From an uncultured Kiritimatiellota bacterium (GTDB lineage: Bacteria > Verrucomicrobiota > Kiritimatiellia > RFP12 > DVOR01), in the NCBI GenBank assembly GCA_944389945.1, contig CALXOF010000008.1, forward strand, positions 42,526 through 106,525: a stretch of 64,000 nucleotides of DNA, read 5' to 3'. Below the pieces are notes generated by a model. That model did no database searches, was not told the DNA's origin, and saw only the letters and a program-made list of their open reading frames with translations. This document shows positions 1-64,000 of the stretch, piece after piece. The translations under genes were made by a program, and so were the position numbers. Within the stretch, counting starts at the first letter, position 1. Each line of letters begins with the position of its first letter.

Positions 1-1
1 C

Positions 2-1519
2 AAGCCCCTCCGTTTCACCCTCATCGCTCCTGATGGCAAGGTCGTGGCCGAATCCGATGTGCCCCTCGCCAACCTCGCCAACCACGGCGACCGCCCCGAG
101 GTTCAGGCCATCGATGCCGATGGCGACTTCGAGACCCGCTACTCCACCACCATGAACGCGTGGTTTCTTTACTACGCCATGCCTCTTGAGGATCATGATG
201 GCTGGATTCTTCGCGCCTCCCTCCCCACCGCCGCCGTTGATGCCGCCATCGACCAGGTTCGTATGACCGTCATCCTCGCCCTCTGCGCCGGCCTCATCGT
301 CGCCGTCGCCCTCTTCCTCTACCTCTTCTTCCGCGTCCGCCCGCACTTCAACGCCCTCCAGTCCTCCGCCGTCGCCATCGCCCGCGGCCACCTCGACACC
401 CCCATCGACGTCCCCCGCAACGGGCCCCTCCGCGAGCTCGCCAAGGCCATCGCCGTCATGGGCCGCCAGCTCCGCAACCGCATTGACGAGCTCCGCCGTG
501 AGCGCGACGACTTCGACACCCTCTTCAACACCCTCCGCGAGCCCCTCCTCCTCGTCGCCCCCAACGGTAACATCCTCCGCTCCAACCGCGCCGCCGCCGA
601 CCTCTTCGGCGAGGCCGTCGCCACCCCCGGCTTCCGCATCGAGCGCACCGCTTGCCCCGAGCTCATCGCCTACGTCCGCGGCGCCTTCACCGAGCCCACC
701 CTCCACGGCCGCGAGATTCCCTTCGATGACGGCGGCACCCCTCGCGCCCTCCTCGCCCACGCCGTCCGCATGGAGCGCGAAGGCACCCTCTGCATCCTCG
801 TTCTCCTCACCGACCTCACCGACCTCCGCCGTCTCGAGTCCTTCCGTTCCGACTTCGTCGCCAACGTCTCTCACGAGATCAAGACGCCCCTCGCCGCCAT
901 CCTCTCCACCGTCGAGACCCTCACCGAACTCCAGCTTGACGACGCCGGGCGCAAGCACTGCCTCGACATCCTCACCCGTCAGGCCCGCCGTCTCAACGAT
1001 CTCGTCCAGGACATTCTCTCCCTGGCCGCCATCGAGCGCCGTCAGACCGCCGGCACCAAGGACTTCACCGAGATTCGCCTCGATTCCCTCGCCACCGATG
1101 CCATCGCCCTCGAGCAGGACGATGCCGACCGCGCCGGCGTCAAACTCCTCACCGAGCCCGCCTCCCTCCCGGCCGTGACCGTCCGCGGCGACGCCCACCT
1201 CCTCGAGCAGTCCCTCGTCAACCTCCTCTCCAACGCCCTGCGCCACTCCGGTTCCCCCACCGTCACCCTCGGCCTCCAGGTTGAGGACGGCCACGCCGTC
1301 ATCACCGTCGCCGACCAGGGCTGCGGCATTGCCACCGAACACCTCTCTCGCCTCTTCGAGCGCTTCTACCGCGTCCATCAGGACCGTTCCCGCGAGAAGG
1401 GCGGCACCGGCCTCGGCCTCGCCATCGTCAAGCACATCGCCCTTCTGCACCACGGCTCCGTCGAGGTGCACTCCACCCTGGGCGAAGGCACCGTCTTCAC
1501 CCTCCGCCTCCCCCTCTGA
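2..1519 (+). CDS. PhoR-like membrane sensor histidine kinase, 5' end cut off by window edge
   Basis: Inner-membrane two-component sensor kinase. The reading frame is already open at base 2, so the true start lies left of the window; the GTG at 44 is only an internal codon. Visible order: extracytoplasmic sensor remainder (LIAPDGKVVAES, typical of PhoR-type sensors), one membrane segment at about bases 260-330, a HAMP-like segment, a PAS-like region (about 500-820), the phospho-acceptor H box SHEIKTPLAAI (His codon at about 872), N box NLLSNALRHS, G1 DQGCGIA, F box FERFYR and G2 GGTGLGLAI. All catalytic motifs are intact. A cognate response regulator would be expected just upstream, outside the window; phosphate sensing is inferred from family resemblance only. 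Codons end almost exclusively in C, unlike the neighbouring genes. Confidence 0.93.
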   Translation, partial: KPLRFTLIAPDGKVVAESDVPLANLANHGDRPEVQAIDADGDFETRYSTTMNAWFLYYAMPLEDHDGWILRASLPTAAVDAAIDQVRMTVILALCAGLIVAVALFLYLFFRVRPHFNALQSSAVAIARGHLDTPIDVPRNGPLRELAKAIAVMGRQLRNRIDELRRERDDFDTLFNTLREPLLLVAPNGNILRSNRAAADLFGEAVATPGFRIERTACPELIAYVRGAFTEPTLHGREIPFDDGGTPRALLAHAVRMEREGTLCILVLLTDLTDLRRLESFRSDFVANVSHEIKTPLAAILSTVETLTELQLDDAGRKHCLDILTRQARRLNDLVQDILSLAAIERRQTAGTKDFTEIRLDSLATDAIALEQDDADRAGVKLLTEPASLPAVTVRGDAHLLEQSLVNLLSNALRHSGSPTVTLGLQVEDGHAVITVADQGCGIATEHLSRLFERFYRVHQDRSREKGGTGLGLAIVKHIALLHHGSVEVHSTLGEGTVFTLRLPL

Positions 1520-1558
1520 GGCGATTTCTTCCTCTTCTCTCAATCCACCTCAACCCCA

Positions 1559-1590
1559 GGCCTCGAGACCCACCAGTCTCGGGGCTTTTC
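1559..1590 (+). terminator. intrinsic terminator after the sensor kinase
   Basis: A 9-bp stem (CCTCGAGAC at 1561-1569 with GTCTCGGGG at 1576-1584, one G-U pair, loop CCACCA) extended by one G-C pair and followed by CTTTT. It lies 40 bases after the kinase stop. Confidence 0.75.
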
Positions 1591-1616
1591 ATTGATTGAT
1601 GAGGCGCTGAGCAAGC

Positions 1617-1765
1617 CCCCAAAAACACCCCTAGAACCTCCCTTCGCGGACCCTTAAGGGTTTCGGGTCGGACCACTATAGGGTCTCGACCTCGACCACT
1701 ATAGGGATTGACCTCGGACCACTATAGGGTCTCAAAACGTCCCCTTACGGACCTCCACAGAAGGG
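1617..1765 (-). repeat. 23-bp-period palindrome cassette, copy 1
   Basis: Four palindromic cores at 1653 (CTTAAG), 1676, 1699 and 1722 (CTATAG), each exactly 23 bp from the next and each embedded in GACC-core-GGTC-like arms. The orientation is inverted relative to the copies near 42462 and 53995: read on the minus strand the order is three CTATAG sites followed by the CTTAAG site, as in those copies. Flanks also match (CTGTGGAGG on one side, CGCGAAGGGAG on the other, minus strand). The rest of the 1520-2246 gap is occupied by this cassette and the hairpin composite that follows. Confidence 0.85.
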
Positions 1766-1920
1766 GCGAGGGTTGAGGCCAATACGGTCCGGGGAAGTTT
1801 CCACGAAGACACGAAGGAACGCAAGGGCCTGGGCACTTCACCGTTCGGCCCTTCGGGCCTCACTATCGTGCCCATCCCTTGCGTTTCTAGTGTTTGTCGG
1901 GAGGCATCATCCCTCGTACC

Positions 1921-2129
1921 TGGCACGTCGCAGACGTGCCTGCGGGTGCAGGGGGTGTTTCCCCCTGCCGGGGTGTGGGGCAGCGCCCCACAGCTTTCTA
2001 ATCAGCTAATCAACCAATCAGCCAAATCCTTTGTGTCCTTCGTGTTCTTTGTGATTTTCAATCATTCTGGAAGTCCTGCCGGCGGTAGCCGGCTCCAAAT
2101 CTGCCTTAATCTGCGAAATCTGCGGTTCC
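1921..2129 (+). repeat. multi-hairpin composite intergenic repeat, copy A
   Basis: Consecutive perfect hairpins: GGCACGTC-gca-GACGTGCC (about 1922-1940), GCAGGGGG-tgttt-CCCCCTGC (about 1948-1970) and GTGGGGC-agc-GCCCCAC (about 1975-1992). Then AATCA-rich DNA, TTTGTGTCCTTCGTGTTC, a CCGGC-ggta-GCCGG hairpin (2067-2095) and a GCAGATT-type triplet repeat (2097-2129, reverse strand). The same block order recurs inverted at 37706-37895. No open reading frame explains the conservation. Confidence 0.65.
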
Positions 2130-2246
2130 AACACTGGCAGTCCGTCTCTGTGTTCCTCTGTTTTCCTCTGTGCCCCCCTGTGTCTACAAAACTTCCCCGG
2201 ACACTATTCGGACAGTATTGATTGGTGCGAACGCGGCGGAGAAATG

Positions 2247-2255
2247 TGCTATAGT
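2247..2255 (+). promoter_or_regulatory. extended -10 promoter of the GH2 gene
   Basis: TATAGT at 2250-2255 directly preceded by TGTGC (2245-2249), giving TGC-TATAGT. No good -35 is seen. It lies 24 bases before the chosen ATG and matches the extended -10 element found before several other genes in this window. Confidence 0.6.
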
Positions 2256-2279
2256 AAGGATAACGAAAGGATGGTGCCC

Positions 2280-5200
2280 ATGAAAGGTACGTTGCTCGCG
2301 ATTGTTGGGAGTTTGGCGTTGACGGCGGTGGCCGCGCCGCCGACGATGAATTTGTCCGGTGAATGGCAGGTGGCGTTGGGCGACGCGAAGCCCGTTGCTG
2401 TAACGTTGCCCGGGACATTGGGTGACGCGAAGTTGGGGCCTGCGGCCGAGAAGGCCGTCTATGGCGCGCTCACGCCGCGTCACCAATATGTCGGCCCGGC
2501 CACCTACACCAAGACCATCACGGTCACGCCGGAGATGACGGGCGACTATGAGCTCTTCATGGAGCGCGTGATGTGGAAGAGCACGGTCACGCTCGATGAT
2601 ACGGCGTTGGGTTCCTGCGATTCCCTTGCCACGCCGCACGTCTATGCCATCCCGGAGCGCTTGCTGACACCCGGCACGCATACGCTGACCATCACCATCG
2701 ACAACTCGCTCATCCATCCCATCGGCGAGAAGAGCCATAGCTATGGCGACTCCATGCAGACGCGTTGGAATGGTGTCATCGGCGAGTTCGCGCTCCGCCC
2801 CCGCAACCCGCTTCGCCAGGCGCGCGTCTTCGCGCCCTTCGGCAACGAGGTGACGGTGCGTCTGCCCAAGTTGTCGCACCCCGTGAACGACACCATCGAG
2901 GGCTTGCAGATTGAGGGCAAGCCCGTTGTGGCCGAGCTTGAGAATGTCCCGGCCGAGATGGTGAAGGCTACGGCCGATACGCTTGTTCTGCGTGTCCCGG
3001 GCGCGAAGCCGTGGAGCGAGTTCGATCCGCAGCTCTACACGCTCGTCCTGCGCTGGAATGGCCTGGAGCACCGCATTCGCTTTGGGTTTCGCTCCTTTGA
3101 GGTCAAGGGCAACCGCCTGTACATGAACGGCAAGCCCTTTTTCGTGCGTGGCAACACCGAGAACTGCCATTTCCCGCTCACGGGCTATCCGGCGATGGAC
3201 AAGGCCGCGTGGTTGCGTATCTTCTCCATCCTCAAGGGCCAGGGCGTGAACCAAATCCGTTGCCACTCGTGGTCCGTGCCGCAGGCGGCCTTCGACGCGG
3301 CGGATGAGCTGGGTCTCTTGGTCTCGCCCGAAATCGTCTGGATTGACGCCAACTGGATGACGCGCGACCACAAGTATCTCAAGGGTATCGGCAAGGGCCC
3401 GAAGGACGTGGATGATTTCATCCACAACGAACTCTTCCGTATTCTTGACGCCTATGGTAATGCGCCCTCTTTCTTCTCCATGAGCGTGGGCAACGAGCTC
3501 GGCGCGGCGGACTTCAACCTGCTCGGTAAGTGGATGGAGGAATGCCGCGCCTATGACGGCCGCCATCTCTATGCCGCCTCCTCCGCGCGCCAAATCTCCT
3601 CTGGTGATGACTTCTACATTACCCATAACTATCCCGGCGTCGGCATGATGCGTGAGCGCCGCCGCGATGGTACGGACTGGGACTACGAGGACGTCTACCG
3701 CCGCACCAAGCTCCCCACCATCGCCCACGAAATCGGCCAGTGGCCTGTCTTCCCCAATTTTGACCGCGAGATTCCCAAGTACACCGGCATCCTCCGCCCC
3801 TGGAACCTGGAGAACCTCCGCGAGGACAGCGCCAAGGCCGGTGTCCTGCGCTTCAACGACGCCTACGCTCGTGCCTCGCTCATGACCAACCGCCTGATGT
3901 ATAAGGACGAGATTGAGAGCTTCATGCGCACGCCTTCCTGCGCCGGCCTCCAGTTGCTCGGTGTGCAGGACTATTCTGGCCAGGGCGAGGCCCTCATCGG
4001 TTGGCTCGATTCCTTCTATGACGTGAAGCCCGGTGCCGAGCGTGCCGTCCCTGTGGCGGATTACTTCGCGCCCGTCGCCATGCTCGCCCGCTTCCCCAAG
4101 TACACCTGGCGCAGTGACGAGACCTTCACCGCCAAGCTCGTGGTTCATAACTATGGTCCCGAGCCGATCAACGGCCCCTTCGCGTGGTCTATCCCGGCCC
4201 TCGGTCAGAGCGGCTCCTTCGGGCAGACCGTCCAGCCCGGCGCCGTCCAGCAGGTGGGCACGATTTCTTGCACGCTCTCCAACCTCAAGGCCCCGGCCAA
4301 GATTGAGTTGACCTTCGGCGACAACAAGTGGCCGCTCTGGGTCTATCCCGCCGACATCTCCGCCGACGTCCCCGCGGGCGTTACCCTCACCGACGACCCC
4401 GCCGAGGCCAAGGCGGTCCTTGCCAAGGGCGGCCGCGTCCTCTTCGACGCCCACGCTTGCCCCAACCCCAAGGCCACCATCTTCTCCTCCTTCCGTCCCG
4501 TCTACTGGGGCACCACCTGGTTCCCCGGTCAGCGCCAGACGACCCTCGGCATGGTGGTGCAGGACAAGAGCCCCGCCTTTGCAGCCTTCCCCACCGAGGA
4601 TTGGCAGGATTGGCAGTGGCAGCACCTCGTCAACGGCGCCACCACCTTCCGTATCACCGGCGCGAGCGAGGACTTCACGCCGCTGGCGATGCCCATTGTC
4701 GACTTCCACAAGCCCGCGCTCGCCGCGCTCCTCTTCGAGACCGCCGTTGGCCCGGGCAAGCTCCTCGTCTCCGGCGTCGACCTCACGGCGAACCGTCCCG
4801 AGGCCAAGCAGCTCCGCCGTTCCCTCTTGGACTATGTCGCCTCCGATGCCTTCGCGCCCAAGGCCGCCATCGCCGAGAAGGACCTCTGGGGCCTCTTCTA
4901 CGATGCCCGTGCGAACCTCGCGCCGCGTCCCGCCGAATATAAGAATGCGGTCGTCTACATCGAGTGCGCCGCGCTCCTGAATCGGCAGAACCAGGACACC
5001 CCGTGGGAGGCCAAGCGCGACCGCGCCGAGCTCGTCGCCGGCACCTATGCCATCACCGGCCGGGGCCTCCGTACCTGGGCTGACAAGGATGGCAAGTACT
5101 GGGTCGGTGATGACCTCACCATCACCCTCAAGAACTGCTCCAACGTCCGCGGCAAGTTGCTCGTCCGCTTCCGCGACCCCAACAACAACGGCCGTACCGC

Positions 5201-5402
5201 CAAGGGTTCCTTTGACGGCAACCGCTCCTTCAATGTCCCCCGCCATGCCAAGGGTAAGGGTAATCCGGACGGTTCCTACTGGGTGGAGCTCCCCGTGGAC
5301 ATGGAGGACTTCTTGGACGGCAAGCTGGAGCTTCGCATCCAAAAGACCTCCGGCCCCAACTTCATGATTGACCGCCTCATCATCCTCCCCAACGAGGCCT
5401 AA
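2280..5402 (+). CDS. exported glycoside hydrolase family 2-type enzyme (beta-galactosidase/glucuronidase-like)
   Basis: Predicted exported retaining glycosidase of 1040 residues. Start chosen at 2280 because AAAGGA lies 8 bases upstream and because it gives a clean signal peptide (MKGTLLAIVGSLALTAVAA); upstream in-frame ATGs lack this. Residues about 25-190 form the GH2 sugar-binding jelly roll, then an Ig-like domain, then a TIM barrel starting near RLYMNGKPFFVRG. The acid/base Glu is probably E406 in VGNELG and the nucleophile E484 in AHEIGQW. The about 450-residue C-terminal region has no family I can name but includes beta-sandwich-like sequence, as is common in gut-type GH2 enzymes. Substrate cannot be told from sequence. 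Codon use drifts from mixed in the first third to almost all C-ending later. Confidence 0.88.
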   Translation: MKGTLLAIVGSLALTAVAAPPTMNLSGEWQVALGDAKPVAVTLPGTLGDAKLGPAAEKAVYGALTPRHQYVGPATYTKTITVTPEMTGDYELFMERVMWKSTVTLDDTALGSCDSLATPHVYAIPERLLTPGTHTLTITIDNSLIHPIGEKSHSYGDSMQTRWNGVIGEFALRPRNPLRQARVFAPFGNEVTVRLPKLSHPVNDTIEGLQIEGKPVVAELENVPAEMVKATADTLVLRVPGAKPWSEFDPQLYTLVLRWNGLEHRIRFGFRSFEVKGNRLYMNGKPFFVRGNTENCHFPLTGYPAMDKAAWLRIFSILKGQGVNQIRCHSWSVPQAAFDAADELGLLVSPEIVWIDANWMTRDHKYLKGIGKGPKDVDDFIHNELFRILDAYGNAPSFFSMSVGNELGAADFNLLGKWMEECRAYDGRHLYAASSARQISSGDDFYITHNYPGVGMMRERRRDGTDWDYEDVYRRTKLPTIAHEIGQWPVFPNFDREIPKYTGILRPWNLENLREDSAKAGVLRFNDAYARASLMTNRLMYKDEIESFMRTPSCAGLQLLGVQDYSGQGEALIGWLDSFYDVKPGAERAVPVADYFAPVAMLARFPKYTWRSDETFTAKLVVHNYGPEPINGPFAWSIPALGQSGSFGQTVQPGAVQQVGTISCTLSNLKAPAKIELTFGDNKWPLWVYPADISADVPAGVTLTDDPAEAKAVLAKGGRVLFDAHACPNPKATIFSSFRPVYWGTTWFPGQRQTTLGMVVQDKSPAFAAFPTEDWQDWQWQHLVNGATTFRITGASEDFTPLAMPIVDFHKPALAALLFETAVGPGKLLVSGVDLTANRPEAKQLRRSLLDYVASDAFAPKAAIAEKDLWGLFYDARANLAPRPAEYKNAVVYIECAALLNRQNQDTPWEAKRDRAELVAGTYAITGRGLRTWADKDGKYWVGDDLTITLKNCSNVRGKLLVRFRDPNNNGRTAKGSFDGNRSFNVPRHAKGKGNPDGSYWVELPVDMEDFLDGKLELRIQKTSGPNFMIDRLIILPNEA

Positions 5403-5434
5403 GCTCGGGACGCGTCAAGCGTAGCCCAGAAACA

Positions 5435-5470
5435 AAGAAGGCCCTCGGCCACAATGCCGAGGGCCTTCTT
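5435..5470. terminator. bidirectional terminator between GH2 gene and queD
   Basis: Perfect 15-bp inverted repeat AAGAAGGCCCTCGGC (5435-5449) and GCCGAGGGCCTTCTT (5456-5470) with loop CACAAT. It separates two convergent genes and can act in both directions. Confidence 0.9.
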
Positions 5471-5488
5471 ATATCGTTTTGCAGGGGG

Positions 5489-5911
5489 TCAGGAACGATA
5501 GGTTGCTACGGAGGCCGGCGTCTCGCTGACGGAGACCGCCGTCACCGGCAGGCCCCTGTCGCGCAGTTTCTGGAAGAAGTGCGCGGCTAGGCATTCGGAG
5601 GTGCTCCGGTGCGGCAGGTCGTAGACGCGCAGGCCGTGGCGGCGGAGCGTGGCCGCGATGTCGCACTCGACCTCCGACTGCGTGTCGCAGAGGAAGGCAT
5701 GGTCGCAGGGGCCGACAATCTCTTCATTGAGGACGGTCTTGAGCTCCTTGAAGTCCATGACCATGTCCTCGGGCTGGCCTTCGAGCGGGGGGACGTTCCC
5801 AAGCTCGACGGTGACGCGGTAGGTGTGGCCGTGGAGGTTGCGGCACTGGCCGCCGTGTCCGGTGAGGAGGTGGGCGGCGTCAAAGGTGACGGTCTTGGAA
5901 ACGGTGAGCAT
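5489..5911 (-). CDS. queD: 6-carboxy-5,6,7,8-tetrahydropterin synthase (queuosine pathway)
   Basis: 140-residue member of the 6-pyruvoyltetrahydropterin synthase family. It converts dihydroneopterin triphosphate to 6-carboxytetrahydropterin, the QueD step of preQ0/queuosine synthesis in the cytoplasm. Visible motifs: FDAAH with zinc ligand H14, C23 (catalytic Cys) in GQCRNLHGHTYRV with zinc ligands H27 and H29, PCDHAFL and the C-terminal SVSETP. Start at 5911 has AAAGGAA 7 bases upstream. It is the last gene of a leftward operon, 11 bases after the RhlE-like helicase. A second queuosine gene, a QueH fusion, lies at 57199. PTPS-II or folate roles are less likely given that. Confidence 0.92.
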   Translation of the reverse strand: MLTVSKTVTFDAAHLLTGHGGQCRNLHGHTYRVTVELGNVPPLEGQPEDMVMDFKELKTVLNEEIVGPCDHAFLCDTQSEVECDIAATLRRHGLRVYDLPHRSTSECLAAHFFQKLRDRGLPVTAVSVSETPASVATYRS

Positions 5912-5922
5912 GGCGATTCCTT

Positions 5923-7186
<1,264 letters not shown>

Positions 7187-7194
<8 letters not shown>

Positions 7195-8905
7195 GGGGCT
7201 TCCCCTTTCCAAAGGGCTTCTTGCCGAATGGCTTTTTCCCGAAGGATTTGTGTTTGCCGAAGGGCTTGCGGCCCTTGCGCGGACCGCTGTGCAGGTCTTC
7301 GCTCGGGTCGGCGAGGGCGGGGTTCAACGGGCGCCCGTCGAAGTCGGCGTCCTTGAGCGCGGAGAGGACGCGGCGGCCCAGCTCGGCGCGGACGTCGAAG
7401 AAGGCAAACTCGCGCTTGATGGCGATGGCGCCGATGTCCTGCGCCGTGATACCGGCGTGCTCACACGCCAGGCGGACGACCGCGCCCTCGCGCAGACCAT
7501 CCAGCCGCCCCACGTGGAGCATGATGCGCTGGCGTTCGCCGAAGGCCGCGTTGCGTTCGGCGTGGCTGGGCTTCTCCGCGGGGTTGAGGTCCTGCGCGTC
7601 CTCGTAGGCCTCGATGAGGGAGGAGAGGCGGAGCTGGAGCATACGCGCGAGCACCTCTTCGGGCGGGAGCCCGGCCACCATCGGGGTAACGGCGGGGAGG
7701 AGCTCGCGGATGGCAGGGCTGACCTCCGTCACGTTGTGGATTTGCTCGGCCATCCAGAAGACGTGCTTCTGGCGCACCTCGTCGGCGGTCGGGATGGCGC
7801 GCTGCTCGAAACGCAGACCGCAGATTCGCTCGATTAGGCGCAATTTGCCCGCGTCGCGCGGGGTGAAGAGGACGATGGAGACGCCGCTCTTGCCGGCGCG
7901 CGCCGTGCGGCCGCTTCGGTGAGTGTAGACCGCCGGGTCATCGGGCAGATGGTAATGGATGACGTGCGAGATGTCGTCCACGTCCAGCCCGCGCGCCGCC
8001 ACGTCGGTCGCCACCAGGATACGTACGGCTTTCTCGCGGAACTTACGCATCACGGAGTCGCGCTGCGCCTGGGAGAGGTCGCCGTGGAGCGCCTCGGCGT
8101 AGACGCCGTCGTGCATGAGGGCTTCGCTCAGGCGCTGCGTGTCGACGCGCGTGCGGCAGAAGACCAACCCATACATCTCCGGCACAAAGTCGATCACGCG
8201 GCGGAGCGCGTTGTAGCGGTTCCGCTCCGCCACCGCATAGGCATGGTGAGCGATGTTGGCCTGGGCCACATTCCGCTCGCCCACGGTGATTTCGAGCGGA
8301 TCCGTGAGATAACGCTGGGCGATGGCCTCGACCTCCGGCGGCATGGTCGCCGAGAAGAGCCACATTGAGGCCTCCTCCGGCGTCGCCTCCAGAATAAAGG
8401 TCAGTTCGTCGCGGAAGCCCATGTCGAGCATCTCGTCCGCCTCGTCCAGCACGCACACGCGCACGTCGGAGAGGGAGATGGACTCGCGGCGAATCAGGTC
8501 GCAGAGGCGCCCCGGCGTGGCCACCACCACCTGCGCCCCGCGCTCCAACCTGCGGATCTGCTGACCGATGGGCGCGCCGCCGTAACAGGCCGCTACGTGT
8601 ACCTCAGGCAGAAACTTCGCGAAGCGCGCCAGCTCCTCACCAATTTGCAGACACAATTCACGCGTCGGCGCCAGGATGAGCGCCTGCGGCTTCGGCGAGG
8701 ACCTATCAATTCGCGCGAGCAACGGCAATCCATAGGCGCAGGTCTTGCCCGTGCCCGTTGCCGCCAACGCCACGCAATCCGGCGTCGGCTCGGCCAACAG
8801 ACGCGGAATCGCCTCCGCCTGAATCGGCATCGGCTCCGCAAAGCCCAAGCCCTCAATCGCCTTCAGCAACGCCTCGGGCAAACCCAATTCCTGAAAACTC
8901 GCCAT
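7187..8905 (-). CDS. DEAD-box RNA helicase with DbpA-type RNA-binding domain (CsdA/DeaD-like)
   Basis: 572-residue helicase, first gene of the operon with the RhlE-like helicase and queD. Motifs: [25 protein letters not shown] ([13 protein letters not shown]), [13 protein letters not shown]. After the two RecA domains (to about residue 370) come a dimerisation-like segment and a DbpA-type RNA-binding fold ([18 protein letters not shown]), followed by a basic tail built of repeated KPFGK units. This arrangement is typical of cold-shock/ribosome-assembly helicases. Start at 8905 is supported by AGGAAGGAGA 6 bases upstream; further upstream in-frame codons have no ribosome site and would lie on the promoter. 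Confidence 0.93.
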
Positions 8906-8931
8906 GAATCTCCTTCCTAAAAAGTCCGCGT

Positions 8932-8961
8932 AGCATACCAAAAAACGCCGTTCCCTGCCCA
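8932..8961 (-). promoter_or_regulatory. promoter of the helicase-queD operon
   Basis: On the minus strand TTTTGG directly precedes TATGCT (8932-8937), an extended -10 (TGG-TATGCT), with TGGGCA (8956-8961) 18 bases upstream as a weak -35. It lies 26 bases before the start codon. Confidence 0.55.
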
Positions 8962-8985
8962 CATCCACCCCTTTCGCCAAACGAA

Positions 8986-9143
8986 GGAACCGCAGATCTC
9001 GCAGATTTTGAGCAGATTTAGGGTGTGTTACCGCACGCAGGACGCTCTAGGGACACTAGGAGGTTTGGAAGTTTGGTTATGGTGCCCTGTCCTAGTCGCC
9101 CCACTGTAAGTATAAAAGCGTGAACGAAGGTCGGCAATACAAA
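8986..9143 (+). repeat. composite intergenic element ending in AATACAA, copy 1
   Basis: Blocks in order: GGAACCGCAGAT/GCAGATT triplet repeat (8986-9020), TTACCGCACGCAGGACGCTC (9029-9048), TTTGGAAGTTTGG (9064-9076), CCTAGT spacer, GTATAAAAGCG (9110-9120) and the end GGCAATACAAA (9133-9143). The copies at 13541 and 24929 share this order. Coding sequence of the polyvalent protein begins immediately after it, so the element appears to have replaced or interrupted the 5' part of that gene. Confidence 0.7.
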
Positions 9144-9370
9144 CCACGAAGCCGCCACTCGCATTAGTCGACCCCGCAGAGCGACTCGACCCGAAGGCCA
9201 AGAAGGATTGGAACTGGTCCGAGCACCTTGCCAAGCTGGCCTACCAGCAGGAGCAGGAATACGACAAGCTCAGGAAAGAACCGCACGCGCTGACAGAGGA
9301 CAAGCTCAAGGCCGCCAATAACGCCTACAAACTGTACGAGTCCGCCGCGCTATACGCAGCGGAGTCCGGC

Positions 9371-12300
9371 ATGAAGGAAGCCGCAAAGCCCCTTGAGGCT
9401 GCGGCTAAGCGCTTAGAGAGCGAGATCGAGAAGCAGTTTACCGAGCCCGAGAAACAGCGCAAGGCCAACCAGAGGAAGTATTCCAAGGACATCAAGGCAT
9501 TGCAGAAGTCCTTTGACGAGGCGATGGACAACGCCCAGCCTAGACTGGAGGACGACGAGCGCAGCCGGGCGTGGAACCGGATGGTGCTGGACTATCTGAT
9601 GTTCAAGGCAGAGGCGGAGTTTGCCAAGGCGCTTGAGAAGGGTCTGCGCAAGGTGGGCAAGAAGCAGTGGAACAGATTCCGGGGACCCATCATCAAGACC
9701 ATCCAGAAGCTTGCCAACGACGCGGCGTCGCCGGACGGGTGGCTTGCCAAGCGGCTGGAGAACCCGAGTGTGGCAGATCGGGACGCCATCCGGGCTTTCA
9801 TCGCGGAGGCGTTTGGGTTGGAGAAGGACGCCATCCCGATGGGGTGGACGTACATGTTCGACGAGATCGCCAAGGCCATGGAGGAGATGACCAAGGGCAT
9901 CCGTGGCTATCTGCCTGCGGGGCCGGAGGTGGCCGGATTGCTGACGGGGCCGACTGAACTGGAGGTGGAGCCGGAGGCCACGGAGGAGCAACCTTCGACG
10001 GCGATGGATGCGCAGGAGGCGCTCAACCGGGCGGGCGAGCGGTTCCGCAATCGGCGTGCGGCGGAGGCGCTTGCGCAGGACACGGCGTTGCCTGAGACCG
10101 GCGCGGAGGGGGAGTCTGACCTCGATGGGTTGGCGGGGAACACGGCGCTGAGCGTGGGGGAGCCGAAACGCGGCGACACAATCGTCAGACGAACAACGTT
10201 TGATGTCGAAGAGGACAACGAACGAGATGTTGGCTACTATTATTACGTGAACGACATGCCTGTCGCTTACGCAAGTGTCCGAATCTTCAAGGACTCGACC
10301 TATGTTGAACGCATCGACGTAGACGACGACTATCAGAACATGGGATTCGGCACGCGTATTCTCAAACAGTTGGCGGATGAATACGGCGACGTCTATGTCG
10401 CGCCGGACAATGAGGACGCGAAGCGCCTGTATGAACGGATTGGATATGACAAGGTGGGGTCTCGTGCATACAACGAGAGCTACTACGCGGTGGACGAGGG
10501 GTATGGGGTCTATTCCATCAGCGGCGACAGCAACACGAACATCGTCATCGAGGGGGAGGATGACGGGGCAGGCAATGTGGCGTTGAGCGTGGGGGAGGAC
10601 GGCACCAAGGGTGTCGACCCGGGGCGCGTCAAGTCAGGTCTTGCGGACTTTGCGAAGGAGTGGAAGTCTCGCGGAGGCTTGGAGTATGGGGATGAGCGGG
10701 AGTTGAACGCCATTCTTGATGGCGCGAACCGCTTCATGGACGCCTATTTCGGCGGAGCAATTGCGCTCTCCAACGGTGGCGTGTTGCGGTTTTATCCGGA
10801 CCGCCGGGCGATTGAGCGCCTTGGGTTGGAGCGGGCATGGATGGAGTATGCGATCCACGCGGTCACGCATCAGAAAGGAGAGGGAGAGCGCGTTCGCGTT
10901 TATAGTCGCACAAAAGCGAAAACTCTTGATGACATCAGGGAGATTGTCGCGGCGGACAAGTGCGTAATCGACAAGGGAGATCTCGTTTTCATTGGCAATA
11001 ACGGCATGTCTGTCGTCGCGGAAATAGTGAACAAAGATGCCATGCGCTTTGACGAGGAACGCTATATCACGACAAAGTTTACGGGGAGTAGACTTAGGAG
11101 AATGGCAGCGGTGCCACTGAACACCCTAATGGCACCGCGCGAGGGAACCGTGAAGAGTGCGGGTACATCTCCCTCGTCCACAAACACTATCGCAAATCCG
11201 GGTGCCGATGTCAAGCCCGGCAACACGGCCTTGTCCGTGGGCGGGTTTGGACTGAACGCGAACGCGCGTACCGAGATGGAGAAGGTGCGCAAGCAGTATG
11301 AGGGGACGGACAAGTGGATGAAGACCCCGAACGGGAAGCCCACGAAGCTGAACGAGCGGCAGTGGCTGCAGGTGCGCACTCCCTCGTTCAAGGCATGGTT
11401 CGGCGACTGGGAGAACGACCCCGAACACGCCAGCAAGGTGGTGGACGAGAACGGAGAGCCGCTCGTAGTCTACCACCAGACCAACAGCAAGGCCTATATC
11501 AATCGTGAGACCGGGCAAGAGTGGGACAGGATTACCCCGGAAGAGCGACAGGCGTGGCGTGATCGTGGCGATTGGGACGAGCACTGGGAAGAGCAAGACT
11601 TCTACACGTTTGACAACACGACGCACGGCAGACGCTCGATTGAGATGCCTGCGTTCTTCTTCTCGCCAGAATATGACGAATACCACGAGTATGGGAATCG
11701 TACCGTGGCGGCATTTCTCAATCTGCGCAACCCCGCGTCCAACCCAGAGATTCCAAATGCAGGCGTGACGGACACTGCTGGTGAAGATGCCATGAACGCC
11801 TTGATGAAACAGGGCTACGATGGCTTTATCCGTGACGATGACGGAGCGGTTTACGAAATCAACGCGTTTCGGCCCGAACAAATCAAGTCCGCGACGGACA
11901 ACGTGGGCACGTTTGACCCGAGCGTCCAAGACATCCGCCTCTCCGTGGGCGACCGTGCGTACCTTGACGCGGTGCGGCGTGGGGACATGGGGGCCGCGCG
12001 GCGGATGGTGGAGGAGCGGGCAACGGAGATGGGGATTGAAAATCCTATCCCAGAGCAGACGGATGCGTATAAGGTGCGCGTGTCGGCTCCACCGAAGAAG
12101 ACCATCAAGGTTTATAAGGTGTTCACCATTGACCAGGCGGGGCGGCCGACGGCCTTGTTCGTCTCCGGCATGGACGCGCTCCCGATGGGTGTTTGGCTGG
12201 ATGCGCAGGATACGTGGCATTTCACGGCGAAAAACGGCAAACAGTACGTTCCTTCAACGGCCAATCCGAATGGGCGCGGTGGGAAGACAGGTGCTGCCGT

Positions 12301-13675
12301 AGAAATCCCGAACGAGGCGACGCGTCAAGAGCTCATCAAGCGCGGGTTCCTTCCGCAGGGCAGCAAGGCAAAGACGGTGGTGGCCTTGGCGTATCGTCCT
12401 GGATGGCACGCGGGTGACATGCCGTTCTTCCCGCAGGGTGGCGTGAGGCGTGCCGGAAGCAACTATGGCAACGTGCACCATGCGCGGCAGGTGGTGTTCG
12501 AGTGCGAGATGGACGCCGACCATGACTATACCGATGAGGCACGGCGTCAGCCGAAGGCGCTTACGAAGGATGGACGGGTGAATGAGGCAAACGCCGACCT
12601 TCAATCCATGCCGGAGGGCGGGTTCTATCGATACTCGACCAATCCGCTCACGAAGGGCGGCAAGCGTGGAACGTGGTTTATTTCCGGGAGTCTGAAAATC
12701 AACCGTGCGCTGACGCAGGGGGAAGCCGATGGCATCCTGCGAGAAAACGGTTTCGCACCGCAGGAGTGGGAGCAGGGTGCGCTTGACCTTGCTCAACTTG
12801 GTTATCGTGGAGATGAAAGCGAGGCGGCAAGAAAGACGTTGGCCCCGGTGACGTACGACGACAACGGGAATGTGATTCCGCTGAGCAGACGGTTCAACCC
12901 CGCAATTCAAGACATCCGCTTTTCCGTCGGCGAGCGGATGGGTGGGCGTGCGCCGACGGTTGAGCCGGGCGGGGACGTGCGCGAGGCCGGGGAAGGGGCG
13001 TTGGCGTGGCTGCGGAGGAAGTTTGTGCACTCGCAGACGCCGGTTTTTGACGCGGTGCGGCGCGTGATGGGCGTGGGGCGGGAGCCTCCGGACGCGTTGA
13101 ACGTGGAGGCGGCGGCCAAGAACGTGCACGGCAAGATCCGGGCGCGGCAGGAGATGCTCCAGCGGGCGTATCTGGAGCCGCTGAAGGCCATTCTGGCACA
13201 GCCCGGGCTGGACAGGAAGCGGTTTGACGACTACGCGCTGGCCCTGCACGCGCTGGAGCGCAACCGGATGATACAGGAGCGGAGCGTGGTGGTCGACCCC
13301 ACGACCGGCGAGGTGGTCGACTTGGGCGTGGAGGCCGGGTCCGGCGTGACGAACGCGTGGGCCGAGCGGGTGATACGCGAAATCCAGCGCGACCCCTTCG
13401 CGGCGCAGTACAAAGAGGCCGCGAACATCTTGGCCGAGATGAACCGCTTTGTGCTGCGCGGGGCGGTGGCAGACGGGTTGCTGACCGAGGCGCAGGCGAA
13501 GACGTGGATGCGGTTGAGTCCGCACTACGTGCCGCTGATTTTGGGCAGATTGAGGGCCGGCTACCGCCGGCAGGACGCTCCAGGGGAAGCTTGGAAGTTT
13601 GGAGGCTTGGAAGTTTGGTTGTGGCGCCCCGTCCTAGTTGTCCTATTGGTCCTATTTGTCTTACCGCGAGTATAA
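9371..13675 (+). CDS. fragment of a giant phage/conjugative-element polyvalent protein (GNAT, ART-like and LPD-like domains)
   Basis: Long multi-domain protein of the polyvalent type known from phages and conjugative elements. The frame is open from 9116 and coding-like from about 9150 (LDPKAKKDWNWSEHLAKL), so the first Met at 9371 is probably internal and the true 5' end is missing. Order by residue: coiled-coil-like start (1-130); acidic linker; GNAT acetyltransferase-like (about 280-370, DDDYQNMGFGTRIL and KRLYERIGY); unassigned domain (about 415-600); ADP-ribosyltransferase-like (about 670-860, VYHQT and FRPEQIKSATDNVGTFDP); unassigned domain with LAYRPGWHAGDMPFF (about 900-1165); C-terminal large-polyvalent-associated helical domain ending HYVPL (about 1390). 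From about 13541 the frame runs into a repeat element, so the last about 45 residues are not native. Five (A/R)(L/F)SVG peptides sit between the domains. Expression is uncertain. Confidence 0.75.
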   Translation: MKEAAKPLEAAAKRLESEIEKQFTEPEKQRKANQRKYSKDIKALQKSFDEAMDNAQPRLEDDERSRAWNRMVLDYLMFKAEAEFAKALEKGLRKVGKKQWNRFRGPIIKTIQKLANDAASPDGWLAKRLENPSVADRDAIRAFIAEAFGLEKDAIPMGWTYMFDEIAKAMEEMTKGIRGYLPAGPEVAGLLTGPTELEVEPEATEEQPSTAMDAQEALNRAGERFRNRRAAEALAQDTALPETGAEGESDLDGLAGNTALSVGEPKRGDTIVRRTTFDVEEDNERDVGYYYYVNDMPVAYASVRIFKDSTYVERIDVDDDYQNMGFGTRILKQLADEYGDVYVAPDNEDAKRLYERIGYDKVGSRAYNESYYAVDEGYGVYSISGDSNTNIVIEGEDDGAGNVALSVGEDGTKGVDPGRVKSGLADFAKEWKSRGGLEYGDERELNAILDGANRFMDAYFGGAIALSNGGVLRFYPDRRAIERLGLERAWMEYAIHAVTHQKGEGERVRVYSRTKAKTLDDIREIVAADKCVIDKGDLVFIGNNGMSVVAEIVNKDAMRFDEERYITTKFTGSRLRRMAAVPLNTLMAPREGTVKSAGTSPSSTNTIANPGADVKPGNTALSVGGFGLNANARTEMEKVRKQYEGTDKWMKTPNGKPTKLNERQWLQVRTPSFKAWFGDWENDPEHASKVVDENGEPLVVYHQTNSKAYINRETGQEWDRITPEERQAWRDRGDWDEHWEEQDFYTFDNTTHGRRSIEMPAFFFSPEYDEYHEYGNRTVAAFLNLRNPASNPEIPNAGVTDTAGEDAMNALMKQGYDGFIRDDDGAVYEINAFRPEQIKSATDNVGTFDPSVQDIRLSVGDRAYLDAVRRGDMGAARRMVEERATEMGIENPIPEQTDAYKVRVSAPPKKTIKVYKVFTIDQAGRPTALFVSGMDALPMGVWLDAQDTWHFTAKNGKQYVPSTANPNGRGGKTGAAVEIPNEATRQELIKRGFLPQGSKAKTVVALAYRPGWHAGDMPFFPQGGVRRAGSNYGNVHHARQVVFECEMDADHDYTDEARRQPKALTKDGRVNEANADLQSMPEGGFYRYSTNPLTKGGKRGTWFISGSLKINRALTQGEADGILRENGFAPQEWEQGALDLAQLGYRGDESEAARKTLAPVTYDDNGNVIPLSRRFNPAIQDIRFSVGERMGGRAPTVEPGGDVREAGEGALAWLRRKFVHSQTPVFDAVRRVMGVGREPPDALNVEAAAKNVHGKIRARQEMLQRAYLEPLKAILAQPGLDRKRFDDYALALHALERNRMIQERSVVVDPTTGEVVDLGVEAGSGVTNAWAERVIREIQRDPFAAQYKEAANILAEMNRFVLRGAVADGLLTEAQAKTWMRLSPHYVPLILGRLRAGYRRQDAPGEAWKFGGLEVWLWRPVLVVLLVLFVLPRV

Positions 13676-13702
13676 AAGCGCAAACGATGGCCGGTAATAC
13701 AA
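13541..13702 (+). repeat. composite intergenic element ending in AATACAA, copy 2
   Basis: Same block order as the 8986 copy: GGGCAGATT, GGCCGGCTACCGCCGG (hairpin, 13555-13570), CAGGACGCTC, TTGGAAGTTTGG, CCTAGT/CCTATT spacer, GTATAAAAGCG (13670-13680) and GGTAATACAA (13693-13702). Same orientation as the first copy, so the polyvalent gene lies between two direct copies. Its left edge truncates that gene, its right edge truncates a transposase gene. Confidence 0.75.
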
Positions 13703-14145
13703 GTCGTGATGTTCCTGCGACGCCGACCTTGAGGAACCGTTTGACGCTGACGAGACGGAAGGGGCGGTCGGATGGTGCGCGTGATGGTGGAGACACTCAT
13801 GCGGCGCAGTTCGTCGGCAATGGTCTTTGGGATTGGCGCTTTCGTCTCCGCGTAGTCCCGGATAGCCGTGTCCATGACGGCGTGGAGGTAGAGCGGGCAC
13901 ATCTGCCCCATCGCCAGTCCGATACGGACGAGGACCTGTCTGGACTTCAGGGAATAGGTTGGGGGCCGTCCGTGATGGGGGTGGTTACGATAGGAGCCGT
14001 TGGGCAAGCGGATGACAAACTTCCGCGACAGCTTGCACATCCTGATTGCCTCATCGAGCAACGCTGTCTTTTCTGCTCGTGTCCGAGCCTTGGCGTATCG
14101 TCGTCTCATTCTGTCCATGTACTCGTTCTCAAAAGTCTGTTCCAT
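13703..14145 (-). pseudogene. truncated integrase-core (rve/DDE) transposase, N-terminal part only
   Basis: About 147 native codons from ATG 14145, then the frame enters the AATACAA repeat element (reading on to 13561 without homology). The N-terminal part has the helix-turn-helix pattern of integrase-type transposases (KTALLDEAIRMCKLSRKFVIRL, then GRPPTYSLKSRQVLVRI and MSVSTITRTIRP). The catalytic DDE core is absent, so it cannot transpose itself. AAGGAG-like CGAAGGAG precedes the start. Assignment to an IS481-like group rests on overall resemblance only. Confidence 0.7.
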
Positions 14146-14152
14146 GTCGACT

Positions 14153-14225
14153 CCTTCGGTGCAATCGCATTTGACACATAGGAAGGATATCGACTTTCGC
14201 TTCGGTGCAATTTACTATGACACAT
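14153..14225 (-). repeat. left end of the broken IS with a duplicated terminal motif
   Basis: Two direct copies of CTTCGGTGCAAT followed by n(4-5) and TGACACAT, at 14154-14179 and 14200-14225. Read on the minus strand they start TGTGTCA and end GCACCGAAG, just before the transposase ATG. Duplicated subterminal motifs of this kind are usual transposase binding sites, so the insertion sequence end probably lies near 14225. Confidence 0.55.
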
Positions 14226-14292
14226 CACGCCTGCGTGTGGCAACACGCCTTTAATCTATGTAAGCTGCGCTTTCCTCCGGTTTCGGGATAGC

Positions 14293-14442
14293 AAATGACA
14301 GGTCTTGGAGGTGGTGTATCTTGCTATGAGAGATTAGATTGTCTGTGATTTAGGGGAACCAAATGACAGGTCTTGGAGGTGGTGTATCTTGCTATGAGAG
14401 ATTAGATTGTCTGTGATTTAGGGGAACCAAATGACAGGTCTT
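14293..14442. repeat. 68-bp tandem repeat, 2.2 units
   Basis: Unit starting AAATGACAGGTCTTGGAGG begins at 14293, 14361 and 14429; the first two units are identical as read and the third stops after AAATGACAGGTCTT. No gene overlaps. The remaining gap to 14809 holds only a GCAGATT-type dispersed repeat (14711-14743, minus) and nothing else recognisable. Confidence 0.85.
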
Positions 14443-14811
14443 TGGCAAGGGTGCGTGGTGTGAGTTCCTGCGATTGGGCTGGGGAAATCTCGGATTGAAT
14501 GAGGTCCCTCTCTCATATTATAGGTAGGGGGTGATGGCGAGGGCTTCCCACGCCAGTGTCACCGGCGATAACCGGTGTGTCCGTTTCGGATATTTCAGTT
14601 GTTTTTGGGAAGCATACTGAGACGGCGTGATAAGACCATTAGAACGTGGCTCTCTAAGGAGCTTTATTCCCAAAACACACTGACAGTCTTGCGTGCGGTA
14701 GCTTGCCATTAATCTGCCCCCAATCTGCGAAATCTGCGGTTCCCCTGCGTCTTTGCAGTCCCACTTGTGCCCGACAGCATTAGGTTCGCGTTACGCCGAG
14801 GGGTGGGGATG

Positions 14812-14820
14812 TGGTATACT
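14812..14820 (+). promoter_or_regulatory. extended -10 promoter of nifU-nifS
   Basis: TATACT at 14815-14820 immediately preceded by TGTGG (14810-14814). A weak TTACGC lies 18 bases upstream. The ribosome site AAAGGAG at 14837-14843 follows. Confidence 0.65.
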
Positions 14821-14851
14821 ATGCGCTTCCTGAAGAAAGGAGCGTAAGCAA

Positions 14852-15691
14852 ATGTGGGATTACACCGAAAAAGTGATGGACCATTTCCGGCACCCGAGGA
14901 ACGTCGGGGCCATTGAACACCCGGACGGGAAGGCGACGGTGGGGTCGCTGGCTTGCGGCGACGCGCTGACCTTCATGTTCAAGTTGGGACCGGACGGGCG
15001 CATCGCCGAGGCAAAGTTCCAGACCTTCGGGTGCGCGAGCGCGGTGGCTTCGAGCTCGGCGCTGACGGAGATGGTCATCGGCAAGACGTTGGAAGAGGCC
15101 GAGAAGATCACGAACAAGGACATCGCGGACTATCTGGGCGGCTTGCCGGACCAGAAGATGCATTGCTCGGTGATGGGTCGCGAGGCGCTTGAGGCGGCCA
15201 TCCACAACTATCGCACGGGCGAAGAGAACGTGGTGCAGGTGAACGACGAGATTGTTTGCACCTGCTTCGGCGTCTCCCGCGCGGAAATCGAGCGCGTGAC
15301 GCGTGAGAATCATCTCCACACGGTGGAAGAGGTGACGAACTATTGCAAGGCCGGCGGCGGTTGCGGAATGTGCCGTGACCGTATCCAGGAAATTGTGGAC
15401 GAGGTGAACCACGCGCAGGCCGCGGCGGCGGAGCCTCCGAAGCCGGCGAAGAAGATGACCACGCTCCAGAAGATCAAGCTCATCGAGCAGACGCTTGAGG
15501 AGCAGGTGCGCCCCGTGCTGAAGAAAGATGGGGGCGACGTGGAGTTGGTGGACGTGGACGGGGACACCGTCCGCATCGCCTTCCGCGGGATGTGCGCGGG
15601 CTGCCGGAGCGCGGCTATCACGCGCGATAACCTGATCGCGCACGCGCTCCATGAGTTCGTGGACCCGGCAATCGAGGTGGTGATGGAATGA
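14852..15691 (+). CDS. nifU: three-domain Fe-S cluster scaffold protein NifU
   Basis: Cytoplasmic scaffold on which [2Fe-2S]/[4Fe-4S] clusters are built and passed to apo-proteins. 279 residues in the classic three-domain order: IscU-like domain with scaffold Cys C35, C61, C105; a Bfd-like [2Fe-2S] domain with C136, C138, C171, C174; a Nfu-type domain with the CxxC pair C248/C251. A Lys/Ala/Pro linker lies at about 187-202. All expected cysteines are present. It overlaps nifS by 4 bases (ATGA), so the sulfur donor is coupled to it. No nitrogenase genes are nearby, so general Fe-S assembly (for example for IlvD downstream) is the likely job. Confidence 0.95.
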   Translation: MWDYTEKVMDHFRHPRNVGAIEHPDGKATVGSLACGDALTFMFKLGPDGRIAEAKFQTFGCASAVASSSALTEMVIGKTLEEAEKITNKDIADYLGGLPDQKMHCSVMGREALEAAIHNYRTGEENVVQVNDEIVCTCFGVSRAEIERVTRENHLHTVEEVTNYCKAGGGCGMCRDRIQEIVDEVNHAQAAAAEPPKPAKKMTTLQKIKLIEQTLEEQVRPVLKKDGGDVELVDVDGDTVRIAFRGMCAGCRSAAITRDNLIAHALHEFVDPAIEVVME

Positions 15692-16866
15692 GCAACGCCC
15701 CTTTGGTTTATTTGGACAACAACGCGACGACGCGTCCCGCGTCCGAGGTGGTGGAGGCGATGCTTCCCCTCCTAACGGAGCAGTGGGGCAACCCCAGTAG
15801 CATGCACGCCTTCGGTGGGCGGGTGGCCAAGCCCGTGGCCGAGGCGCGCGAACGGGTCGCGGCCTTCCTCAACGCGGAGCGTCCGGAAGAGGTCGTCTTC
15901 GAGGGGTGCGCCACGGAGGCCGACAACCATGCGCTCTTTGGCGTGGCGGCGGCCTGGGGGCGCCCCGGCACCATCATCACCAGCCGCGTGGAGCACCCGG
16001 CCATCCTGGGGCCTTGTCTGCGCTTGCGCGAGATGGGGCACACGGTGGTGGAAATCGGCGTAGACGGCGAGGGCCGCTTCGACATGGAGGCTTATGAGGC
16101 CGCCTTGGCCGCGCACCCGGGCCCAAAACTGGTCTCGGTGATGTGGGCGAACAACGAGACGGGCGTCCTCTTCCCTATCAAACGCATTGCCGAGCTGGGC
16201 AAGGCCGCCGGTGCCATCGTGCATACCGACGCAGTACAGGCGGCCGGCAAGGTGCCGTTGGACGTGCGTGAGGTGCCGGTGGACCTGCTCTCCATCGCGG
16301 GGCATAAGATGCATGCGCCCAAGGGCATCGGTGTCCTGTACGTCCGCCGGGGCACGCGTATCAAGCCCTTCGTCATCGGGGGTCACCAGGAGCGTGGCCG
16401 CCGCGGCGGTACGGAGAATGTGCCCTACATCATCGGCATGGCCAAGGCGTGTGACCTTTCCGCGGCGGCCTTGACGGACGGTTCCGAGGTGCGTATTCGC
16501 CGCCTGCGCGACAAGTTGCAGACGGGGCTTCTGGCGACGTGCCCGGACAGCCGCGTGAACGGCGGCGGGGCCGAACGTGTTTCCAACACGCTGAACATCT
16601 CCTTCGAGTACATCGAGGGCGAGAGCGTGCTCTATCACCTGAGCGACTTGGGCATTTGCGCGAGCAGTGGCTCCGCCTGCGCGGCGGGAAGCCTGGAGCC
16701 GAGCCATGTGATCCGTGCGATGGGCGTGCCCTTCACCGCTGTGCACGGGTCGATTCGCTTCTCCCTGAGCCGCTACACGACCGAAGAGGAGATCGATTAC
16801 GTGCTCAAACACTGCCCGGAGGTGGTGGCCGAGATGCGCGCGATTTCGCCCTTCGTGAAGCACTGA
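15688..16866 (+). CDS. nifS: cysteine desulfurase NifS
   Basis: PLP-dependent desulfurase, 392 residues, that removes sulfur from cysteine and hands it to the NifU scaffold. Motifs: YLDNNATTRP at the N-terminus, HTDAVQAAGK, the PLP lysine K207 in SIAGHKMHAPKG, and the catalytic loop ASSGSACAAG with C331. The short loop around C331 fits the NifS/IscS class rather than SufS. Start overlaps the nifU stop. Length and motifs are complete. Confidence 0.95.
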   Translation: MSNAPLVYLDNNATTRPASEVVEAMLPLLTEQWGNPSSMHAFGGRVAKPVAEARERVAAFLNAERPEEVVFEGCATEADNHALFGVAAAWGRPGTIITSRVEHPAILGPCLRLREMGHTVVEIGVDGEGRFDMEAYEAALAAHPGPKLVSVMWANNETGVLFPIKRIAELGKAAGAIVHTDAVQAAGKVPLDVREVPVDLLSIAGHKMHAPKGIGVLYVRRGTRIKPFVIGGHQERGRRGGTENVPYIIGMAKACDLSAAALTDGSEVRIRRLRDKLQTGLLATCPDSRVNGGGAERVSNTLNISFEYIEGESVLYHLSDLGICASSGSACAAGSLEPSHVIRAMGVPFTAVHGSIRFSLSRYTTEEEIDYVLKHCPEVVAEMRAISPFVKH

Positions 16867-16873
16867 GCGCATT

Positions 16874-16884
16874 TGTGCTATTCT
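16874..16884 (+). promoter_or_regulatory. extended -10 promoter of the OmpA-family gene
   Basis: TGTGC directly before TATTCT (16879-16884), starting 7 bases after the nifS stop. The AAAGGA ribosome site follows at 16894-16899. The OmpA gene can therefore be transcribed apart from nifUS. Confidence 0.55.
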
Positions 16885-16905
16885 ATAAAAAAGAAAGGAC
16901 GCAAG

Positions 16906-18087
16906 ATGAAACAGTTTTGGATGGCTTCCGCCCTTGTCGCGACCGCCGGTGTGGCGGGTGCGCAGAATGGCCCTGTGGTGACCGCGCGTGATGATGCGCC
17001 CGTGGCGTTGACCGAAGAGGACGCGCAGGCGGGCGTGGTGGCGGACAATGACGATGGTCAGTCTGAGGGCCGCTTCTATTTGGGTGCCGGCGCGGGCGTC
17101 ATGCGCGTCCACAACACCAGCCATCCCGCGCCGGGGAGTGACCTGCGCGGTGTGCAGCCGTCCGTGGTCTTGCGTCTGGGTTACGATTTCGCGGATAGCC
17201 CTTGGAGTCTGGAAGGGTTCGGCTCGTTGAGCCGTGCCACCAAGATGGCGAAGGGTTCGGACAGCGGCCGCACCATCGTTGGGGTGGGGGCGGAGGCCCT
17301 GTGGCACTTCGACCGCTATGCGCGCTTTGACCCCTTCTTGGCCGGCGGCCTCTCCTTCTACAGCGGCAACAAGCCCTCTCTGTGGCAGGATGGCAAGCGC
17401 GCGCATTTCTTCGCGCAGGCCGGCGTTGGCGCCTTCTACCACCTCACGGAGAATCTTTCTCTGCGCGGCGACTTGCGCTGGCACGTGGCGTTGGATGAGG
17501 ACTTCATGCACTTCACCTCGGCTGACATCGGCTTGACGTGGTTCTTGGGCGGCGAGGGGGATACCTCGGCCGACACCCTGGCGCCCTTGTCCGAACGCGG
17601 CCCAATCGAGGCCGGCGCCGCGCGTTATGACGAGGCCAGCGCGCATGCCGAGAAGCTACGCGACGTGACGCCCGTGGGCATCGGCGACACGATGCTCCTG
17701 GAGTTGCGCGTGGGCTTCGCCAAGGATACTGCCATCATTCAGGCGTCTGAACAGCCTGTGATGGATGAGCTGACCCGGATGGTGCTCGCGGCGTTTGAAA
17801 TCAATCCGCAGGCCAAGATTGAGATTCATGGCCACGCCGACCGTCAGCATGGCTCCGACCACGCCTATAACCAAGCGCTCTCTGAGGCGCGTGCCAAAAG
17901 CGTGATGACCTTCTTGGCGCAGAACGGCGCGCCTGTTGAGCGCATGACGGCGCAGGGGCATTCCTTCGATCAGCCGTTGGAGCCTGTGGATTTGGACAAT
18001 GGCACGCCGGCGAACCGTCGCGTGGAGATTGTCATCAAGGGCGTCACAGAGGCGGAGCGGGAACGCATTCGCGTCTCCGGCAAGTAA
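16906..18087 (+). CDS. OmpA-family outer membrane protein
   Basis: Exported protein of 393 residues. Start 16906 gives the signal peptide MKQFWMASALVATAGVAGA with AAAGGA 6 bases upstream; the in-frame ATG at 16873 lies inside the promoter. Residues about 50-220 form an outer membrane beta-barrel (alternating strands, RFYLGAGAGVMRV, AHFFAQAGVGAFYHL). Residues about 270-390 are an OmpA C-terminal peptidoglycan-binding domain (IEIHGHADRQHG, NQALSEARAKSV, NRRVEIVIKG). It probably anchors the outer membrane to the cell wall. It precedes two lipopolysaccharide genes. Confidence 0.88.
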   Translation: MKQFWMASALVATAGVAGAQNGPVVTARDDAPVALTEEDAQAGVVADNDDGQSEGRFYLGAGAGVMRVHNTSHPAPGSDLRGVQPSVVLRLGYDFADSPWSLEGFGSLSRATKMAKGSDSGRTIVGVGAEALWHFDRYARFDPFLAGGLSFYSGNKPSLWQDGKRAHFFAQAGVGAFYHLTENLSLRGDLRWHVALDEDFMHFTSADIGLTWFLGGEGDTSADTLAPLSERGPIEAGAARYDEASAHAEKLRDVTPVGIGDTMLLELRVGFAKDTAIIQASEQPVMDELTRMVLAAFEINPQAKIEIHGHADRQHGSDHAYNQALSEARAKSVMTFLAQNGAPVERMTAQGHSFDQPLEPVDLDNGTPANRRVEIVIKGVTEAERERIRVSGK

Positions 18088-18096
18088 GGACGTTGC

Positions 18097-19341
18097 ATGG
18101 AGGCCTCTCAGCGCGTGGAGAAGAAGGGGGTAGGGGCGGCCATCGAGGCCGTCGCAGGAGTTTTTACGCCGCTTTGGACCTTCTTTGCGAGTAAGCTCCA
18201 GCGCTACATCCTCTCCTCCTTCTTGGTGGCCGCCGGGCTCACCGCACTGGTGCTGACCTTCGTGCTGTCGGTAGGGTTCCTCTTCCAGGTTATCCAATTC
18301 ATCATCCGGGGCGTTCCAGCGGCGTTGGTGCTCCAGTATTTGGCGGCCTCCTTGCCGGAAGTGTTGGGCTTCACCGTTCCGCTGGCGTTGATGGTTGCTT
18401 CGTTGCTGGTCTTTGGTCGCATGAGCGGAGACAGTGAGGTGGCGGCCATGAAGGCCTGCGGCGTCAGCTTCCTCTCCATCATGCGTGGCCCCATTATCGT
18501 GGGTCTGCTTTGCGTGGGCTTGGGCTTCTACCTACAAAACTACGCCATGCCCAGCGGCCACTTCGTCCGCAGAACGCTCTCTTCGCGCTTGGCGGTCGAG
18601 GCCGGGACCGACCTGATTGAGCCCGGTCGCTTCATCAACGAAATCAACGATGTCTCTGTCTTTTGCGACAGTAAGAGCGAGGAAGAGGACGAGCAGGGCG
18701 CTTACACCGTGCTTTACGACCTCGTCGCTATTGATCGTAGCGATGGCTTCTCGCGGGAAATCCGAGCCGAGCGCGCGGAGGTCCGCATCGATGGTAGCGA
18801 CCTTCTCTTCAAGCTCTACGAGCCGCGTATCTCGCCGATGGCCGAGGACAACCCTAACGTCGCCTCCGCTAAAGTCTTGCCGTATCGCTTCAAGAACGTC
18901 GTCACCCGTGCTCGTGAGTATCACAAAAAGCCCAAGGATTACACCTTCGGGGAACTCCTTGCGGCCGAGCGCGACGCGAAAGACGCATTGAGCCGGGCCA
19001 AAGCCGCCGAGGCCGCTGGCACGCCCATTGAGGGATTCTCCTCGGAGGCCGCGGCCATGTGGCATTCGCGTCTCCTCTTCTTGCTGAACTATCGCATTGT
19101 CTGGGCTTTCTCCGCCCTTTGCTTCGTGTTGGTGGGCATCCCGCTTGGCTGCCAGGCCATGCGCAAGGATTCCTCGCGCGGCATGGCATTGGGTGTCGGG
19201 GTCGGCATTGCGTTCTTCCTTGTCTTGCTGCTTTCCGAATCCTTGGCTGACAAACCCGGTGCCTTCCCCTGGCTTCTCGTGTGGGTGCCCGTGCTGATCT
19301 GCCTGGGCGTCGCCGCTTATCTTATCCCCAAACACCAGTGA
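18097..19341 (+). CDS. LptF/LptG-family lipopolysaccharide export permease
   Basis: Inner-membrane permease (YjgP/YjgQ family) of the Lpt complex that lifts LPS out of the inner membrane, powered by LptB. 414 residues: three N-terminal membrane segments (about 40-70, 75-115, 130-155), a periplasmic beta-jellyroll region (about 160-315) and three C-terminal segments (about 330-350, 365-385, 390-410). The GRMSGDSEVAAMKACG stretch is the coupling-helix region typical of the family. Only one of the usual LptF/LptG pair lies here; which one cannot be told. lpxA follows after 8 bases, supporting a lipid A/LPS operon. Confidence 0.87.
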   Translation: MEASQRVEKKGVGAAIEAVAGVFTPLWTFFASKLQRYILSSFLVAAGLTALVLTFVLSVGFLFQVIQFIIRGVPAALVLQYLAASLPEVLGFTVPLALMVASLLVFGRMSGDSEVAAMKACGVSFLSIMRGPIIVGLLCVGLGFYLQNYAMPSGHFVRRTLSSRLAVEAGTDLIEPGRFINEINDVSVFCDSKSEEEDEQGAYTVLYDLVAIDRSDGFSREIRAERAEVRIDGSDLLFKLYEPRISPMAEDNPNVASAKVLPYRFKNVVTRAREYHKKPKDYTFGELLAAERDAKDALSRAKAAEAAGTPIEGFSSEAAAMWHSRLLFLLNYRIVWAFSALCFVLVGIPLGCQAMRKDSSRGMALGVGVGIAFFLVLLLSESLADKPGAFPWLLVWVPVLICLGVAAYLIPKHQ

Positions 19342-19349
19342 GGTCTTCC

Positions 19350-20132
19350 ATGTCCATCAGTCCCCTTGCGTTTGTCTGTGAAGGTGCCAAAATCGACCCG
19401 GCCGCCGAGATTGGTCCTTTCGCCTATGTTGGTCCCGATGTCACGCTTGGCCCCGGCGTCAAGCTCCATCACCATGCGACCGTCGAGGGGTACACCACGC
19501 TGGGTGAAGGGTGCGAGGTCTTCCCCGGTGCTTGTGTCGGCACCAAGACCCAAGACCTCAAGTGGCAGCCCGGCAGCGTGACTTACGTGGAAATCGGCCC
19601 CCGTACCGTCATTCGTGAGTGCGCTACCATCCACTCCGGCACCTTCGACGGCACCAAGACGGTCATCGGCTCCGACTGCCTCATCATGGCCTACTGCCAC
19701 GTCGCCCATGGGTGCATCCTTGGCGACCACGTCATCATGTCCAACGGCGTCCAGGTCGCCGGCGAGTGCACCATTGAGCACCACGCCGTCATCGGCGGCA
19801 CGTCCGCCATTCTCCAGTTTACTCACGTTGGCGCCTACGCCATGGTCGGCGGTGGCACCCAGCTCCGCAAAGACGCTCCGCCCTACATGGTCACCATGGG
19901 CACCGAGAACCTCGTCGTCCGCGGCCTCAACTCCGTTGGCATCCGTCGTCACGCCGGCGAATTCAGCCCCGAGGCCTACGCCGCGCTCAAGGACGCCTAC
20001 CAGATTCTTTACTCCGAGGGTTCCACCCGCGCCGCCGCGCTCGAGCGCATCGCCAACGAGCTCCCCCAATGCCCCGAAATCAAGCACCTCCTTGATTTCT
20101 ACGCCAACGCCTCCAAGCACGGCGTCGCCTAA
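19350..20132 (+). CDS. lpxA: acyl-ACP--UDP-N-acetylglucosamine O-acyltransferase
   Basis: First enzyme of lipid A synthesis, acylating UDP-GlcNAc at O-3; cytoplasmic homotrimer. 260 residues, usual length. N-terminal left-handed beta-helix hexapeptide repeats (AEIGPFAYVGPDVTLGPGV), catalytic His in MAYCHVAHGCILGDHV, the IGGTSAILQFTHVGAYAMVGGG stretch typical of LpxA, and a helical C-terminus. Start 19350 lies 8 bases after the permease stop; an upstream ATG at 19281 would overlap that gene by 60 bases and adds unrelated residues. Strong C-ending codon use, unlike its operon neighbours. Confidence 0.93.
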   Translation: MSISPLAFVCEGAKIDPAAEIGPFAYVGPDVTLGPGVKLHHHATVEGYTTLGEGCEVFPGACVGTKTQDLKWQPGSVTYVEIGPRTVIRECATIHSGTFDGTKTVIGSDCLIMAYCHVAHGCILGDHVIMSNGVQVAGECTIEHHAVIGGTSAILQFTHVGAYAMVGGGTQLRKDAPPYMVTMGTENLVVRGLNSVGIRRHAGEFSPEAYAALKDAYQILYSEGSTRAAALERIANELPQCPEIKHLLDFYANASKHGVA

Positions 20133-20150
20133 GGAAAAGGACGTGTAGCC

Positions 20151-20648
20151 ATGGCAGAGACCCACGAACACAAGGATTTGCGGCCGGATTGGGATACCTA
20201 TTTCATGGAGATCGCCAAGGTCGTGGGGATGCGGGCGAATTGCTCGCGCCGGAAGGTGGCCGCGGTGATTGTGGCCGACCACCGGATTATCTCGACGGGC
20301 TACAACGGCACGCCGCGCGGTATTCGCAACTGCTTTGAGGGCGGGTGCCCGCGTTGCTCCGGCGATGTGAAGAGCGGAGCCTCGCTGGAGGAGTGCGTCT
20401 GCGTCCACGCCGAGCAGAACGCCATCTGCCAGGCGGCCTATTACGGCATTCGTTTGGCCGGCTCCACCATCTACGTCACGCTCACGCCGTGCCTGACCTG
20501 CGCGAAGATGATCATCAACGCCGGTATCCGCGAGGTCGTCTACGCCGGGCACTACGCCTTCGATGCGCAGACCAAAGCGCTCTTCGACGAGGCCGGCGTC
20601 GTCTGCCGCCACTACGAGCCGCCGGCCGAACGGCCGTGGGAGGCGTAA
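20151..20648 (+). CDS. deoxycytidylate (dCMP) deaminase, ComEB-type
   Basis: Zinc enzyme of 165 residues converting dCMP to dUMP for thymidylate synthesis. Zinc and catalytic residues are visible: H86 and E88 in CVHAEQNAI, C114 and C117 in TLTPCLTCAKM. The N-terminal DWDTYFMEIAKVVGMRANCSRRKVAAV is characteristic of dCMP deaminases. CPRC and C-rich loops at 61-70 may bind a second zinc, as in the T4/ComEB group. It lies 18 bases after lpxA. Confidence 0.9.
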   Translation: MAETHEHKDLRPDWDTYFMEIAKVVGMRANCSRRKVAAVIVADHRIISTGYNGTPRGIRNCFEGGCPRCSGDVKSGASLEECVCVHAEQNAICQAAYYGIRLAGSTIYVTLTPCLTCAKMIINAGIREVVYAGHYAFDAQTKALFDEAGVVCRHYEPPAERPWEA

Positions 20649-20650
20649 GC

Positions 20651-21721
20651 GTGCGGAAGACGCTTGCGGTTCTGTCGGTGGCGGTGGTGTCCGTGTGCGC
20701 TTGGGCGGTGGTCAACGAGGCGGCCATCGAACGCTTCAAGAGTCTGCCCGGCCCCATGCAATCCGCAGACGGCGCGCTCTATGTTGCCTGTCAGTCGCCT
20801 GACCGCGCCAATCTGCGCTGGCCCGTTCTGCGCTTTGCCGAGGGCGTGCGTGAGAATCTCTCGGATGCCTTTGTCCCGCTTGGCACGGCGGATGCACCCC
20901 TGCTGATTGTCCTTGGCACGGAAACAAATCGGGTGGCGTCTGTGACGCGCCGTTCTGTCGGTGCCGCCGATGGCTTCTCCCAACTCGCTATTCATGTCCC
21001 CAATCCGGAGACCGTCGATCTGGAGGTCTTCCGGGAGCGTATCGCGGAGGCGTTGTTGCGGGAGCGTGCCCGGTCGGTTGCCGGTGCGTATGCTTCCCTC
21101 CAGTGGCCGGAGTGGTTTATCCGCGCGGTCGTCGATGCCTCGCGCGGCAACGTCTGGCGCGCGGAGGCCTATGAAAAGGCCCACGACCTCTTCGCAAAAG
21201 GTGAGTTGCCCCCCATCGATGCCTTCTTCGCGCCCGATGCCAATCCGCCGCGTGAGGTCGCGGCCTTCTTTGCGCAGTGGGTTCTGGAACGCAACGCCTC
21301 GGAGGCCGACCGCACGACCTTGCTCGCCGCACGTTGGGTTCGCCCCGCGGTCTTGGGCGCGGTCGAGGACGACGCCTGGCCCGCTTGGTTCCGCGCAATG
21401 GAAGACACCATCTTCGTCCCCGGCACGCTCACGCGGTCGCAGTTCGAGCGTTGGATAGCGTTGCTCACGGAACCCAAAGACGCGCAGGACGCGGTCCGCA
21501 TCAGCAATGACCTCACACGTTATGCCGTCGGCCGGCCGAAAGCCTTCCGGGACCTAACCGCTCTCTACCTCAGCGCTTACGGCGCGTTCGCCACCGGCGA
21601 TACGGAGACCTATCGCATCCGCCGTACCGAGGCTGACTCCTCCCGCGACCTACTCGCGCACATCCTTTCCCTCAAACCCATTCTCGAAGACACTCCGCCC
21701 CAAGGGAATCCAGCCCCATGA
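20651..21721 (+). CDS. exported protein of unknown function
   Basis: 356 residues. GTG start at 20651, two bases after the deaminase stop, gives a signal peptide (VRKTLAVLSVAVVSVCAWA); an in-frame start further left would lie inside the deaminase gene. The mature part is rich in Arg, Glu, Trp and Ala with mostly helical pattern. The order of segments (a LLIVLGTETN strand, then a helix LEVFRERIAEALLRERAR, then LQWPEWFIRAVVDA) recalls metallopeptidase-like scaffolds, but no HExxH motif is present, so activity is not claimed. It overlaps argH by 4 bases (ATGA), so it is probably co-translated with it. Possibly a lineage-specific periplasmic protein. Confidence 0.7.
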   Translation: MRKTLAVLSVAVVSVCAWAVVNEAAIERFKSLPGPMQSADGALYVACQSPDRANLRWPVLRFAEGVRENLSDAFVPLGTADAPLLIVLGTETNRVASVTRRSVGAADGFSQLAIHVPNPETVDLEVFRERIAEALLRERARSVAGAYASLQWPEWFIRAVVDASRGNVWRAEAYEKAHDLFAKGELPPIDAFFAPDANPPREVAAFFAQWVLERNASEADRTTLLAARWVRPAVLGAVEDDAWPAWFRAMEDTIFVPGTLTRSQFERWIALLTEPKDAQDAVRISNDLTRYAVGRPKAFRDLTALYLSAYGAFATGDTETYRIRRTEADSSRDLLAHILSLKPILEDTPPQGNPAP

Positions 21722-23094
21722 CCACCCAAGCTTCTGACACCGCCACCACCGTTGGCAAAATCAATCCGGACGTCCTCGCCTTCACCGAGGGCAAAGACCC
21801 GGTCCTCGACCTCGCCCTCGCCGAGGTCGATTGCCTCGGCACCGCCGCCCACGTCACCATGCTCTCGCGCATGGACTTCAAGCCCACGCTCTTCACCGAG
21901 GAGCAGCGCGTCGCCGTCCTGCGCGCCCTCAAGGACATCATCGCCGAGGCCCGCCGTGGCGACTTCACCATCACCGCCGCCGACCAAGACGTCCACCTCG
22001 CCGTTGAGCGCCGCCTCACCGAGCGCCTGGGCGACCTCGGCAAGAAGGTCCACACCTGCCGCAGCCGTAACGACCAGGTCGCCGTCGACATCCGCCTGCA
22101 CGTCCGCAACGAGCTCAACGCCCTCACCGGCGAACTCGCCGACCTCGCCAAAGCCCTGCTTGCCCTTGCCGAGACCCACAAGTCCATCCCCTTGGTCGGC
22201 CGCACCCATCTTCAGCCTGCCATGCCCAGCTCCGTGGGGATGTGGGCCAGTGGCTACGCCGAGATGCTCTTGGACGACGCCTATCTGCTCGAGGCCGCCT
22301 ACAAGACTAACAACCTCTGCCCCCTCGGCTCCGCCGCCGGTTACGGCGTACCCCTGCCCATCGACCGCCAGTTGACCAGCGACCTGCTCGCCTTCGAGCG
22401 GCCTCACCACAACGTCTTCTATGCCTCCTGCGCCCGCGGCAAGGACGAAGCCGTCCTGCTCGCCGCCTGCTCGCAGGTCATGCTCTCGCTCTCGCGCCTC
22501 GCCGAGGACCTCATCCTCTTCTCGATGCCTGAGTTCCGCTACTTCACCCTCCCGCGCGACCTCTGCACCGGCAGCTCCATTATGCCGCAGAAGTACAACC
22601 CCGACGTCCTCGAGCTCATCCGCGCCAAGGCCGCCCTCCTCATCGGCCAGGCCACCTCCGCCAACGTCATCCTCAAGGCCCTCCCCGGCGGCTACAACCG
22701 CGACCTGCAGGACACCAAGGAGCTCTACATGGAGGGCCTCTGCGTCACCCGCGCCTCTCTCCGTATTATGCGCTTGATGGCCGAGAACCTCACCGTCAAT
22801 CCCGACGCCTGCCGCGCCGCCTTCGCCGAGCCCGGTGTCTTCGCCACCGACCGCGCCCTCGAACTCGTTGCCGGTGGCATGCCTTTCCGTGATGCCTACC
22901 ATCAGGTGCGCGACCACCTTGAGGACCTCCGCGGCATGGACCCCGATGCCGTTATCGCCCAGAAGACCCATCTCGGCGGCACCAACGGTCTCGACTTCGC
23001 CCTCCTCCGCGGCCGTGCTGACGCCCTCGCGAATCAGGCCCAGTCCGCCCAGGCCAAGGTCGATGCCGCCTTCGCTGCCCTCATGGACGTCTAA
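21718..23094 (+). CDS. argH: argininosuccinate lyase
   Basis: Last enzyme of arginine synthesis, splitting argininosuccinate into arginine and fumarate. 458 residues, standard length for the fumarase/aspartase superfamily. Signature GSSIMPQKYNPDVLELIRAKA is present (Ser in the flexible loop is the general acid), as is RSRNDQVA and the HLQPAMP segment with the conserved His of helix 2 (GRTHLQPAMP). Starts inside the stop of the preceding exported-protein gene. Codons end almost only in C. Confidence 0.95.
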   Translation: MTTQASDTATTVGKINPDVLAFTEGKDPVLDLALAEVDCLGTAAHVTMLSRMDFKPTLFTEEQRVAVLRALKDIIAEARRGDFTITAADQDVHLAVERRLTERLGDLGKKVHTCRSRNDQVAVDIRLHVRNELNALTGELADLAKALLALAETHKSIPLVGRTHLQPAMPSSVGMWASGYAEMLLDDAYLLEAAYKTNNLCPLGSAAGYGVPLPIDRQLTSDLLAFERPHHNVFYASCARGKDEAVLLAACSQVMLSLSRLAEDLILFSMPEFRYFTLPRDLCTGSSIMPQKYNPDVLELIRAKAALLIGQATSANVILKALPGGYNRDLQDTKELYMEGLCVTRASLRIMRLMAENLTVNPDACRAAFAEPGVFATDRALELVAGGMPFRDAYHQVRDHLEDLRGMDPDAVIAQKTHLGGTNGLDFALLRGRADALANQAQSAQAKVDAAFAALMDV

Positions 23095-23127
23095 CCCTTC
23101 CTTCTATTTTCTCCAGGAGAATCAATC

Positions 23128-24798
23128 ATGCGTAGTGATACCGTCAAGGCCGGTTACCAAAAGGCCCCTCACCGCTCGCTCCTTCGCGCCGCCGGCGTGA
23201 AGGGCGAAGACTTCCCCAAACCCTTCATCGCCGTCTGCTCCTCTTACACGGACGTCGTCCCCGGCCACTGCCACCTTCGCGCCGTCGCCGACCTCGTCAA
23301 GGAAGAGATTCGCGCCGCGGGCGGCGTGCCCTTCGAGTTTGACACCATCGCCGTCTGCGATGGCATCGCCATGGGCCACGCCGGCATGAAGATGTCCCTC
23401 CCTAGCCGCGAGCTCATCGCCGACAGCGTCGAGACCATGCTCCGCGCCCACTGCTTCGATGGCGTCATCTGCATCCCCAACTGCGACAAGATTGTCCCCG
23501 GCATGGTGCTTGCTACCCTGCGCGTGAACATTCCCGCTATCTTCGCCTCCGGCGGCCCTATGCTCCCCGGCGTCAACCCTGTTACCGGCGCCGCCTCCGA
23601 CCTTAACACCGTCTTTGAAGCCGTCGCTGAGTACAAGAACGGCAAGATCACCGAAGACCAGCTCACCGCCATCGAGTCCACCTCCTGTCCTGGGTGTGGC
23701 TCCTGCTCTGGCATGTTCACCGCCAACTCCATGAACTGCCTCTGCGAGGTCCTCGGCCTGGCGCTCCCCGGCAATGGCACCATCCCCGCCGTCGACCCGC
23801 GCCGCAAAGATCTCTGGCGCGCCGCTGCTCGCCGTATCGTCCAGATGGCCAAGGACAACGGCCCGCTCCCGCGCGACATCGTCGACCGCGCCGCCATTGA
23901 CAACGCCTTCGCTCTCGACATGGCCATGGGCGGTTCCTCCAACACCGTCCTCCACACCCTCGCCTTCGCTCACGAGGCCGGCATCGACTACGACCTCCGT
24001 CGTATCGACGCCATCTCCAAGCGTACGCCCCACGTCTGCAAGGTCGCCCCCAGCTGCGCCTATCACGTTGTTGATGTCGACCGCGCCGGCGGCATCTCCG
24101 GCATCCTCAAGCGACTCTCCGAGCGCCCCGGCCTCCTGGACCTCGACAAGCGTACCGTCAGCGGCAAGACCCTTGGCGAGATTGCCGCCGCCGCGACCAT
24201 CACCGACACCGCCGTCATCCGCACCTTCGATAACGCCTACTCCCAGGACGGTGGCCTCTCCGTCCTCCATGGCAATCTCGCCGAGCAGGGCGCCATCGTC
24301 AAGCGCGCCGGCGTCTACGCCTCCATGCTCGTCTTCACCGGCAAGGCCATCTGCTTCGACTCCCAGGAAGAGGCCTGCGAAGGCATCCTCGCCGGCAAGG
24401 TCAAGCCCGGCCACGTCGTCGTCATCCGCGGCGAAGGCCCCAAGGGCGGCCCCGGCATGCAGGAGATGCTCGCCCCCACCGCTTATATTATTGGTGCCGG
24501 CCTAGGCGAACAGGTCGCCCTTATCACCGACGGACGCTTCTCCGGTGCCACCCACGGCGCCTGCATCGGCCACGTCTCCCCGGAAGCCGCCGAGGGCGGT
24601 CTCATCGGCCTCATCCAGGATGGCGATGAAATCCACATCGACATCCCTAACAATCTCCTTGAGGCCAACCTCTCTGAAGAGGAAATCGCTACCCGCCGCG
24701 CCACCGCCAAGCCTTGGCCGCCGCGCCCCGTTACTGGTTGGCTCGCCCGCTACGCCAAGCTCGTCGGCAACGCCTCCACCGGCGCCACGCTGTCGTAA
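23128..24798 (+). CDS. ilvD: dihydroxy-acid dehydratase
   Basis: Fe-S dehydratase of valine, leucine and isoleucine synthesis; 556 residues. Cluster ligands are visible in NCDKIVPGM and [17 protein letters not shown], with a further Cys near the start ([12 protein letters not shown] region). GRFSGATHG near the C-terminus belongs to the substrate/Mg2+ site. AGGAG 7-8 bases upstream supports ATG 23128. A strong terminator follows. NifU/NifS encoded upstream could supply its cluster. Confidence 0.95.
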
Positions 24799-24814
24799 AC
24801 GGCTTGTGCCCTCC

Positions 24815-24844
24815 AAAAGGCCCCGGTCCCCGGGGCCTTTTTTG
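24815..24844 (+). terminator. intrinsic terminator after ilvD
   Basis: Stem AAAAGGCCCCGG (24815-24826) with CCGGGGCCTTTT (24830-24841), 3-base loop, followed by TTTG. It closes the 14812-24798 gene block. Confidence 0.9.
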
Positions 24845-24846
24845 TT

Positions 24847-25114
24847 TTAGGTTACAGAGGACCACAGAGGGATACACAGGGGAACACAGAGAACACGACG
24901 CAGGAGAAACCGCAGAACACGACGCAGGGGGAACCGCAGATTCCGCAGATTAAAGCAGATTAGGGGCCGGCTACCGCCGGCAGGACTGCCAGAATGGGAA
25001 ACGCAGATTGCGCAGATTGTTGCAGATTTTGGCGTGCTGGCGCACGCTGATTGTTTGTGCGACGGTTTTGTCTGGCGCCCCATAGGGGCGCGAAACGAAA
25101 GGGGTAATACAAAA
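24847..25114 (+). repeat. composite intergenic element ending in AATACAA, copy 3
   Basis: GGACCACAGAGGGATACACAG-like and ACACGACGCAGG repeats (24855-24928), two GCAGATT triplet repeats (24929-24962 and 24996-25030), the GGCCGGCTACCGCCGG hairpin with CAGGACTGCC (24965-24990), GGCGCCCCATAGGGGCGC (25074-25091) and the end GGGTAATACAAAA (25102-25114). It shares its block order and end with the copies at 8986 and 13541. Confidence 0.65.
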
Positions 25115-25142
25115 GCGAGCAGATGCACAAGCATCTACTCGC
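25115..25142 (-). terminator. probable leftward terminator abutting the composite element
   Basis: Hairpin GCGAG-c-AGATGC / GCATCT-a-CTCGC with loop ACAA. Read on the minus strand it is followed by TTTTGTATT, so it could end a leftward transcript. No convincing leftward gene precedes it; a small RNA is possible. The AATACAA element begins exactly in its T run. Confidence 0.45.
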
Positions 25143-25702
25143 TAGAGTTGTTGGGCATGGAGTTGCGTCGTCTAAATAAGGGTGAGAGACTTGCCAACAA
25201 CCAAGCGCTCCCACGCCCGCAACTCATGAATGTAATCTCAAATTTTATGCCAGAGGTCAACGCGTGACTATCTAAAAATGGGGGAGGGGTAAGCGTACGA
25301 CAAGAGAGTTGGGCGAGGCATGGGAAGAGCGAGGAAGAGAAGGCCAATGCTAATCGACGGTCGGCCACTCACGCATCGGTTCCTCACGCCGGCTCGGAAG
25401 AGATGGTTGCCTCGCTCGTCACTAGTATGACAAACCAAAACATAATATACGACGCAGAAAAGGAAAATGAGCCCGCCAGGACCACCACGGTTCAGCGCGT
25501 GAACGCTGACAGACGTGGCTACTCTGACGGACCCAACACCAAAAGGATACTAAAACTGAAGAAGTAACGCAAACAAAAAGAGCGACTCCCTTCAAGCCAG
25601 GGCTAACACGCAAAGCGTGTCGCAGCCTCCTGGAGGAATCGCTCTGCACAAAAAGATACTAAATCCGTTTTTCGCAGTCAAGCCCGAGGCGTCAGGCTGA
25701 GT
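25143..25702. other. intergenic region, no assured gene; short open frame and hairpin
   Basis: No gene here is certain. Complementary pairs GTTGTTGG (25147-25154)/CCAACAAC (25194-25201) and GAGTTGC (25160-25166)/GCAACTC (25219-25225) cross each other in pseudoknot order. A plus-strand frame is open from about 25269 to the TAA at 25565-25567, roughly 100 codons, but its first ATG is at 25403, leaving 54 residues (MVASLVTSMTNQ start, RILKLKK end) without a good ribosome site. A nested hairpin follows at 25579-25645. Confidence 0.4.
25579..25645. other. nested hairpin of unknown role
   Basis: Outer stem AGAGCGA (25579-25585)/TCGCTCT (25639-25645) encloses CCAGG/CCTGG, GCT/AGC and the inner hairpin ACACGC-aaa-GCGTGT. 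It lies between AAAAA tracts on both sides. It could be a terminator-like element, a small structured RNA or a mobile-element end; nothing in the sequence decides between them. Confidence 0.5.
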
Positions 25703-25732
25703 TTGACGGAGGGGTGGGAAAAGTGGTAGTGT
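25703..25732 (+). promoter_or_regulatory. promoter of the restriction-modification operon
   Basis: TTGACG (25703-25708), 18-base spacer, TAGTGT (25727-25732) preceded by GTGG. About 200 bases of leader follow, including a CCTGCGG-gagag-CCGCAGG hairpin at about 25746-25764, which may matter for expression control. Confidence 0.55.
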
Positions 25733-25928
25733 ATCGTTCATCACCTGCGGGAGAGCCGCAGGGGTCAACGTGCAGCACGCACGAATGATTTGCTCGGATC
25801 AAAGTCCGCTAAACATTGAGAGAGCAAACGTTCGGGTGTGGCATGCGTGGATACGTATGCCCTCCCGTCTGTTTCTCTCAAGGCTCTTAGCGGACGCCCG
25901 ATCCGGAACAGACGTGGAGGGCGCCTTT

Positions 25929-28448
25929 ATGTCACGCAGAAAGAAAGTTGTCGTCAATGAGCCGCAGGGTGATGCTGCGGACACGTATCTGCATGCCGGC
26001 CATGAGCGCCCCATCCTGCCGGCGGCCAATGAGACCAGCGATGTCCACGAGACCGAGCCACCCGCAGACTATATCATCGACCCGCACAACATTCCGCGTC
26101 TGTGGTGGTATCAAAAGGGCGAGGACGTGGTGGAGGTGCCGACCTTCACTATCCACCAACACGAGGCTGTGAACCCGATGCGCATCCTCAAGGCCACCTT
26201 CGAGGATGACCGGCAGGGCTATATCCAAGAGGAGATGTTTGAGCAGACGGAGGCCGACCGGCGTCGTCTCCGCACGGAAGAGGTCTATTCCTACAATCAC
26301 ACTATGCAGTGGACGAACCGCATGATTGCAGGCGATTCCCTGCTGGTGATGAACGCCCTGCTCCAACATGAGCGACTGGCCGGGCAGGTGCAGTGCATCT
26401 ACATGGATCCGCCCTACGGCATCAAGTTCGGCTCCAACTTCATGCCCACCATCCACAAACGCGACGTGAAGGATGGCAAGGATGAGGACATGACCGCCGA
26501 ACCTGGCATGGTCACGGCCTTCCGCGACACCTGGAAATGGGGCATCCACAGTTATCTCACCTATCTCCGCGACCGCTTCATCCTTATGCGTGAGCTACTT
26601 GCGTCCAGCGGTTCTATCTTCGTCCAAATCTCGATGGAGAATGTCCACCGCGTGCGTCTTCTCCTCGACGAGGTCTTCGGTCCCGAGAACTGCGTCAGCA
26701 TGATTACTTACGCCACCACAGGTGGTAATGAGTCTGGGATATTAGACCGTGCAGGAGATTATATTTTGTGGTATGCCAAAGATAAGAATAGTGTGAAGTA
26801 TCACGAACTTTTCCAAGTGCGGGAGGGAATAGCTGAGTATTCAAGAATTGAATTCCCTGATGGAACACGTATGTCAATCGCCGAATGGGAAGCAGAGAAT
26901 GGAAAGGAGTTTGACTACGATAATCCTCCGAAAGGAGTTAAGTTTTATCGGCTAGATCCGCTAGTGTCGAATAGACCTGCAGGCGAAGGAGATGTCAAGG
27001 TGTTTATGTTTAAAGGACGCGAGTATCGTCCAGGAAACGGAACGTTTAAGACAACGCAACGCGGGTTGGAGCGACTTGCTGCTGCGGGAAGAATCGCCTG
27101 TGGTAAAAAGCAAATCCATTATGTGCGATATTTTGATGATTTTCCAGTCAAGTCATATAAGAACGTTTGGACAGATTGTCGCGGCGCAAGCGATAAGGTC
27201 TACGTAGTTCAGACCTCCAAGAAGGTGATTGAGCGTTGCATTCTGATGACGACGGAGCCGGGGGATTTGGTGCTAGATCCGACGTGTGGGAGCGGGACGA
27301 CGGCGGTGGTCGCGGAAGAGTGGGGGAGACGTTGGATCACAATCGACACGAGCCGGGTGGCGTTGGCGCTGGCGAAGCGTCGGCTCATCACGCAGGTCTA
27401 TGATTGGTATAAGTTGGCGGACGAGAAACGCGGCATTGACGGCGGGTTGGTCTACAAGACGGTGCCGCACGTGATGCTGGGCGACATCGCCAACGGCGTC
27501 CCCTCGAAGGAAGAGACGCTGTGGGACAGGCCGCTTGTTGAGAAGGGGAAGGTTCGGGTGACGGGGCCCTTCACGGTGGAGGCATTGCCCGAGCCGGTGA
27601 TTGAACCGCTCGAAGAGAAGCCCGAGGAGGGGATGGCCGCAGGGAAGAGTTTGGAAGAGTGGGTGGCCGAACTGCGGACGGCGGGGATTCAGTCGGCGTC
27701 CGGGAAGGAGCGGTTGCGCTTCAGTGCGCTGGAGGTCTCGGGGACGTACACGTGGTTCCACGCGCAGGGCGTGACGACGGACGGGACGGAGGCATTGGTG
27801 TGCATGGGGAGCGCGTCGGCGCCGTTGAGTCCGACCATCGTGCGCAATGCGCTCGATGAGGCCGCCGACCTCTATCCCCGGCCCGGGCTGATTGTCTTCG
27901 CGGCCTTTCAGTTCACGGCCGAGGCGGAGGCCCTCATCGCGGGGTGCAAGGTGAAGGACGCGCAGGTCCTAGCCGTGCAGATGAACACCGACCTGCAGAT
28001 GACCGACCTGCTGAAGCGCCAAGCCCGCAACCAGAGCTTCATCTTGGTGGGCCAGCCAGACGTGCAACTGAAGATGGGGGTGGACGGACGGCTGACGGTG
28101 GAGGTGTTGGGCTTCGACTATTACGACCCCGTGAAACAGGCCATGGTCACCGGCAGTCCGAAGAACATCGCCATGTGGATGGTGGACGGCAACTACGACG
28201 GGCGGTGCGTGAACCCGCAACAGTGTTTCTTCCCGGGCACGGACGTCTGGAAGAAGTTGGAGACGACGCTGAAAGGGACCATCGTGCCCGTGCGGTTGAA
28301 GGCCTACCAGGGGACAAAGAGTCTGCCCTTCAAGCCCGGCGAGAACCTGAAGGTGGCGGTGAAGATCATCGACGACAAGGGCTTCGAGAGCATCCGCGTC
28401 TTTCCGCTGACGGCGGACGGTCGGCCTCGCGGGGAGGCGGCGCGATGA
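25929..28448 (+). CDS. type III-like restriction-modification DNA methyltransferase (Mod)
   Basis: Beta-class amino-methyltransferase (N6-adenine or N4-cytosine type) of 839 residues. Catalytic motif IV DPPY at 160-163 precedes the AdoMet motif I DPTCGSG at 450-456, the order of type III Mod enzymes. Start 25929 is chosen for GGAGG 8 bases upstream and the Mod-like start MSRRKKVVV; an in-frame start at 25770 adds residues without homology. Between the two motifs, bases about 26700-27240 (residues about 258-437) are visibly AT-richer than the rest, as expected of an exchanged target-recognition domain. An extra C-terminal region of about 250 residues (FKPGENLKVAVKIIDDKGF) is typical of the Mod partners of SNF2/DEAD-type Res proteins. 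Overlaps the Res gene by 4 bases. Confidence 0.88.
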   Translation: MSRRKKVVVNEPQGDAADTYLHAGHERPILPAANETSDVHETEPPADYIIDPHNIPRLWWYQKGEDVVEVPTFTIHQHEAVNPMRILKATFEDDRQGYIQEEMFEQTEADRRRLRTEEVYSYNHTMQWTNRMIAGDSLLVMNALLQHERLAGQVQCIYMDPPYGIKFGSNFMPTIHKRDVKDGKDEDMTAEPGMVTAFRDTWKWGIHSYLTYLRDRFILMRELLASSGSIFVQISMENVHRVRLLLDEVFGPENCVSMITYATTGGNESGILDRAGDYILWYAKDKNSVKYHELFQVREGIAEYSRIEFPDGTRMSIAEWEAENGKEFDYDNPPKGVKFYRLDPLVSNRPAGEGDVKVFMFKGREYRPGNGTFKTTQRGLERLAAAGRIACGKKQIHYVRYFDDFPVKSYKNVWTDCRGASDKVYVVQTSKKVIERCILMTTEPGDLVLDPTCGSGTTAVVAEEWGRRWITIDTSRVALALAKRRLITQVYDWYKLADEKRGIDGGLVYKTVPHVMLGDIANGVPSKEETLWDRPLVEKGKVRVTGPFTVEALPEPVIEPLEEKPEEGMAAGKSLEEWVAELRTAGIQSASGKERLRFSALEVSGTYTWFHAQGVTTDGTEALVCMGSASAPLSPTIVRNALDEAADLYPRPGLIVFAAFQFTAEAEALIAGCKVKDAQVLAVQMNTDLQMTDLLKRQARNQSFILVGQPDVQLKMGVDGRLTVEVLGFDYYDPVKQAMVTGSPKNIAMWMVDGNYDGRCVNPQQCFFPGTDVWKKLETTLKGTIVPVRLKAYQGTKSLPFKPGENLKVAVKIIDDKGFESIRVFPLTADGRPRGEAAR

Positions 28449-31177
28449 GCCTGATTCTGAACAGTCCCTACGCGGAGCCGACACGCCACTGGGTGCACGC
28501 GCCCGGGACGGTCTCGCTGACGGATGTCGAGGGACGGCGCGCGCCGGGTTACACCAAGTTCAGCACCAAGAGCCGGGGCGACGGCGAGTTTGTGCCGTTG
28601 GGCGCGGTGGAGGTCATCCGCGGGAAGGTGAAGGCGTGGCGCGAGGCGGGGTGGCCAGGGGTGACGCCCGTCACGCGGCGGTTGCTCGAACGGTGGAACG
28701 GGGTGGGGGACGAGGAAGGGGTGATGGAACCGAGACCCTTCTTCTGTCAGCTGGAGGCCATCGAGACGTTGATTTGGATGACGGAAGGCGCAGAGGCCAA
28801 TCGTCAGGGGCTGTGGGGCGAGTTTGACGACCAATTGCGGGGCGATGGAGGCCCCTTCGAGCGGGTCTGCACCAAGCTCTGCACGGGCGGCGGCAAAACC
28901 AAGGTCATGGCCATGCTCATCGCGTGGCACGCGTGCAACAAGGCGAGTTATCCGCAGGATAAGCGCTTCTGCCGGGACTTCTTGATTGTGGCGCCGAACC
29001 TGACCGTACGCGACCGTCTGGCCGGGCTCGACCCCGCGGATGGGGGCGAGTATGGCGGCTATCTGGTGCCGGACGAGTTGGCCGGCGCGCTGTCTCAGGC
29101 CCACGTGCGTATCCTCAACTGGCAAGCCATGCAGTGGGAGGACGAGAAGAAGCTGAGCAAGAAGCGGAGCGTGGACAAGCGCGGGCCGTTGAGCGACAAG
29201 GCGTATGCTAAGCAGGTCTTGGGGCCGGAGTTGGCCAAGGCCCCGCGTATCCTGGTGCTCAACGACGAGGCCCATCACGCTTGGCGTCTGCCGCCCACGG
29301 CCAAGGCCGGCGACTACAAGGGCGTGGGCGAGGAGAAGGACGAGCACACCGTCTGGGTGGGCGGGCTTGACCGCATCCACCGTGTGATTCCCATCCTGCG
29401 GTGCCACGACTTCTCGGCCACGCCCTTCATCCCCTCGGGCAAGATGAGCAAGGAGGACTTCCTCTTCGGGTGGATTGTCAGCGACTTCGGGTTGAACGAC
29501 GGCATCGAGGCCGGGTTGGTCAAGACCCCGCGGATGCCCTACAACGCCGCAGGGGCCATCAATCCCGAGACCGGTCTGCCCGAACTCTATGACCTCTATG
29601 AGGCCAAGGGCATCAAAGAGGCCATCGCCGAGGATGTCGATGTCGCCACGCCCCTGCCGCCGACCCTCGCTAACGCCTATTCCCTGCTGGCGGAGGATTG
29701 GCGCAGAACGGCGGACCAGTGGGCGGAGCGCCATGTGGCCACGCCGCCGGTGCTCATCAGCGTGGTGAACAACACGGTGACGGCGGAACGCATCGAGCGA
29801 CACTTTCGGTCGGGCGGCAACGCGACCTTGGGGCAAGCCCAGGAATTGTGCGACGAGGCGCGGTTGTTGCGTATCGATTCCAAGGTGATCGAGAAGGCCG
29901 GCGCGGCGGGTGATGCCCTGCGCGAGCGCGTCGCCACCGTGGGCAAGGTCGGCAAGCCGGGCGCGGACGTGACGAACCTTATCTCCGTGGCCATGCTCTC
30001 GGAGGGGTGGGACGCGCGTACCGTGACGCACATCCTGGGTTTGCGCGCCTTCACCAGCCAGTTGCTCTGCGAGCAGGTCATCGGGCGCGGGTTGCGTCGC
30101 GTGAGCTACGACGTGGACGAGGAGACGGGCTTGCTCCAGCCGGAGTACGTGCAGGTCTTCGGCGTGCCCTTCCGCTTTCTGCCCTCCGAAGGGGACACCT
30201 CGGGCGAACCGCCGAAGCCGACCTATCCCATCGCCGTGGCACCGGGGCGCGAGGACGCCGAAATCACTTGGCCCAACATCGTGCGCATCGACACGAACCA
30301 GGTACACGAGCTGTCGATTGAGGACATCCCGGAGCTGACGCTCGCGCCGAACCTGACCCTCTCCGCACAGTTGGCGCAGACGCTCGGCGAATGGATGAAG
30401 GTGGGGCAGGACGACCTCTATACGCTTGATATTGCCCAGGCACCGCGGTTGCAGACCATCCTGTTTTCGATGGCGAAGGCGTTGCTGGAGAGCGCGCCAC
30501 TCGAGGAAATTCGCAAGAAGATGTCCACGCCGCGGCTCTTCGCCGCGTTGGTGCGGTTGGCCGAGGACTTCATTGCCTCGGAGAAGTGCCACTGGGAGGA
30601 CAATCTCTTCTGGCAGAAGGTCGACCTCAAGACCCCGGAAGAGCGGTTGGCCTATGCCTATCAGATGGGCTCGGTGGTGCAGCATCTGCTCAAGCATTTG
30701 GCGTCGAAGGATAATCTGGTGCTCTCCATCGTGCGGGACAGTCGTCTGCCGACGCTCTCCACTGCGAAGATGCGCACTTGGCACACCACCAAGGAACCCA
30801 AACTCACCGGACCGAAGAGCCAAATTGGCGCGGCGGTCTATGACAGTGCGTGGGAACAGAGCGTGGCCGAGACCTTGGCGGGAATGGATGCCGTGCAGGC
30901 CTACGTCCGCAACGACCGTCATGTGGGGCTGCGCGTCCGCTATGTGTCGCAGGGGCTCACGCGGCTCTATATCCCCGACTTCATTGTGCGACTGACGACC
31001 GGCGAGACGGTGGTGCTGGAGGTCAAGGGGCAGGACGACCGCACGGCCAAGGATAAGCACGAGGCATTGGAACGTTGGTGCAAGGCCGTCACCGCGCTCC
31101 ATGACTTCGGTCCCTGGCGTGCCGCCCGCGTGATGTCCGCCAACGCGATTGCTCTCCATGAAGCCTTGGGCGTGTGA
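28445..31177 (+). CDS. type III-like restriction enzyme subunit, DEAD/DEAH helicase with C-terminal nuclease (Res)
   Basis: 910-residue helicase-nuclease. Walker A CTGGGKT at 146-152, Walker B/DEAH at D274 (LNDEAHHAW), a helicase C-terminal domain with SEGWDARTVTHI and QVIGRGLRR, and a C-terminal PD-(D/E)xK-type nuclease signature (IPDFIVRL then VVLEVKGQ, about 843-861). Start 28445 overlaps the Mod stop (ATGA), so the pair is co-translated. Together they would translocate on and cut DNA lacking the Mod methyl mark. The frame also stays open further left to 27944, but that part antiparallels no known domain and overlaps mod. Confidence 0.88.
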   Translation: MSLILNSPYAEPTRHWVHAPGTVSLTDVEGRRAPGYTKFSTKSRGDGEFVPLGAVEVIRGKVKAWREAGWPGVTPVTRRLLERWNGVGDEEGVMEPRPFFCQLEAIETLIWMTEGAEANRQGLWGEFDDQLRGDGGPFERVCTKLCTGGGKTKVMAMLIAWHACNKASYPQDKRFCRDFLIVAPNLTVRDRLAGLDPADGGEYGGYLVPDELAGALSQAHVRILNWQAMQWEDEKKLSKKRSVDKRGPLSDKAYAKQVLGPELAKAPRILVLNDEAHHAWRLPPTAKAGDYKGVGEEKDEHTVWVGGLDRIHRVIPILRCHDFSATPFIPSGKMSKEDFLFGWIVSDFGLNDGIEAGLVKTPRMPYNAAGAINPETGLPELYDLYEAKGIKEAIAEDVDVATPLPPTLANAYSLLAEDWRRTADQWAERHVATPPVLISVVNNTVTAERIERHFRSGGNATLGQAQELCDEARLLRIDSKVIEKAGAAGDALRERVATVGKVGKPGADVTNLISVAMLSEGWDARTVTHILGLRAFTSQLLCEQVIGRGLRRVSYDVDEETGLLQPEYVQVFGVPFRFLPSEGDTSGEPPKPTYPIAVAPGREDAEITWPNIVRIDTNQVHELSIEDIPELTLAPNLTLSAQLAQTLGEWMKVGQDDLYTLDIAQAPRLQTILFSMAKALLESAPLEEIRKKMSTPRLFAALVRLAEDFIASEKCHWEDNLFWQKVDLKTPEERLAYAYQMGSVVQHLLKHLASKDNLVLSIVRDSRLPTLSTAKMRTWHTTKEPKLTGPKSQIGAAVYDSAWEQSVAETLAGMDAVQAYVRNDRHVGLRVRYVSQGLTRLYIPDFIVRLTTGETVVLEVKGQDDRTAKDKHEALERWCKAVTALHDFGPWRAARVMSANAIALHEALGV

Positions 31178-31184
31178 GCGATAC

Positions 31185-31310
31185 CCTGGAGAACAGAGAA
31201 CAGAAAACGGAGAGCGGAACGCGCGGCAAGTGCGCGACGGATGAGACCGCTGTACAGGGTGGCGTGAGCCACTCCACATGAGAATCAATCGTATCCTGGG
31301 AAATTGACAA
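31185..31310 (+). repeat. dispersed GGAGAAC/GGAACGCGCGGCAAG repeat block
   Basis: GGAGAACAGAGAACAG, GGAACGCGCGGCAAGTGCGC, GGGTGGCGTGAGCCAC and TCCTGGGAAATT blocks in a row. The same blocks recur at 37350-37420 and, inverted, at 38053-38111. It follows the Res stop directly; no terminator with a T run was found. Confidence 0.6.
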
Positions 31311-31423
31311 GTTTCTTTTTCCCGCGAAGACGCGAGTGTGCGCGAAGCTAGATGGCTAAACGCCCGCTGATCGCTCCCTCTCGCCCATCATCTTCGCGCT
31401 TAGGCCGTTTAAGCATCTTTGGC

Positions 31424-31489
31424 GCAGGAAAGTGGGGCGCGGGAGGGCGCACGGACGTGCGCCCGGCGTTAGCGCCCCACCTTTCCTGC
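31424..31489. repeat. long two-level inverted repeat
   Basis: Outer arms GCAGGAAAGTGGGGCGC (31424-31440) and GCGCCCCACCTTTCCTGC (31472-31489, one extra base) enclose a perfect inner hairpin GGGCGCAC-ggac-GTGCGCCC (31445-31464). It could act as a terminator-like or cruciform element downstream of the restriction genes. Confidence 0.7.
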
Positions 31490-31558
31490 AAGAGTTGTGT
31501 CTTTGCGGTCCCTCTCTTTTCCCCGGACCCTATAGGGTCTCGCCCTGGACCACTATAG

Positions 31559-33024
31559 AAGGACTTTCACACGTTTTTGAGGATTTGTTGTAGTTTTCAA
31601 TGAGATAGTAAAAATGGTTCATTTTTGGGTATAGTAATAGGAAAGAAAGGTGGCACCCAGAATGACCCAGGACCTCGATTGGAAAAAGTCCGCGCAGGTG
31701 ATGAACGCGGCATGGGATGGATTTTGTGTGAAAATTTCTCACATGTTTCATAAGCCTGAAGCTGAGTTTATTGCGAGATTACTCAAAGGTGTTATGATTC
31801 AAAAGGATGTAATTATCTCGAAGTGCGCGAAGGTATGCCGAAAAGAAGGCACTTCGATAGCCACGTTTTGCAATATAGCGACTAAGCATTTGAAAAAACG
31901 AACTATTGAACAGAATGCACATCAAACACTGTTGCAAATGATGGCGCAGACAGTTCACAAAGACACCTTAATCATTGCAGATGAGAGTGATTTAGCCAAA
32001 CCATACGCGCACTATTTTGAGACAGAGGAGGAACGTGGGAATTCCCGTTCGATGGAATATGTGGACAGGATCCGTGATGGCTCAACAGGGGAAATAACAA
32101 ATGGTTATTCCCTCTTTCTTGTGACGGCCTGTGAGCTCGGGAAACATGAGCCCCGTCCTCTTCTCTTACGTGCTTGGTCGACCAAGGCCGACGATTATCA
32201 AGGTGAAACAAACGAGGTTCTAGACGGGTTTCGGCGAGTTGCCGATGCTCTCGGAGACCGTGGGATCTATGTTTACGACCGAGGCGGAGATCGAAGAGCC
32301 TACTTTGACTTCTTTATTGAGAGAAACTTACGCTTTGTTATCCGTCTCATTGGCGAACGTAATCTGATTATCCACGGAGGGAAATTCATCAAATCAGTGA
32401 TACTTGCCAGAAGCCTTGAAACTCCTGTCAAGATAAACGTCGACTACGAAAAAAAGGGGAAACGCTACCAGAAAACGCTTTCCCTTGGACATATCCCTGT
32501 CCGACTTCCAGGTTCAGACAAAGAACTAGAACTTGTTGTTGTCAAAGGGTTAGGAATGAAACCGTTGATGCTTCTAACCTCCGATCTCGGCGATGGTCTC
32601 CAAGATTACCTCGTGCGAATCTTACACACCTACATGGCCCGATGGCGCATTGAGGAGTGCTTCCGATACATCAAAGAACGTTATCATCTTGAAAACCTCC
32701 GCGTTCTGGCCTACGAGAGTATTAAAAGTTTTGTCGCTGTCTTCGCTTTCATATTTACATTTATATCACATGAGATTAAAGAGATAGGAGAAGGAGTGAT
32801 CAAAATCATCATCCTAAGTGCGCAGCACACCGGTCCTTTGCCATCTTTCTCTTATTACATTCTTGCTGACGGTATTTCAGAACTTTTCGGGTGTCAACGT
32901 TTCTGGCCTTGCCTTTACAAACCCCCAAAAGAGAATCCGGCCCAAACCAAGTTCCCTTTCTTTACCTAACTTGGCTCCCCATTCTTACCTTCCAATCACA
33001 CGTTAAAAACGTGTGAAAGTCCTT
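31559..33024 (+). mobile_element. IS4-type insertion sequence, complete, 1466 bp
   Basis: Perfect 20-bp terminal inverted repeats (left 31559-31578 starting AAGGACTTTCACACG, right 33005-33024) flanked by a 7-bp target duplication ACTATAG (31552-31558 and 33025-33031). The target is the core of the 23-bp-period palindrome cassette. One transposase gene fills it. A partial related copy with the same left end begins at 63929. Confidence 0.93.
31662..32969 (+). CDS. IS4-family DDE transposase
   Basis: 435-residue cut-and-paste transposase. Acidic residues fit the DDE triad: D107 in IADESD, D206 in YDRGGDR and E331 in the IS4 signature Y324-(2)-R327-(3)-E331-(6)-K338 (YMARWRIEECFRYIK). ATG 31662 preferred over an in-frame GTG at 31650; GAAAGG lies upstream and TATAGT (31630-31635) is a likely -10. 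GC content is clearly lower than in neighbouring genes, consistent with recent arrival. No frameshift or stop seen, so it may be active. Confidence 0.93.
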   Translation: MTQDLDWKKSAQVMNAAWDGFCVKISHMFHKPEAEFIARLLKGVMIQKDVIISKCAKVCRKEGTSIATFCNIATKHLKKRTIEQNAHQTLLQMMAQTVHKDTLIIADESDLAKPYAHYFETEEERGNSRSMEYVDRIRDGSTGEITNGYSLFLVTACELGKHEPRPLLLRAWSTKADDYQGETNEVLDGFRRVADALGDRGIYVYDRGGDRRAYFDFFIERNLRFVIRLIGERNLIIHGGKFIKSVILARSLETPVKINVDYEKKGKRYQKTLSLGHIPVRLPGSDKELELVVVKGLGMKPLMLLTSDLGDGLQDYLVRILHTYMARWRIEECFRYIKERYHLENLRVLAYESIKSFVAVFAFIFTFISHEIKEIGEGVIKIIILSAQHTGPLPSFSYYILADGISELFGCQRFWPCLYKPPKENPAQTKFPFFT

Positions 33025-33153
33025 ACTATAGGGGTCGACCATGGACCCTTATAGGGTCTCACCACGGACCACTATAGTGGTTGAGCACGGACCCTTATAG
33101 GGTCTCTGGATGGATAATCAAGGGGGATGTGGGAACTGTGCAGGGCGAGAGAC

Positions 33154-33191
33154 AAAAAGCAGGCCACCTGAAACCAGGTGGCCTGCTTTTT
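33154..33191. terminator. terminator of the oadGAB operon
   Basis: Perfect 17-bp stem AAAAAGCAGGCCACCTG (33154-33170) with CAGGTGGCCTGCTTTTT (33175-33191), loop AAAC. Works for the leftward oad operon and could also stop rightward transcription from the insertion sequence. Confidence 0.92.
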
Positions 33192-33206
33192 TTGCTTTGC
33201 GCCGGA

Positions 33207-35102
33207 TTAGCGGCAGCAGAAGTAGAGGACGCCCGCGACAACGGCGGAGCCAATCACGCCAGAGACGTTCGGGCCCATCGCGTGCATCAGGAGGAAGTTG
33301 GTGTTGTCGTATTCCAGACCGACCTTGTTGGAGACGCGGGCGGCCATGGGGACGGCGGAGACACCGGCGGAGCCGATGAGGGGGTTGATCTTCTCCTTGG
33401 AGAAGAGGTTCATCAGCTTGGCCATCCAGACGCCGCCGGCGGTGCCCACGCCGAAGGCGATGACGCCGAGGACGAGGATGCCGAGGGTCTCCATCGTCAG
33501 GAACTTCTCGGCGGCGAGTTTAGAGCCCACAGAGAGGCCGAGGAGGATGGTGACGATGTTGATGAGGCTGTTGGCCATGGTGTCGGAGATGCGATCGACA
33601 ACACCGCACTCCTTGGCGAGGTTACCCAGCATGACCGCGCCGATGAGCGGGGCGGCGGAGGGCAGGAAGGCCGCGCAGAGCAGGAGCACCGTGATGGGGA
33701 AGACCACCTTTTCCATCTTGGAGACGGGGCGGAGCTGCTTCATCTTGATGAGGCGCTCCTTCTGGTTGGTGCAGAGCTTCATGATCGGGGGCTGGATGAC
33801 GGGCACGAGGGCCATGTAGGAATAGGCGGCCACGGCGATTGCGCCGAGCAGGTCGGGCGAGAGCTTGGTGGTCAGCCAGATGGCCGTCGGGCCGTCGGCA
33901 CCGCCGATGATGCCGATGGAGGCTGCGTCGGTGATGAAGAAGTTGATGCTGTCGAAGCAGAGCGTCAGGGCGAGGGCGCCAAGGAGGGCGGTGAAGATGC
34001 CCAGCTGGGCGGCGGCGCCGAGAAGGGCCGTGCGGGGGTTGGCAATCAGCGGGCCGAAGTCGGTCATCGCGCCCACGCCCATGAAGATGAGGATGGGGAA
34101 GAGACCGGAGTTCACGCCGAAGTCGAAGGTGTAGTAGAGGAAGCCACCCGGCTCAACAACGTTGCCCATTGTGTCCAAGAGGGGCGCGGCGGTGATGCCG
34201 GCGAAGGGGATGTTCGCGAGCAGACCGCCGAAGCCGATAGGCAGGAGGAGCAGGGGCTCGAATTCCTTGACGAGCGCCAAGTAGATGAGCAAGAGGCAGA
34301 TGAGAATCATCACCAGCTGGCTGATGCCGAAGGGCAGAAGCGTGTCCTTATGGACGCTCGGGAGCGGGTCGGGCGAGGCCGCCGGGGCAGGCTGCTCGGC
34401 CAAGGTGAAGCCCATGAGGCCGGTGGAGGTCCAGAGGTCTTTGATGCGCTTCACCATCAATTTCCAGTCGCCCACTTGGTGAGAGTGGATGACGCCGCTC
34501 ACGGAGGGCAGGTCAATCTGCTTACCAATGAGGTCGGGGAACTTCAGTTGACGTTCACCCTTGTCGTTGACGTAGTAGTTGTAGGGCTCGTACTCCTCTT
34601 TCACGGCGCCAGGGGTCGCATCGGTGGTCATGAAGCCGTTGGTGATGTGGATGTAGGAGCCGTGCAGACGGATGTGGGAATCGTTGGGTTCGGCCACGGC
34701 CTTGTCGTTCGCCTGAAGCACCTGGCGGCGCATTTTGACGAGCTGGACGATGGAGTTCACGCCTTCGAAGGAGTTGGCTTGGCTGTTGAGGAAGTCCTCG
34801 CAGAGCTGGTTCTGCACTTCGAGCTTGAGCTTGATGTCCTTCAAGGGTGTGCCATCGGTGGAGGTCGTGTGTCCGGCATCGATGGAGGCCTTGATGGTTT
34901 CGATGGTGGCGCGGTTCTTCGTGATGGCGAGCTTGACGCGGGTGACCATCTCATCGGCGGAGAGGGCCTCGCCGTTCACGTAGTAGATGGCGTCTTTGTC
35001 ATAGACGGCCTTCGGCTTGTCGGTCTTTGCCGTCTCCGGAGCCTGCGCGAACGCGCAGACCCCGAAGAGGAGGGCAAGACCCAAGGTGATGTGCTTCAAC
35101 AT
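33207..35102 (-). CDS. oadB: Na+-pumping oxaloacetate decarboxylase beta subunit with N-terminal periplasmic extension
   Basis: Integral membrane subunit that couples decarboxylation of carboxy-biotin to Na+ export; 631 residues. Start 35102 has AAGGAG upstream and gives the signal sequence [21 protein letters not shown]. Residues about 22-235 are hydrophilic, an extension absent from the usual about 375-435-residue OadB. The standard membrane domain follows from about 255 ([19 protein letters not shown]) with the conserved [11 protein letters not shown] near Asp/Asn residues of the Na+ path, [17 protein letters not shown] and the C-terminal [37 protein letters not shown]. Last gene of oadG-oadA-oadB, 22 bases after oadA. 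The GcdB/MmdB decarboxylase subunits are close relatives; substrate is set by the alpha subunit. Confidence 0.9.
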
Positions 35103-35124
35103 TGGAGTGTTCTCCTTGGTTCGC

Positions 35125-36921
35125 TTACATCGTGGCGAGGACATCGCCGGTGTTGACCTTGTCGCCGGTGGAGACCGGGATGGAGGCGACGACGCCGTCC
35201 TTGGGGGCCTTGATGGGCATTTCCATCTTCATGGCTTCCATGACGAGGATTTCGTCATCGGCCTTGACGGGGGTGCCGGGCTGGGCGGTGATGCGCAGAA
35301 TCAGGCCGGGGACGGGGGCAGTGATCTGGGTGTCGCCCGCGGAAGCGGGGGCAGCGGCTGCGGCGGCGGGGGCCGCGACGAGGCCGTCGGCCACGGTGAA
35401 GGCGTAGGGCTTGCCGTTGACGATGGCCTGGTCGCCCTTGATCTCGACGCCATAGGGCTTGCCGTTGAGGGTGACGGTGCAGGCGCCGGAGGTGGACTTG
35501 GCGACGGGCTTCTCGTTCAGGCGGATGCCGAGGGGAGCCTTGGCGGGGTCCTTGAGGTAGGCGATGCCCTTCTCGAGGCAGGAGGCGGCGATGAAGACGT
35601 TCTCGTCGGTCACGGGCAGGCCAGCATCGGCGAGCATCTGCTCGGCGGCCTTGCGGCCCTTCTTGGGATCGGCGTCGTTAATCTCGATGACCGTCTTGGT
35701 GGTGGGCTCCAGGCCGAGCTGCTCGGAGGCAATCTTGACGACCTCGGGGTCGGGCTCGACGGGGGTCTTGCCGAAGTAGCCGAGGACCATCTTGCCGTAG
35801 CCGGGGGCGATCTTCTTCCACTTTCCGAACATGACGTTGTTGAAGGCCTGCTGGAAGTAGAACTGGGAGACGGGGGTGACGGAGGTGCCGAAGCCGCCGC
35901 AACGGACGGAGTCGTACATCTCAGCGATCATCTGATCGTACTTGTCCATCAGGTTGTTGTCGCGGAGCATCTGGGTGTTGGCCGTGAGGGCGCCGCCGGG
36001 CATGGGGGACCAGATGATGACGGGGTTGGCGTGGACGGCTTCCGGAGGGAGGAAGTAATCCTTCATGCAGTCTTTGAAGACGTCCTCGGCGGCGCGGATC
36101 TTCTCGATGTCGATGTCCAGGTCGAAGTTGGAGCCGCGGAGGGCGTGCCACATGGTGATGACGTCGGGCTGGCAGGTGCCGCCGGAGACGGGGGCGAGGG
36201 AGAGGTCGATGCCGTCAGCGCCGCCTTCGAGGGCCGCGAGGTAGCAGGTCAGGCCGTTGCCGGCGGTCTCGTGGGAGTGGAACTGGATGTGCACCTTGTC
36301 GCCGAGGAGCTTGCGGGCGGCCTTGATGGTCTCGTAGACCACGCGGGGCGGGGTGGTGCCGGAGGCGTCCTTGAAGCAGACGCGGTCGAAGGGAATCTTG
36401 GCCTTCTGGATCTGCTTGATGCGCTCAGCGTAGAACTCAGGGGTGTGGGCGCCCTTGTTGTCCACGCCGGGGGGCAGGCCCATCATGGTGACGGTGATTT
36501 CGTGCTTGAGGCCGGCGTCGTGGATGCACTGGCCGGACCACTTGAGGTTGTTCACGTCGTTGAGCGCGTCGAAGTTACGGATGGTGGTCATCCCATGCTT
36601 CTTGAACATGTCGGCGTGGAGCTTGATGATGTCGGAGGGCTGGCTGTCCAGGCCCACCACGTTCACGCCGCGGGAGAGGGTCTGCAGGTCCGCATCGGGG
36701 CAGGTCTTGCGGAAGGCGTCCATCACATCGAAGGCGTCCTCACGGCAGTAGAAGTAGCAGCTCTGGAAGCGCGCACCGCCGCCGGCCTCGAACCAGCGGA
36801 TGCCAGCATCGTAGGCGGCCTTGACCGCGGGCATGAAATCCTTGGAGAGGACGCGCGCGCCGTAGACAGACTGGAAGCCGTCGCGGAACGCGGTGCACAT
36901 GAACTTGATCTTCTTGCTCAT
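35125..36921 (-). CDS. oadA: oxaloacetate decarboxylase alpha subunit (carboxyltransferase plus biotin carrier)
   Basis: 598-residue cytoplasmic subunit that moves the carboxyl group of oxaloacetate to biotin. N-terminal carboxyltransferase TIM barrel with [13 protein letters not shown] in place of the usual RDxxQS(L/N) motif, metal-site [10 protein letters not shown] and [12 protein letters not shown]; then a conserved middle domain; an Ala/Pro linker (about 503-515); and a C-terminal biotinyl domain with EAMKMEMP, biotin on K565. Neighbouring membrane subunits OadB and OadG identify it as a decarboxylase rather than pyruvate carboxylase. No biotin carboxylase gene is present here. Confidence 0.92.
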
Positions 36922-36968
36922 TGCTCTGAGACCTGAACTTTCTTGATGGGGTGGGGAAAAGGAGTGGA

Positions 36969-37196
36969 TTACTTGCGGTTGAGGGCGACGGCGATGGCGG
37001 CCGCGATGGCCTCATCCTCGTTGCCGGCGGCGCGCGGGGCGGCTTTCTTCTTGGGCTCCGGGTCTGGGAGCACGTTCAGCGCAGGGAAGGCCCGCAACAG
37101 GGCGCTCATGCCGGTCGTAACCAGCGAAAGGACAAACAAAAACAGGATGGCGATACCCATGCCTGCGACGAGAAGAACCAGACCTTGCTGAAGCAT
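36969..37196 (-). CDS. oadG: oxaloacetate decarboxylase gamma chain (OadG-like)
   Basis: 75-residue protein with one N-terminal membrane segment (LVLLVAGMGIAILFLFVLSL), a Pro/Lys/Ala linker and a conserved short tail EDEAIAAAIAVALNRK, the pattern of OadG/MmdD small subunits that hold the alpha subunit on the membrane. Start 37196 (GAGG upstream); an upstream in-frame ATG at 37259 would lie in the promoter. First gene of the operon, 47 bases before oadA. Confidence 0.85.
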   Translation of the reverse strand: MLQQGLVLLVAGMGIAILFLFVLSLVTTGMSALLRAFPALNVLPDPEPKKKAAPRAAGNEDEAIAAAIAVALNRK

Positions 37197-37262
37197 AACG
37201 GACCTCGTTTTATAGGATGATTTTGGGGGCGCACGCCGCCACCAAAAAATCACACTCATTTT

Positions 37263-37291
37263 ATCATAGCTACGCGCGAGACGGCAAGTAA
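37263..37291 (-). promoter_or_regulatory. promoter of oadGAB
   Basis: Minus strand TTACTT (37286-37291), 17-base spacer, TATGAT (37263-37268). The leader to oadG is about 60 bases. Confidence 0.55.
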
Positions 37292-37309
37292 AAAAACCGG
37301 ACGGAATGT

Positions 37310-38137
37310 AAGTTTTCCGTTAGAAAGCGGGGGCGGCGTTGCTGCCCGGAGAACGGAGAACAGAGAACGGAGAACGGAACGCGCGGCAAGCGCGCGACGG
37401 ATAGTGTCCTGGGAAAATGCGGAGTCTCGACAGTTTAGATTACGGAGGGCCATAGAGGATTCACAGAAACATACAGAGAATCAATACTGTCCGGGGAAAA
37501 TGGGAACCGCAAAGACGCAACAATGAGCGCGAACCGCTTCGGGCTCCATCGGTCGCTCTGCGGCTTCGCACGCTGACCGCGACCGCCGCCCTCCGTTTCG
37601 CGCCTTGAAGTAAGGAATGTAGAGGATGTGAGACGAAGCCCCTCCGTAAAAGCTAAACTTCCAAGCTTCCAAACTTCCTCATCCCCCTTTTGAGCACCCC
37701 TTCAGGGGCGTGCTAGCGTACGCAGGACTGCCAGAGTGTCTTCACCACAAAGAATACAAGGAAGACACAAAGGCACAAGGGGAATGAACTGATTATTTGA
37801 TTGGTTGATGAGTGTAAGTGTATGGGGCGTTGCCCACCCCCCGGCAGGGAGAAGTTTTCACTGCACCCCGGCATGTCTGCGATGTGCCAAACAGGCAACG
37901 CAAAGATAACTCAAGGAATGCAGAGGATACAGAAGTACAAGGGATGGGGGATAGGGAGTGAAGCTCGTAGAGCCGAATGGTGAACTGCTAAGGTGGGAGT
38001 TTGGAAGCTTGGCGGCTTGGAAGTTTGGTTTTGGTTTCGCCTGTCGCCCCGCAGGGGCGTTCTGTTCTCTGTTCTCCGTTCTCCGTTCTCCAGGGTGGCG
38101 CAAGCCACCCGTTGTGTCTTCGTGGAAAAACGTTTGC
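37310..38137 (-). repeat. repeat-rich gap: hairpin composite copy B and GGAGAAC blocks
   Basis: No gene seen. GGAGAACGGAGAACAGAG and GGAACGCGCGGCAAGCGCGC at about 37350-37400; GTCCTGGGAAAAT and GTCCGGGGAAAAT at about 37407-37420 and 37487-37500; the inverted multi-hairpin composite at 37706-37895 (minus-strand order GGCACATCGCAGACATGCC, TCCCTGCCGGG, GTGGGCAACGCCCC, AATCAACCAATCA, TTGTGTCTTCCTTGTATTC, CTGGCAGTCCTGCG); GGAAGCTTGGCGGCTTGG at about 38001-38018; and GGGTGGC-gcaa-GCCACCC at 38094-38111. Confidence 0.6.
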
Positions 38138-39094
38138 TCAGGCCCAGGCGAGGGGCGTCAGGGAGAGGACGCGTTCGAATTCGGCACGGGTGCGGGTGAG
38201 CTTGAGGGCGTCCCACAGACGGTCGCCGCGCCGGAAGGTCGGGGCGAGATAGGCCCAGAGTTCCTTGAGGTGGCCGAGGAGGGCGTGGTCGCCGGGGGCG
38301 TCGGCGGCGTAGCGCTCGAGCAGGTCGGCGTGCCAGGCACGGAAGCGGTCGAGGTCGCGGGTGTCTTGGCCGGCAAGGATGGACTCGGCGAGGAAGGGGT
38401 TGGCGACGATGCCGCGCCCGAGCATCCAGCGGCGCACGGCGGGGAAGCGGCCCGAGATTCGGGTGAAGTCCGCGAGCGTGCGGATGTCGCCGTTGTAGAC
38501 GAGGGGCAGTGTGCAGACCTCGGCGACGCGGGCGAAGGCGTCCAGGTCGACGGTGCCCTCGTACATCTGCTTGGCGGTGCGGGGGTGGACGCAGAGTTCG
38601 CGCAAGGGGAAGGACTGGATGAGGGGGAGGCGCTTGGGAAGCAGGGTGGTGTCGTCCAAGCCCAGGCGGACCTTGATGGAGAAGTGGCCCGGGCCGAGCT
38701 CCTCGCACCCTGCGGCGAGCATCTCGCCGAGCACGCGTTCATCGCGCAAGAGGCCGGCGCCGCGGCCCTTTTTGGCGACGAAGGGCCACGGGCAGCCCGC
38801 GTTGAGGTCCACGTCGGCGTAGCCTAACGCCTTCATGGCGCGGAGCATGACGCGGAGCTGGGCGGGGTCTTTGCCGATGACCTGGGGGATAAGCGGCAGA
38901 CCCTTAGGCTGGACGGTAGGGTCGATGCCGCGCAGAATCTCGGGCTTGACGCGGGGGCCCTGCACGGTGGCGATGAAGGGCGCCACGGCACGGTCGAGTC
39001 CGGAGAGGTGCGCTTGGAAGGCCTGACGGAAACGCAGACCCGTCACGCCGCGCAGGGGTGCGAGAATAAGTTCGGGGTGGGGGGCGTCCGCCAT
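38138..39094 (-). CDS. tRNA-dihydrouridine synthase
   Basis: FMN enzyme of 318 residues reducing uridines in tRNA D-loops. Motifs: APLRGVTGLRFR at the N-terminus, QVIGKDP, catalytic C101 in DLNAGCPWPFVAKKGRGAGLL, KVRLGLDD, CVHPRTAKQMYEG and YNGDI, then the helical C-terminal domain (MLGRGIVANPFL). Which Dus class it belongs to is not clear. Its start overlaps the tex stop by 4 bases (ATGA), so the two are coupled. Confidence 0.92.
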   Translation of the reverse strand: MADAPHPELILAPLRGVTGLRFRQAFQAHLSGLDRAVAPFIATVQGPRVKPEILRGIDPTVQPKGLPLIPQVIGKDPAQLRVMLRAMKALGYADVDLNAGCPWPFVAKKGRGAGLLRDERVLGEMLAAGCEELGPGHFSIKVRLGLDDTTLLPKRLPLIQSFPLRELCVHPRTAKQMYEGTVDLDAFARVAEVCTLPLVYNGDIRTLADFTRISGRFPAVRRWMLGRGIVANPFLAESILAGQDTRDLDRFRAWHADLLERYAADAPGDHALLGHLKELWAYLAPTFRRGDRLWDALKLTRTRAEFERVLSLTPLAWA

Positions 39095-41352
39095 CAGAGG
39101 TTCGCGAAGGGGTTGTTGGAGAAGCCGCCGCGCGGTTGCGGCTTGCGATTGAAGGAGCCGCCGCCACGCGGGGGACGCGGGCCGGGACGGCCGGGGGCGC
39201 CCTTTTTCTCCGAGCGGGCGGAGAGGGAGATGCGGCGGCGGGCGAGGTCGACGTCCAGCACGCGGACCTTGAGTTTGTCGCCGGCCTTCACGACCTCGTT
39301 CGGGTCGCGCACGAAGCGATCGGCGAGTTCGGAGACGTGGACAAGGCCGTCTTGGTGGACACCGATATCGACGAAGGCGCCAAAGGCGGTGACGTTGGTG
39401 ACGATGCCTTCGAGGACCATGCCGGGGCGAACGTCCTCGATGGTCGTGACGTCCTCGCGGAAGGCGGGGGGCTCGAAGGTGGCGCGGGGGTCGCGGCCGG
39501 GCTTGCGCAACTCTTCGACGATGTCACGGAGGGTGGGGAGACCCACGGTGTCGCTCTCGTAGTCCTTGAGGGGGATTTTGGCGATGGCGGCGTCGTTGCC
39601 GACAAGACGGTCGAGGGAGAGGCCGGCATCCTCGGCCATGCGGCGGACTAGGTCGTAGCGCTCGGGGTGGACGGCGGAGCGGTCGAGCGGGTTGGCGCTT
39701 TCGCGGATGCGAAGGAAGCCCGCGCACTGCTCGAAGGTCTTGGCACCCAGCCCGGGGACTTGGAGGAGGTCGCCGCGACCGGAGAAGGCGCCGTGCTCAT
39801 CGCGGTAGGCCACGATGCGTTTGGCGAGGGTGGGGCCGATACCGGAGACGCGGGTGAGGAGCGGCGCGCTGGCGGTGTTGAGCTCCACGCCCACGCGGTT
39901 CACGCAACTGACGACCACCTCGTCGAGCTTCGCGGTGAGCAGGGACTGGTTGACGTCGTGCTGGTATTGCCCCACGCCGATGGAGGCAGGGGTGATTTTG
40001 ACGAGCTCGGCCAAGGGGTCCTGCAGGCGGCGGCCGATGGAGATGGCCCCGCGCACGGTCAGGTCGAGGTCTGGGAATTCTTCGCGGGCGACGTCGCTGG
40101 CAGAGTAGATCGAAGCGCCGGATTCGTTGACAGAGACCACGATGATGTCGGTGTTGTCCGTGCGCTTGAGGAGTTGGCGGACGAAACTTTCGGTTTCGCG
40201 GCCGGCGGTGCCGTTGCCGATGGCGATGGCGTAGGGGCGGTGGCGCGCGATGAGCTTCATGAGCTCGACGGCGGCGGCGACATCGCCCTGCGGCCCCTGC
40301 CCGGGATAGATGGTGAGGTTTTCCAGGAACTTGCCGGTGGCGTCGAGGGCCACGACCTTGCAGCCGGTGCGGATGCCGGGGTCGATGCTGATGACGGCGC
40401 GTTCGCCGAGCGGCGCTTGCAGGATCAGGTGGCGCAGGTTCTCGGCGAAGACTTCCACGGCCTCGCGGTCGGCCCGTTGCTTCAGCTCGACGGCCACATC
40501 CAGCTCGATGCTCGGCGTGAGCAGACGGCGGATACCGTCCTGCGCGGCGGTACGGAGTTCGCCCGCCCATGGGCTGCCTTCGCGCAGGGCGAAGACCTCA
40601 AGGGCCTTGCGGAGGACGGGGTCGGTATCCACATCGAGGGAGACGTGCAGGACACCCTCGGTCTCGCCACGCTTGATGGCGAAGAAGCGGTGCGAAGGGA
40701 TGTCCGCTACCGGCTCACTGAAGTCGTAGTACATCTCGTACTTCGTGGGCTGGGTGGGCGGCGGGTCGGAGACCTCCGAACGCATGACGGCGGACTTGGC
40801 GAACCATTCACGGGCGAAGCCGCGTACGTCCGGGTGCTCCGCGACGGCCTCCGCCACGATGTCGCGTGCGCCCTTGAGCGCGGCGGCGACATCCGGCAGT
40901 TCTTTGTCTGGGGCGACAAAGGGCGCGGCGGCGGTCTGTGGGTCCTCGGCACCTTGCGCCAAGACGAGGTCGGCCAAGGGTTGCAGGCCGCGTTCGCGGG
41001 CGACACCGGCGCGGGTGCGGCGTTTGGGACGGTAGGGAAGGTAAAGGTCTTCGAGCGCGGCGCGGGTCTTGCAGGCGAGAATCTTCTCCTTCAGCTCCTC
41101 GGTCAGCTTGCCTTGCTGGATGATGGAGGAGAGGATGGCCTCACGGCGGGCCTCCAATTCCCGGAGGGTGGTGAGCCCCTCCTGGATGGCGGCAATCTGC
41201 ACCTCGTTGAGGTTGCCGTGGGCCTCCTTGCGGTAGCGCGCGATGAAGGGAATGGTGCACCCCTCCTCAAGCAACCGGGCCACCGCCGCGATTTGCCGGG
41301 CGGAGATGTTCAGTTGCGCGGAGAGATCCGGCAGGAAGCGCTCGAAGTCCAT
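39094..41352 (-). CDS. tex: Tex-family RNA-binding transcription accessory protein
   Basis: 752-residue cytoplasmic nucleic-acid-binding protein, standard length. Order: N-terminal Tex helical domain, YqgF-like RNase H fold (VISIDPGIRTGCKVVALDATGK), helix-hairpin-helix pair (SGIGPTLAKRIVAYRDEHG, VPGLGAKTFEQ), and C-terminal S1 domain (GMVLEGIVTNVTAFGAFVDIGVHQDGLVHVSEL). A Gly/Arg/Pro-rich tail follows. Middle gene of ppiC-tex-dus; 9 bases after the isomerase gene. Confidence 0.95.
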   Translation of the reverse strand: MDFERFLPDLSAQLNISARQIAAVARLLEEGCTIPFIARYRKEAHGNLNEVQIAAIQEGLTTLRELEARREAILSSIIQQGKLTEELKEKILACKTRAALEDLYLPYRPKRRTRAGVARERGLQPLADLVLAQGAEDPQTAAAPFVAPDKELPDVAAALKGARDIVAEAVAEHPDVRGFAREWFAKSAVMRSEVSDPPPTQPTKYEMYYDFSEPVADIPSHRFFAIKRGETEGVLHVSLDVDTDPVLRKALEVFALREGSPWAGELRTAAQDGIRRLLTPSIELDVAVELKQRADREAVEVFAENLRHLILQAPLGERAVISIDPGIRTGCKVVALDATGKFLENLTIYPGQGPQGDVAAAVELMKLIARHRPYAIAIGNGTAGRETESFVRQLLKRTDNTDIIVVSVNESGASIYSASDVAREEFPDLDLTVRGAISIGRRLQDPLAELVKITPASIGVGQYQHDVNQSLLTAKLDEVVVSCVNRVGVELNTASAPLLTRVSGIGPTLAKRIVAYRDEHGAFSGRGDLLQVPGLGAKTFEQCAGFLRIRESANPLDRSAVHPERYDLVRRMAEDAGLSLDRLVGNDAAIAKIPLKDYESDTVGLPTLRDIVEELRKPGRDPRATFEPPAFREDVTTIEDVRPGMVLEGIVTNVTAFGAFVDIGVHQDGLVHVSELADRFVRDPNEVVKAGDKLKVRVLDVDLARRRISLSARSEKKGAPGRPGPRPPRGGGSFNRKPQPRGGFSNNPFANL

Positions 41353-41361
41353 GGGCTCTCC

Positions 41362-42261
41362 TTACGCCAGCTTGATGTCGGCCTTGGCGCGGAGGTCGGC
41401 CACGTGGTCGGCGACGGCCTGACCGCGCTGGGCGTGGAAGAGGAAGGAGGCAATCTTGTCGTGGAGTTCTTCAAGGGTAGGGGTGCGCCCCTTCTCCTCG
41501 CCGGTCTTGATGATGATGTGGTAACCGAAGGGCGTCTCCAGGATGTCCGAGACCGTGTCGAGCGCCAGGTCGAAGGCCACGTCCTCAAAGGGCTTGACCA
41601 TCATACCACGGCCGAACCAACCGAGCGAGCCGCCGTTCTGCTTGCCGCTGGGGCAGTCGCTGTGCTCCTTGGCCTCATGGGCGAAGGTGCTCTCGCCGTT
41701 GACGATGCGGGCGCGGATGGCCTCCAGCTTCGCCTTCGCGGCGGCCTTGTCCTCGGGCTTGTCGCTTTCGGGCTTGACGAGGATGTGCTGGGCCAGGACA
41801 CGGTCTTGCGTGGTATATTCGTCCTGGTGCGCCTCGTAATGGGCGCGGATTTCCTCTTCGGTGGGCTGGCGGATGGCGGAGCAGACCTGCTCGATGAGCT
41901 TGTTGATCATCACGCCCTGGCGGAGCTCTTGCTTGAAGCGGTCCACCGTCATGCCCTGGGCCTCGATGGCCTTCTCCAAGCTCGCGCGGTCGCCACCGAA
42001 CTGCTTGACGTAGGTCTCGAACTGCGCGTCCAACTCATCGCCGGAGACGGGGATGTCCAAACGCTTGGCCTCGTCGATGAGCAACTTCGTGCCGATGGCC
42101 TGCTCCAACGCCTTTGCCTTCAGCGAATCGAGCTGGATACGGATTTGCGTCTCCGGCACACCCTGCTGCTGATAGAAATGAATTAGGCGCTGCAACTCAA
42201 AATCCACCGCCTGTTGGGGGATAGGGTCACCATTCACGGTCGCCGCGATTTGATCTGCCAT
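41362..42261 (-). CDS. parvulin-type peptidyl-prolyl isomerase
   Basis: 299 residues. An N-terminal SurA/trigger-like helical domain (ATVNGDPIPQQAVDFELQRL; about 5-135) precedes a rotamase domain (about 150-255) with LAQHILVKPE, HSDCPSGKQNGGSLGWFGRG and FGYHIIIKTGEEKGR, which are the parvulin signatures. There is no signal peptide or lipobox, so it appears cytoplasmic, unlike SurA or PrsA. GAGAGGA precedes ATG 42261. First gene of the operon. Confidence 0.9.
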   Translation of the reverse strand: MADQIAATVNGDPIPQQAVDFELQRLIHFYQQQGVPETQIRIQLDSLKAKALEQAIGTKLLIDEAKRLDIPVSGDELDAQFETYVKQFGGDRASLEKAIEAQGMTVDRFKQELRQGVMINKLIEQVCSAIRQPTEEEIRAHYEAHQDEYTTQDRVLAQHILVKPESDKPEDKAAAKAKLEAIRARIVNGESTFAHEAKEHSDCPSGKQNGGSLGWFGRGMMVKPFEDVAFDLALDTVSDILETPFGYHIIIKTGEEKGRTPTLEELHDKIASFLFHAQRGQAVADHVADLRAKADIKLA

Positions 42262-42296
42262 GTCAGTCCTCTCTTACAAGTAATGAAATGCCCTAC

Positions 42297-42305
42297 AGTG
42301 TACCA
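42297..42305 (-). promoter_or_regulatory. extended -10 promoter of ppiC-tex-dus
   Basis: Minus strand TTTTGG directly followed by TACACT (42297-42302), giving TGG-TACACT, 36 bases before the start codon. Confidence 0.55.
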
Positions 42306-42430
42306 AAATCCGACGCCTCTCTCCCAATTCTGTTTGGGAAGTTTTCCACGAAGACGCAAGCACCGAATTGAAAGGAATGCGCAAGGAGCGTGTCGTGGTA
42401 AAAGTGAGGGCTTTGGCACAGTACTCCTAG

Positions 42431-42562
42431 TTCTCCTGTGGGGGGCTTACTTCGCGAGACCCTATAGTGGTCCGAGGTCAACCACTATAGTGGTCGGAGG
42501 TGAGACCCTATAGTGGTCCGGGGCGAAACCCTTAAGGGTCCGCGAGAGCCCCTTTTGGGGGT
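42431..42562 (+). repeat. 23-bp-period palindrome cassette, copy 2
   Basis: Cores CTATAG at 42462, 42485 and 42508 and CTTAAG at 42531, exactly 23 bp apart. Middle site is the perfect 14-bp palindrome ACCACTATAGTGGT. Flanked by CTCCTGTGGGGGG on the left and GCCCCttttGGGGG on the right. Lies between two leftward operons. Confidence 0.9.
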
Positions 42563-42649
42563 GGAATGGGAAGGTCGATAGATGGGAGCGCAGAAGATTA
42601 CGCCTTTGCGAAGTCTGATGTGTCGTGCAGAGTGTAATGCGTGGGGTTA

Positions 42650-42689
42650 AAAACAAAGCGGCCCCGCGCGAGTGCGTGGGGCCACTTTG
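42650..42689 (-). terminator. terminator of the atp operon
   Basis: On the minus strand AAAGTGGCCCC pairs with GGGGCCGCTTT (one G-T), followed by GTTTTT. It lies about 20 bases beyond the atpC stop. Confidence 0.8.
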
Positions 42690-42707
42690 TCAGGGAGAGG
42701 GGAGGTC

Positions 42708-42974
42708 TCAAACCGCGAGGCGGGCCAGAGGGGTGAGGAGTTTGGCCGACTTGCCGTCCGTCACCAAGATGGCGCGGGAGGTGCGGAAGGAGACCCATTC
42801 ACCGCCTTGGCGGACGCGGATGATGCCGGGGGGGCAGGCCGCGACCATGGGTTCGTGCCGGGCGAGGACGCCGAGCTTGCCGACGGAGGTGGAGACCTCG
42901 ACGGCGGTGATGTCGTCGCCCTCAATGAAGACGCCGGAAGGGGTCTCGATGCTGAAGTGGAAGGGCGTATCCAT
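42708..42974 (-). CDS. atpC: ATP synthase epsilon subunit, short form
   Basis: 88-residue F1 central-stalk subunit. Only the N-terminal beta-sandwich is present (FSIETPSGVFIEGDDITAVEVSTSVGKLGVLARHEPM); the C-terminal helical hairpin that inhibits ATP hydrolysis in about 135-residue forms is missing. The reading frame ends cleanly and is followed by a terminator, so this is a natural short form rather than a visible truncation. Last gene of the operon, 9 bases after atpD. Confidence 0.9.
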   Translation of the reverse strand: MDTPFHFSIETPSGVFIEGDDITAVEVSTSVGKLGVLARHEPMVAACPPGIIRVRQGGEWVSFRTSRAILVTDGKSAKLLTPLARLAV

Positions 42975-42983
42975 GGGGTTGCC

Positions 42984-44441
<1,458 letters not shown>

Positions 44442-45314
44442 TCAGTTCAGCGCCTCTGCGCCGGAGACGATTTCGGTAAGTTCGTTGGTGATGGCGGCCT
44501 GGCGGGCGCGGTTGCGCTGGGTCTTGAGGTCTTTGATCATGGTCTGGAGGTTCATGGTGGAGTTGTCCATGGCCATGACGCGGGCGGCGAGCTCGCCGGT
44601 CGCGGAGTGGAGCATCGCGTAGTAGATGGAGAGCTGAATCCAGAGATAAACGATGTTCTCGAGGAGGCGCTCGTCGTTTGGCTCGATGTTGTCCGGCAGA
44701 GCCATGGGCTCGGCTTTGACCTTCGGCACGGGCGGGCGGGCATCGGGTAGGAGGCGCTCGGTGCGGCAGTCGTTCGTCATGGAGTTGACGAAGTGGTTGG
44801 AGATCAGCCAAACCTCATCGTAGAACTTCCAGTGGAAGAGGCGCATGACGAACTTGGCCACGCGGTCGGAGTCCTTCACGTCGGGGTGGCTGGAGGCGGG
44901 AATCACCTTCGAGAGGCCGGGGAACTCGTTTTTGAGCACGCCGTAGGCCTTCTGGCCGACGTAGAGGTGGTCGATTTTCGCGGCGCGGTCCCCATTTTTG
45001 GCGTGGAACTCCTTGACGGCGCGGACGACGGAGGTGTTGAATCCGCCGCAGAGGCCGCGGTCGGCGCTCATCACGATTAGGAGGATCTTGCTGTCCTTCT
45101 CCGGCGGGGGCTGGAGGTAACGGTGCTTGGCGAAGCGGGGCTGCTTGACCACGTTCGCCAAGGCGAAGAGGGCGCGCGTGAAGCCTTCCGGCTTGGCCAG
45201 GTCGCTCTGCACGCGATGGAGGTGCGAACCGGCGACCAATTTCATGGTGCCGGTGACGCGCCCCATGCTGGCCATCGAGGCCAAACGCTCGTTATACTCG
45301 CGCAGACTGGGCAT
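44442..45314 (-). CDS. atpG: ATP synthase gamma subunit
   Basis: 290-residue central rotor shaft. N-terminal coiled coil (RLASMASMGRVTGTMKLVAGSHL), ADRGLCGGFN loop and the C-terminal helix with ATGELAARVMAMDNSTMNLQ and RNRARQAAITNELTEIVSGAEAL, all characteristic of gamma. Start immediately downstream of atpA (6 bases). Confidence 0.95.
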   Translation of the reverse strand: MPSLREYNERLASMASMGRVTGTMKLVAGSHLHRVQSDLAKPEGFTRALFALANVVKQPRFAKHRYLQPPPEKDSKILLIVMSADRGLCGGFNTSVVRAVKEFHAKNGDRAAKIDHLYVGQKAYGVLKNEFPGLSKVIPASSHPDVKDSDRVAKFVMRLFHWKFYDEVWLISNHFVNSMTNDCRTERLLPDARPPVPKVKAEPMALPDNIEPNDERLLENIVYLWIQLSIYYAMLHSATGELAARVMAMDNSTMNLQTMIKDLKTQRNRARQAAITNELTEIVSGAEALN

Positions 45315-45320
45315 GGCCGG

Positions 45321-46847
45321 TTACTTCTTTTGTTGGAAGGGCGTGAGCACTTCCTTCATGAGGTCGTCGAGCAGGCCCTTGAGCTCATCGTCCAACACGG
45401 GGCTCTTGCGGAAGCGCGCGTCGTAGGCCTGGCCGGTGGCGGACTCGCTCAGGGCGACGTGGATGGCCTTGAGGGCTTCGGGCAGACGGGTGACGGGGAT
45501 GCGAACCAACCACTTGTTGGTGCCGGCGTAGAGGTCGGCCACCTGTTCGGCGACAGACTTCGGGGAGCCGGGCATCTGGCGGATGGCGTGCATCAACGCG
45601 CGGCCGGTGGCCAGCTGCTCCAACGTGCCGGCATCGAGGTCGGACGAGAAGGAGGAGAAGGCCTCGAGCTCGCGGTATTGCGCCAACATCACGCGGAGCG
45701 GGCCGGCGACCTTCTTCATGGCCTTCACCTGGGCGTCGCCGCCCACGCGGGAGACGGAGATGCCGGGGTTGATGGCGGGGCGCTGGCCTTCGTGGAAAAG
45801 GCCGGCCTCCAAGAAGATCTGACCATCGGTGATGGAGATGACGTTCGTGGGGATGTAGGCGGAGATGTCGTTGGCCTGGGTCTCGACGATGGGCAGGGCG
45901 GTCATGCTGCCGCCGCCCTTCTCGTCGGAGAGCTGCGCGGCGCGCTCCAGCAGACGGCTGTGGAGGTAGAAGACGTCGCCGGGGAAGGCTTCACGGCCCG
46001 GGGGACGGCGCAGGAGCAGGGACATCTGGCGGTAGGCCTGCGCGTGCTTGGTCAGGTCGTCGTAGATGACAAGGGCGTGGCCGCCGCGGTTCATCCAGTA
46101 TTCGGCCATGGCGCACCCGGCGTAAGGCGCGAGGTACTGCAACGGGGCGGGCTCGGAGGCGTTGGCCAGGATGATGGTGGTGTATTCCATGGCCCCGGCG
46201 TCTTCCAACTGCTTGTGGAGAGCCGCCACGGTGGAGAGCTTCTGGCCGATGGCCACATAGAAGCAGTGGACGTCGCCGCCCTTCTGATTGAGGATGGCGT
46301 CGATGGCGATGGTGGTCTTGCCGGTCTTGCGGTCGCCGATGATGAGTTCGCGCTGGCCGCGGCCGATGGGGGTGAGGGCGTCGATGGCCACCAGACCGGT
46401 CTGCATCGGGGTGTCGACGTTGCGGCGCTCGATGATGGAGGCGGCGGCGGCCTCGACGGGCATTTGGGCGTCTGCGGCGATGGCGCCCTTGCCGTCAAGC
46501 GGGCGGCCGAGGGCGTCGACCACGCGGCCGGTGAGGGCGGGGCCCGCGGGCACGGAGACGACGCGGCCGGTACGGTGGAAGCGGTCGCCTTCGCGCACGT
46601 TGATGTCGCTGTCGAGGACGGCGATGCCCACCACGTCCTCCTCCAGGTTCAGCGCCAGGCCGGCCACGCCGTTCTCGGTCTCGACCAGCTCGTTGTACAT
46701 GACGCCTTCCAAACCGTCCACGCGGGCGATACCATCGCCGACGGTGAGCACGGTGCCGAACTCGGTGGTGTCGATGCGCTTGTCCACGCCTTCCATGCGC
46801 TGGCGCAGAAGGGCGGAGAGCTCATCGGGTTTCAATTGGGTCTTCAT
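45321..46847 (-). CDS. atpA: ATP synthase alpha subunit
   Basis: 508-residue regulatory nucleotide-binding F1 subunit. P-loop GDRKTGKT at 171-178 (the usual GDRQTGKT with Lys for Gln), [41 protein letters not shown] and [11 protein letters not shown] with the arginine finger region. Complete length. Confidence 0.97.
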
Positions 46848-46859
46848 CGATAATCATCC

Positions 46860-47402
46860 TCAAAGTGCAAAGGCTTGGCGCAGACGACGCAGACGTCCCG
46901 CCAGGGAACCGTCGATTTGGGTGTGGCCCGCGCGCACCACCAGGCCGGCGCCTAGGCCCGGGTCGACCATTACGGTCACACGCGTTTTCGCGCCGTAGGC
47001 CGCGAGGGCCTTCTCGCGCAGGCCGGCCTCCGTGGCGGGGGTGGGCGGCGCGGCGAAGACGAGCGCCACGTCCAACCGGCCCTCGGCTTTGTCCGCGAAA
47101 CGGCGGAAACTCTTGATGACGTTGGGCACCGTGCCCATCAGGCCATTGACGGAGAGGGCCTCTAGCAGAACCAGAGTGGGCGGGGCCATCGTCTCGCCCC
47201 AGATGGCGTCAATCTGTTTGCGGTGCTCCGCGCGCGGCAGACTGTGGAAGGCGTGCGCCCAGTCGCGGAAGGTCTTGGAGCCTTCCCACTGCACTTCCAG
47301 CGCATCCATATCCTCGCGCACGCGCTCCAGGCATCCCATGTCCGTGGCGGCTTGCACCAGGGCACGGGCGTAGGGGCGGACGGCTTCCTCTTCGTTTACC
47401 AT
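46860..47402 (-). CDS. atpH: ATP synthase delta subunit
   Basis: 180-residue peripheral-stalk subunit of the OSCP/delta family. N-terminal six-helix domain (RPYARALVQAATDMG, about 8-110) and C-terminal segment VTVMVDPGLGAGLVVRAGHTQIDGSLAGRLRRL, the best conserved part of the family. Position between atpF and atpA fits. Confidence 0.92.
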   Translation of the reverse strand: MVNEEEAVRPYARALVQAATDMGCLERVREDMDALEVQWEGSKTFRDWAHAFHSLPRAEHRKQIDAIWGETMAPPTLVLLEALSVNGLMGTVPNVIKSFRRFADKAEGRLDVALVFAAPPTPATEAGLREKALAAYGAKTRVTVMVDPGLGAGLVVRAGHTQIDGSLAGRLRRLRQAFAL

Positions 47403-47410
47403 CGTGTGCC

Positions 47411-47950
47411 TCAGCCGAGCCGCACATCGGCGGCGATTTTGTCTTGATAGTCCTGCCGTTGCGCGTCGGTCAGCAGACCGGGGAGCATCCGTTCCAAGGC
47501 CGCAGCGATTTCACCGCCGGCCTTTTCGGAGAGCTTGCGCATAGCGGCGGCGCGTTCTTCCTCAAGGGAGACATCCGCGGCGCGGCGCTTGGCGGCGATG
47601 GCCTCGCGGGCCTCGGTCTCCATCTCGGCGATGTGCTTGCGCGTGGCGGCGGCGATTTCGTCGGCCTTGGCGCGGGCATCGCGCTCGGCGTCGGCGATGG
47701 TCTGGGCCGCCTTGGCGTCGGCCTCTTCTGCGGCCTTGCGGGCCGCGGCGGCGTCATCGAGGGATGAGCGGATTTCCTCCTCGCGGCTCTCGATGTAACG
47801 CAGGATGGGCTTCCAGAGGAGTTTGCCCAGCACCACAAAGGCGATGAGGAAGGCCAGCCACGTGAGCGCGATGACCAACTCGTTGAAGTTCATCACCGAG
47901 CTGGTGTCCGCGCTCTGCGCGGCCGAAGCCAAAATGAACGGCGTCTCCAT
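47411..47950 (-). CDS. atpF: ATP synthase b subunit
   Basis: 179-residue peripheral stalk. One membrane segment (LVIALTWLAFLIAFVVLGKLLW) followed by a long Ala/Glu/Arg coiled coil (about 50-160). ATG 47950 gives a 20-residue periplasmic N-tail; an internal Met (MNFNELV) is an alternative start. 15 bases after atpE. Confidence 0.93.
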   Translation of the reverse strand: METPFILASAAQSADTSSVMNFNELVIALTWLAFLIAFVVLGKLLWKPILRYIESREEEIRSSLDDAAAARKAAEEADAKAAQTIADAERDARAKADEIAAATRKHIAEMETEAREAIAAKRRAADVSLEEERAAAMRKLSEKAGGEIAAALERMLPGLLTDAQRQDYQDKIAADVRLG

Positions 47951-47965
47951 GTGAACGCCTCAGGC

Positions 47966-48163
47966 TTACTTGATGAAGGCAAGCACGACGGCGAAGAGGG
48001 CCACGCCTTCGACCAGCGCCGCGGCGATCAACATCGCGGTCTGCAACTTGCCGGCCATCTCAGGTTGGCGCGCCATGCCATTCAAGGCACCCCAAGCGGC
48101 CAAACCAATGCCAATGCCCGCGCCGATAGCCGCAAGACCCGCACCGATTGCACTCATGCTCAT
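47966..48163 (-). CDS. atpE: ATP synthase c subunit, proton type
   Basis: 65-residue rotor-ring hairpin. Helix 1 GLAAIGAGIGIGLAAWGALNG, polar loop ARQPEM, helix 2 with ion-binding E52 in AALVEGVALFAVVLAF. The Na+ signature (Gln in helix 1 and Ser/Thr after the Glu) is absent, so H+ coupling is inferred. GAGAGGA upstream supports the start. Confidence 0.95.
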   Translation of the reverse strand: MSMSAIGAGLAAIGAGIGIGLAAWGALNGMARQPEMAGKLQTAMLIAAALVEGVALFAVVLAFIK

Positions 48164-48185
48164 CTCAATGTTCCTCTCTGATGTG

Positions 48186-48977
48186 TCAGTGTTGGGGATG
48201 AACCATCATCCCGATGAAGACCGCCGCCAGCATCGTAAAGACATAGGCCTGGAGGCAAGCGACGAAAAGCTCGAAGAAGTAAAGCAAAGAGGCGACGAGG
48301 ACGGTGGGGAAGGCGTACCATCCCACAATCGCCGTCATGGCGGCCATGATGTAGAGCATGATGTGCCCACCCATCATATTGGCAAAGAGACGGATCATCA
48401 GCGCCGCCGTACGCGTGAAGAAGGAGATGACCTCCATCACAAACATCAGCGGACGCATTGGCCAAGGCAAGCCGCCGGGGAGGAAGGCCGCGAGCGTCCC
48501 GCGCGCACCGCCCATCCAGACCGTCGCCACCAATGCCACACCGAAGAAGATAAGCGAAAGTGCGCCGGTCACATTAATGTTACCCGTGACGCAGGAAAAG
48601 ATGGGAATGAGCCCCAGCAGGTTCGACACCAAGATAAAAAGGAAGAGCGTGCAGAAGAAGGGAATGAAGCCGCGTCCGGAGCCCTTGCCGCCGAAGTTCG
48701 GCTCCACCATCTCGTCGCGGATGAAGATGACGTACTTTTCCATCAGCAGGCCGAAGCCGCTCGGCACCTTGCCAATCTTCCGCCGCGCCAGGAAGGCAAT
48801 CAGGCACAACACCAACACCACAACCAACAACATCACGACGTCGTTGTGGAAGATGGCCAACTTAGGGAAACCGAGATTGGAAATCCACTCCGAGAAGGTG
48901 CTCGCGTCCGGGGTCCCCTCGTGGTGCATCACGTGGTGATCCACATATTGCTGGAAGTAGGCCAAGCGTTCTTTCAT
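48186..48977 (-). CDS. atpB: ATP synthase a subunit
   Basis: 263-residue membrane stator with five to six membrane segments. The essential Arg lies in MIRLFANMMGGH; the last helices (FELFVACLQAYVFTMLAAVFIG) carry the usual conserved Gln. The N-terminal about 45 residues are His-rich (VDHHVMHHEG). Start 48977 chosen with GAGGATG upstream; the open frame continues to 49040 but those codons cross the promoter. First gene of the operon; no atpI precedes it. Confidence 0.94.
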   Translation of the reverse strand: MKERLAYFQQYVDHHVMHHEGTPDASTFSEWISNLGFPKLAIFHNDVVMLLVVVLVLCLIAFLARRKIGKVPSGFGLLMEKYVIFIRDEMVEPNFGGKGSGRGFIPFFCTLFLFILVSNLLGLIPIFSCVTGNINVTGALSLIFFGVALVATVWMGGARGTLAAFLPGGLPWPMRPLMFVMEVISFFTRTAALMIRLFANMMGGHIMLYIMAAMTAIVGWYAFPTVLVASLLYFFELFVACLQAYVFTMLAAVFIGMMVHPQH

Positions 48978-49007
48978 GCCACATCCTCGTGTGAAAAGAT
49001 AAAGCAA

Positions 49008-49036
49008 AATATACCGCTTTCTACCCTCTCCGTCAA
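49008..49036 (-). promoter_or_regulatory. promoter of the atp operon
   Basis: Minus strand TTGACG (49031-49036), 17-base spacer, TATATT (49008-49013): near-consensus housekeeping promoter, 30 bases before atpB. It is the strongest canonical promoter visible here and lacks the TGTGG extension. Confidence 0.8.
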
Positions 49037-49356
49037 GCAAAATTTAATGAATTACTAATCTCCAGGATAGGTGTTTCGACGGCCCCACACAAGGGCATTT
49101 TGGGTGCCTCTTTTCCTCGACGTCAAGAGTTCACGGAAGGTAGGGAATTATATCGTTTTTCACCCTGCCTGAAGACAGCGGTTCGCCTGCAGAAAGGGAG
49201 GCTTCTTTTGATATTCGGAGCGTTTTTTAGGTTGGTGAGATTGGTGAATGTTTGGGGGCTTGGGGAGTTTTCAGGAGGCCGCGCGGCAGAATGTGGCGTA
49301 AGCGTTCCACAGAGACCAACACAACGTAGATGGATGAGGATTTCAGCATGACGCTT
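49037..49356. other. intergenic region with no recognisable feature
   Basis: About 320 bases between the divergent atp operon and lipoprotein gene. It is AT-richer than the genes. Only short open frames occur, none with a ribosome site, and none of the repeat families of this window was recognised in it. Confidence 0.5.
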
Positions 49357-49367
49357 TGTGTTACAAT
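49357..49367 (+). promoter_or_regulatory. extended -10 promoter of the lipoprotein gene
   Basis: TGTGT directly before TACAAT (49362-49367). Confidence 0.6.
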
Positions 49368-49459
49368 AAGGAAGGAATCGACGGAACCATAATATGACAA
49401 AGAGGCGAATGATGTTTGGGTTCGAGTGCACACAGGAATTACCGCACTTTGGACAGTTT

Positions 49460-50212
49460 ATGAATCGTTCTTTTGTGCGCTTTGTCTTATGCGCACTGCT
49501 TGCTTTGGCGGGTATAAGTCTCGTCGGATGCGTGCGTTTGGCGCCCGTTGTCGAAGCGGGTGGAGTTCAGGCGGGCTGGGGTGAACGATGGGATCGGCGC
49601 GTTGGTCTGGAGGCGATGGCGGTTGGCACGAAAGAAAGCTCCGCTTCCGGCGAACTAATCCCGGACTATGCGCTCACGGGACTTTCCCTCTGCGGCGTCT
49701 GTTTGGAGACCCAGACCGCGAGGGTGGACGGTGTCTGCATGCGGTTTGTTTCCGTGCCCAACACGGTTGTCCGTGGGCTTGATTTCTCGGTGGTGGGCGG
49801 GAATCGGACGGTGCTTGGACTCCAATGTGCCGCGTTGGCCGGGTTTTCCGGACCGACGAGCGGCGTCAGCGTGGCAGGGTTGATCAATGCCGGCGTGGGC
49901 GGTTATGGATGGCGAGGGGCACTGTTGGCGAACTTCCTGGTGGACTTTTCGGAATGTGGTTTGGTCGGTGCGGAAACGGCGCTTGTGGCCAACACGTGCT
50001 CGGGACTCTTGGTCGGGGGACAGCTCGCTTGCCTCAATTTCGCCCACGAGGTGCATGGCGCACAGGTGGGGGCGTGCAATTCGGTCAAGACGCTCAAGGG
50101 TGTGCAGTTCGGTCTTTTCAATGTCGCGGAGGAGGGAAGCGGCGTGCAAGTGGGGTTCCTCAACTTTGATGGACAGGGCTCGTTCCCTTGGCCGTTGCTT
50201 CGTATTCTCTGA
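49460..50212 (+). CDS. lipoprotein with GxQxGxxN-type surface repeats
   Basis: 250-residue predicted lipoprotein. Start 49460 gives MNRSFVRFVLCALLALAGISLVGC, a standard lipoprotein signal with the acylated Cys at residue 24; in-frame ATGs at 49394 and 49409 have better ribosome sites (GAGG before 49409) but put the signal far inside, so the start is not settled. The mature part is Gly/Val/Ala-rich with repeated short strands such as GLQCAALAGFSG, GVQFGLFNVA and GVQVGFLNFDGQG, the pattern of the LA_2272-type surface-repeat family. Function unknown; probably surface or periplasmic. Cys is unusually frequent. Confidence 0.75.
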   Translation: MNRSFVRFVLCALLALAGISLVGCVRLAPVVEAGGVQAGWGERWDRRVGLEAMAVGTKESSASGELIPDYALTGLSLCGVCLETQTARVDGVCMRFVSVPNTVVRGLDFSVVGGNRTVLGLQCAALAGFSGPTSGVSVAGLINAGVGGYGWRGALLANFLVDFSECGLVGAETALVANTCSGLLVGGQLACLNFAHEVHGAQVGACNSVKTLKGVQFGLFNVAEEGSGVQVGFLNFDGQGSFPWPLLRIL

Positions 50213-50291
50213 ATTGGGCGGAAGGAGGGGCACGTCCTGTATGCACGGGCGATGGCGATGGGGTGGGGAGGGTTTTCAGGGGTGGGTTGGA

Positions 50292-50302
50292 TGTGGTATC
50301 AT
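50292..50302 (+). promoter_or_regulatory. extended -10 promoter of the FHA gene and ruvA operon
   Basis: TGTGG directly before TATCAT (50297-50302), 32 bases before the start codon; TTTTCA 18 bases upstream is a weak -35. Confidence 0.6.
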
Positions 50303-50334
50303 GGACAGCGTTGGTTTTTGGAGCGAGCGCCTAT

Positions 50335-51645
50335 ATGAGCAAGGATTCTGAATCGCGTACCATTGTGTTGCCTACCGTGGCGCCTTCGGGCGGGGCGGGG
50401 CAGAAGCCGCGTTTGCTGGTGACGGCGGGGCCGTTGGAAGGGCGGGAATATGTGATCTCGAAGTTCCCCTATACCATCGGTTCCGGCCTGTCGAATGACC
50501 TCTCCATCGCGGATCCGACGGTGTCGCGCCGCCATTGCGAGATTGTCTGCGATGAGCGCGGGACGCTAACCATTAACGACCTGGGCTCGACGAATGGAAC
50601 GAGCATCGAAGGTGTGAAGGTGTCGTCCGCGAAGTTGGCGCCGAACACGGAGGTGCAGTTGGGGCGGACGCGTCTGGTGGTGCCTTCGGTGCAGGATCGT
50701 CCGGAGCTGACCATGAGCGCACGCGAGCAGTTCGGCCATAGCATCGGGCGGACGCCGCTGATGAAGCATGTCTTCCTCTTGGCCGAGCAGGCTGCGGCGA
50801 GCGACAGCCCGGTGCTCATCTTCGGTGAATCCGGGACGGGCAAGGAAGAACTGGCGGGGGACATCCACGAGGAATCCGACCGCGCCGACAAGCCCTTCAT
50901 CGTCTTGGACTGCAATGGTTTCGACTCGCTGGAGACCGCGAAGCGGGAACTCTTCGGCGATGGTCAGACCAAGGGCGCGTTGGAGCTGGCGAGCGGGGGA
51001 ACGCTCTTCGTGGATTCGTTGGCGCGGATGCCGGCGGACGTGCAGCCGTTGCTCCTGCGAGCGGTGGAGACGCGCAAGGACGTGCGCTTCATCGCGGCGG
51101 CGAAGGAGAACCTGGGCGACCTAGCCCGGGCGGGTTCCTTCTATCAGCCGCTCTACTATGCGTTGGCGGTAATCGTGATTGAGATGCCGGCGTTGCGTCG
51201 GCGCCGGGACGACATCCCCCTGCTGTTGCGCTCCATTGCGGAGCGGCTGAAGGTGAGTGAGTCTCTGCGGGCGTGGTGCGAGCAGCCCTCGACGTTGGCC
51301 TTCCTGCGGCGCTACAATTGGCCCGGGAACATCCGTGAACTGCGGTCGCTCGTGGAGCGGTTGGAGGCGTTGGGACGGATTCCGGCGGACTTGGGCGCGT
51401 TCCTGCAGGGGCAGGGCCAGTTTGAGCCGGAGGAAGAGGTCGAGAACCAGGCCTTCCAAGTCTCCGCGGACAGACCCTTCAAGGACATGAAGAATGCCCT
51501 TATCGAGGAGTTCGAGCGGAAGTACCTGAGCGATTTGCTGGCGCGCAATGCGCAGAACATCTCGCAATCGGCGCGCTCCGCGGGCATCGAGCGGGCCTAT
51601 CTGCAACGGTTGATCCGTAAGTACGGCATGCGCAACAGCGACTGA
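50335..51645 (+). CDS. FHA-domain protein with a degenerate NtrC-type AAA+ domain and Fis-type HTH
   Basis: 436 residues. FHA phosphothreonine-binding domain (about 27-118; YTIGSGLSNDLSI, SRRHCEI, DLGSTNGTSI), AAA+ domain (about 132-370) and a Fis-like DNA-binding helix-turn-helix (about 400-432, NISQSARSAGIERAYLQRLI). Walker A is intact (GESGTGK, 164-170), but the sigma-54 contact loop GAFTGA is missing (ELFGDGQTKGALELAS), the Walker B Glu is Ser (GGTLFVDSLA) and both arginine-finger positions of FREDLYYRL are changed (FYQPLYYAL). So it is unlikely to hydrolyse ATP or activate sigma-54 RNA polymerase; it may be a phospho-dependent DNA-binding regulator. Start 50335 (GGAGCGAG upstream). Leads an operon with ruvA, dapF and rsmE. 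Confidence 0.85.
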   Translation: MSKDSESRTIVLPTVAPSGGAGQKPRLLVTAGPLEGREYVISKFPYTIGSGLSNDLSIADPTVSRRHCEIVCDERGTLTINDLGSTNGTSIEGVKVSSAKLAPNTEVQLGRTRLVVPSVQDRPELTMSAREQFGHSIGRTPLMKHVFLLAEQAAASDSPVLIFGESGTGKEELAGDIHEESDRADKPFIVLDCNGFDSLETAKRELFGDGQTKGALELASGGTLFVDSLARMPADVQPLLLRAVETRKDVRFIAAAKENLGDLARAGSFYQPLYYALAVIVIEMPALRRRRDDIPLLLRSIAERLKVSESLRAWCEQPSTLAFLRRYNWPGNIRELRSLVERLEALGRIPADLGAFLQGQGQFEPEEEVENQAFQVSADRPFKDMKNALIEEFERKYLSDLLARNAQNISQSARSAGIERAYLQRLIRKYGMRNSD

Positions 51646-51654
51646 GGCAGGGCC

Positions 51655-52248
51655 ATGGGTTACATCACGCAACTGCGCGGGACATTGGCGGAGAAGGCAC
51701 CGGCCGGAATCGTCATCGATTGCGGCGGGGTGGGCTATGGCGTGACGGTGCCGCTCTCGACCTTCGACCGTCTGCCGGCGACCGGCGAGGCGGTAACGCT
51801 GAAGATTTACCATCAGATCCGCGAGGATGACGAGGCGCTCTTCGGTTTCGCCACGGCGCGGGAACGGCAGTTCTTTCAGTCGCTGCTGGGCATCACCGGC
51901 ATCGGACCGAAGCTGGCGTTGGCCGTGCTCAGCGGGCTCACCCCGCGCGAGTTGGCCGCGGCCATCGCGGAGGGGGATGTGCGTCGCCTTTCCTCCATCT
52001 CCGGCGTGGGCAAAAAGACGGCCGAGCGCATCATCGTGGAGCTGAAGGATAAGGTGGATCCGTTGGAAGCCTTGGCAGGGCGCGGCGGCGAGGCCGAAGA
52101 GGCGCCGCCCGCCTTGCGCGATGCCATCCTGTCGTTGGTTGCGTTGGGCAACAAAGCCGAGGACGCGCGGGCCATGGCTCAGGCGGCTTACGAAAAGGAC
52201 CCGAAGGCCTCGGTTCAGGACTTGATTCGATTGGCGCTCCGCAAGTGA
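51655..52248 (+). CDS. ruvA: Holliday junction DNA helicase subunit RuvA
   Basis: 197-residue junction-binding tetramer subunit that guides RuvB. OB-fold domain I (VGYGVTVPLSTFDRLP), two helix-hairpin-helix motifs in domain II (LLGITGIGPKLALAVLSG, LSSISGVGKKTAERIIVELKDK), acidic linker, and domain III for RuvB contact (ALVALGNKAEDARAM-like, AVQDLIRLALRK). ruvB and ruvC are not in the window. Confidence 0.95.
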   Translation: MGYITQLRGTLAEKAPAGIVIDCGGVGYGVTVPLSTFDRLPATGEAVTLKIYHQIREDDEALFGFATARERQFFQSLLGITGIGPKLALAVLSGLTPRELAAAIAEGDVRRLSSISGVGKKTAERIIVELKDKVDPLEALAGRGGEAEEAPPALRDAILSLVALGNKAEDARAMAQAAYEKDPKASVQDLIRLALRK

Positions 52249-52259
52249 GGAGGAGAACG

Positions 52260-53102
52260 ATGATTTTGCACTTTACCAAGATGCACGGTGCGGCGAACGA
52301 TTTCGTAATGATCGATGACCGCGAAGGGACGGTGCCTTGGCAAGACTACGTGTTGATGAGCTTGCTGGCGGCGCGGCGCACGGGCGTCGGCTGCGAGGGC
52401 ATCATCTTGATTCAACAATCCAACCGCGCAGACTTCCGAATGCGTTTCCTCAACCCGGACGGGACCGAGGTGGACATGTGCGGCAACGGTGCGCGGTGCG
52501 CGGCGTGGTTCGCCCACAAAATCGGCGCGGCTCCGCGTTCCATGACGATGGAGACCTCGTGTGGGTTGCTTGACGCGGAAATCTTGGACGCCTGCAACGT
52601 GAAGGTGTGGATGCCGGAAGCGACCGCGCGTAGTTATGGGATGGTCATCCATGTGGACGGACGCGCCGTGGAGGGTGACTACATCAACACCGGCGTGCCT
52701 CATTTCGTTATCCGCATGGATTCACTGGAGGGCGTGGACGTCCTTGGTTTGGGGCGAGCCATCCGTCTGCATCCGGCCTTCGCGCCCGAGGGCGTGAACG
52801 TCGACTTTGTGGCCCAGCGCGATGCCGACCACCTCGCCATTCGTACGTATGAGCGCGGCGTGGAGGCCGAGAGCGGCGCCTGCGGCACGGGGGCGGTGGC
52901 CGCCGCCGTCACTGCCGTCGAGGCTCACGCCGGCACCTTGCCGATGGCTGTGCGCACGGGCGGCGGTTTCATCCTGACGGTCGATGCCGATTGGCGCGCG
53001 AACCATTGCACCGGTCTCACGCTGGCCGGTCCCGTGAAAGAGGTCTATCAAGGCGCCATCGACCTCGCATTGCTCGGCAACGACCTGGCCAACCTCGAAT
53101 GA
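52260..53102 (+). CDS. dapF: diaminopimelate epimerase
   Basis: 280-residue cofactor-free epimerase making meso-diaminopimelate for lysine and cell wall. Two catalytic cysteines C74 (VDMCGNGARC) and C208 (ESGACGTGAVA), and the start FTKMHGAANDFVMID are all typical. GAGGAGGAG precedes ATG 52260. 11 bases after ruvA, and overlaps rsmE by 4 bases. Confidence 0.95.
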   Translation: MILHFTKMHGAANDFVMIDDREGTVPWQDYVLMSLLAARRTGVGCEGIILIQQSNRADFRMRFLNPDGTEVDMCGNGARCAAWFAHKIGAAPRSMTMETSCGLLDAEILDACNVKVWMPEATARSYGMVIHVDGRAVEGDYINTGVPHFVIRMDSLEGVDVLGLGRAIRLHPAFAPEGVNVDFVAQRDADHLAIRTYERGVEAESGACGTGAVAAAVTAVEAHAGTLPMAVRTGGGFILTVDADWRANHCTGLTLAGPVKEVYQGAIDLALLGNDLANLE

Positions 53103-53812
53103 ACCTGATTTTGCTTGCCCCTGATGAAGTCGCGTCAGGTCGTTTCACGCTGACCGATGCGCGCGCCGACCATTTGCGCACCGTGCTCCATGCTGAGCCG
53201 GGTGACCGCTTCCAGGCCGGGGTGACAGACGGCCCCATCGGCATACTCACTGTTGTTGGAGTGGGGGAGGATGGCGTGACGGTAGATTTCTCGCCGGAGG
53301 GTGAGGCCCAGCCGCCGTGGTATGACTTGGTCTTGGCGCTGACGCGGCCGCGTCAATTGCGGCGAATTCTCTTCCAAAGTGCCACGCTTGGCGTGCGCGA
53401 CCTCTTTTTGGTCGGCGCGGCGAAGGTGGAGAAGAGCTACTTCAATATGCATCTGCTCCGCGAGGAGGAGTACCGCCCCATTCTCTTGGAAGGCCTTATG
53501 CAGGGCAAGACCACGGCCGTGCCGCGCGTGCGCCTCTTCCCGAAGTTGCGTGACCTGTGGGACGCACTCCCCACGGTTGGTACGCGCCTCATCGCGAACC
53601 CTGCGCCCGAGGGTGCGCCGGACCCCGCGCTCGATCGCGCTACGCCCCCCATCATTGCCATTGGGCCGGACGGTGGTTGGAGCGAGGCCGAGAACGCGGC
53701 TTTTGCGGCCCATGGCTTCGCACCCATCTCCCTAGGCCCGCGCCCCCTGCGCACCGACACCGCCGCCGTCGCCCTCCCCGCCGTCATTGCCGATAGACTC
53801 CGCAGGGCTTGA
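53099..53812 (+). CDS. rsmE: 16S rRNA m3U1498 methyltransferase
   Basis: 237-residue SPOUT methyltransferase. N-terminal PUA-like part (DARADHLRTVLHAEPGDRF), then the knotted AdoMet domain with RRILFQSATLGVRDLFLVGAAKVEKSY, IGPDGGWSEAENAAF and the C-terminal SLGPRPLRTDTAAVALPAVI, all signature RsmE segments. ATG overlaps the dapF stop. Terminator follows. Confidence 0.93.
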   Translation: MNLILLAPDEVASGRFTLTDARADHLRTVLHAEPGDRFQAGVTDGPIGILTVVGVGEDGVTVDFSPEGEAQPPWYDLVLALTRPRQLRRILFQSATLGVRDLFLVGAAKVEKSYFNMHLLREEEYRPILLEGLMQGKTTAVPRVRLFPKLRDLWDALPTVGTRLIANPAPEGAPDPALDRATPPIIAIGPDGGWSEAENAAFAAHGFAPISLGPRPLRTDTAAVALPAVIADRLRRA

Positions 53813-53860
53813 GCTGCCGACTAAGGCGCTATTCCGAATTTCCTTTTGTTTGAAGATGAG

Positions 53861-53896
53861 AAGGCCGCAGACGCCGTGTGGCGTTGCGACCTTTTT
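53861..53896 (+). terminator. terminator after rsmE
   Basis: AAGG-CGC-ACGCC pairs with GGCGT-GCG-CCTT across loop GTGT with small bulges, followed by TTTTTGTATT. Confidence 0.6.
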
Positions 53897-53970
53897 GTAT
53901 TATGGCAATGAGCGTTATTTCATTCAAAAGAACGTAGCGCAGAGAGAATCCGCGAAGGCTGTTGGGAGCA

Positions 53971-54096
53971 TCCTCCTGAGGGGGCGCGGAGACCCTATAG
54001 TGGTCCGAGGTCAACCACTATAGTGGTCGAGGGTGAGACCCTATAGTGGTCGGGGTCGAAACCCTTAAGGGTCCGCGAAGACCCCTTTTAGGGAGT
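53971..54096 (+). repeat. 23-bp-period palindrome cassette, copy 3
   Basis: Cores CTATAG at 53995, 54018 and 54041 and CTTAAG at 54064, exactly 23 bp apart and in the same orientation as the 42462 copy. The two copies are nearly identical over about 90 bases, including GGTCCGCG and CCCCTTTT after the last core. Left flank CCTCCTGAGGGGG. Confidence 0.9.
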
Positions 54097-54216
54097 TGTC
54101 GGAGCGTGGCAGGGGCCAGGAAGAGGTCAGCCGTGACTTGGATTACACGGTGGAGGCCCCAGACGAATGCAATGGGTGTATACAACCGTATTGCGAAGAA
54201 GAAAAGAGAAGGGATG

Positions 54217-54246
54217 TTGAGTTTTATGGCGTGGATGTGGTAGACT
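54217..54246 (+). promoter_or_regulatory. promoter of the di-haem protein gene
   Basis: TTGAGT (54217-54222), 18-base spacer ending TGTGG, TAGACT (54241-54246). Combines a fair -35 with the extended -10 seen elsewhere. Confidence 0.65.
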
Positions 54247-54276
54247 ATCGTCATGAAAGCCGTTGGAGGATTCGCG

Positions 54277-56163
54277 ATGAAGCGTTTGTTGACGTTTGCG
54301 TGCGCGCTTGGGATGGCCTCGTTGCTCCAAGCCGAGTATCTGTTGCCCGAAACGATCTCCCTGACCCCGGATGGGAAGGCGTTAATCATTGGCGAGAAGA
54401 GGGCCGGCAAGGTCTCCATTCGTGATTTCTCCGGTAAGGAGTTGGCTTCGTATGATGCCGACATCGCGCCGTGGTGGACCTTTGGGCTGGGGGACAACCC
54501 GACCCTGCAGGTGACGGGCGCGACCATGTCGCCGGACGGCTCGGATCTCTTTTATACCGCGGACAACGGCAACGAAGGACGCCTCTTCAATAAGGCCGGG
54601 AAGTCTGTGGTGACGGGTAACTGCCCGATGACGCCGACGGTCTCGCCGGACGGGAAGTATGTCTACGTCTGCAACCGCTTTGATAACAATGTGCAGAAGT
54701 ACGACGCCAAGACGCTGAAGCTTCTGGCGACGGCGCCGGCTCTGCGCGAGGCGAACGGTTGCGCGCTGGGCAAGGATGGCAAGCTCCTCTTCGTCATCAA
54801 CCTGCTTCCGACCGATGCGGCCGAGCCGGTGGGCTATGTGGCCGCGAAGGTTACGGTGGTGGACACCGCGACCTTCAAGGTGATTGATAACATCCATCTG
54901 CCCGATGGCTCGACAGGTGTGCGCGCCGTCACGGCTTCGCCCGATGGCAAGTTCATCTATCTGACGCACACGCAGGCGCGCTATCAGCTTCCCACCACGC
55001 AGTTGGAGCGCGGCTGGATGAACACCGCGGCCCTCTCGGTCTTTAATGGCGAGACCGGCAAGTATGTGAACACCGTGTTGCTCGATGACGTGGACCTAGG
55101 CGCGGCCAACCCTTGGGGCGTCAGCGTCTCCCCCGACGGCAAATGGCTGGTGGTGGCCCATGCGGGTTCGCGTGATGTGAATGTCATCGACCGCGCCAAG
55201 ATGCATGAGCGCCTGGACAAGGCCGCCGCCGGCATCAAGGTGACCGAGGTGACGCTCTCCGCCGCTGACGTGCACAACGACCTCTCCTTCCTCTCCGGCA
55301 TCCGCTTCCGCGTCTCGGTGACGCCCGATGGCCCGCGCGGCATCGTTGCCACCAACGACAAGGCCTACGTGGTGTGTTACTTCGCGGACGCGCTGGTGGA
55401 AATCCCCTTCACCGACCGCGTGGTCAAGCCCACGACCATCCCTCTGAATGGGGAGCTGATTGACCTCTCGAAGGACCCCGTCCTGCGCGGCGAGATGCTC
55501 TTCAATGACGGCACCAAGTGCTTCCAGCTGTGGCAGAGCTGCGCTAGCTGTCACCCCGACGGCCGCGTGGACGGACTGAACTGGGACTTGATGAACGACG
55601 GCATCGGCAATCCCAAGCAGACCAAGAGCCTCTACCTCTCCCGTTGGACGCCGCCCACGATGATCACCGGCATCCGCAAGGATATGTTCCACTGCAACCG
55701 CGCGGGCTTCCACCACATCCAGTTCTATGATGCCGTGGAAGAGGACGCCAAGTGCGTCGATGCTTACGTGATGGCCATGAAGCCTGTCGTCTCGCCCTAC
55801 GCCCGCGAGGAGAACAAGGCGGCCATCGAGCGTGGCAAGGCCATCTTCATGGACCCCAACAAGGCCGACTGCGCCAGCTGCCACATGCCTGACCACTACT
55901 TCACCGCCGCGGTCGACCCCGAGGACGGCTCGAAGTCCAAGATCTACGACCTTGGCCTGGGTACGGGCGAGGAATTGGGGCAGACCTTCGATGTGCCGAC
56001 GCTCAATGAGGTGTGGCGTACCGCTCCTTACCTTTATGACGGCCGCGCGGCCTCCATGCTCGCCGTCCTTAAGGATTGGAACAAGGCCGACCAGCACGGT
56101 GTCACCAATGATCTCACCGAGCAGGAACTCAAGGACCTGGAGCTCTACATTCTCTCTCTGTGA
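54277..56163 (+). CDS. exported beta-propeller di-haem cytochrome c
   Basis: 628-residue periplasmic protein. Start 54277 has GGAGGA 6 bases upstream and gives the signal MKRLLTFACALGMASLLQA. Residues about 25-380 form a YncE-like beta-propeller with repeated SPDGKY/V blades. The C-terminal part holds two haem c sites, CASCH at 422-426 and CASCH at 532-536, in a layout like MauG/cytochrome c peroxidase. It may transfer electrons to or from a periplasmic substrate; the partner is unknown. Followed 18 bases later by a RidA-like gene and then the QueH fusion, possibly one operon. Confidence 0.85.
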   Translation: MKRLLTFACALGMASLLQAEYLLPETISLTPDGKALIIGEKRAGKVSIRDFSGKELASYDADIAPWWTFGLGDNPTLQVTGATMSPDGSDLFYTADNGNEGRLFNKAGKSVVTGNCPMTPTVSPDGKYVYVCNRFDNNVQKYDAKTLKLLATAPALREANGCALGKDGKLLFVINLLPTDAAEPVGYVAAKVTVVDTATFKVIDNIHLPDGSTGVRAVTASPDGKFIYLTHTQARYQLPTTQLERGWMNTAALSVFNGETGKYVNTVLLDDVDLGAANPWGVSVSPDGKWLVVAHAGSRDVNVIDRAKMHERLDKAAAGIKVTEVTLSAADVHNDLSFLSGIRFRVSVTPDGPRGIVATNDKAYVVCYFADALVEIPFTDRVVKPTTIPLNGELIDLSKDPVLRGEMLFNDGTKCFQLWQSCASCHPDGRVDGLNWDLMNDGIGNPKQTKSLYLSRWTPPTMITGIRKDMFHCNRAGFHHIQFYDAVEEDAKCVDAYVMAMKPVVSPYAREENKAAIERGKAIFMDPNKADCASCHMPDHYFTAAVDPEDGSKSKIYDLGLGTGEELGQTFDVPTLNEVWRTAPYLYDGRAASMLAVLKDWNKADQHGVTNDLTEQELKDLELYILSL

Positions 56164-56181
56164 CGGAAGGAACGCCTCGCC

Positions 56182-57168
56182 ATGCTGACGAATCTCAACG
56201 GAACCCTCTGGCCCACGCTTGAAGCCCCCGGGCGTGGTATCGAGATCGCCCGGTGCGGATGGGGCACGCCCGATGCTCTTGCCGCCGCGCAGACGGGTGA
56301 GGTCCCGGCGTTGTGGTTGTGCAATCCCAACGCCGGGGGTTGCCCCGCCGTGGCGCAACGTCTCTTCGTCTCCAAGGGCACCGTCGAGCCCATCTTTTAT
56401 GAGGGGCAACACGTTGGTTCCCGTTTCGAGGATGACCAAGCGGAATTCGTGATGCTGGCGGGTGTGGGGCCGAGCGATCCCACGGCCCCGCGCGCGAATC
56501 AAGCGGCTTCGGCCTTTGAGAACATCGAGTCCATCCTGAAGAAGCAAGGCTTTACCTTCCACGATGTCGTGCGCACGTGGCTTTACATGGATAAGCTGTT
56601 GGAATGGTATGACGAGCTCAACCGGGTGCGTGATGCCTTCTTCGAGAGTCGCGGCATCTTCGGTGGCTTTGTCCCCGCCAGCACGGGCATCGGCAGCGCC
56701 AACGTCACCGGCTCGGCCATCATCACGGCCGCCATCGCCATGCGCCCGAAGTTGGGGTCTACGGTCACCCGCGCCATGCTTGAATCTCCGCTTCAGTGCT
56801 CGGCGTTGGACTACCGCAGCAGTTTTAGCCGCGCGGCGGAAATCGTGACGCCCGAGGGGCGCATCGTCTTCATCTCCGGCACAGCCAGCATCGCCTACGG
56901 CGGTGAGACTGCTCATGTCGGCGACCCGGAGAAGCAAATCGCCCTCACGATGGAGGTCGTCAAGGCCATCCTCGGAACGCGCCAGATGGGGCTCCAGCAC
57001 GCCACCCGTGCCATCGCCTATATCAAGCGCCCCGAGTATCGCCCGATTTGGCAGAAGTGGCTCGCCGATAATGGTCTGCCGGGGAGTTTCGCCCAGGAGA
57101 TTATCGCCGACGTTTGCCGCGATGACCTGCTCTTCGAGCTTGAGCTTGACGCGTTCAAGCGGCTTTGA
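56182..57168 (+). CDS. RidA/YjgF-like double-domain protein, possibly chorismatase-like
   Basis: 328 residues with two YjgF-fold halves: about 85-170 (FVMLAGVGPSD, NQAASAFENIESILKKQGFTFHDVVRTWLYM) and about 215-328 (GRIVFISGTASI, EKQIALTMEVVKAIL). Single-domain RidA proteins are about 130 residues, so this is a duplicated form. The same architecture occurs in FkbO/Hyg5-type chorismatases and in YjgF proteins of unknown role; active-site residues cannot be assigned by eye. Cytoplasmic, no signal peptide. Lies between the di-haem protein and the QueH fusion. Confidence 0.75.
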   Translation: MLTNLNGTLWPTLEAPGRGIEIARCGWGTPDALAAAQTGEVPALWLCNPNAGGCPAVAQRLFVSKGTVEPIFYEGQHVGSRFEDDQAEFVMLAGVGPSDPTAPRANQAASAFENIESILKKQGFTFHDVVRTWLYMDKLLEWYDELNRVRDAFFESRGIFGGFVPASTGIGSANVTGSAIITAAIAMRPKLGSTVTRAMLESPLQCSALDYRSSFSRAAEIVTPEGRIVFISGTASIAYGGETAHVGDPEKQIALTMEVVKAILGTRQMGLQHATRAIAYIKRPEYRPIWQKWLADNGLPGSFAQEIIADVCRDDLLFELELDAFKRL

Positions 57169-57198
57169 CGTGAGGCGTCAAGGCCATTCCTGCCGGAC

Positions 57199-58974
57199 AT
57201 GAAGGGTAAAATCCTCCTGCACACGTGTTGCGGTGTCTGTGCATCGCATTGTGTGCGTGTACTTAAGGAGGATAGTTGGGAGCCGACCCTCTTCTTCTTC
57301 AACCCAAACATTTATCCGCACGAGGAGTATCTCCGCCGCAAGGCCGCGGCAGAACAGTTGGCCCAGGCTGAGGGGATTCCTTTGGTGGAGGATACGCCGG
57401 ACCATGAGGTCTGGCGTGAAGCCGTGGCGGAGGGATTTGAGGATTGCAAGGAGGGTGGGGCGCGCTGTGCGCGTTGTTTCCACTTTTCGTTGGCGCGCGC
57501 CGCGGCCCGAATGCAGGAGCTGGGATGTGAGGCCTTCACCACCAGTCTCACAGTCTCCCCACACAAGCGCAGTGCATTGCTTCACGCCATTGGGCGTGAA
57601 GTGGGTGGCGATTCCTTTGTGCCCTACGACTTCAAGAAGAAGAACGGGTTCTTGGATTCCAACCGCCGCGCGGCGGAGTTAGGACTTTATCGGCAGATTT
57701 ATTGCGGATGCGAATATTCCGTGCGTCATCGCGAGCCTTTTTCCGTCGCAATTCTCGGGATGGGTTATCGCGGTGGTGTCTACGCTCAGTGGGCGTTGGA
57801 GCACCCCGATGATTTGCGCGTGGTGGCCATTGCCGAGCCGAACCCCGCGTTGCGTGCACAGTGGGCGGAAAGACTGAATCTGCCTCCGGAGGCAGTCTTT
57901 GAGGATTGGCGGCAGGCGCTCGATGTGCCCGGTTTGGAGGCCGCCATCGTGGCCCTGCCGGACCGATTGCATTTCCCTGCGGCGGAGGCGGCCCTTGCGC
58001 GGCGCTTGCATTTGCTTTTGGAGAAACCCGTTGGCGCGACGTGGGAGGAGTGCGTGAGCCTTGACGCGGCAGTGCGTGAAAGCGGCCGCTTGGTGCAGGT
58101 GGGGCATATCCTGCGTTTCACGCCTTACTATGAGAAGATTGCCGAACTCATCCATGGCGGGGAACTGGGGCGCTTGGTGAGTATTCGTCATCTGGAGCCG
58201 GTGGGCTATCGTAAGGCCGCGCACGCCTTTTGTCGGGGGCCCTTTGGGCAGACCACCAAGACCACGCCGATGATTGTGCAGAAGTGCAGTCATGACTTCG
58301 ATCTCTTTGCGTGGTGGGTCGGCAAACGGTGTGTCTCCGCGCAGTCTTTCGGCGGACTCAACCATTTCCGTCCGGAATGTGCGCCGACCGGGGCTGCCGC
58401 GCGTTGCCTCGATTGCCCCGCCGCCATTGAACGTAATTGCCCCTATTCCGCCATCAAGTTGTTGCGCGAGGGGCACGACCTGCTTTACGCCATGCACGAC
58501 GCCACACCAGCCGGCATTGAGACCGAGTTGCGAGAAGGTCCCTATGGGCGGTGTGTCTACGCGTGCGATAACGATGCCGTCGACCACCAAATCGTGACTT
58601 TGCTCTTCGAAGGCGGCGTGACCGCCCAGCATTGCATGGAGAGCTACACGTGGGGCCGTGACCGAGAGACCCGTGTCTTTCTGACCAACGGTGAAATCAT
58701 CGGCAATGCTCGCACGTTGGACATCTATTGCTTTTCTGACCGCTCGCACACCCGTTGGGACGCCGCGCTTGAGGCCGGTGGCGCCACGCATGAGAGTGGC
58801 TATGTGATGGGCAACGGCGGGTTGCTTCATGACTGGGTGTGGACGCTGCGCACGCTTCCGCCGAGCCTCTATCCGGACCGTTTCCACGAGAGTATCCAAG
58901 CCCACGCCATGGCCTTCGCCGCAGAGGCTTCTCGTCTTTCCGGCGGTGACCCAGTTCCCATCGCCACGTTGTGA
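57199..58974 (+). CDS. fusion of epoxyqueuosine reductase QueH and a Gfo/Idh/MocA oxidoreductase
   Basis: 591 residues in one uninterrupted frame. Residues 1-175 are a complete QueH (DUF208): HTCCGVCA with C10, C11 and C14, FFNPNIYPHEEY, CARCFHFSLARAA with C90 and C93, FTTSLTVSPHK, and YRQIYCGCEYS with C169 and C171. These cysteines bind the Fe-S cluster and iron that reduce epoxyqueuosine to queuosine. After only about seven residues a Gfo/Idh/MocA domain begins (VAILGMGYRGGVYA, NAD(P) Rossmann loop near 186-193), with the EKPVG motif and a second alpha/beta domain to the end. The reducing partner and sugar-like substrate of the second half are unknown. A terminator follows. Confidence 0.88.
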   Translation: MKGKILLHTCCGVCASHCVRVLKEDSWEPTLFFFNPNIYPHEEYLRRKAAAEQLAQAEGIPLVEDTPDHEVWREAVAEGFEDCKEGGARCARCFHFSLARAAARMQELGCEAFTTSLTVSPHKRSALLHAIGREVGGDSFVPYDFKKKNGFLDSNRRAAELGLYRQIYCGCEYSVRHREPFSVAILGMGYRGGVYAQWALEHPDDLRVVAIAEPNPALRAQWAERLNLPPEAVFEDWRQALDVPGLEAAIVALPDRLHFPAAEAALARRLHLLLEKPVGATWEECVSLDAAVRESGRLVQVGHILRFTPYYEKIAELIHGGELGRLVSIRHLEPVGYRKAAHAFCRGPFGQTTKTTPMIVQKCSHDFDLFAWWVGKRCVSAQSFGGLNHFRPECAPTGAAARCLDCPAAIERNCPYSAIKLLREGHDLLYAMHDATPAGIETELREGPYGRCVYACDNDAVDHQIVTLLFEGGVTAQHCMESYTWGRDRETRVFLTNGEIIGNARTLDIYCFSDRSHTRWDAALEAGGATHESGYVMGNGGLLHDWVWTLRTLPPSLYPDRFHESIQAHAMAFAAEASRLSGGDPVPIATL

Positions 58975-58984
58975 GCCACAAAAC

Positions 58985-59021
58985 AAAAAGCTCCCGAGCG
59001 TTGTCATCGGGGGCTTTTTTA
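58985..59021. terminator. bidirectional terminator between the QueH fusion and the DUF2851 gene
   Basis: AAAAGCTCCCGA pairs with TCGGGGGCTTTT (one G-T), with A and T runs on both sides, between convergent genes. Confidence 0.8.
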
Positions 59022-59044
59022 TGGGGAGTCAAGTTCGCCGAACC

Positions 59045-60355
59045 TTAAGCGTCTGCAAGGGGGCAGGTCTGGCAGGAGAGGGCCGGGTTGGCGCAGAAGT
59101 CAGCGTGGATTTGGAGGAGTCCCTGTTGGTGGAGACCACCTTTGGGAAGGTCGCGGAGGGAGCCGGAGAGACGGAGCCAGGCTTCGCGCATGGGCTGGGA
59201 GATGTCTTCCCCGGGGAGTGCATCGAGGGAGGACGCGGAGAGCGTTCCCAGAGCTAGGCGGTAGGGCACAAAGAGGTTGGTGACGATGGCGTGGGCGCGG
59301 TTCGCGCCGATGAGGGCACCCTTGAGCGCGAGCGGTTCGCAGAGCAACGTTGAGGCTTCAACGAGTGCTTCCGGCAGGTTTCCCAGCGAAAGGTCGAGCA
59401 GTCGGTCGATGCGATGGAGCACGCCGACGGCACCGGCCAAGCGACGAAAAGGGTGATTCTGTGGACGAAGTGCACGGAAGTCCCACTCATAGGGACGGAG
59501 CGATGGGGGAAAACCACTGTCCCACCAGAGGTCCCAGAGGTCGCGGCGTTCTTCCTTCAACAAACCGGAGACACCGGCGAGGATGGCGAAGCGTCGCAAG
59601 GAGGGGAAGTGTTGCAACCGCGCAAAAGGGATTTCCTGCGCCAGGCGCCGGAAAGGTGCGACATTGCGGCGATAGCCCATTGCACCCAGAAGGGCTTCAT
59701 AAAAGGCTTGGAAGGGGTCTCCGGCACGGAGGGCCTCAGAGAAGGCGCGGCTCTTGACAAGGAGACGATAGGCCCCGGCGGAAACGAGCAAGCGATCCAA
59801 TGCTCCGGGCTCGTCTTCCAGTCGCAGACGGCAAGGCCGCGGGTCTACATTGTCCTCCTGCGGGGTGGGGAGGGTCGAGAAGTCAATGGATTTGCCCTGG
59901 CGTTCGGCGAAGGGTGCGAGCGCGAGAGTCGGAACGGCCGCAGGAAGAGTCTTTGCAGGCGGCCCTGGCAACCAGGTGACATGGAGGATGACCCCCGCAT
60001 AGGCCGGGTCGGCGGCGTGGCCGTGCACGTCCCAATCGGCGGGGCGCAGATGGAGCTCCACATCGCCGCGGCGGAGGGCACCACCGATGGAAAGCAACGC
60101 GTCGCGGAAGTCCGGCCCGGCCGTGCGGTTCCAGTGGCCAGGATCCAACACTTCGACCGGTGTGCCATCCAGGAGGGCGAGGTCTTTTGGGCGCGTGGGA
60201 CTTTGCCAGAGTGCTTGGAGGCGCAACTCGGTGGGGGCCTCCGGTTCCGCAAGCAGATGGGCGCGGCGCAAAAGTGCCGCGTAGGGCTCGGCACGTTCGA
60301 CGAGGGTGGTGAGATGCCCGCCCTGTTGATTGGTCTCGCTTGCCTGGCTGTTCAT
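59045..60355 (-). CDS. DUF2851 family protein
   Basis: 436-residue cytoplasmic protein. The N-terminal region VEVLDPGHWNRTAGPDFRDALLSIGGALRRGDVELHLRPADWDVHGHAADPAYAGVILHV is the core of DUF2851 (a predicted nuclease-like fold conserved as pDF...gdvEih....dW..H.H..d..y..viLHVv). The C-terminal half is helical with a conserved Cys cluster near the end (FCANPALSCQTCPLA, possibly a metal site). Function unknown. 13 bases after the esterase gene, last in the leftward operon. Confidence 0.85.
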   Translation of the reverse strand: MNSQASETNQQGGHLTTLVERAEPYAALLRRAHLLAEPEAPTELRLQALWQSPTRPKDLALLDGTPVEVLDPGHWNRTAGPDFRDALLSIGGALRRGDVELHLRPADWDVHGHAADPAYAGVILHVTWLPGPPAKTLPAAVPTLALAPFAERQGKSIDFSTLPTPQEDNVDPRPCRLRLEDEPGALDRLLVSAGAYRLLVKSRAFSEALRAGDPFQAFYEALLGAMGYRRNVAPFRRLAQEIPFARLQHFPSLRRFAILAGVSGLLKEERRDLWDLWWDSGFPPSLRPYEWDFRALRPQNHPFRRLAGAVGVLHRIDRLLDLSLGNLPEALVEASTLLCEPLALKGALIGANRAHAIVTNLFVPYRLALGTLSASSLDALPGEDISQPMREAWLRLSGSLRDLPKGGLHQQGLLQIHADFCANPALSCQTCPLADA

Positions 60356-60368
60356 CGCATCCTGCCGT

Positions 60369-61994
60369 TCAGTGTTCGTGCGCTTGGTTCACAGCCTTCA
60401 GCGCGGAGGTCGCGGCCTCGGAGGCCAGTTCCGCAAAGGGGCGCTTTTCCGGCGGGTGGACGTTGTCGGGGGTGCCCAAGCCGCGTGAGAAGGTGTCGAG
60501 GTAGATGGTTCCGGTCTCATCGCAGACTTTCTTCTGGAGCGCACGGTAGGGGGCCCAGGGGCGATTCATGACGGGCAAACCCACCATCAGCACGGGGGCT
60601 TTGTCGCCGGCGATGCCTTGCAACGTCTCCACGGTGGCGCGGATGGTCTCCTCCATATACGGCTCAGGGAGCGGTTTTTCCGCTTGGCCGCCGAGCGCGG
60701 TCGAGGCGTTGGATTCGCCTTGATACCATAGCACGCCGGTGAGCGGAAGCCCGAGCAGACGTGCAAGGCCCAAATCCCACAGCACGCCCACACGCCATCC
60801 TCTGCTCTCGCAATCTTGGCGGTCGGCATAGACGGTTTTGACCCAGGATTCCGGGAAGTCTTCGTTTTGTTCGAGGGGTTTTCGGTTGGTGAGGATTCGC
60901 AGGAGCCAAGGATAACGCGGCTTGCCGTTGGCATCCACGCTCGCCATGACGGAGGCAGGAAGGAAGGCTTCGGCGGGGGCTCCGCCGACATCGACCAAGA
61001 GGAGGGCGATGGGTTTACCCGTGGCTTCGGCTCGGCGAATGGCGAAGGAGACGGCCAAGGCGCTCCATTCTTTGGCGTTGGCGGGGGTGATACGGCGCCA
61101 CTGGCCGGAGACGAAGTCCCAAAGGCGGATGTCGTGCTTGGCGGTGGCGGCGGCCTCCGAGTCGGCCCCGGCGCAACGGTCGAGCGTCCAGAACATATTG
61201 GATTGCCCGGCGCAGAGCCAGGTTTCGCATCGGCCGGCGATATCGGCGGGGATGGTGACGGGTGCGGCAGGCCAAGGCGTGGCCCAGCCGGTGTGGTTGG
61301 CGGGGCGGGTAACGGTGGCGGCGGGTGGTTCCGCCGCGGGCAGGAGGGCCTTGGCCACGGTTTCCGCGATGACCTCGGAGGCCTCGGCGTCGGGATGGAT
61401 ACGGTCAGGAAAGTGCTTAAGGAGCAAGGGTAGGAGGGGCGTCTCCATGTCGATGGTCGTGGCGTTGGCGTGGCGGGCGGCCGCCGCAATCTCGGCCTGC
61501 ATAAGGAAGGGCTCCGGACTGCGATAGAAGGTCTGCCCCGGTGCGAGGGGGGCGAGTTTCCCCCAAACGTAGAGTTTGGGCTTGGAGGGGAGCGCGGCGT
61601 AGTCGGTCAAGAGCGCGAGGTAATCATCGCGGAAGGTGCCGGGGCGCTCGTCCTCGGTTTTCAGGAAGGCGCCGCAATCGTTGATGCCAAGGTTGCAAAT
61701 CACGATGTCGGGTTGCCATGCCAGCGCGGCGCGATGCTCCGGCATGTGGCGGAAGCCACGCATCGTGTTGCCTCGCCGGGTGTGAAGGTAGATGCCGCGA
61801 CCGGGATTGCCAAAGTTGCGCACCTCATAATCCTCGCCCAAGAGCGCCTGAAGGCGGGCGGGATAGGCCTGTGTTGCGCGGTTGGAGAGGCCCGTCCCAT
61901 AGGTGATGGAGTCTCCGATGCAGGCCACGCGGGTGACCGCCTGGGCGATGAGCGGCGCAAACAACGCCACGACGAGCAAAACAAGCGTTTTCAT
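60369..61994 (-). CDS. exported two-domain esterase (SGNH hydrolase plus sialate O-acetylesterase-like)
   Basis: 541 residues. Start 61994 gives the signal MKTLVLLVVALFAPLIAQA with AAAAGGAAC upstream; the frame runs open to 62135 without a better start. The first SGNH domain has CIGDSITYG (catalytic Ser), GNPGRG, NLGINDCG and a late DRIHPD (Asp/His). The second, from about residue 240, has CAGQSNM (catalytic Ser), WYQGESNA and NVHPPEKR, the sialate O-acetylesterase pattern. Likely removes acetyl groups from host or dietary glycans, matching the exported GH2 enzyme at 2280. Confidence 0.85.
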   Translation of the reverse strand: MKTLVLLVVALFAPLIAQAVTRVACIGDSITYGTGLSNRATQAYPARLQALLGEDYEVRNFGNPGRGIYLHTRRGNTMRGFRHMPEHRAALAWQPDIVICNLGINDCGAFLKTEDERPGTFRDDYLALLTDYAALPSKPKLYVWGKLAPLAPGQTFYRSPEPFLMQAEIAAAARHANATTIDMETPLLPLLLKHFPDRIHPDAEASEVIAETVAKALLPAAEPPAATVTRPANHTGWATPWPAAPVTIPADIAGRCETWLCAGQSNMFWTLDRCAGADSEAAATAKHDIRLWDFVSGQWRRITPANAKEWSALAVSFAIRRAEATGKPIALLLVDVGGAPAEAFLPASVMASVDANGKPRYPWLLRILTNRKPLEQNEDFPESWVKTVYADRQDCESRGWRVGVLWDLGLARLLGLPLTGVLWYQGESNASTALGGQAEKPLPEPYMEETIRATVETLQGIAGDKAPVLMVGLPVMNRPWAPYRALQKKVCDETGTIYLDTFSRGLGTPDNVHPPEKRPFAELASEAATSALKAVNQAHEH

Positions 61995-62050
61995 GGTTGC
62001 GGTGTTCCTTTTCCAAGTGGACGATGTGACGCGCCGACCGGCGTGCGGCA

Positions 62051-62986
62051 TCAGAAAAAGCGTTTGCGGGAGAAGAAGATGACGGTGATGAGCACGAGCA
62101 GGACGGCGATGCCCACGATGGCCGCGAAGCCCCACGGCCCTTGGTGGAAGGGCAGCCAGGTGTTCATGCCGAAGATGGAGGCCAACAGCATCGGCACCGT
62201 GAGCACAATGGTCATGGAGGTGAGGAACTTCATGACGTTGTTCAGATTGTTGCTGATGATGGAGGCGAAGGCGTCCAAGGTGCCCGTCAAAATGTTGCTG
62301 TGAATGGAGGCCATTTCCAGGGCCTGCTGGTATTCGACGCGGACATCCTCGAGCACGTCCAGGTCGTCCTCGTCGATGTCGAGCTGGCGGGTGGTGCGGA
62401 TTCGCGAGAGGAGGATGTCGTCGGCCTTCAGCGAGGTGGTGAAGTAGACCAACGACTTCTCGATGTTGAGCAAGCGCATCAAGCCTTCGTTGGAGATGGA
62501 CTCGTGGAGTTCTTGTTCAACGAGGTCGGCGCGCTGGCGGATATCGCGCAGATAGCGCAGATAGAGGATGGCCGCGTGCCAGAGCAGGTGGAAGGTGAAG
62601 CGGAACTTTTGCTCGGGCGGGCAGACGCGGCGGATTTGGTCAAGGAAGGAGGCCGCGATTGGGGTGGGGCGGTTACAGACGGTGATGACGGCGTTGGAGG
62701 TGTGCACCACGCCCAACGGCAGGGTGTTGAAGGGGTGCAGGTTCTCGTTCGGCTCGTGGTAAGGCACATGGACGACGATGAGCACCGTGCCGTCATCATC
62801 CACATCGAGACGCGGCCGTTCGTCTCGGTCGAGCGGGTCGGACAGGAACTCGCGCGAGACACCCGTGAGGGTTTGTACACGGAGAATTTCCTCAGAAGAA
62901 GGGTCGGCCAGATTAATCCAGCAGGGCCCATCCGGCGTGACCACCTCGCGGAGGCTGCCGTCCACCCACTGATAAATCGTCAGCAT
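62051..62986 (-). CDS. corA: CorA-type Mg2+/Co2+ transporter
   Basis: 311-residue pentameric channel. Long N-terminal cytoplasmic domain with acidic helices (LDIDEDDLDVLEDVRVEYQQAL), then two C-terminal membrane segments separated by the signature GMN in IFGMNTWLPFHQGPWGF, ending in a basic tail (FFSRKRFF). Start overlaps the preceding kinase gene by 7 bases. Confidence 0.93.
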   Translation of the reverse strand: MLTIYQWVDGSLREVVTPDGPCWINLADPSSEEILRVQTLTGVSREFLSDPLDRDERPRLDVDDDGTVLIVVHVPYHEPNENLHPFNTLPLGVVHTSNAVITVCNRPTPIAASFLDQIRRVCPPEQKFRFTFHLLWHAAILYLRYLRDIRQRADLVEQELHESISNEGLMRLLNIEKSLVYFTTSLKADDILLSRIRTTRQLDIDEDDLDVLEDVRVEYQQALEMASIHSNILTGTLDAFASIISNNLNNVMKFLTSMTIVLTVPMLLASIFGMNTWLPFHQGPWGFAAIVGIAVLLVLITVIFFSRKRFF

Positions 62987-63747
62987 GTCTTCGTCCCTCC
63001 CTTTGTGGCATAGCGTTTCATCAACGCCGTCTCATAGGGTTTCAGCTTGTGTGTGGAAATGAAGGAATAGCCACGGAAGACCCAAAGCTTGCGGAGCTTC
63101 AGCATCCCTAGCAAAATGCGTGCGCGGCTCTCAGGAAAGCCGTTGGGGCCATCCTTGAAACCGTCCGCGCCGTCATGGTAATGGCGGTAATAGTGCTTGT
63201 AGACCGAGGAGAGGTCCGAAACCCAGAGCAAGCGTTTCACCCAGCGCGGGAACCATTTTTGGATGCGCACGCCGGATTGGAAGTCCACCAACGCCGGCTT
63301 GTCCCCGGGAAGCACCATCACGTTCTTCGCATTGCGCGTATCCAAGTGGGCCACGCCCCGGCGGTGCATCGCGCATACCAGGCGCTCCAACTTGATGAAG
63401 AACGTGGTGGGCAGATGGCCAACGCCCAATTCGCTCCAATGCTGATTGCGGTCACCCAGGGAGATACCTTCCAAGAACTCCATGCCGAAAGCGTAGGCAT
63501 CCACACGGAAGACCTTTTGCGGCACGCCTTCCAAGCCTTCCAATGCCTTCAGAAGGCGATACTCATGGCCAATCATCCAACGGCCCCAGGTCCAACGAAT
63601 CCACCAAGGGCTTTTACTAAAATCCTTGATGACGAAGGCGCCCTCAGGCGTCTCTACACGCCAAACGCGCGCATTGCCGGCACGCCCCTTGCTAAGGCAG
63701 GCCGCATTGCCGTTTTCCCAGCTTGCTCTTGTAATGCCAAACGCCAT
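62980..63747 (-). CDS. RIO/Kdo-kinase-like small-molecule or LPS kinase
   Basis: 255-residue protein-kinase-like fold. ATP-binding Lys in GAFVIKDFSK, GMEFLEG hinge, catalytic loop HLDTRNAKNVMV (Asp and Asn), metal-site DFQSG in place of DFG. This short kinase pattern is seen in lipopolysaccharide core kinases (WaaP/KdkA) and RIO-like proteins. Start 63747 chosen because GGAG lies 8 bases upstream and the promoter -10 is only 22 bases away; in-frame Met codons at 63768-63807 would lie at or before the transcription start. LPS context is plausible but the neighbour is corA, so the substrate is open. Confidence 0.75.
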   Translation of the reverse strand: MAFGITRASWENGNAACLSKGRAGNARVWRVETPEGAFVIKDFSKSPWWIRWTWGRWMIGHEYRLLKALEGLEGVPQKVFRVDAYAFGMEFLEGISLGDRNQHWSELGVGHLPTTFFIKLERLVCAMHRRGVAHLDTRNAKNVMVLPGDKPALVDFQSGVRIQKWFPRWVKRLLWVSDLSSVYKHYYRHYHDGADGFKDGPNGFPESRARILLGMLKLRKLWVFRGYSFISTHKLKPYETALMKRYATKGGTKTC

Positions 63748-63769
63748 CTTTCGCACTCCGATTTCCATC

Positions 63770-63780
63770 ATTGTACCACA
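63770..63780 (-). promoter_or_regulatory. extended -10 promoter of the kinase-corA operon
   Basis: Minus strand TGTGG directly followed by TACAAT (63770-63775). Same element as before the genes at 49460, 50335 and 54277. Confidence 0.65.
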
Positions 63781-63913
63781 TCTATCCATGCCGTGGCGAA
63801 ATGGCAAAAAACGTTCGGCCGTGTCTAGGGGTGTTGCGTGAGAATGGGGGACTGCGGTGCGCTCTCCCCATCGGAGGCATTATGCCTGCCAGCCTTCACG
63901 CCAAAAGGGTCGT

Positions 63914-63928
63914 GCTGAGACCCTATAA
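63914..63928 (+). repeat. remnant of the palindrome cassette, copy 5, cut by an insertion sequence
   Basis: GCTGAGACCCTATAA stops at the insertion sequence end at 63929. It matches the GAGACCCTATAG core of the cassette, with A for G at the junction. Degenerate AAGGGTC just upstream may be a further unit. Confidence 0.6.
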
Positions 63929-64000
63929 AAGGACTTTCACACGTTTTTGAGGATTTAGTCGAGTTTTCAATGAGATAGTTGCAAAGGCTCATTTTTGGGT
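63929..64000 (+). mobile_element. left end of a second IS4-type insertion sequence, cut by window edge
   Basis: Terminal inverted repeat AAGGACTTTCACACG and 72 bases that match the left end of the 31559 element with about 9 mismatches. The transposase start would lie just beyond the window. It is a related, not identical, copy. Confidence 0.85.

Follow-up and report, generated by a model that had tools for sequence, protein, structure and literature searches.

Evenly spaced arrays of phased palindromes in the genomes of an uncultured Kiritimatiellota bacterium and some of its congeners

Introduction

Dispersed repeats in bacterial genomes are usually regarded as scattered parasites or as loose protein sites. 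The iterons of plasmid origins, such as those of RK2, are direct repeats at about 22-23 bp. The parS, matS, SlmA, and Noc sites are single palindromic sites that are spread over the chromosome in an uneven and region-specific manner. The sopC centromere of the F plasmid reportedly consists of 43-bp repeats, of which a single one is said to suffice. REP sequences are reportedly targeted by insertion sequences (IS), and the middle box of the BOX elements of Streptococcus is ~45 bp long.

The arrays of short palindromes described here share with the parS, matS, SlmA, and Noc sites the occurrence of palindromes across a chromosome, but they are phased rows and are evenly spaced. They resemble the plasmid centromeres of sopC and pSM19035 in being tandem sites in fixed phase, which in those centromeres serve a dimeric protein. 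On the side of the arrays, the likeness to sopC consists of tandem palindromes, a fixed phase of 23 bp, and commonly four units; however, sopC and parS are centromeres of plasmids, whereas the arrays occur chromosome-wide. By analogy, the arrays may work like sopC-type arrays spread over a chromosome. The parS of pSM19035 is made of heptads and has full activity with at least four contiguous repeats (PMC9499535).

Other likenesses are to dispersed intergenic repeats. As with REP/BIME elements, the palindromic elements are intergenic and species-specific, number in the tens to hundreds in a genome, and often form regular clusters (PMC2817692). As with BOX elements, copies are on the order of 100 (125 in one pneumococcal genome), the structure appears to be modular, with end sequences that flank a repeated middle, and there is an excess between convergent genes as well as hairpin folding (PMC3049150). 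However, the middle module of the arrays is a 23-bp palindrome unit with spacers that are free in one congener, and their even spacing has no counterpart in the available parts of the REP and BOX descriptions (PMC2817692; PMC3049150). We found no account of such arrays in Kiritimatiellota in the literature within our reach, most subscription journals lying outside it.

Palindrome Arrays of the Window

The window, which is the whole stretch of 64,000 nucleotides analyzed (C8:42526-106525), belongs to a genome of 2.33 Mb in 34 contigs that is 92% complete (G000). Among the matches listed, its nearest named relatives are metagenome-assembled Kiritimatiellota (CALXMT, CALXMW). All five occurrences of the palindrome cassette that the initial annotation had reported in the window were re-read and found in place. 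Array 1 (1629..1751, minus strand, with the orientation taken from unit polarity) consists of four palindromes and terminal stretches of ~24 bp; its cores are CTTAAG at 1653 and CTATAG at 1676, 1699, and 1722, in steps of 23 bp. Array 3 (42438..42560 with its terminal stretches, plus strand) has CTATAG at 42462, 42485, and 42508 and CTTAAG at 42531. Array 4 (53971..54093, plus strand) has CTATAG at 53995, 54018, and 54041 and CTTAAG at 54064, and the orthologous place in the close relative G005 also has an array.

Array 2, on the minus strand, is interrupted inside one of its units by an IS of the IS4 family (31559..33024, plus strand). The left part (31506..31558) has CTATAG cores at 31530 and 31553 and ends in the 7-bp duplication ACTATAG (31552-31558). 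The right part (33025..33124) begins with the duplicated ACTATAG (33025-33031) and has the cores CTATAG at 33026, CTTATAG at 33048, CTATAG at 33072, and CTTATAG at 33094. Array 5 (63899..63928, plus strand, oriented by eye) is a remnant with one cut unit, CTATAA at 63923, and lies before a second copy of the IS (63929..64000, plus strand) that is cut by the window end. Apart from the cores placed at 33049 and 33095, which are at 33048 and 33094, and CTATAG at 33026, which had been missed, the cores listed at first were in place. An exact 23-bp period holds generally, but the IS-split array has two 7-bp cores and some steps differ. CTTAAG, described as standing at the end, is indeed terminal; it is the first or the last core as set by the array orientation.

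The IS has terminal inverted repeats AAGGACTTTCACACG and encodes an IS4-family transposase (31650-32969) with family matches below the curated cut-offs. The 7-bp duplication ACTATAG that flanks the copy in array 2 is part of an array unit. Searched for in G000 (844.5 kb) and G005 (396 kb), the IS end was found twice; each copy belongs to G000 and lies within an array unit, and one has the ACTATAG duplication. This element possibly has a target preference for array palindromes. The initial annotation had considered that the pattern might be merely the end of a mobile element, and no mobile element ending in arrays was found. Array 1 had no match among plasmids and phages, and neither did two array patterns among viral contigs. 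Directly left of array 2 is a gene for a restriction endonuclease of the BPTD_3080 family (27944-31177, above the NCBIfam cut-off). Another gene (54253-56163) is similar to hydrazine synthase beta/gamma models, below the cut-off, and its predicted product would join a beta-propeller to a di-haem cytochrome c peroxidase-like protein.

Array Anatomy and Phase

The fixed period read from the window holds genome-wide, with 370 pairs of CTWWAG-N17-CTWWAG in the 2.33 Mb of G000 and none of the reversed pattern. In 844.5 kb of this genome, starts of CTATAG or CTTAAG are 23 bp apart in 124 cases and 46 bp apart in 80, and any other lag from 8 to 43 bp has at most nine. The distance between unit centres is 23.0 bp in 130 of 179 neighbouring pairs and 22-22.5 bp in 33 more. 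Arrays mostly have three to five units and are ~125 bp long. Counted by exact cores, four units are the commonest (29 of 57; range 2-7), and arrays of G005 reach eight. The 56 arrays found in 844.5 kb extrapolate to roughly 150 per genome. This number alone speaks against iterons, a parallel drawn in the initial annotation that gained no support; the arrays do not mark one origin but are chromosome-wide, and their units are palindromic.

The units are ACCA-CTATAG-TGGT or GACC-CTATAG-GGTC, and most arrays have a polarity given by GAGACC-CTATAG-TGGTC units. In both G000 and G005, the repeated middle is mostly flanked by inverted copies of a single module. This CCYAAAAGGGCCTTTCKGGACC-like module is degenerate and conserved to ~24 bp beyond the outer core (43 arrays with 86 ends), and at several ends it is replaced by other palindromic sequence. 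In the 24 G000 arrays whose outer cores span exactly 75 bp, the mean information content is 1.85 bits for cores, 1.69 for arms, 1.19 for inner spacers, and 0.90 for ends. Spacers and ends in G000 are common to different copies, like those of copied elements. With regard to terminal inverted repeats of the MITE type, the ~24-bp end module is inverted but degenerate (86 ends), and the two ends of one element match no better than those of different elements.

Arrays in Related Genomes

We ran a sequence-only array model (R1) on 17 genomes of the genus and obtained 225 matches in G000, 184 in G005, 111 in G015, 106 in G008, 28 in G004, and 2 in G001, the last two from one degenerate four-unit row. 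The other 11 genomes had no match, among them G013, whose arrays differ in sequence. Arrays are thus seen in six of the 17 genomes, with a degenerate row in a seventh; they are either dispensable or have cores in the other genomes that the searches missed. When core length and spacing were left free in the pattern, 15 of 191 genomes matched, several of them by one probably chance match. Self-similarity within 200 kb of G007 revealed nothing array-like, in a sample so small that about ten arrays could escape it. A de novo palindrome-train scan had an over-strict stem rule, missed nearly all known arrays, and is uninformative on this genome.

As in G000, rows in the congeners are phased, at a step of 23 or 22 bp. 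The more distant congener G013 has ten loci with rows of ACCCTATAGGGT, a 12-bp palindrome with RRY/RYY arms, at 23 bp. Eight of the ten loci have exactly four perfect units, and mutated further units are found at two loci. The free pattern gave 28 matches in this genome, compared with 27 for the exact core at fixed 23 bp. The spacers were compared over 37 exact units and 27 spacers (11 bp), obtained by an exact search that favours perfect palindromes. When three related loci are excluded, likeness between loci in the inner five spacer bases is 0.417, against 0.395 +/- 0.012 after column shuffling; when they are included, it is 0.424 against 0.394 +/- 0.011. Apart from these few related loci, spacers resemble one another between loci hardly more than shuffled ones do and appear unrelated. 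One array of this genome (C10:240-318) is 6.4 kb from parB (C10:6706).

G008 and G015 have CCCTAAGGG/CCCTTAGGG-type cores with a step of ~22 bp. Several loci of G008 (L162, L178, L183, and L130) have a common one-sided tail, CGGAAA..AT..G.ACTTATTT.GAAT, adjoining the array. This tail is absent beside the G000 arrays that were read, as if each lineage had amplified its own array-bearing element. In another family, G080 has a row of six units with centre distances of 22.5, 22, 22, 22, and 22 bp and five different spacers. The CCCTAGAGGG units at 22 bp in G096, also of another family (L212), have identical spacers and are therefore a plain tandem repeat. Across these species, palindromes and phase are retained, whereas spacers and core family change.

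Gene Context and Orientation

Genes were called by our own hexamer-score script, with a coding fraction of 0.70-0.87 for the sequence analysed from G000 and G005. The arrays had been described as always intergenic, and none of the 70 arrays in these parts of the two genomes overlaps a called gene by >30 bp. Of the 69 gaps with an array, 26 are convergent, compared with 33 of the 301 gaps of at least 100 bp that lack one (Fisher 5.5e-7). Divergent gaps account for 10 of the 69 and 61 of the 301, a depletion that is not significant (p 0.31). Arrays have a median distance of 154 bp from the 3′ ends of genes and a larger one, 308 bp, from the 5′ ends. In tandem gaps, polarity is with the gene direction in 17 cases and against it in 12; such independence suits a function of DNA rather than RNA.

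The proximity to 3′ ends would be expected of transcribed hairpins that function at the RNA level, be it as terminators, as attenuators, or at mRNA ends, and long folds are predicted (mean z of -6.1 against mononucleotide shuffles for 41 elements). However, self-complementarity is expected from the palindromes, and the left and right ends of the same 41 elements do not covary, with 5383 of 20,000 permutations being as good. The independence from gene direction also argues against such hairpins, as do the lack of a terminator-like site in array 1, which was the one array scanned, and the lack of an Rfam match within the window. With hairpins predicted but ends that do not covary, we do not claim an RNA function and consider it highly improbable.

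We also find it very doubtful that the arrays are operators of a regulon, at which a repressor or activator likely binds and controls the neighbouring genes. Palindromes in phase do look operator-like, but the neighbours in G013 look unrelated by eye (EF-G-, gyrase A-, aldolase-, and ABC-transporter-like), and the preference for convergent gaps and for the 3′ rather than 5′ side of genes does not fit operators either.

A family of 1.6-kb genes is present in G000 (C1:16864, 66749, 89084, and 171955) and G005 (G5C1:154892, 156696, and 213890). Some members have an array just beyond one end, and seven arrays share flanks apparently derived from the 3′ ends of these genes. The product is presumably AAA-ATPase-like with a PD-(D/E)XK-like end, as judged by eye.

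Turnover Between Close Relatives

G000 and G005 have a mean identity of 93% over 125 kb of blocks. Four G000 arrays lie within blocks that are collinear with G005 or in the gaps between them; two are shared and two are absent in G005. The block that contains one of the two shared arrays is short and may have arisen by duplication. The G005 gaps that lack the array differ throughout, so that no clean empty site was seen. Seven of ten synteny breaks have an array, either within the gap or at the end of the block, compared with two of ten collinear joints. Of the seven breaks with an array, one consists of 33 kb that did not align and another adjoins the end of a contig. Recombination between dispersed repeats would give such breaks at arrays, and misassembly is possible.

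Spacing Along the Chromosome

The even spacing of the arrays is new here. In these counts the IS-split array was taken as one array; both of its halves were left out of the covariation and target-site duplication scans. The 56 arrays of G000 form 49 intervals with a median of 13.6 kb (shortest 4.0 kb) and a CV of 0.49, against a null mean of 0.94 for arrays placed into gaps of the same genome (0 of 10,000 placements as even). The CV is 0.50 in the discovery contigs C1, C2, and C8 (3 of 10,000). By the same statistic, it is 0.48 (2 of 10,000) in a replicate from the previously unexamined contigs C3-C6, sampled as the first 100 kb of each. Of nine control repeat motifs of G000, six could be tested (one with just 6 intervals) and gave CVs of 0.71-1.09, none unusually even; for the other three, the clusters were too few (5, 6, and 2). 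A second repeat family in G000, with 9-bp tandem GTCCTATAG / GGACNTATA units beside GCGGCGAAGCCGCCG-like hairpins (C1:38907, 40439, 42453, 53655, 107226, and 114756), is not evenly spaced (27 clusters, CV 0.88).

In 396 kb of G005, the CV of 0.60 is not significant (625 of 10,000). In the whole genome of G005, at least 84 loci gave 43 intervals with a median of 21.8 kb and a CV of 0.56 (3 of 20,000) among the matches listed. Contigs with at least three arrays gave 0.54 against 0.85 (3 of 20,000), also among the matches listed, and one array pair is 0.8 kb apart. These loci were the model matches listed (of 184) and three arrays from the sequence, merged at 300 bp. In G015, 71 loci drawn from 111 model matches, weak ones included, gave 30 intervals with a median of 19.6 kb (shortest 9.4 kb) and a CV of 0.36 against 0.58 (20 of 20,000). 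The null for these two genomes placed interior arrays uniformly between the first and the last of each contig, irrespective of gene positions. Several arrays are at contig ends in G005 and G015, and assembly bias could conceivably make some contribution to the even spacing.

The arrays avoid one another over several kilobases. A hard exclusion of 6-8 kb in the placement yields similar CVs for G000, the largest gap in G000 is no smaller than by chance, and large gaps are not significantly depleted; what these figures establish is thus mutual avoidance, and a ruler does not follow from them by itself. A chromosome-wide role and target immunity are each compatible with even spacing in three genomes, one of which, G015, has other cores.

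Target immunity of the Mu/Tn7 type would even out the spacing if the arrays were a small non-autonomous element, MITE- or BOX-like, with palindromes that are likely transposase sites. The cis-immunity of Mu acts most strongly within ~5 kb and weakens with distance over the range of 5-25 kb (PMC7350765). As immunity predicts, copies in G000, G005, and G015 keep kilobases apart, and a soft exclusion of 6-8 kb reproduces the G000 spacing without any function. A mobile element would also account for the inverted end module, which many copies in G000 and G005 share and in which conservation stops ~24 bp outside the outer cores, for the copy number that varies widely between species, and for the replacement of one family by another. 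However, no target-site duplication exceeded permuted pairs at any tested offset (k = 4-8; 69 elements), which sets the arrays apart from MITEs. The two collinear G005 gaps without an array gave no clean empty site, and the arrays of G013 are mostly not copies of one another. No RAYT-type transposase was found in the six array genomes (G000, G005, G008, G015, G004, and G013), all without a match to PF01797 (Y1_Tnp); among the 17 genus genomes only G016 and G012 match this family, and 5 of 14 controls were positive. PF09299 (Mu-transpos_C) matched none of the 17 genus genomes and none of the 14 control genomes, making the control a silent one. On balance, we consider a mobile element, the main alternative, somewhat unlikely. 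If immunity is the cause, the arrays would amount to a record, on the scale of a genome, of the target immunity of a very small element.

It is quite unlikely that the arrays are ordinary intergenic repeats of REP/BIME or BOX type that have no role, spread by recombination, and are kept where they are least harmful. Such repeats would also be intergenic, enriched in convergent gaps, hit by IS, and often found at synteny breaks. However, the arrays are even in three genomes and the six testable ordinary families of G000 are not, and the phase is exact in G013 despite unrelated spacers. Unlike REP/BIME elements, the arrays repeat in tandem at a strict phase of 22-23 bp, in G013 with free spacers; no Y1 transposase (RAYT) was found in their genomes, and their units show by eye no GTAG-type head in the conserved columns. 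Because neither the RAYT and head of REPs nor the target duplication of MITEs was found, we file the arrays under neither.

Possible Binding of a Host Protein

We propose, with a probability of roughly 45%, that a single host DNA-binding protein occupies each array cooperatively, as a row of dimers, and would anchor or organise the chromosome. Each palindrome would take one putative dimer, two helical turns would put neighbouring dimers in contact, and four sites would give one stable complex. Such complexes, every 14-22 kb, may each serve one chromosome stretch, with close duplicates being lost or never fixed and gaps being refilled. The site preference of the protein would shift between species (CTATAG, ACCCTATAGGGT, and CCCTTAGGG) and the arrays would shift along, in part through copying of the array and its ends to new places. 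A constant step and palindrome with free spacers are what a row of touching dimers would need, and neither an RNA nor a copied element would need them. As far as sequence can tell, the data fit rows of bound dimers, and RAYT-driven REPs or RNA hairpins appear to fit less well. The idea of a repeated site for one dimeric protein, put forward in the initial annotation, is favoured by the comparison with G013 and the 22-bp relatives and is in this sense partly supported. The nucleoid-organising role suggested there appears to gain support from the even spacing.

Several observations count against binding by a host protein. The patchy presence of pneumococcal repeats is taken as an argument against chromosome packaging (PMC3049150), and by the same argument the limited distribution of the arrays within the genus counts against a chromosome role. 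The preference for convergent gaps, which is shared with BOX repeats, and the turnover of core family and position also count against it. So do the spacers and ends shared among G000 copies, the reproduction of the spacing by exclusion, and, in G005, the non-significant result for 396 kb and the pair at 0.8 kb.

A more far-reaching version is possible and is offered tentatively, namely, that a fast-evolving dimeric protein on four-palindrome arrays every 14-22 kb would act as a chromosome-wide ruler that sets domain size, with each species rewriting cores and positions and retaining phase and spacing. If true, the constancy of phase, unit number, and distance under changing sequence would be a natural experiment on the distance between anchor points. 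Whether a host protein or immunity is the cause, an array would be a ready bait for the putative DNA-binding protein.

No binding protein was found for the arrays, ParB being the one candidate examined. ParB is unlikely as the array binder; G000 has its own pair of parS-like sites, which differ from the arrays. Its parB is on C9, and two 16-bp palindromes TGTTCCACGTGGAACA, which we take to match the canonical parS pattern, are 1.2 kb apart at C6:53203 and 54434. One array (C6:54304) starts ~130 bp from one of these parS-like sites.
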